Part shown: positions 1 to 15,781 of the stretch, in pieces | How the letters are laid out: the number at the start of each line of letters is the position of its first letter | Position numbering within the stretch: the first letter of the stretch is position 1 | DNA from: Bdellovibrio sp. | GTDB lineage: Bacteria > Bdellovibrionota > Bdellovibrionia > Bdellovibrionales > Bdellovibrionaceae | Assembly: GCA_019104905.1 (NCBI GenBank) | Contig: JAHRXB010000306.1 | Location: 1 to 15,781 of the forward strand | Direction of reading: 5' to 3' | DNA: 15,781 bases | Translations under genes and position numbers: made by a program | The notes under the pieces: model-generated | The model's database searches: none | Told to the model about the DNA's origin: nothing | What the model saw: the letters and a program-made list of their open reading frames with translations, nothing else

Positions 1-2379
1 GTGCAGGCTTTGGGCTTGGGGATTAAAAAGCAGTTAGGGGCCAATGCTGTGGCGGTGGCCCAGGGCGTGAAACAAAGAATGCAGGAGATTCAATCTCAAC
101 TTCCTCCGGGCATGAAGTTGCAGATCAACTTTGATTCTTCTCGCTACATCGAACAGGCTGTCTCTGAAATGATCAAACATCTGATTTTGGCCGTTCTTTT
201 GACGGCGTTGGTCTGTTGGGTGTTTTTGGGAAGTTTTACCGCCACCGTGAACGTGCTCTTGGCGATTCCGACGTCGATCATGGGAGCTTTTATTGGCATC
301 TACTTTTTTGGCTTTACGCTTAATACATTCACCCTTTTGGGACTGACATTGGCTATTGGTATCGTTGTCGACGATGCGATCATGGTTCTGGAAAATATTT
401 TCAGATATAACGAAAAGGGCTATGGACCGATTGAGTCTTCAATACTGGGTGCTCGGGAAATCACCTTTGCCGCCCTGGCGGCGACGATCGCCATCATTGC
501 CATCTTTTTGCCAGTGGCTTTTATGAAGGGAGTGATTGGACGATTCTTCCTTCAATATGGAGTGACCATCTCACTGGCCGTTGCTTTGTCTTTGTTGGAG
601 TCTTTGACCATCACTCCGATGCGCTGTTCAAGCTTTGTCCATCCAGGGGAAAGAACGACTCGGTTGGGAAGGATGTTTGAAGGGTTTATGGAAGCCTGGA
701 GAAATTTTTATTCGCGTACGTTGAGTTGGACTTTAAGACATCGTTGGAAGGTTTTACTAGGGTCTGTCGTATTTGTGGGGGCCTCATTTTTTTCTCTCAG
801 TTTTTTAAATAAAGAGCTGACCCCAACACAAGATCAGGGGCTGTTCATTTTGCGATTGATGCTTCCTGTAGGGGCTTCGTTGGCAAGTACGGATGAAAAA
901 GCTAAAGAGATTGAAAAGTGGTTGAGGGCTCGCCCCGAGCTGTCACATCTCTATGTAGCCGTAGGCGGATTGGGTTCTGCTGGAGGCAGTGACGCGAATA
1001 CCGGAATGATGTTTGTGACTTTAAAAGATCAAGGACAACGAGGGATTGATCCGAAGTTGGGAAGGGAACTTTCTCAACAGGAGTTCATGGGGGTTGCTCG
1101 AACGGAGTTGGGAAAGCTTGAAGGCGTAAAAGTTTTTATGTTGGATCTTTCCAGTCGGGGATTTTCAACCGGAAGAGGTTATCCGGTTGAGTTCATTTTG
1201 CAGGGGCCGGAGTGGAATAAGTTGGCCGAACTTAATGAGAGAATGAAAGAGGAGATGCGGAATTCAGATTTGATGGTGGACGTGGATTCAGATTACCTGG
1301 AAGGAATGCCAGAAATACGCATTGTGCCTGATCGAGACAACGCGGCGATGAGAGGCGTGAGCATCGACAACATCGGTAACACCGTTCAGGCCTTGATCGG
1401 AGGAGTGAAAAATGGACAGTACACGAAGGGAGGACATCGTTACGACATCTACGTTCAACTTGAAAAACGTCCCGAGCCCCGTGAAGAGTTTAAAGATCTT
1501 CTGATTGCCAATGATCGCAATAACCTCATTCCCCTTTCTAGTGTCAGTAAGCTTGAGCAAAAACCAAGTTTGCAGCAAATTACCCGTGTGGATCGACAGC
1601 GGGCGATTTCGATTTACGCCAATCTTAAGCCGGGGGCTTCTCAAGAAAAAGCGCTTCAATTTATTCAAGACAAGGCCCGGTCTTTGTTGCCACCGACATA
1701 CACGGTTGCACAATCGGGCTCTGCCAAAACTTTTCAGGAGTCCTTCAACAGTCTTCTTTTTGCTTTATTTTTAGGAGTTTTAATTGCCTATATGGTTTTG
1801 GCGACACAGTTTAATTCTTTTTTGGATCCTCTCACGGTTTTAATGGCTCTGCCGTTTAGTTTTAGTGGAGCTTTTTTTGCGCTGGTCTTAATGAGGCAAA
1901 GTATCAATATGTACTCAATGATCGGGGTCTTGTTGTTGATGGGTATTGTGAAGAAGAATTCGATCTTATTGATTGACTTTACAAATGCGGTTCGTGATCG
2001 CGACAAAGTGGGGGCCGATGAGGCTTTGAAGCAAGCTTGTCCTGTGCGTCTTCGTCCCATTATTATGACCTCGTTTGCGACCATGGCCGCCGCGGTCCCT
2101 TCTGCGTTGGCCACGGGGGCAGGATCAGAGACTTTTAAGCCGATGGCAATCACACTGATTGGCGGTGTTTTTGTTTCGACCTTGCTCACTCTTTACATTG
2201 TTCCGGCGACGTATTCCTTGGTCGATCGTTTTAGAAAACGGGATGTTCGAAAACGGGATGTCCAACATGCTTTCGAGGTGGTGGGGGAGCGTATGGGCAT
2301 TAGCTTTCAAAAGATGCCGGATTTTATCGAGGAGGAAGAAAGGAAAGAGAAAAAAACACCTCGTGAAATTGAGAAGTAG
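1..2379 (+). CDS. RND efflux transporter permease, 5'-truncated by window edge
   Basis: Inner-membrane pump subunit of a tripartite RND drug/solute exporter, driven by proton influx and normally working with a periplasmic adaptor and an outer-membrane channel. The frame is open from base 1, so the GTG at base 1 is not a credible start. The visible 792 residues match the AcrB/MdtBC family from the first periplasmic domain onward. The proton-relay pair of transmembrane helix 4 is seen at D124-D125 (VVDDAIMVLEN), and the essential lysine of helix 10 at K652 (GIVKKNSILLIDF, the MdtB/MdtC-like form). By alignment to AcrB D407 about 280 N-terminal residues are missing. Hydrophobic segments flank a large periplasmic loop (about residues 270-570). 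The C-terminus is a charged cytoplasmic tail rich in Glu, Lys and Arg that includes a RKRDV RKRDV tandem duplication. Substrate cannot be told. The adaptor gene, if linked, would lie upstream of the window. Confidence 0.95.
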   Translation: MQALGLGIKKQLGANAVAVAQGVKQRMQEIQSQLPPGMKLQINFDSSRYIEQAVSEMIKHLILAVLLTALVCWVFLGSFTATVNVLLAIPTSIMGAFIGIYFFGFTLNTFTLLGLTLAIGIVVDDAIMVLENIFRYNEKGYGPIESSILGAREITFAALAATIAIIAIFLPVAFMKGVIGRFFLQYGVTISLAVALSLLESLTITPMRCSSFVHPGERTTRLGRMFEGFMEAWRNFYSRTLSWTLRHRWKVLLGSVVFVGASFFSLSFLNKELTPTQDQGLFILRLMLPVGASLASTDEKAKEIEKWLRARPELSHLYVAVGGLGSAGGSDANTGMMFVTLKDQGQRGIDPKLGRELSQQEFMGVARTELGKLEGVKVFMLDLSSRGFSTGRGYPVEFILQGPEWNKLAELNERMKEEMRNSDLMVDVDSDYLEGMPEIRIVPDRDNAAMRGVSIDNIGNTVQALIGGVKNGQYTKGGHRYDIYVQLEKRPEPREEFKDLLIANDRNNLIPLSSVSKLEQKPSLQQITRVDRQRAISIYANLKPGASQEKALQFIQDKARSLLPPTYTVAQSGSAKTFQESFNSLLFALFLGVLIAYMVLATQFNSFLDPLTVLMALPFSFSGAFFALVLMRQSINMYSMIGVLLLMGIVKKNSILLIDFTNAVRDRDKVGADEALKQACPVRLRPIIMTSFATMAAAVPSALATGAGSETFKPMAITLIGGVFVSTLLTLYIVPATYSLVDRFRKRDVRKRDVQHAFEVVGERMGISFQKMPDFIEEEERKEKKTPREIEK
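2234..2263 (+). repeat. 15-bp tandem duplication inside the RND gene
   Basis: Two adjacent 15-bp copies (2234-2248 and 2249-2263) of GAAAACGGGATGTTC differ at one base. The unit is a multiple of three, so it repeats the residues RKRDV in the cytoplasmic tail of the pump without breaking the frame. Confidence 0.85.
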
Positions 2380-2405
2380 AGTTAAGGGCTCACATTTAGT
2401 TGCTG

Positions 2406-2431
2406 GGCCTTCGCTGAAGTGAGGTCTTTTT
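2406..2431 (+). terminator. possible intrinsic terminator of the RND gene
   Basis: GGCCTTC at 2406-2412 can pair with GAA plus GGTC (2416-2418 and 2423-2426) across a short loop, with a GTGA bulge and one G-U pair. Five T residues follow at 2427-2431. The stem is imperfect, but the place (27 bases after the stop codon) suits a terminator. Confidence 0.4.
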
Positions 2432-2434
2432 CGC

Positions 2435-2463
2435 TGAGTTCTGAGCGCACTTAAAACTATAAT
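2435..2463 (+). promoter_or_regulatory. candidate sigma70 promoter of the oxidoreductase operon
   Basis: A perfect TATAAT lies at 2458-2463, with transcription expected to start near 2470. The -35 region (TGAGTT at 2435-2440 for a 17-bp spacer) is poor, so the promoter may rely on an activator or on the strong -10. The leader would be about 64 nt and contains the hairpin at 2498-2530. Confidence 0.5.
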
Positions 2464-2497
2464 TCGACTTTAGACCGCAACAAGACTTGGCAAAAGG

Positions 2498-2530
2498 GGG
2501 CCTCTGGTGGTGAGATACTGAGGGAGGCCC
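2498..2530 (+). promoter_or_regulatory. leader hairpin that covers the ribosome binding site
   Basis: GGGCCTC (2498-2504) is the exact reverse complement of GAGGCCC (2524-2530). The 3' arm overlaps the Shine-Dalgarno AGGGAGG (2521-2527) of the gene starting at 2534, so folding would hide the ribosome binding site. The loop is 19 nt, so stability is modest. Confidence 0.45.
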
Positions 2531-2533
2531 ACC

Positions 2534-3562
2534 ATGTGGATCTTTGGTCGGAAATCAAAAGAAGAACCTATTTACGCCCGCAAAACTGTCAGTATTCGTA
2601 TGGAAGCCATTGGCGGGCAAGGGGCGAACTCGGCGGGAAAAATATTTGCTGAGGCCGCTGTTCTGGGGATGGGTTATACTGGAAATCATTTCTCTAGCTT
2701 TGGATCTGAAAAAAAAGGAACGCCGGTAAAGTCGTTCGTTCGTTTTTCAACGGAAGGCAAAGTCATTCGCACGGCTTCGTTTATCAAGCACCCCGATGTG
2801 CTTGTGATATTTCATGAGTCGCTTTTGCAGACTCATCCCGAATGCCTTGAGGGCATTACCGCTCATACTGATCTTCTTATCAATTCGACCAAAAGCCCCG
2901 ATGAAATTCAATTCCCCTTAGGTTTTAAGGTTCGAAAATTCGCCACAATTGATGCCACCACGTTGGCTTTAAAGCATGAGTGTGGTTTGAACGCAATTAT
3001 GCTTGGAGCCATTACAAAGTTTTGTCCTGAGGTCTCGAGCGATCTTTTGTTAAAGACCTTCTTGCGTTTCTTCTCTCATTTGCCAGAACAGGCGCAAAAG
3101 CACAATGCCGAGGGCTATGAGGCGGGGGTAAAGAAAACCAAAGAGTATCTTTTTGAAGATTCTCAAGCCAGTGTCGATCGTCCTCCCGAGGTTCTTCCTC
3201 GGATGGGGTGGGAGAATGCTCCGTTGGGCGGTCTCATTGTGAATCCAGGGAATACCATCCTTAAAGACAACAGTGCCAGTCGCAAAGGTCTTCTTCCGCG
3301 CTTTCTTCCAGAGATTTGTTTTAATTGCGGCTACTGTGACATGGTCTGCCCTGACTATTGTTTCGTCTGGAAGATCGATCCTGAAAAAAAGCAGGCACCA
3401 CAACTTCAAGGCATTGACTATCAATACTGCAAAGGATGTCAGAAGTGTGTGGTGGCTTGTCCGGTGCAGGCCTTGGTCACAGTCCCCGAAGGGGAACTGA
3501 CAGAGGAAGAAAAAAGCCAACATCTTTTTCCACAGATTCATTCAAAAACGCAGAGAGACTAG
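2534..3562 (+). CDS. 2-oxoacid:ferredoxin oxidoreductase, fused gamma-delta subunit
   Basis: Part of the enzyme that oxidatively decarboxylates a 2-oxoacid (pyruvate most likely) to acyl-CoA and CO2, passing electrons to ferredoxin or flavodoxin in the cytoplasm. Residues about 20-210 form the gamma domain (GGQGANSAGK at 27-36 and SFGSEKKGTPV at 55-65, typical of PorG/VorC proteins). Residues about 255-315 are a delta-type ferredoxin domain with two [4Fe-4S] motifs: C262, C265, C268, C272 and C299, C302, C305, C309. An extra C276 follows the first motif. These clusters should carry electrons out of the active site. The ATG at 2534 has a strong AGGGAGG six bases upstream. The gene is followed after 3 bp by the alpha-beta gene, so the two are surely co-transcribed. 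Gamma and delta are separate genes in many archaea, and one part of a single chain in homodimeric PFOR. Exact substrate is inferred, not shown. Confidence 0.9.
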   Translation: MWIFGRKSKEEPIYARKTVSIRMEAIGGQGANSAGKIFAEAAVLGMGYTGNHFSSFGSEKKGTPVKSFVRFSTEGKVIRTASFIKHPDVLVIFHESLLQTHPECLEGITAHTDLLINSTKSPDEIQFPLGFKVRKFATIDATTLALKHECGLNAIMLGAITKFCPEVSSDLLLKTFLRFFSHLPEQAQKHNAEGYEAGVKKTKEYLFEDSQASVDRPPEVLPRMGWENAPLGGLIVNPGNTILKDNSASRKGLLPRFLPEICFNCGYCDMVCPDYCFVWKIDPEKKQAPQLQGIDYQYCKGCQKCVVACPVQALVTVPEGELTEEEKSQHLFPQIHSKTQRD

Positions 3563-3565
3563 ATT

Positions 3566-5833
3566 ATGAAAGCAGAACAACTTGATCGTTTTATGACGGG
3601 CAATGAATTGGCAGCCGAGGCAGCCAAGGCGATTCAATTTCACTTCATGGGTTATTATCCCATCACTCCTTCGACGGAAATTGCGCAGATCATTGATCGC
3701 ATGAAAGCCAAAGGGGAAGTGTCGACAGTTCTTCTGCCGGCGGACGGCGAGCATGGGGCGGCGGGCGCTTGTTTCGGTGCTACGACGGGCGGAGCTCGTG
3801 TTTTAAATGCAACAAGTGCCAATGGTTTTTTATACAGCCTTGAGCAACTGCCAGTTCAGGCCGGCAGTCGTTTACCTATGGTGTTGAACTTAGTCACGCG
3901 CTCAGTGAGTGGTCCTTTAGATATTCGCTGTGATCATTCGGATTTAATGTACGCCCTGCAAACGGGTTGGATTATCTTGATGGCGTCGACTCCGCAGGCT
4001 GTTTATGACATGAACATTATGGCTGTAAAGTTAGGGGAGCATCCCGAGGTCCGACTTCCCGTGATGGTGGTTAGTGATGGTTTCTTTACCAGTCATCAAC
4101 GACAATCGGCGAAGATCTTTAAGGACGCCAAAGTGGTGCAAGACTTTATCGGTGAAAGAAAAGACACCTTTTCAACTTTGAATCCCCGTCAGCCTGTGAC
4201 GGTGGGTCCATATATGAATGACCCTGATCTAATCAATAATAAATTCCAACTTCATCAAGCGCATGAGGCGGCAGCCCAAGTTTATAAACAGATCGCCGCT
4301 GAGTTTGAAGATTTGAGTGGACGCAGTTATCCCGCCTTAGAGGCCTATCAAATGGAAGACGCAACAGCCGCACTCTTTTTGTTGAATTCGGCTGCGGAAA
4401 CCTCCAAGGATGTCATTGACCAGGCTCGTGTTGATGGAAAAAAGGTCGGAGTTCTTCGTCCGAACCTGCTTCGTCCTTTCCCCGCAGAAGACCTTAAGGC
4501 GGCAACACAAAAGGTGTCGTCGGTTCTCATCGGTGAAAGAAGCGACACTCCGGGCTCTGCCGGAGGACCTTTGAGTCATGAGGTGCGAGCGACTTTATTG
4601 GCGGATCCCTCTTGTAAAGTGATCACCTTGAGTCGCATCTATGGACTTGGTGGCAAGGACTTCCGTGAAGAGGATGCTGCACTTTTTATTGAAGAGGCTT
4701 TATCTGCCATTGCGAATCCTCGCTCTGTTCCTTCTTTTGGTTTTTTAGGGACAGAGGCTGGAAGTAAAAAAAATCTGCCTCCTCAAGTCTTGCCGCCGTT
4801 ATCTCGAGAAGAAATGAGTCAGGGCTTGACCCAAGTTGAAGTCGTGAAAAGTGAGGGAAAGAATTCTCCCCTGAAAGTCACGGTGGCGGATCCAAGTCTT
4901 TTGGTGGCTCGTCCCAAGAGGATCGCTCCGGGGCATGGGGCTTGTCCGGGGTGTGGAATTTTCTCTGGTTTGGATCAGTTTTTTAAAGGCATTGAAGGGG
5001 ACGTCGTGGTTCTTTATCACACCGGCTGTGCCATGGTGGTGACGACAGATTATCCTTTCAGTGCGCATCGTGTGACGTACCTTCACAATCTTTTTCAAAA
5101 TGGGGCTCCGACCTTGTCGGGGTTGGTGGAAGTTTTCTATGAGAAAAAACGCCGTGGGGAAATTGCCATCGGGGAAGATATCACTTTTGTGATGATCACA
5201 GGTGATGGAGGAATGGATATCGGTATGGGGCCGACGATTGGCACAGCCTTACGCAATCATAAGATGATTATTCTGGAGTATGACAACCAAGGATATATGA
5301 ATACGGGTGGGCAGCTTAGTTACACCACGCCCTTCGGCAAAGAAACTGTCACCAGCCATATTGGGAAAACGTCCTTTGGTAAATCCTTTCATCATAAAGA
5401 CACAGTGGCGATTATGGCTGCGACCGGAATTTCCTATGTATTCACGGCGATTGAGTCCTATGGAACGGATCTTGTTGCCAAGGCGGCGAAGGCTCAATGG
5501 TATGCCAAAAATGAAGGCCTGGTGTTTGGCAAAATTCTGATCAGTTGTCCCTTGAATTGGGCCTCAGAGGAAAAGTACGGGCAAGAGATTTTGCAAAAAG
5601 CAGCGGACTCCTGTTTCTTTCCTCTTTATGAGGTGGAGCATGGATTGACTCGGTTAAACTATGATCCTGAAAAAGAGGGACGCAAGATTCCTTTAAAAGC
5701 GTGGTTGGAGATGATGGGGAAATCCAAACATCTTTTAAAGCCGGAATACTCTGAGGCGCTGGAGGCTTTTCAACAAGAAGTGGATCGTCGATGGAGTCGT
5801 CTGAAGGTCCGTTCTGAACATCCCTTGCTTTAG
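3566..5833 (+). CDS. 2-oxoacid (probably pyruvate):ferredoxin oxidoreductase, fused alpha-beta subunit
   Basis: Catalytic chain of the same enzyme. Residues about 10-200 are the alpha N-terminal domain (YPITPST at 31-37, with the conserved Thr of this family). Residues about 255-390 are the alpha C-terminal domain, with LRPFP and ERSDTPGSAGGPL, a form close to pyruvate-type enzymes. After a linker, residues about 450-700 are the thiamin-diphosphate-binding beta domain. It carries CPGCG (C460, C463), YHTGC (C488) and ISCP (C661) as probable ligands of the proximal [4Fe-4S] cluster. GDGGMDIG (546-553) and YDNQGYMNTGGQ (572-583) are the Mg-ThDP motif. No key residue appears lost. At 755 residues it equals alpha plus beta subunits joined head to tail. 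Translation starts at ATG 3566, 3 bp after the gamma-delta stop, with only a weak AGAGAG upstream, which suggests coupled translation. Pyruvate is favoured over indolepyruvate or branched-chain oxoacids by motif wording alone. Confidence 0.9.
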   Translation: MKAEQLDRFMTGNELAAEAAKAIQFHFMGYYPITPSTEIAQIIDRMKAKGEVSTVLLPADGEHGAAGACFGATTGGARVLNATSANGFLYSLEQLPVQAGSRLPMVLNLVTRSVSGPLDIRCDHSDLMYALQTGWIILMASTPQAVYDMNIMAVKLGEHPEVRLPVMVVSDGFFTSHQRQSAKIFKDAKVVQDFIGERKDTFSTLNPRQPVTVGPYMNDPDLINNKFQLHQAHEAAAQVYKQIAAEFEDLSGRSYPALEAYQMEDATAALFLLNSAAETSKDVIDQARVDGKKVGVLRPNLLRPFPAEDLKAATQKVSSVLIGERSDTPGSAGGPLSHEVRATLLADPSCKVITLSRIYGLGGKDFREEDAALFIEEALSAIANPRSVPSFGFLGTEAGSKKNLPPQVLPPLSREEMSQGLTQVEVVKSEGKNSPLKVTVADPSLLVARPKRIAPGHGACPGCGIFSGLDQFFKGIEGDVVVLYHTGCAMVVTTDYPFSAHRVTYLHNLFQNGAPTLSGLVEVFYEKKRRGEIAIGEDITFVMITGDGGMDIGMGPTIGTALRNHKMIILEYDNQGYMNTGGQLSYTTPFGKETVTSHIGKTSFGKSFHHKDTVAIMAATGISYVFTAIESYGTDLVAKAAKAQWYAKNEGLVFGKILISCPLNWASEEKYGQEILQKAADSCFFPLYEVEHGLTRLNYDPEKEGRKIPLKAWLEMMGKSKHLLKPEYSEALEAFQQEVDRRWSRLKVRSEHPLL

Positions 5834-5868
5834 AGATATCTTCATGCGTCGTGTTGATGAACTAATTC

Positions 5869-5897
5869 TGGAAATTTGAAAACCATTTTAGCATAAT
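5869..5897 (+). promoter_or_regulatory. candidate tRNA promoter overlapping the hairpin
   Basis: TGGAAA (5869-5874) and CATAAT (5892-5897) are separated by 17 bp. Transcription would start near 5904, some 13 nt before the mature tRNA end. The -10 lies inside the hairpin loop and 3' arm, so the same bases could stop one transcript and start another. Confidence 0.35.
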
Positions 5898-5904
5898 GGT
5901 TTTC
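5878..5904 (+). terminator. 10-bp hairpin, probable terminator after the oxidoreductase operon
   Basis: GAAAACCATT (5878-5887) and AATGGTTTTC (5895-5904) are perfect reverse complements around a 7-nt loop. The A-run and T-run sit within the stem, as in bidirectional intrinsic terminators, but the stem has only three G-C pairs and no free U-tract follows. Confidence 0.4.
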
Positions 5905-5916
5905 TCAGTAAGACGT

Positions 5917-5992
5917 GGGGCCGTAGCTCAGCTGGGAGAGCGCAACGCTGGCAGTGTTGAGGTCGTCGGTTCGATCCCGATCGGCTCCACCA
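5917..5992 (+). tRNA. tRNA-Ala (anticodon GGC)
   Basis: A full cloverleaf can be drawn. The acceptor stem is GGGGCCG with CGGCTCC and contains the G3-U70 pair that marks alanine tRNAs. The D arm is GCTC/GAGC. The anticodon stem is CAACG/TGTTG, with a G-U at the loop end, and the loop CTGGCAG places anticodon GGC at 5950-5952. The T arm is GTCGG/CCGAT with loop TTCGATC. The discriminator A and the CCA end (5990-5992) are encoded. It reads Ala codons GCC and GCU. No other RNA gene is next to it. Confidence 0.98.
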
Positions 5993-6149
5993 ATTTCGCA
6001 TACAGGGTCCTAACGGGATCTTATAGAACTTCTTCTTGTTCTTTTGCAGCCATAATCCTCTCAGAATAAATCGAGGGCTTTGTTTTTTGACGAGCTCGGT
6101 TTTTTGTTTCTGAAATTGGAGCTAATCTGCGTGCATATGAGGAGTGATT
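5993..6149 (+). promoter_or_regulatory. spacer between tRNA and nitroreductase, with candidate promoter
   Basis: TTGACG (6087-6092, five of six consensus bases) and TGAAAT (6111-6116, four of six) with an 18-bp spacer could drive the nitroreductase gene. A weak pairing of CGAG (6072-6075) with CTCG (6095-6098) followed by a T-run at 6100-6105 might end the tRNA transcript. No gene was found in this stretch. Confidence 0.35.
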
Positions 6150-6764
6150 ATGGAGCAACCCGCCTTCGACTTTGAACACAAGAAATCCAAAAGAAGAAAC
6201 GTAAGTGTCCTTGATGCCATTCGCAGTCGACGTTCGATTCGCGCTTATTCCTCTAAGCATGTAGATAATGATTCCGTCGCTCTTTTGCTAGATGCCGCTC
6301 ATTGGGCTCCGAGTGCGATGAATCTTCAACCTTGGTGTTTTGCTGTTGTCCAGAATAAACCTCTTCTTCATCGTATCAGTCAGGAAGCGAAAGAGGTCGT
6401 ATTACATTCACCTATGTGGAGCAGTTCTCTTGAAAAGAAACTCACACCTCTTTCTGATCCCGGTTTTGATATTTTTTACGGAGCAGGAACTTTGATTGTG
6501 ATTTGCGCCAAGACCGAAGGTTTTGAGCCGACGGGGGATGCGTATTTTGCTGGGCAAAATCTGATGTTGGCCGCTTACAGTTTGGGCCTCGGAACCTGCG
6601 TCGTGGGTTTTGCGCGAGATGTTTTAAGGAAAGAACATTTTAAAAAAGAGCTATCCATTCCAGAAGGGTTCACCCCTGTTTTGCCGATTATCGTGGGTTA
6701 TCCCACCGAGGCGCCTCATGAGCCGAAGAGAGAAGTTCCTCCCATTGTTAGTTGGATTCGTTAG
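6150..6764 (+). CDS. nitroreductase-family FMN oxidoreductase
   Basis: A cytoplasmic flavoprotein of 204 residues, expected to bind FMN as a dimer and use NAD(P)H to reduce an unknown acceptor. The FMN phosphate-binding stretch is AIRSRRSIRAYS (23-34). Further family marks are HWAPSAMNLQPW (51-62), the LMLAAYSLGLGTC helix region (138-150) and IVGYP (181-185). Length is normal for the family. I place the start at ATG 6150 because AGGAG (6140-6144) lies five bases upstream; the earlier in-frame GTG at 6144 would overlap that ribosome binding site. The gene runs head-on into the minus-strand PAS gene with only 2 bp between stop codons. Physiological substrate is unknown, since such proteins range from nitro-compound reductases to flavin or quinone reductases and dehalogenases. 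Confidence 0.9.
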   Translation: MEQPAFDFEHKKSKRRNVSVLDAIRSRRSIRAYSSKHVDNDSVALLLDAAHWAPSAMNLQPWCFAVVQNKPLLHRISQEAKEVVLHSPMWSSSLEKKLTPLSDPGFDIFYGAGTLIVICAKTEGFEPTGDAYFAGQNLMLAAYSLGLGTCVVGFARDVLRKEHFKKELSIPEGFTPVLPIIVGYPTEAPHEPKREVPPIVSWIR

Positions 6765-6766
6765 AG

Positions 6767-7084
6767 TTATGATTTTGAACGTTTAATCTCGACAAGAATA
6801 TATTCGGAGTCTAGAAGGTCTCTGGCAATAAATTGCAGACCAGTGCGTATTCCTTTCACGCGTGTTAAAGAGGAAGCGCTTTCTTTGAGTCGTTCAATGA
6901 GAAGAGGGCAGATCGACCTCTCTAAGTCACTGAGTTCTAGATGCGTGACCCAGAGAAGTTTTCTTCCAGCTTCATTAACTTGGATAATGCGACCAATCTT
7001 GTGAATCAAAAAAATTGGTTCGTGGATCTTTTCAAAGACCCAAAAGGCATTTCCAGCTAGGTTTTGACCAAAAGTGTATCTCAT
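6767..7084 (-). CDS. small single-domain PAS protein, divergent from kdp
   Basis: A 105-residue protein that is almost wholly one PAS-like domain. The central stretch PIFLIHKIGRIIQVNEAGRK (23-42) has the classic PAS start: two strands joined by a turn with Gly, then the Asn-Glu-Ala helix. The rest (residues 50-101) can supply the helices and the last strands, ending in FIARDL and EYILVEIK. No DNA-binding, kinase, cyclase or membrane segment is visible, so it may act by binding a ligand or a partner protein. The ATG (7082-7084) has a good Shine-Dalgarno, GAAGGAG on the minus strand (7092-7098), seven bases away, which supports a real gene. It diverges from kdpF and shares with it a symmetric promoter region. 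A role in potassium response is my inference from that region. The PAS call is by motif only and could be wrong in detail. Confidence 0.72.
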   Translation of the reverse strand: MRYTFGQNLAGNAFWVFEKIHEPIFLIHKIGRIIQVNEAGRKLLWVTHLELSDLERSICPLLIERLKESASSLTRVKGIRTGLQFIARDLLDSEYILVEIKRSKS

Positions 7085-7107
7085 GTGAGGACTCCTTCTT
7101 CCTTCTG

Positions 7108-7113
7108 ATTCTA
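7108..7113 (-). promoter_or_regulatory. -10 box of the PAS gene
   Basis: TAGAAT on the minus strand matches TATAAT at five of six bases. It lies exactly 12 bp downstream of the left KdpE-like box, and transcription would begin near 7101, leaving a leader of about 17 nt that still contains the ribosome binding site. Confidence 0.5.
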
Positions 7114-7125
7114 GGTAAGATCAAT

Positions 7126-7146
7126 GTAAAAAAGATGTAAAAAAAG
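7126..7146 (-). promoter_or_regulatory. left KdpE-like operator (reads toward the PAS gene)
   Basis: On the minus strand this is CTTTTTTTACATCTTTTTTAC, here split as CTTTTTTTACAT and CTTTTTTAC, two direct half-sites about one helical turn apart. Tandem half-sites of this kind suit head-to-tail binding by an OmpR/PhoB-type dimer. Its 18 bases 7126-7143 are an exact inverted copy of 7183-7200. Confidence 0.6.
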
Positions 7147-7182
7147 ACAGGAAATATTTGGATTCGTTTTTTCACGCAACGA

Positions 7183-7200
7183 TTTTTACATCTTTTTTAC
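7183..7200 (+). promoter_or_regulatory. right KdpE-like operator (reads toward kdpF)
   Basis: TTTTTACATC then TTTTTTAC are tandem half-sites that closely resemble, from memory, the T-rich E. coli KdpE site upstream of kdpFABC (half-sites of the TTTTTATA and TTTTTACA type). It ends 12 bp before the TAGTCT -10, as PhoB-type boxes that replace a -35 element do. A degenerate third copy, TTTTTTCACG, lies at 7167-7176. Confidence 0.65.
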
Positions 7201-7212
7201 GCATTTGTTGGC

Positions 7213-7218
7213 TAGTCT
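7213..7218 (+). promoter_or_regulatory. -10 box of the kdp operon
   Basis: TAGTCT is a weak -10 (three of six), as expected of an activator-dependent promoter. It is 12 bp from the right KdpE-like box, the same distance as on the other strand. Transcription would start near 7225, and the kdpF Shine-Dalgarno GGAGG is at 7241-7245. Confidence 0.45.
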
Positions 7219-7253
7219 GGATTTGGAAATTTGTTATTTGGGAGGTTCCTTTT

Positions 7254-7337
7254 ATGGATTTCGTTCTTGCTGGCATTGTTGGCGTCGCTGTCCTTGGCTT
7301 TTTGGTTTATACGCTTCTTTATCCAGAGAAATTTTGA
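7254..7337 (+). CDS. kdpF: KdpF, small subunit of the potassium-transporting ATPase
   Basis: A 27-residue hydrophobic peptide beginning MDFVLAGIVGVAV and ending LVYTLLYPEKF. It forms a single membrane helix with the family's LVY-x-L and E-K/A-F ending, close in length to the 29-residue E. coli KdpF. In the KdpFABC complex KdpF sits like a lipid at the KdpA-KdpB contact and stabilises it. The ATG at 7254 follows GGAGG (7241-7245) by eight bases. Its TGA stop (7335-7337) overlaps the ribosome binding site of kdpA, whose ATG is 8 bp further on, so the two are translated together. The gene is first in the operon, as is usual. Confidence 0.93.
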   Translation: MDFVLAGIVGVAVLGFLVYTLLYPEKF

Positions 7338-7345
7338 GGTGAACG

Positions 7346-9037
7346 ATGGGTTTAGCTGATATCTTACAGTTTCTATTGTTCATAATTCTTTTGACGGCTT
7401 TGACACCTCTTTTAGGGGGACTCATGGTCAAGATTTTTGAAGGACAGAAAAACTTCTTATCTAAGCCGTTGGGATGGATTGAGCGCTTGGCGTACCGTTT
7501 TGCGGGCATTGATGCAAGTTATGAAATGACTTGGAAAGAATATGCCACCTCGTTGATGATATTCAATATTGTTGGGATCGTTGTTGTTACGATGTTTCAA
7601 ATGATTCAGTGGCATCTGCCACTGAATCCTCAGGGACTGACTGGAGTCTCTTGGCATTCTGCCTTAAATACTGCAGTGAGCTTCATAACCAATACTAACT
7701 GGCAGGGATATTCTGGAGAAGTAACAATGAGTTACTTGACTCAGATGATGACTCTTGCCGTTCAGAACTTTGTTAGCGCTGCTGTTGGAATGGCTGTAGT
7801 AATAGCCCTAACTCGGGGGATTGCTCGAAGGAGTTCTCGGATGATCGGTAACTTCTGGGTTGATATGACTCGAGGAACGGTTTACGTCCTTCTGCCCTTG
7901 GCCGTGATCTTTACTTTGATTCTGGTCGGTCAAGGCGTCGTGCAAACCTTTTTGCCTTACCTTGAAGTCGTTACGCTGGAAGGGCTCAAGCAAATTATTC
8001 CTTTAGGGCCAGCCGCTTCGCAGATTGCCATTAAGATGTTGGGAACGAACGGTGGAGGATTTTTTAATTCTAACTCATCTCATCCTTTTGAAAATGCCAC
8101 TGCCCTATCGAATTTTCTACAAATGTTATCGATCTTTTTGATCCCAGCCGCATTGACTTATACTTACGGAACGATCACTCATGCACGTAAGCATGGCTGG
8201 GTGATCTTCAGTGTGATGCTGGCTCTTTTTGTCGTCTTTACTTCGTTGTCTTTGGTTTCAGAATATACCTTTAATCCCGTTCTTGGATATGCGGGAGTGA
8301 TGGAAGGCAAGGAGGTCCGATTTGGGGTTTTTAACAGTGTCTTCTTCTCTTCAGTAACGACCTCTGCATCTTGTGGGGCCGTGAACGCAATGCACTCTTC
8401 TTTGTCGCCCTTATCTGGCGGAATTGCCATGCTCAATATGATGTTGGGAGAGATCATATTCGGGGGCGTGGGCGCGGGCCTTTACGGAGTTCTTCTGTTT
8501 GTTCTTCTTACAGTTTTTATCGCAGGCCTTATGGTGGGAAGAACTCCTGAGTATCTAGGTAAAAAAATTGAGGCTCCAGAAATGACGATGGTGATTCTTG
8601 CGATCTTAGCTCCTTGTGCGACAGTTCTTATTGGTACGGGTATTTCGGTCGTGACACCGACAGCGCTTTCGAGTCTGGCGAACAAGGGTCCTCATGGGTT
8701 TTCAGAGATTCTTTATGCGTTCACCTCCGCTGCCGCGAATAATGGAAGCGCCTTTGCTGGGCTCAATGCCAACACCATCTATTATAATTTAATGCTTGCT
8801 TTGGTGATGTTCATAGGTCGCTTTGCCGTTATTGTTCCTGTACTTGCTGTGGCCGGAAGTTTAGCGAATAGAAAGTATTCTCCTCCATCCTCAGGAACCT
8901 TCGAAGTGGACTCAGTGCTGTTTGGTATCCTTCTTGTGGGAGTAATTTTAATTGTAGGTGCGTTGACTTTTCTACCGGGACTTTCTCTTGGGCCGATTGT
9001 CGAACACCTGATGATGATAAAAGGGCAAACCTTTTAA
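7346..9037 (+). CDS. kdpA: KdpA, potassium-translocating subunit
   Basis: Inner-membrane, channel-like subunit (563 residues; E. coli 557) that selects and takes up K+ for the Kdp ATPase. It belongs to the superfamily of K+ transporters with four pseudo-repeats, each bearing a selectivity-filter loop. All four loops are visible: FITNTNWQGYSGE (113-125), LGTNGGGFFN (232-241), ASCGAVNAMH (341-350) and AANNGSAFAG (463-472). G233 corresponds to the filter glycine G232 of the E. coli protein. About ten hydrophobic helices surround them. The ATG at 7346 is preceded by GAGGTG (7336-7341), which overlaps the kdpF stop. kdpB follows after 12 bp. Nothing appears missing, so the protein should be functional. 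Confidence 0.98.
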   Translation: MGLADILQFLLFIILLTALTPLLGGLMVKIFEGQKNFLSKPLGWIERLAYRFAGIDASYEMTWKEYATSLMIFNIVGIVVVTMFQMIQWHLPLNPQGLTGVSWHSALNTAVSFITNTNWQGYSGEVTMSYLTQMMTLAVQNFVSAAVGMAVVIALTRGIARRSSRMIGNFWVDMTRGTVYVLLPLAVIFTLILVGQGVVQTFLPYLEVVTLEGLKQIIPLGPAASQIAIKMLGTNGGGFFNSNSSHPFENATALSNFLQMLSIFLIPAALTYTYGTITHARKHGWVIFSVMLALFVVFTSLSLVSEYTFNPVLGYAGVMEGKEVRFGVFNSVFFSSVTTSASCGAVNAMHSSLSPLSGGIAMLNMMLGEIIFGGVGAGLYGVLLFVLLTVFIAGLMVGRTPEYLGKKIEAPEMTMVILAILAPCATVLIGTGISVVTPTALSSLANKGPHGFSEILYAFTSAAANNGSAFAGLNANTIYYNLMLALVMFIGRFAVIVPVLAVAGSLANRKYSPPSSGTFEVDSVLFGILLVGVILIVGALTFLPGLSLGPIVEHLMMIKGQTF

Positions 9038-9049
9038 AGGATATTTTTT

Positions 9050-11137
9050 ATGTCGATGCAAAAAACAAATCAATTATTTAACAGCGAACTGATGATTCCG
9101 GCTTTGAAAGACGCCTTACTTAAGTTGGACCCTCGTTATCAGATTAGAAATCCAGTTATGTTTGTGACCATGATTGGAGCTGTTCTAACTACTGTTTATG
9201 TTATTTTTGGAGTCGGCCAGGGTTCCCGAGTCTTTGAAGTTCAGATAGCTTTATGGTTGTGGTTTACAGTTCTATTTGCAAACTTTGCTGAAGCCGTGGC
9301 TGAAGGGCGGGGAAAAGCTCAGGCCGCGAGCCTACGGAAGGCAAGAACGTCCACACAGGCGCGTCTTTTGATGGGGCGAGAAGAAATCAGTATATCTGCT
9401 GCTGAACTAAAAAAAGGCGACATCGTGGTTTGTGAAACACATGATATTATTCCGAGCGATGGCGAGGTGATTGATGGAATCGCCAGTGTGGATGAGTCCG
9501 CTATAACTGGAGAATCTGCTCCTGTCATTCGGGAGGCTGGTGGAGACAGAAGTGCTGTGACTGGTGGTACCCGGGTAATAAGTGATCGCATTTTGATTCG
9601 GATTACTGCTGAGTCTGGTCACAGCTTCTTGGATCGTATGATTTCTTTGGTTGAGGGAGCCAAACGACAGAAGACTCCCAATGAGATTGCGTTGAGTATC
9701 GTGTTATCAGGCCTGACGATCATATTTGTTCTGGCCGTAGGAACATTAAAACTCTTCTCTGACTATAGCGGAGTCGCTGCGGGGCAAGATCTTCGAAGCA
9801 TAGTCACGGTCCCCGTTCTTGTTGCACTTTTAGTTTGCTTGATTCCCACAACGATCGGCGGTCTGTTAAGTGCTATCGGTATCAGTGGAATGGATCGACT
9901 TATTCGCAGAAACGTGATTGCGACCAGTGGTCGATCAGTGGAGGCGGCTGGAGATATCGATGTTTTGCTTTTAGATAAAACGGGAACAATTACCCTTGGT
10001 AATCGCATGGCCACAGCATTCTTACCAGTTAAGGGAGTATCTTCGCAAAGGCTTGCAGAGGTCGCTCAGCTCGCGTCACTTGCAGATGAAACTCCTGAGG
10101 GAAGATCCATCGTAATATTGGCCAAAGATCAATACTCTTTACGGGCCCAAAGTTTGAGTCCCCACCAAGCGCATTTTATTCCATTTACAGCACAGACTCG
10201 CATGAGTGGGATTGACCTGGCATTTGAAAATGGAGTTAGGAATATTCGAAAAGGAGCCAGTCAGGCGGTGAAAGAGTACGTGCAGAAGATTGGGGGCATT
10301 GTTCCGTCCGATCTGGATATGATAGCCGATGAAGTCGCAAAAAAGGGAGGCACTCCTCTAGTTGTTGTCGATGATAAAGAAGTTCTGGGTGTCGTTCAGT
10401 TAAAAGACATTGTAAAGGGGGGAATCAAGGAACGTTTTGCGGAACTTCGCCGAATGGGGATTCGCACGATTATGATTACTGGAGACAATCCACTGACAGC
10501 TGCGGCTATCGCCGCCGAGGCCGGGGTGGATGACTTTATGGCTCAAGCAACTCCCGAGACGAAGCTAAATCGAATCCGCGAAGAACAGGCGAGTGGCCAT
10601 CTTGTGGCGATGACCGGAGACGGAACCAACGATGCTCCAGCATTGGCCCAGGCCGATGTTGGGGTAGCTATGAATACCGGGACTCAGGCTGCCCGTGAGG
10701 CGGGTAATATGGTGGATTTGGATAGTAATCCAACAAAATTGATAGAGATTGTTGAAATAGGAAAACAGCTACTAATGACTCGAGGGTCTTTGACGACCTT
10801 TAGTATTGCCAATGATGTGGCAAAATACTTTGCAATTTTACCTGCTCTTTTCAGTACACTCTACTTAGTCCCAGGAGCCAAGGAGGGGCCGCTTTCGGTG
10901 TTGAATGTAATGGGGCTTTCCTCGCCGGAAAGTGCCATCCTGAGTGCGGTCATCTTTAATGCCTTGATCATTGTGGCTTTGATTCCTTTGGCCTTACGGG
11001 GAGTGCCTTATCGGGCAGAAAGTTCCGCCTTAATTTTAAGACGAAACCTGATCATTTATGGCCTCGGTGGGTTGATCGCGCCCTTTGTTGGAATCAAAAT
11101 TATCGACATTGTTATCACCTCCGTCGGTTTGGTTTAG
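9050..11137 (+). CDS. kdpB: KdpB, catalytic P-type ATPase subunit
   Basis: ATP-hydrolysing subunit of KdpFABC, 695 residues (E. coli 682), in the inner membrane with large cytoplasmic domains. Motifs in order are: actuator TGES (153-156; S156 corresponds to the inhibitory phosphorylation site S162 of E. coli), membrane IPTT (265-268), phosphorylated aspartate D309 in DKTGTIT, nucleotide-domain KGA (401-403), TGDN (477-480), hinge GDGTNDAP (523-530), and the charged pair D589/K592 in [10 protein letters not shown], which in E. coli couples to ion movement. The start is ATG 9050 with AAAGGA (9036-9041) eight bases upstream; a second ATG two codons later would also work. The spacing to kdpC is 15 bp. 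Every catalytic motif is intact. Confidence 0.99.
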
Positions 11138-11152
11138 GGAAGGAGTTAAGAT

Positions 11153-11719
11153 ATGAAACATCTTTTAGCGGCAATTCGAATCAATATATTCTTTATGATT
11201 TTTCTTGGACTTGGATACCCTCTGGTCATGACGGTCATTTCTAATGGACTGTTTCAAGACAAGGCTGATGGGAGCATTATATCAATGGATGGGAAGGCTA
11301 TGGGGTCTTCCTTGATTGGTCAAAAATTTGAAAAAGCAGAGTATTTTTGGCCACGTCCCTCCGCGATTGATTACAATCCTCTTCCTTCGGGAGGCTCGAA
11401 TTTAAGTCTTCAATCAGAGAACTTGAAGAGAGTTGTGGAAGAACGAAAGAGGAGGTTGACGGCGGCCCATCCAGAAAGTGGAGAGCCACCGCAAGATCTG
11501 CTTTTTACATCTGCTAGCGGATTAGATCCTCATATCAGTCCTGCGGCGGCTCGCTATCAGATCTTACGCGTAGCAAAGGCGAGATTGTTGGACCCCTTGA
11601 AAGTGACAGCGCTCGTCGAAAGACACATTGAGGCGAGACAATGGGGGGGCTTTGGTGAACCCACTGTGAATGTGTTAAAACTCAATATAGCTCTAGATGG
11701 AATGCAGGAAGTGAAGTAG
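11153..11719 (+). CDS. kdpC: KdpC, accessory subunit of the potassium ATPase
   Basis: A 188-residue subunit with one N-terminal membrane helix (about residues 10-31) and a periplasmic domain that sits over KdpA and raises K+ affinity. Typical family stretches are GSSLIGQKF (51-59), YFWPRPSAIDYNPLPSGGSN (64-83) and SGLDPHISPAAARYQ (about 122-136). Length matches the usual 190 residues. The ATG follows AGGAG (11141-11145) by seven bases. It ends 22 bp before kdpE, so the structural and regulatory genes are probably one transcript. Confidence 0.97.
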   Translation: MKHLLAAIRINIFFMIFLGLGYPLVMTVISNGLFQDKADGSIISMDGKAMGSSLIGQKFEKAEYFWPRPSAIDYNPLPSGGSNLSLQSENLKRVVEERKRRLTAAHPESGEPPQDLLFTSASGLDPHISPAAARYQILRVAKARLLDPLKVTALVERHIEARQWGGFGEPTVNVLKLNIALDGMQEVK

Positions 11720-11741
11720 GTTTTTACTTAGTGGAGGTCCT

Positions 11742-12425
11742 ATGCCGAACGGCGAGATTCGGATTCTTGTTGTTGATGATGAGTCTGCTATTCGTAATGT
11801 CTTGAGAATTAGTCTTGCGTCTCATGGTTATAAAATAGCTGAAGCTGAATCCGGAAAGGGGGGGCTTGAGAAAGCCTCTGAATTTCATCCTCATCTGATA
11901 ATTCTTGATTTGGGTCTGCCAGATATTTCGGGTTATGAGGTTGTAAAGGAACTTCGCCGTTGGACTCAGGTTCCCATTTTGGTTTTGACAGTAGATGATG
12001 ATGAGATCTCTAAAGTAAATCTCTTAGACGCAGGAGCGGATGACTATCTAACCAAACCATTCGGAACTCCTGAGCTATTGGCTCGGATACGAGTGGGGTT
12101 GCGCAATCGGGGGATGATCGAAGCAACTCCTATGTTTAAATCTGGAACTCTTGAGGTAGATATTAATTCTCGCAAAGTTATCCGGAATGGACAGAACGTG
12201 AAATTGACTAATACTGAGTTCGAGGTCCTCGCTCGTCTCATAAGGGATCGCGGAAAGTTTGTCTCGCAAGCGTTGTTGTTGAAGCAGATTTGGGGAAGTA
12301 CCGCAGAAGACCAGAGTCACTATTTAAGAATTTATGTGAATCAGTTGCGCAAAAAAATTGAAGAGAATCCAGCAGAACCTGTGCATATTCTAACAGAGCC
12401 TGGCGTGGGTTACAAAATTGTTTGA
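11742..12425 (+). CDS. kdpE: KdpE, response regulator of the kdp operon
   Basis: OmpR/PhoB-type transcription factor of 227 residues. The receiver domain (about 6-122) has the acidic pair D12-D13, phospho-acceptor D56 (ILDLGLPD), switch T83 and K105 (YLTKPF). The winged-helix DNA-binding domain (about 132-227) has the recognition region SHYLRIYVNQLRKKIE and the wing LTEPGVGYKI, wording typical of KdpE. Once phosphorylated by KdpD it should dimerise and bind tandem T-rich half-sites; good candidates lie at 7126-7146 and 7183-7200. The ATG follows GGAGG (11733-11737) by four bases. In E. coli kdpD comes before kdpE; here the order is reversed. Confidence 0.95.
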   Translation: MPNGEIRILVVDDESAIRNVLRISLASHGYKIAEAESGKGGLEKASEFHPHLIILDLGLPDISGYEVVKELRRWTQVPILVLTVDDDEISKVNLLDAGADDYLTKPFGTPELLARIRVGLRNRGMIEATPMFKSGTLEVDINSRKVIRNGQNVKLTNTEFEVLARLIRDRGKFVSQALLLKQIWGSTAEDQSHYLRIYVNQLRKKIEENPAEPVHILTEPGVGYKIV

Positions 12426-12439
12426 GGCTTAGTGAAACC

Positions 12440-15076
12440 ATGAGCGACTATCGTCCCAATCCCGAAGATCTTTTAGGAGCTGTTCAAAAGATGGAGACCC
12501 AACGAGGTCGCTTGCGGGTCTTTTTGGGAATGTGTCCGGGAGTTGGTAAAACATACTCCATGTTAAAATCCGCGCAGGAGCAGCAAAAACGCGGAGTTCG
12601 AGTGTATGTTGGCCTTGTTGAAACTCACGGACGGAAGGAGACAGAGGATCTTCTTCAGGGGCTAATACTGATCCCAAGAAAAGCTATTAATTATCGAGGA
12701 ACTATTGTTGAAGAGATGGATATCGACAAGATTCTTGAGATCAAACCTCGATTGGTTTTGGTTGACGAATTGGCTCACACCAATGCTCCAGGGTCACGTC
12801 ACAAAAAACGTTATCAAGACGTTGAAGAGCTGCTCAATCAAGGTATTGATGTATACACGACAGTGAATATTCAGCATATAGAGAGTCGTAATGATCAGAT
12901 CGCGCAAATTACGTCTGTGATAGTGCAAGAGACAGTTCCCGATTCTATCTTGGCAAATGCGGATCAGATTGAATTTGTGGATTTGTCTCCTAAAGAGCTT
13001 TTACGTCGTCTGCAGGAGGGCAAGGTCTATCTCGGTGATAAAGCGGAGCGAGCTGCACAGAACTTCTTTAAAGAAGAACATTTAACGGCCTTGCGTGAAC
13101 TGGCTTTGCGCTTTACCGCCGAAAAGGTTGATCAAGAGCTGCAAGATCAAATGCTCATGAAAGGAATTGAAGGACCTTGGAATACGAATGAAAGACTTTT
13201 GGTAGCGATAAGCCATAGCCCTTACTCAAGCCGATTGATACGAGCCACAAGACGCATGGCCTATAGCCTGGAGTCACCCTGGGTTGTTCTTTATGTAGAT
13301 ACAGGGGAGGTCTTGAAGCCTGAAGATCAAGCCATGCTAAAGAAGCACTTGGCTTTGGCACGGGAGTTGGGAGCAGAAGTTGTTACTTTAGCTGATACAA
13401 GTATCACGGGAGCAATTCATAAAATTTGTCGCGAAAAAAATGTCACACAGATTGTAATGGGACGTCCCGATAGAAGGTTCTTCAAAGATTTTTTTTCCCG
13501 AGGGACTTTGTTAGATCAATTAGTAAGAATCACCAGCTCTATTGATGTTCATGTAATCAGGGCTGAGAGAAGACCGGTTTATAGGGGTTTTCGAGTAAGA
13601 ATACCGAAATTGGCGTCAGGATGGGTTCCATATTATTATACCGCCTGGTATATCATAGCCGTTTCATTTGTTTGTTATGCTGCGATTCCGTTTGTAGGAT
13701 ATCAGGCCTTAGGATCAGTCTTCTTGTTGGCTATTCTCGTGGTCGCTTCGTTGGCCACTCAAGGACCCATTTTGTTTGCAGCGATTTTAAGCGCATTGAT
13801 ATGGGACTTTTATTTTATTCCGCCACACTTCACTTTTGCGATTCGTGAGTACCACGATATTATGATGGTATTGACTTATATTGTTGTCGCTTTGGTTGGT
13901 GGCAAGCTGACTTCAAAGATTAGAAAACAAGAGAAAATCCTTCGAGTTCGTGAAGAGAAATCAAGGCGACTTTATGAGCTAAGTAAAAAGATTTCAGAGG
14001 CAAGGCAAGAGAGTGCAATTTTAGATGTTCTCATAGGTACTCTGGAAGATGTATTAGAAGGCGATGTGGTTCCGGTTCTAAGTAGTAAATCAGGCGTTCT
14101 GGATTTTGAAAATTCGCAACGGAAGATGGATGAAAAGGATCAGGCCGTAGCCCAGTGGGTCTTTGAGCAAAGGAAAAGTGCCGGATGGTCTACGCAAACT
14201 TTGGCCGGCTCCCGCTGTTTATGTCTTCCAATGAAGGGTCGAGGTGGGGCTATCGGGGTTCTTTGCTATTTCCCCAGAAAGCGTCAGAAGAAGTTAGATA
14301 TTGAACAAGAAGGTTTTATTGATGTCGTTCTTAGTCAGATTGCTATTGCCGTAGAACGGTTGAGATACAGTGAAGCAGCTCAGGCTGCAAAAATTTATGA
14401 GTTATCTGAAAAAGTTCATCAAACTTTAATCAGTTCCGTCTCGCATGAGTTGAGAACTCCTATTGCGGCTATTATGGCAAGTTCCACGGCGTTACAAGAT
14501 CCCACTACTGCGGAAGATAAAGATGCTCGTACTGCCTTAACTGACGAGATGGTGAAATCCTCAAAGCGTCTGAATCGGGTGGTCGAGAATCTTTTGGATG
14601 TATCTCGTTTGGAAAACGAACGGTTGTCTTTGAATTTGGAGAAATTCACTGCTTCCGAGTTATTTGAACAAGTGAGGATCTATCTAAAAGACGAACTTGA
14701 TGGTCGAATCTTGCAGATCAACGGCGATCTTGACGTCACTCTCACTGGTGATTTCCGTTTGCTGGTGCACGCGTTTGCGAATATTGTCTCGAATTCTTTA
14801 GTATACTCAAAAGGAGCTGTAACCGTTCAAATCCATTCACTTGGTTCCAAGGTTGAGATATCAGTTTTAGATGAGGGGCCGGGATTGCCCCCAGGCTCTG
14901 AGAATCACATCTTTGAAAAGTTCTTTCGCGTTTCTGGGAGTCCCGCTGGCGGTCTGGGGTTGGGACTTTCCATTGTGAAGTCTATTTTCGAAATGCATGG
15001 CGGGCATGTGCGGGCACAGAACCGTGTAGATCGAAGTGGCTTGGAAGTTGTGTGTGAACTTTTATTGCAAAAATAA
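12440..15076 (+). CDS. kdpD: KdpD, potassium-sensing histidine kinase
   Basis: Membrane sensor kinase that phosphorylates KdpE when K+ is scarce; 878 residues from ATG 12440 (E. coli 894). Domains in order: KdpD N-terminal ATP-binding domain (about 22-235, Walker A GMCPGVGKT at 30-38, VDELAHTNAPGSRH at 108-121); universal-stress-protein domain (about 250-375); four membrane helices (about 395-490); GAF-like domain (about 520-640); HisKA with the phosphorylated H669 (SVSHELRTP); and ATPase domain with N781/N785, DEGPGLP (811-817), FEKFFR and GGLGLGLSIVK. An in-frame TTG at 12422 overlaps the kdpE stop, but I prefer ATG 12440 because MSDYRPNPEDLL aligns with the known KdpD start. GAGG (12424-12427) is 12 bases from that ATG, so initiation may be weak or coupled to kdpE. 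No catalytic residue is lost. Confidence 0.96.
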   Translation: MSDYRPNPEDLLGAVQKMETQRGRLRVFLGMCPGVGKTYSMLKSAQEQQKRGVRVYVGLVETHGRKETEDLLQGLILIPRKAINYRGTIVEEMDIDKILEIKPRLVLVDELAHTNAPGSRHKKRYQDVEELLNQGIDVYTTVNIQHIESRNDQIAQITSVIVQETVPDSILANADQIEFVDLSPKELLRRLQEGKVYLGDKAERAAQNFFKEEHLTALRELALRFTAEKVDQELQDQMLMKGIEGPWNTNERLLVAISHSPYSSRLIRATRRMAYSLESPWVVLYVDTGEVLKPEDQAMLKKHLALARELGAEVVTLADTSITGAIHKICREKNVTQIVMGRPDRRFFKDFFSRGTLLDQLVRITSSIDVHVIRAERRPVYRGFRVRIPKLASGWVPYYYTAWYIIAVSFVCYAAIPFVGYQALGSVFLLAILVVASLATQGPILFAAILSALIWDFYFIPPHFTFAIREYHDIMMVLTYIVVALVGGKLTSKIRKQEKILRVREEKSRRLYELSKKISEARQESAILDVLIGTLEDVLEGDVVPVLSSKSGVLDFENSQRKMDEKDQAVAQWVFEQRKSAGWSTQTLAGSRCLCLPMKGRGGAIGVLCYFPRKRQKKLDIEQEGFIDVVLSQIAIAVERLRYSEAAQAAKIYELSEKVHQTLISSVSHELRTPIAAIMASSTALQDPTTAEDKDARTALTDEMVKSSKRLNRVVENLLDVSRLENERLSLNLEKFTASELFEQVRIYLKDELDGRILQINGDLDVTLTGDFRLLVHAFANIVSNSLVYSKGAVTVQIHSLGSKVEISVLDEGPGLPPGSENHIFEKFFRVSGSPAGGLGLGLSIVKSIFEMHGGHVRAQNRVDRSGLEVVCELLLQK

Positions 15077-15112
15077 GTCCTATGATATCTTTTCTGCCGC
15101 CAATATAGGTCA

Positions 15113-15147
15113 CCTCTGTCTGAATCATAGACAGGCTTGGTCCTTTT
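15113..15147 (+). terminator. first hairpin after kdpD
   Basis: CTGTCT (15116-15121) pairs with AGACAG (15129-15134) round a 7-nt loop. ACC (15112-15114) may add pairs to GGT (15139-15141) across an internal loop. Four T residues end it at 15144-15147. It is a weaker terminator candidate than the next hairpin. Confidence 0.4.
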
Positions 15148-15157
15148 AAAATAGACG

Positions 15158-15195
15158 TAGGGGCTTTGGAGCGGAATCCGGGGCGGCCTATTTTT
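15158..15195 (+). terminator. intrinsic terminator of the kdp operon
   Basis: TAGG (15158-15161) pairs with CCTA (15187-15190). After a small internal loop, GCTTTGGA (15163-15170) pairs with TCCGGGGC (15177-15184), including three T-G pairs, round the loop GCGGAA. Five T residues follow at once (15191-15195). This is the best terminator in the window. Confidence 0.7.
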
Positions 15196-15240
15196 CGCTA
15201 AGGTATGGGCATTCGAGGACTCATTAGAAAAGGTGTTTTT

Positions 15241-15781
15241 ATGAAGAAGAATCTTGCGCTTATCTTTGCTCTTCTTATCTTAGGAGGTGTCTCGCAGGCG
15301 GCTCCTTATTATACGGGTGTTGGCTGTGATGAAGAGGGTTTGAATTGTACCTTTGGAAGGCCGTCCGATCGAGTTGTTAGATGGAGTCGGATGGGAACGG
15401 TGCAGGAGTTGGGCGAACGTTGCGAACACTTTATTCGTGGTATTGATGAGCGCCGAAATGAAATCACTAAATCTCAGAATCTGGATTTGAAGTATAAGAA
15501 GTTTACCTATAGTTGGTCCAATGAAGTGCAGGCAGATGGACGAGCAAAAATCATTTGCAGTGTGGAACTTCACTCGGAACTTCCCGAAGTTAAATTAGAA
15601 ACTAAGAAGTATAAGGACTTCTTCTGGGTTTGTGAAAATGAAGACAGTGCAGGAATCTGTCGCCATTACATGAGAGAATGTGAGGCGGCGCGCGTGGAGG
15701 CACTTAAGGGAGAAAACGTCTTGGATGCGACGATCTATCGTGGAGGCTCTCTTCTGCAGGGTAATATCTGTACGGTAGCTA
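15241..15781 (+). CDS. exported cysteine-rich protein of unknown function, 3'-truncated by window edge
   Basis: An open frame from ATG 15241 to the end of the window (180 codons, no stop yet). It starts with a clear signal peptide: MKKN, a hydrophobic core of about 12 residues, then GGVSQA with likely cleavage after A20, so the product is periplasmic, outer-surface or secreted. There is no lipobox cysteine at the cleavage point. The mature part has eight cysteines so far (29, 36, 61, 106, 131, 140, 147, 177), an even number that suits disulfide bonds, and many charged residues. I do not recognise the family. The ribosome binding site is AAAAGG (15228-15233), seven bases before the ATG. It follows the kdp terminator, so it is likely its own transcription unit, and a link to potassium is not indicated. 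Confidence 0.8.
   Translation, partial: MKKNLALIFALLILGGVSQAAPYYTGVGCDEEGLNCTFGRPSDRVVRWSRMGTVQELGERCEHFIRGIDERRNEITKSQNLDLKYKKFTYSWSNEVQADGRAKIICSVELHSELPEVKLETKKYKDFFWVCENEDSAGICRHYMRECEAARVEALKGENVLDATIYRGGSLLQGNICTVA

Follow-up and report, generated by a model that had tools for sequence, protein, structure and literature searches.

Introduction

KdpE is chiefly known for switching the kdp operon. Other regulators of the OmpR family bind similar tandem sites, and at Pho boxes PhoB occupies tandem direct repeats that replace the -35 element and lie close to the -10 hexamer.

In E. coli, as described in the excerpted text of PMC3264566, KdpE recognises two 6-bp half-sites upstream of kdpF, TTTATA and TTTACA, which are set 5 bp apart, its footprint extends from -72 to -50, and residues R193, R200 and T215 are reported to be important for DNA binding. 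KdpE sites of Clostridium, Staphylococcus and Mycobacterium are listed in PMC5401905, including a 22-bp A-rich motif of M. smegmatis that is, according to its authors, unlike other KdpE sites. Wider roles of KdpE in virulence have also been reported (PMC3610689, in excerpt), and a usable KdpE consensus was looked for in PMC7657598 and none was found there. For Bdellovibrio, kdpE (Bd1759) appears in a table of regulated genes in the excerpted part of PMC3818213, and no paper titled on a Bdellovibrio KdpE regulon was among the matches listed in a search that had most subscription journals outside its range.

Here, a stretch of 15,781 nucleotides from Bdellovibrio sp. (assembly GCA_019104905.1, contig JAHRXB010000306.1), called the window, was analysed around a 111-bp region (7108-7218) between the kdp operon and a lone PAS gene. 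As judged from its sequence, this region is in all probability a two-way KdpE control region with boxes that drive both. What emerges is no new kind of system; a known regulatory system has been extended in this lineage and occurs here in a re-positioned form.

Twin boxes between kdp and a lone PAS gene

The window belongs to a 2.93-Mb draft genome that is 88% complete, and the 23 other genomes of its genus have sizes of 3.0-4.1 Mb. The kdpF-A-B-C-E-D operon is complete (7254-15076), and the PAS-like gene stands back to back with it on the opposite strand (Table 1). The window kdpF also scores 25.5 bits with the NCBIfam kdpF model, just under the cut-off of 26.85.

Table 1. Features of the window, and of related loci (L numbers), with their positions
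Feature	Position	Strand	Remarks
Lone PAS-fold protein gene, 105 aa	6767..7084	-	AAGGAG upstream of ATG
Putative -10 hexamer TAGAAT, PAS gene	7108..7113	-	box, then 12 bp (7125-7114)
Weaker overlapping box, TTTTTACATTGATCTTAC, 12/14	7115..7132	-	next 11-bp register
KdpE-like box toward PAS gene, TTTTTACATCTTTTTTAC	7126..7143	-	exact match; 1 of 2 in genome
KdpE-like box toward kdpF, TTTTTACATCTTTTTTAC	7183..7200	+	exact match; 1 of 2 in genome
Putative -10 hexamer TAGTCT, kdp operon	7213..7218	+	box, then 12 bp (7201-7212)
kdpF, 27 aa	7254..7337	+	PF09604, 30.4 bits vs cut-off 21.2
kdpA	7346..9037	+	PF03814, 776 bits
kdpB	9050..11137	+	E1-E2_ATPase and HAD hydrolase domains; operon position
kdpC	11153..11719	+	PF02669
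kdpE, candidate regulator	11742..12425	+	best PDB matches include KdpE chains 4kny, 4kfc
kdpD, sensor kinase	12422..15076	+	KdpD, DUF4118, Usp, HisKA, HATPase; GAF below cut-off
Small hydrophobic protein gene, 93-98 aa	L111:7412-7696; L113:6626-6907; L159:5534-5827; L164:8037-8333		
BBP2-family outer-membrane porin gene adjoining kdp	L110:7574-8926; L111:5752-6930; L113:7413-8561; L160:5705-6922; L163:5398-6786		PF07642

A sequence-only reading had described a perfect 18-bp inverted repeat in this gap (7126-7143 / 7183-7200), and it is found both in the sequence and by a repeat finder, with 39 nt between the arms. The arms are two exact, outward-facing copies of TTTTTAC-N4-TTTTTAC, the left one on the minus strand and the right one on the plus strand. 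The repeat is the product of two identical directional boxes set in opposite orientations, pointing outward, and is in itself neither a palindromic operator nor a hairpin. Each box ends exactly 12 bp before a TAGNNT hexamer, as had also been claimed, and both TAGTCT (kdpF side) and TAGAAT (PAS side) are present. The weaker minus-strand box that overlaps the left arm may possibly supply a third half-site. Both inferred transcription starts fall outside the inverted repeat.

The pattern TTTTTACN4TTTTTACN12TANNNT, searched with up to 3 mismatches, has two matches in the window, both exact, compared with a mean of 0.07 in 200 shuffles, none of which contained two. Across the 2.93-Mb genome there are 25 matches, namely the two exact ones, both in the gap, and 23 at 3 mismatches that are no excess over a reversed-pattern control (40 genome matches in all), and there is none at 1 or 2 mismatches. 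The box alone has two exact genome matches versus one for the control, a count not far above chance; the pairing, the spacing and the hexamers are. The genome count and the shuffles agree with the earlier claim that box, spacing and hexamer on both strands are hard to explain by chance.

The candidate regulator and its putative operator

The window KdpE is a response regulator with a receiver and a winged-helix domain, is encoded together with kdpD, and matches E. coli KdpE chains of the PDB along its length. Its score with the NCBIfam KdpE equivalog, 235 bits, lies below the cut-off of 325 and is still the best of 101 models. In an alignment to E. coli KdpE, R193, R200 and T215 are all kept, the arginines in a second comparison too.

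The plus-strand box contains the half-sites TTTACA-TCTTT-TTTACG and the minus-strand box TTTACA-5-TTTACA. The box is like the E. coli KdpE operator in its two T-rich direct half-sites, their 11-bp register and their equal spacing, and differs from it in position, with -72 to -50 in E. coli (PMC3264566, in excerpt) and approximately -42 to -25 here, the latter derived from the hexamer on the assumption of a start about 7 bp after it. A further difference is that the window box is doubled back to back, apparently serving a second gene. The proposal that the arms resemble the E. coli operator is borne out for half-site sequence and spacing (PMC3264566), and not for position relative to the start. 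The sites of Clostridium, Staphylococcus and Mycobacterium share a location within the kdpFABC promoter and differ in that no PAS gene is mentioned for them in the excerpted text of PMC5401905.

The kdp-side box across the order

Among the 140 genomes of the order, 38 have kdpA, and 37 kdp loci were compared, one per genome (G113 is without a locus; a second copy in G035 and a second fragment in G026 were excluded). A box matching at least 13/14 positions lies within 350 bp upstream of kdpA at 23 of the 37 loci, the window included, with G025 and G060 both counted and sharing one and the same kdp promoter. TAnnnT follows at exactly 12 bp in 18 of these 23, each of the other spacings from 0 to 24 bp occurring at most once, and the background frequency of TAnnnT in kdp upstream regions is about 1.9% of positions; the other five boxed loci are without TAnnnT at 12 bp. 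Comparison with relatives had been proposed as a check, and on the kdp side both the box and its 12-bp spacing recur across the order. The kdp-side box is also present in Bdellovibrio sp. qaytius, a relative that can be grown in culture.

At 14 of the 37 loci, no box of at least 13/14 was found within 350 bp, and ten of these are in the window's genus (L012-L021), with KdpA 59-62% identical to that of the window and 54% in one case. These ten carry a different recurring element, for example TTTTTATATTTTCTTTAT, at 90-98 bp before kdpA, and none has TAnnnT 11-13 bp after it; this is perhaps a second type of KdpE site in the genus. The other four misses are G130 (52 bp of sequence available upstream), G026 (280 bp), G034, with a best site of 12/14, and G116, where the box sits before the upstream porin gene instead. 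In one locus of the same genus (L021, G001), the kdpA match covers residues 3-309 of 563 and has an internal stop, so that kdpA looks broken.

The PAS gene and its upstream sites

The 105-aa protein is assigned a PAS fold and stays below the Pfam PAS cut-off (PAS_8, 17.1 bits versus 21.8); a sequence search of the PDB with the PAS profile gave a best E of 0.63. Two homologues were obtained with the window protein as query and 24 with a relative, P0002, as query (P0002 counted), and the resulting 24-row alignment (A1) has 12 invariant columns; P0002-P0024 come from metagenome contigs. The gene is rare, with eight loci in seven of the 140 genomes of the order and in one of the 24 genomes of the genus. 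Membership of a larger family within the window genome was considered and rejected, as a profile search to E = 5 returned only the protein itself. A distant tblastn match (L101, E = 0.003) falls in an Elusimicrobia kdp locus, on a histidine-kinase frame of the PAS type.

The PAS gene lies beside kdp in L110-L113, and no kdpA, B, C or D was found near it in the 10-14 kb of sequence at L114, L115 and L116. A matrix was trained on 17 kdp promoters from genomes without the PAS gene; four of these promoters have no TAnnnT at 12 bp. The 150 bp preceding each PAS start were scored with it, with 1000 shuffles and 245 background upstream regions for comparison; the background includes L174 and L167, which were picked for exact boxes, a choice that works against the claim. 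Scores of 30.9 (window), 29.3 (L110), 38.9 (L111/L112), 37.5 (L113), 21.2 (L114) and 17.4 (L115) were equalled by none of the 1000 shuffles, and that of L116 (9.9) by one. Seven of the eight PAS loci, including L114 and L115, which are not near kdp, hence beat every shuffle. Background regions scored as high in 0/245 cases for the five kdp-linked loci, 1/245 for L114, 2/245 for L115 and 4/245 for L116, one of the last four being apparently the L116 gene itself.

With the identical promoters of L111 and L112 counted once, there are seven distinct PAS loci, and TAnnnT stands at 12 bp in five of them: the window, L110, L111/L112, L113 and, away from kdp, L114, whose box matches only 11/14. L115 has the hexamer TATGAT at 11 bp, and L116 has a weak site (12/14) without a hexamer at 12 bp. 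L110 has an outward pair too, with N4 = GCCA common to both boxes, one of which faces the PAS gene and the other a porin gene. It had been held that the absence of the left box from relatives keeping the PAS gene would speak against shared control; an upstream site is found at seven of the eight loci, and the eighth is weak. What the sequence shows directly is that the boxes and spacings exist, that they are rare in the genome and that relatives have them again at kdp and at PAS genes.

All seven genomes with the PAS gene carry kdpA, versus 38/140 overall (Fisher p = 7e-5, uncorrected for kinship or linkage). Such co-occurrence is expected where the two genes are neighbours, and it is independent of linkage only in G042 and G047, which have PAS and kdp on different contigs. 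The kdp/PAS locus is shared, down to the match scores, by L111 and L112 (G025 and G060), whose genomes are assigned to different genera; this can be read as recent transfer or draft-genome contamination.

Divergent boxes, a small membrane protein and porins

A reverse-facing box of at least 13/14 within 350 bp of kdpA occurs only in the window and G087 among the 37 loci. In G087 both boxes lack TAnnnT at 12 bp, and the reverse one is directed at a reading frame for a histidine kinase. Also inspected were nine kdp loci, of 7-14 kb each, that have no PAS gene as a neighbour (L159, L160, L162, L163, L164, L166, L170, L171 and L175). Two of them (L159 and L164, from genomes G043 and G047) have a more distant divergent box, with TAACCT or TATATT at 12 bp, which faces a small membrane-protein gene. 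In L111-L113 a gene of this sort comes immediately after the PAS gene; in L159 and L164 its own box, with the hexamer at 12 bp, matches 13/14 and 12/14 respectively. A Pfam scan of its hydrophobic product (L111, L113 and L164) gave no match, and the protein is a possible partner of the PAS protein. Divergent boxes occur without the PAS gene too (G087, G043 and G047), and because those of L159 and L164 face a small gene of the L111-L113 type, the divergent box seems to go with the PAS gene or its probable partner and not with kdp as such.

Boxes also face the BBP2-family porin genes, matching 14/14 in L110, L160 and L163 and 13/14 in L111 and L113. As only the porin box of L163 has TAnnnT at 12 bp, control of porins by KdpE in the relatives is only suggested. 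Porin-like genes, the likeness not coming from Pfam, are found in L159 (13/14 box without a hexamer) and L164 (no own box listed). In the window, neither a porin gene nor a small membrane-protein gene was seen between the PAS gene and kdp. The KdpE regulon appears, from these sites, to have been extended in the lineage to the small membrane-protein gene and, less clearly, to porin genes of relatives.

Boxes were also noted elsewhere. In L174 (4280-8930, G049), a 795-aa frame has an exact box with TAACAT 12 bp after it, and a regulator of the KdpE kind (47% identity) and a short kinase of the KdpD kind (35%) are divergent to this frame, possibly a KdpDE-type pair with a non-kdp target. In L167 (3796-4005, G042), a 7-kb contig without a kdp match, there is a cluster of TTTTTAC boxes that overlap one another, one matching 14/14 and three 13/14, and the neighbouring frames resemble translation genes by eye.

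Discussion

In the mechanism proposed here, phosphorylated KdpE, a product of the same operon, would bind each TTTTTACN4TTTTTAC box as a head-to-tail dimer. Because each box ends 12 bp before its -10 hexamer, it would cover the -35 region, and KdpE would take the place of a -35 element in bringing in RNA polymerase, like PhoB at its Pho boxes. The right box would drive the kdp operon including kdpE, giving positive feedback, and the left box would drive the lone PAS-fold protein gene. Tandem direct repeats replacing the -35 near the -10 are the likeness to Pho box promoters, from which the window differs in its box sequence, its 12-bp gap and its downstream potassium genes. We infer that KdpE is the binder, that it activates rather than represses and that low K+ induces; activation of both promoters by a KdpE seated over the -35 region is very likely. 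That one regulator would control both genes, as first suggested from the sequence, gains support from the recurrence on the kdp side and from the PAS-side sites in relatives.

One alternative is that the two boxes serve kdp alone: the left one would assist the kdpF promoter as an auxiliary KdpE site, and the PAS gene would be an unregulated neighbour. This would suit the location of both boxes within 75 bp, the frequent use of several sites by regulators of the OmpR family, and the additional boxes of L111 and L113 that have no hexamer at 12 bp. Such an arrangement is improbable, since the left box faces the PAS gene and has its own hexamer at 12 bp, sites precede PAS genes that are not near kdp (L114 and L115), and a close reverse box is confined to the window and G087. 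The hairpin reading, in which the repeat is a terminator or attenuator, draws on the perfect 18-bp arms and is ruled out in that both arms are upstream of both inferred starts, so that neither transcript would carry the hairpin. A chance AT-rich repeat is made very unlikely by the genome pattern count, the window shuffles and the matrix scores at PAS loci, and was likewise rejected; together these two readings have next to no probability.

Binding of the boxes by another regulator of the OmpR/PhoB family is quite improbable as well. The family as a whole uses tandem sites in 11-bp register, and the window KdpE falls below the equivalog cut-off; against this, the boxes precede kdp operons across the order, the half-sites are similar to the ones described for E. 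coli KdpE, and its contact residues are conserved in the window protein. Moreover, in L022 and L027, with KdpE 44-46% identical, the 500 bp preceding kdpA contain no good box (best sites 12/14, out of register with the others, and 9/14), an argument that is weak because L028, with KdpE 61% identical, is also without one (9/14).

For the preferred reading, two-way control by KdpE, our best guess for the PAS protein is a small role, accessory or feedback, in the potassium response. A wider and rather doubtful suggestion is that the Bdellovibrio group has an enlarged KdpE regulon, which would join high-affinity K+ uptake to a lone, lineage-specific PAS sensor and, in relatives, to the small membrane protein and the outer-membrane BBP2 porin, the PAS protein being a KdpE-induced feedback modulator of KdpD that is perhaps tied to in-prey conditions.

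To summarize, in a relative of Bdellovibrio the same regulator appears to turn on both the potassium pump and a small PAS-fold protein, and the arrangement suggests a KdpE promoter geometry unlike that of E. coli. With the rule of box and spacing, more target genes can be predicted in the Bdellovibrio group, and an uncharacterised PAS protein family gains a testable setting, potassium limitation.
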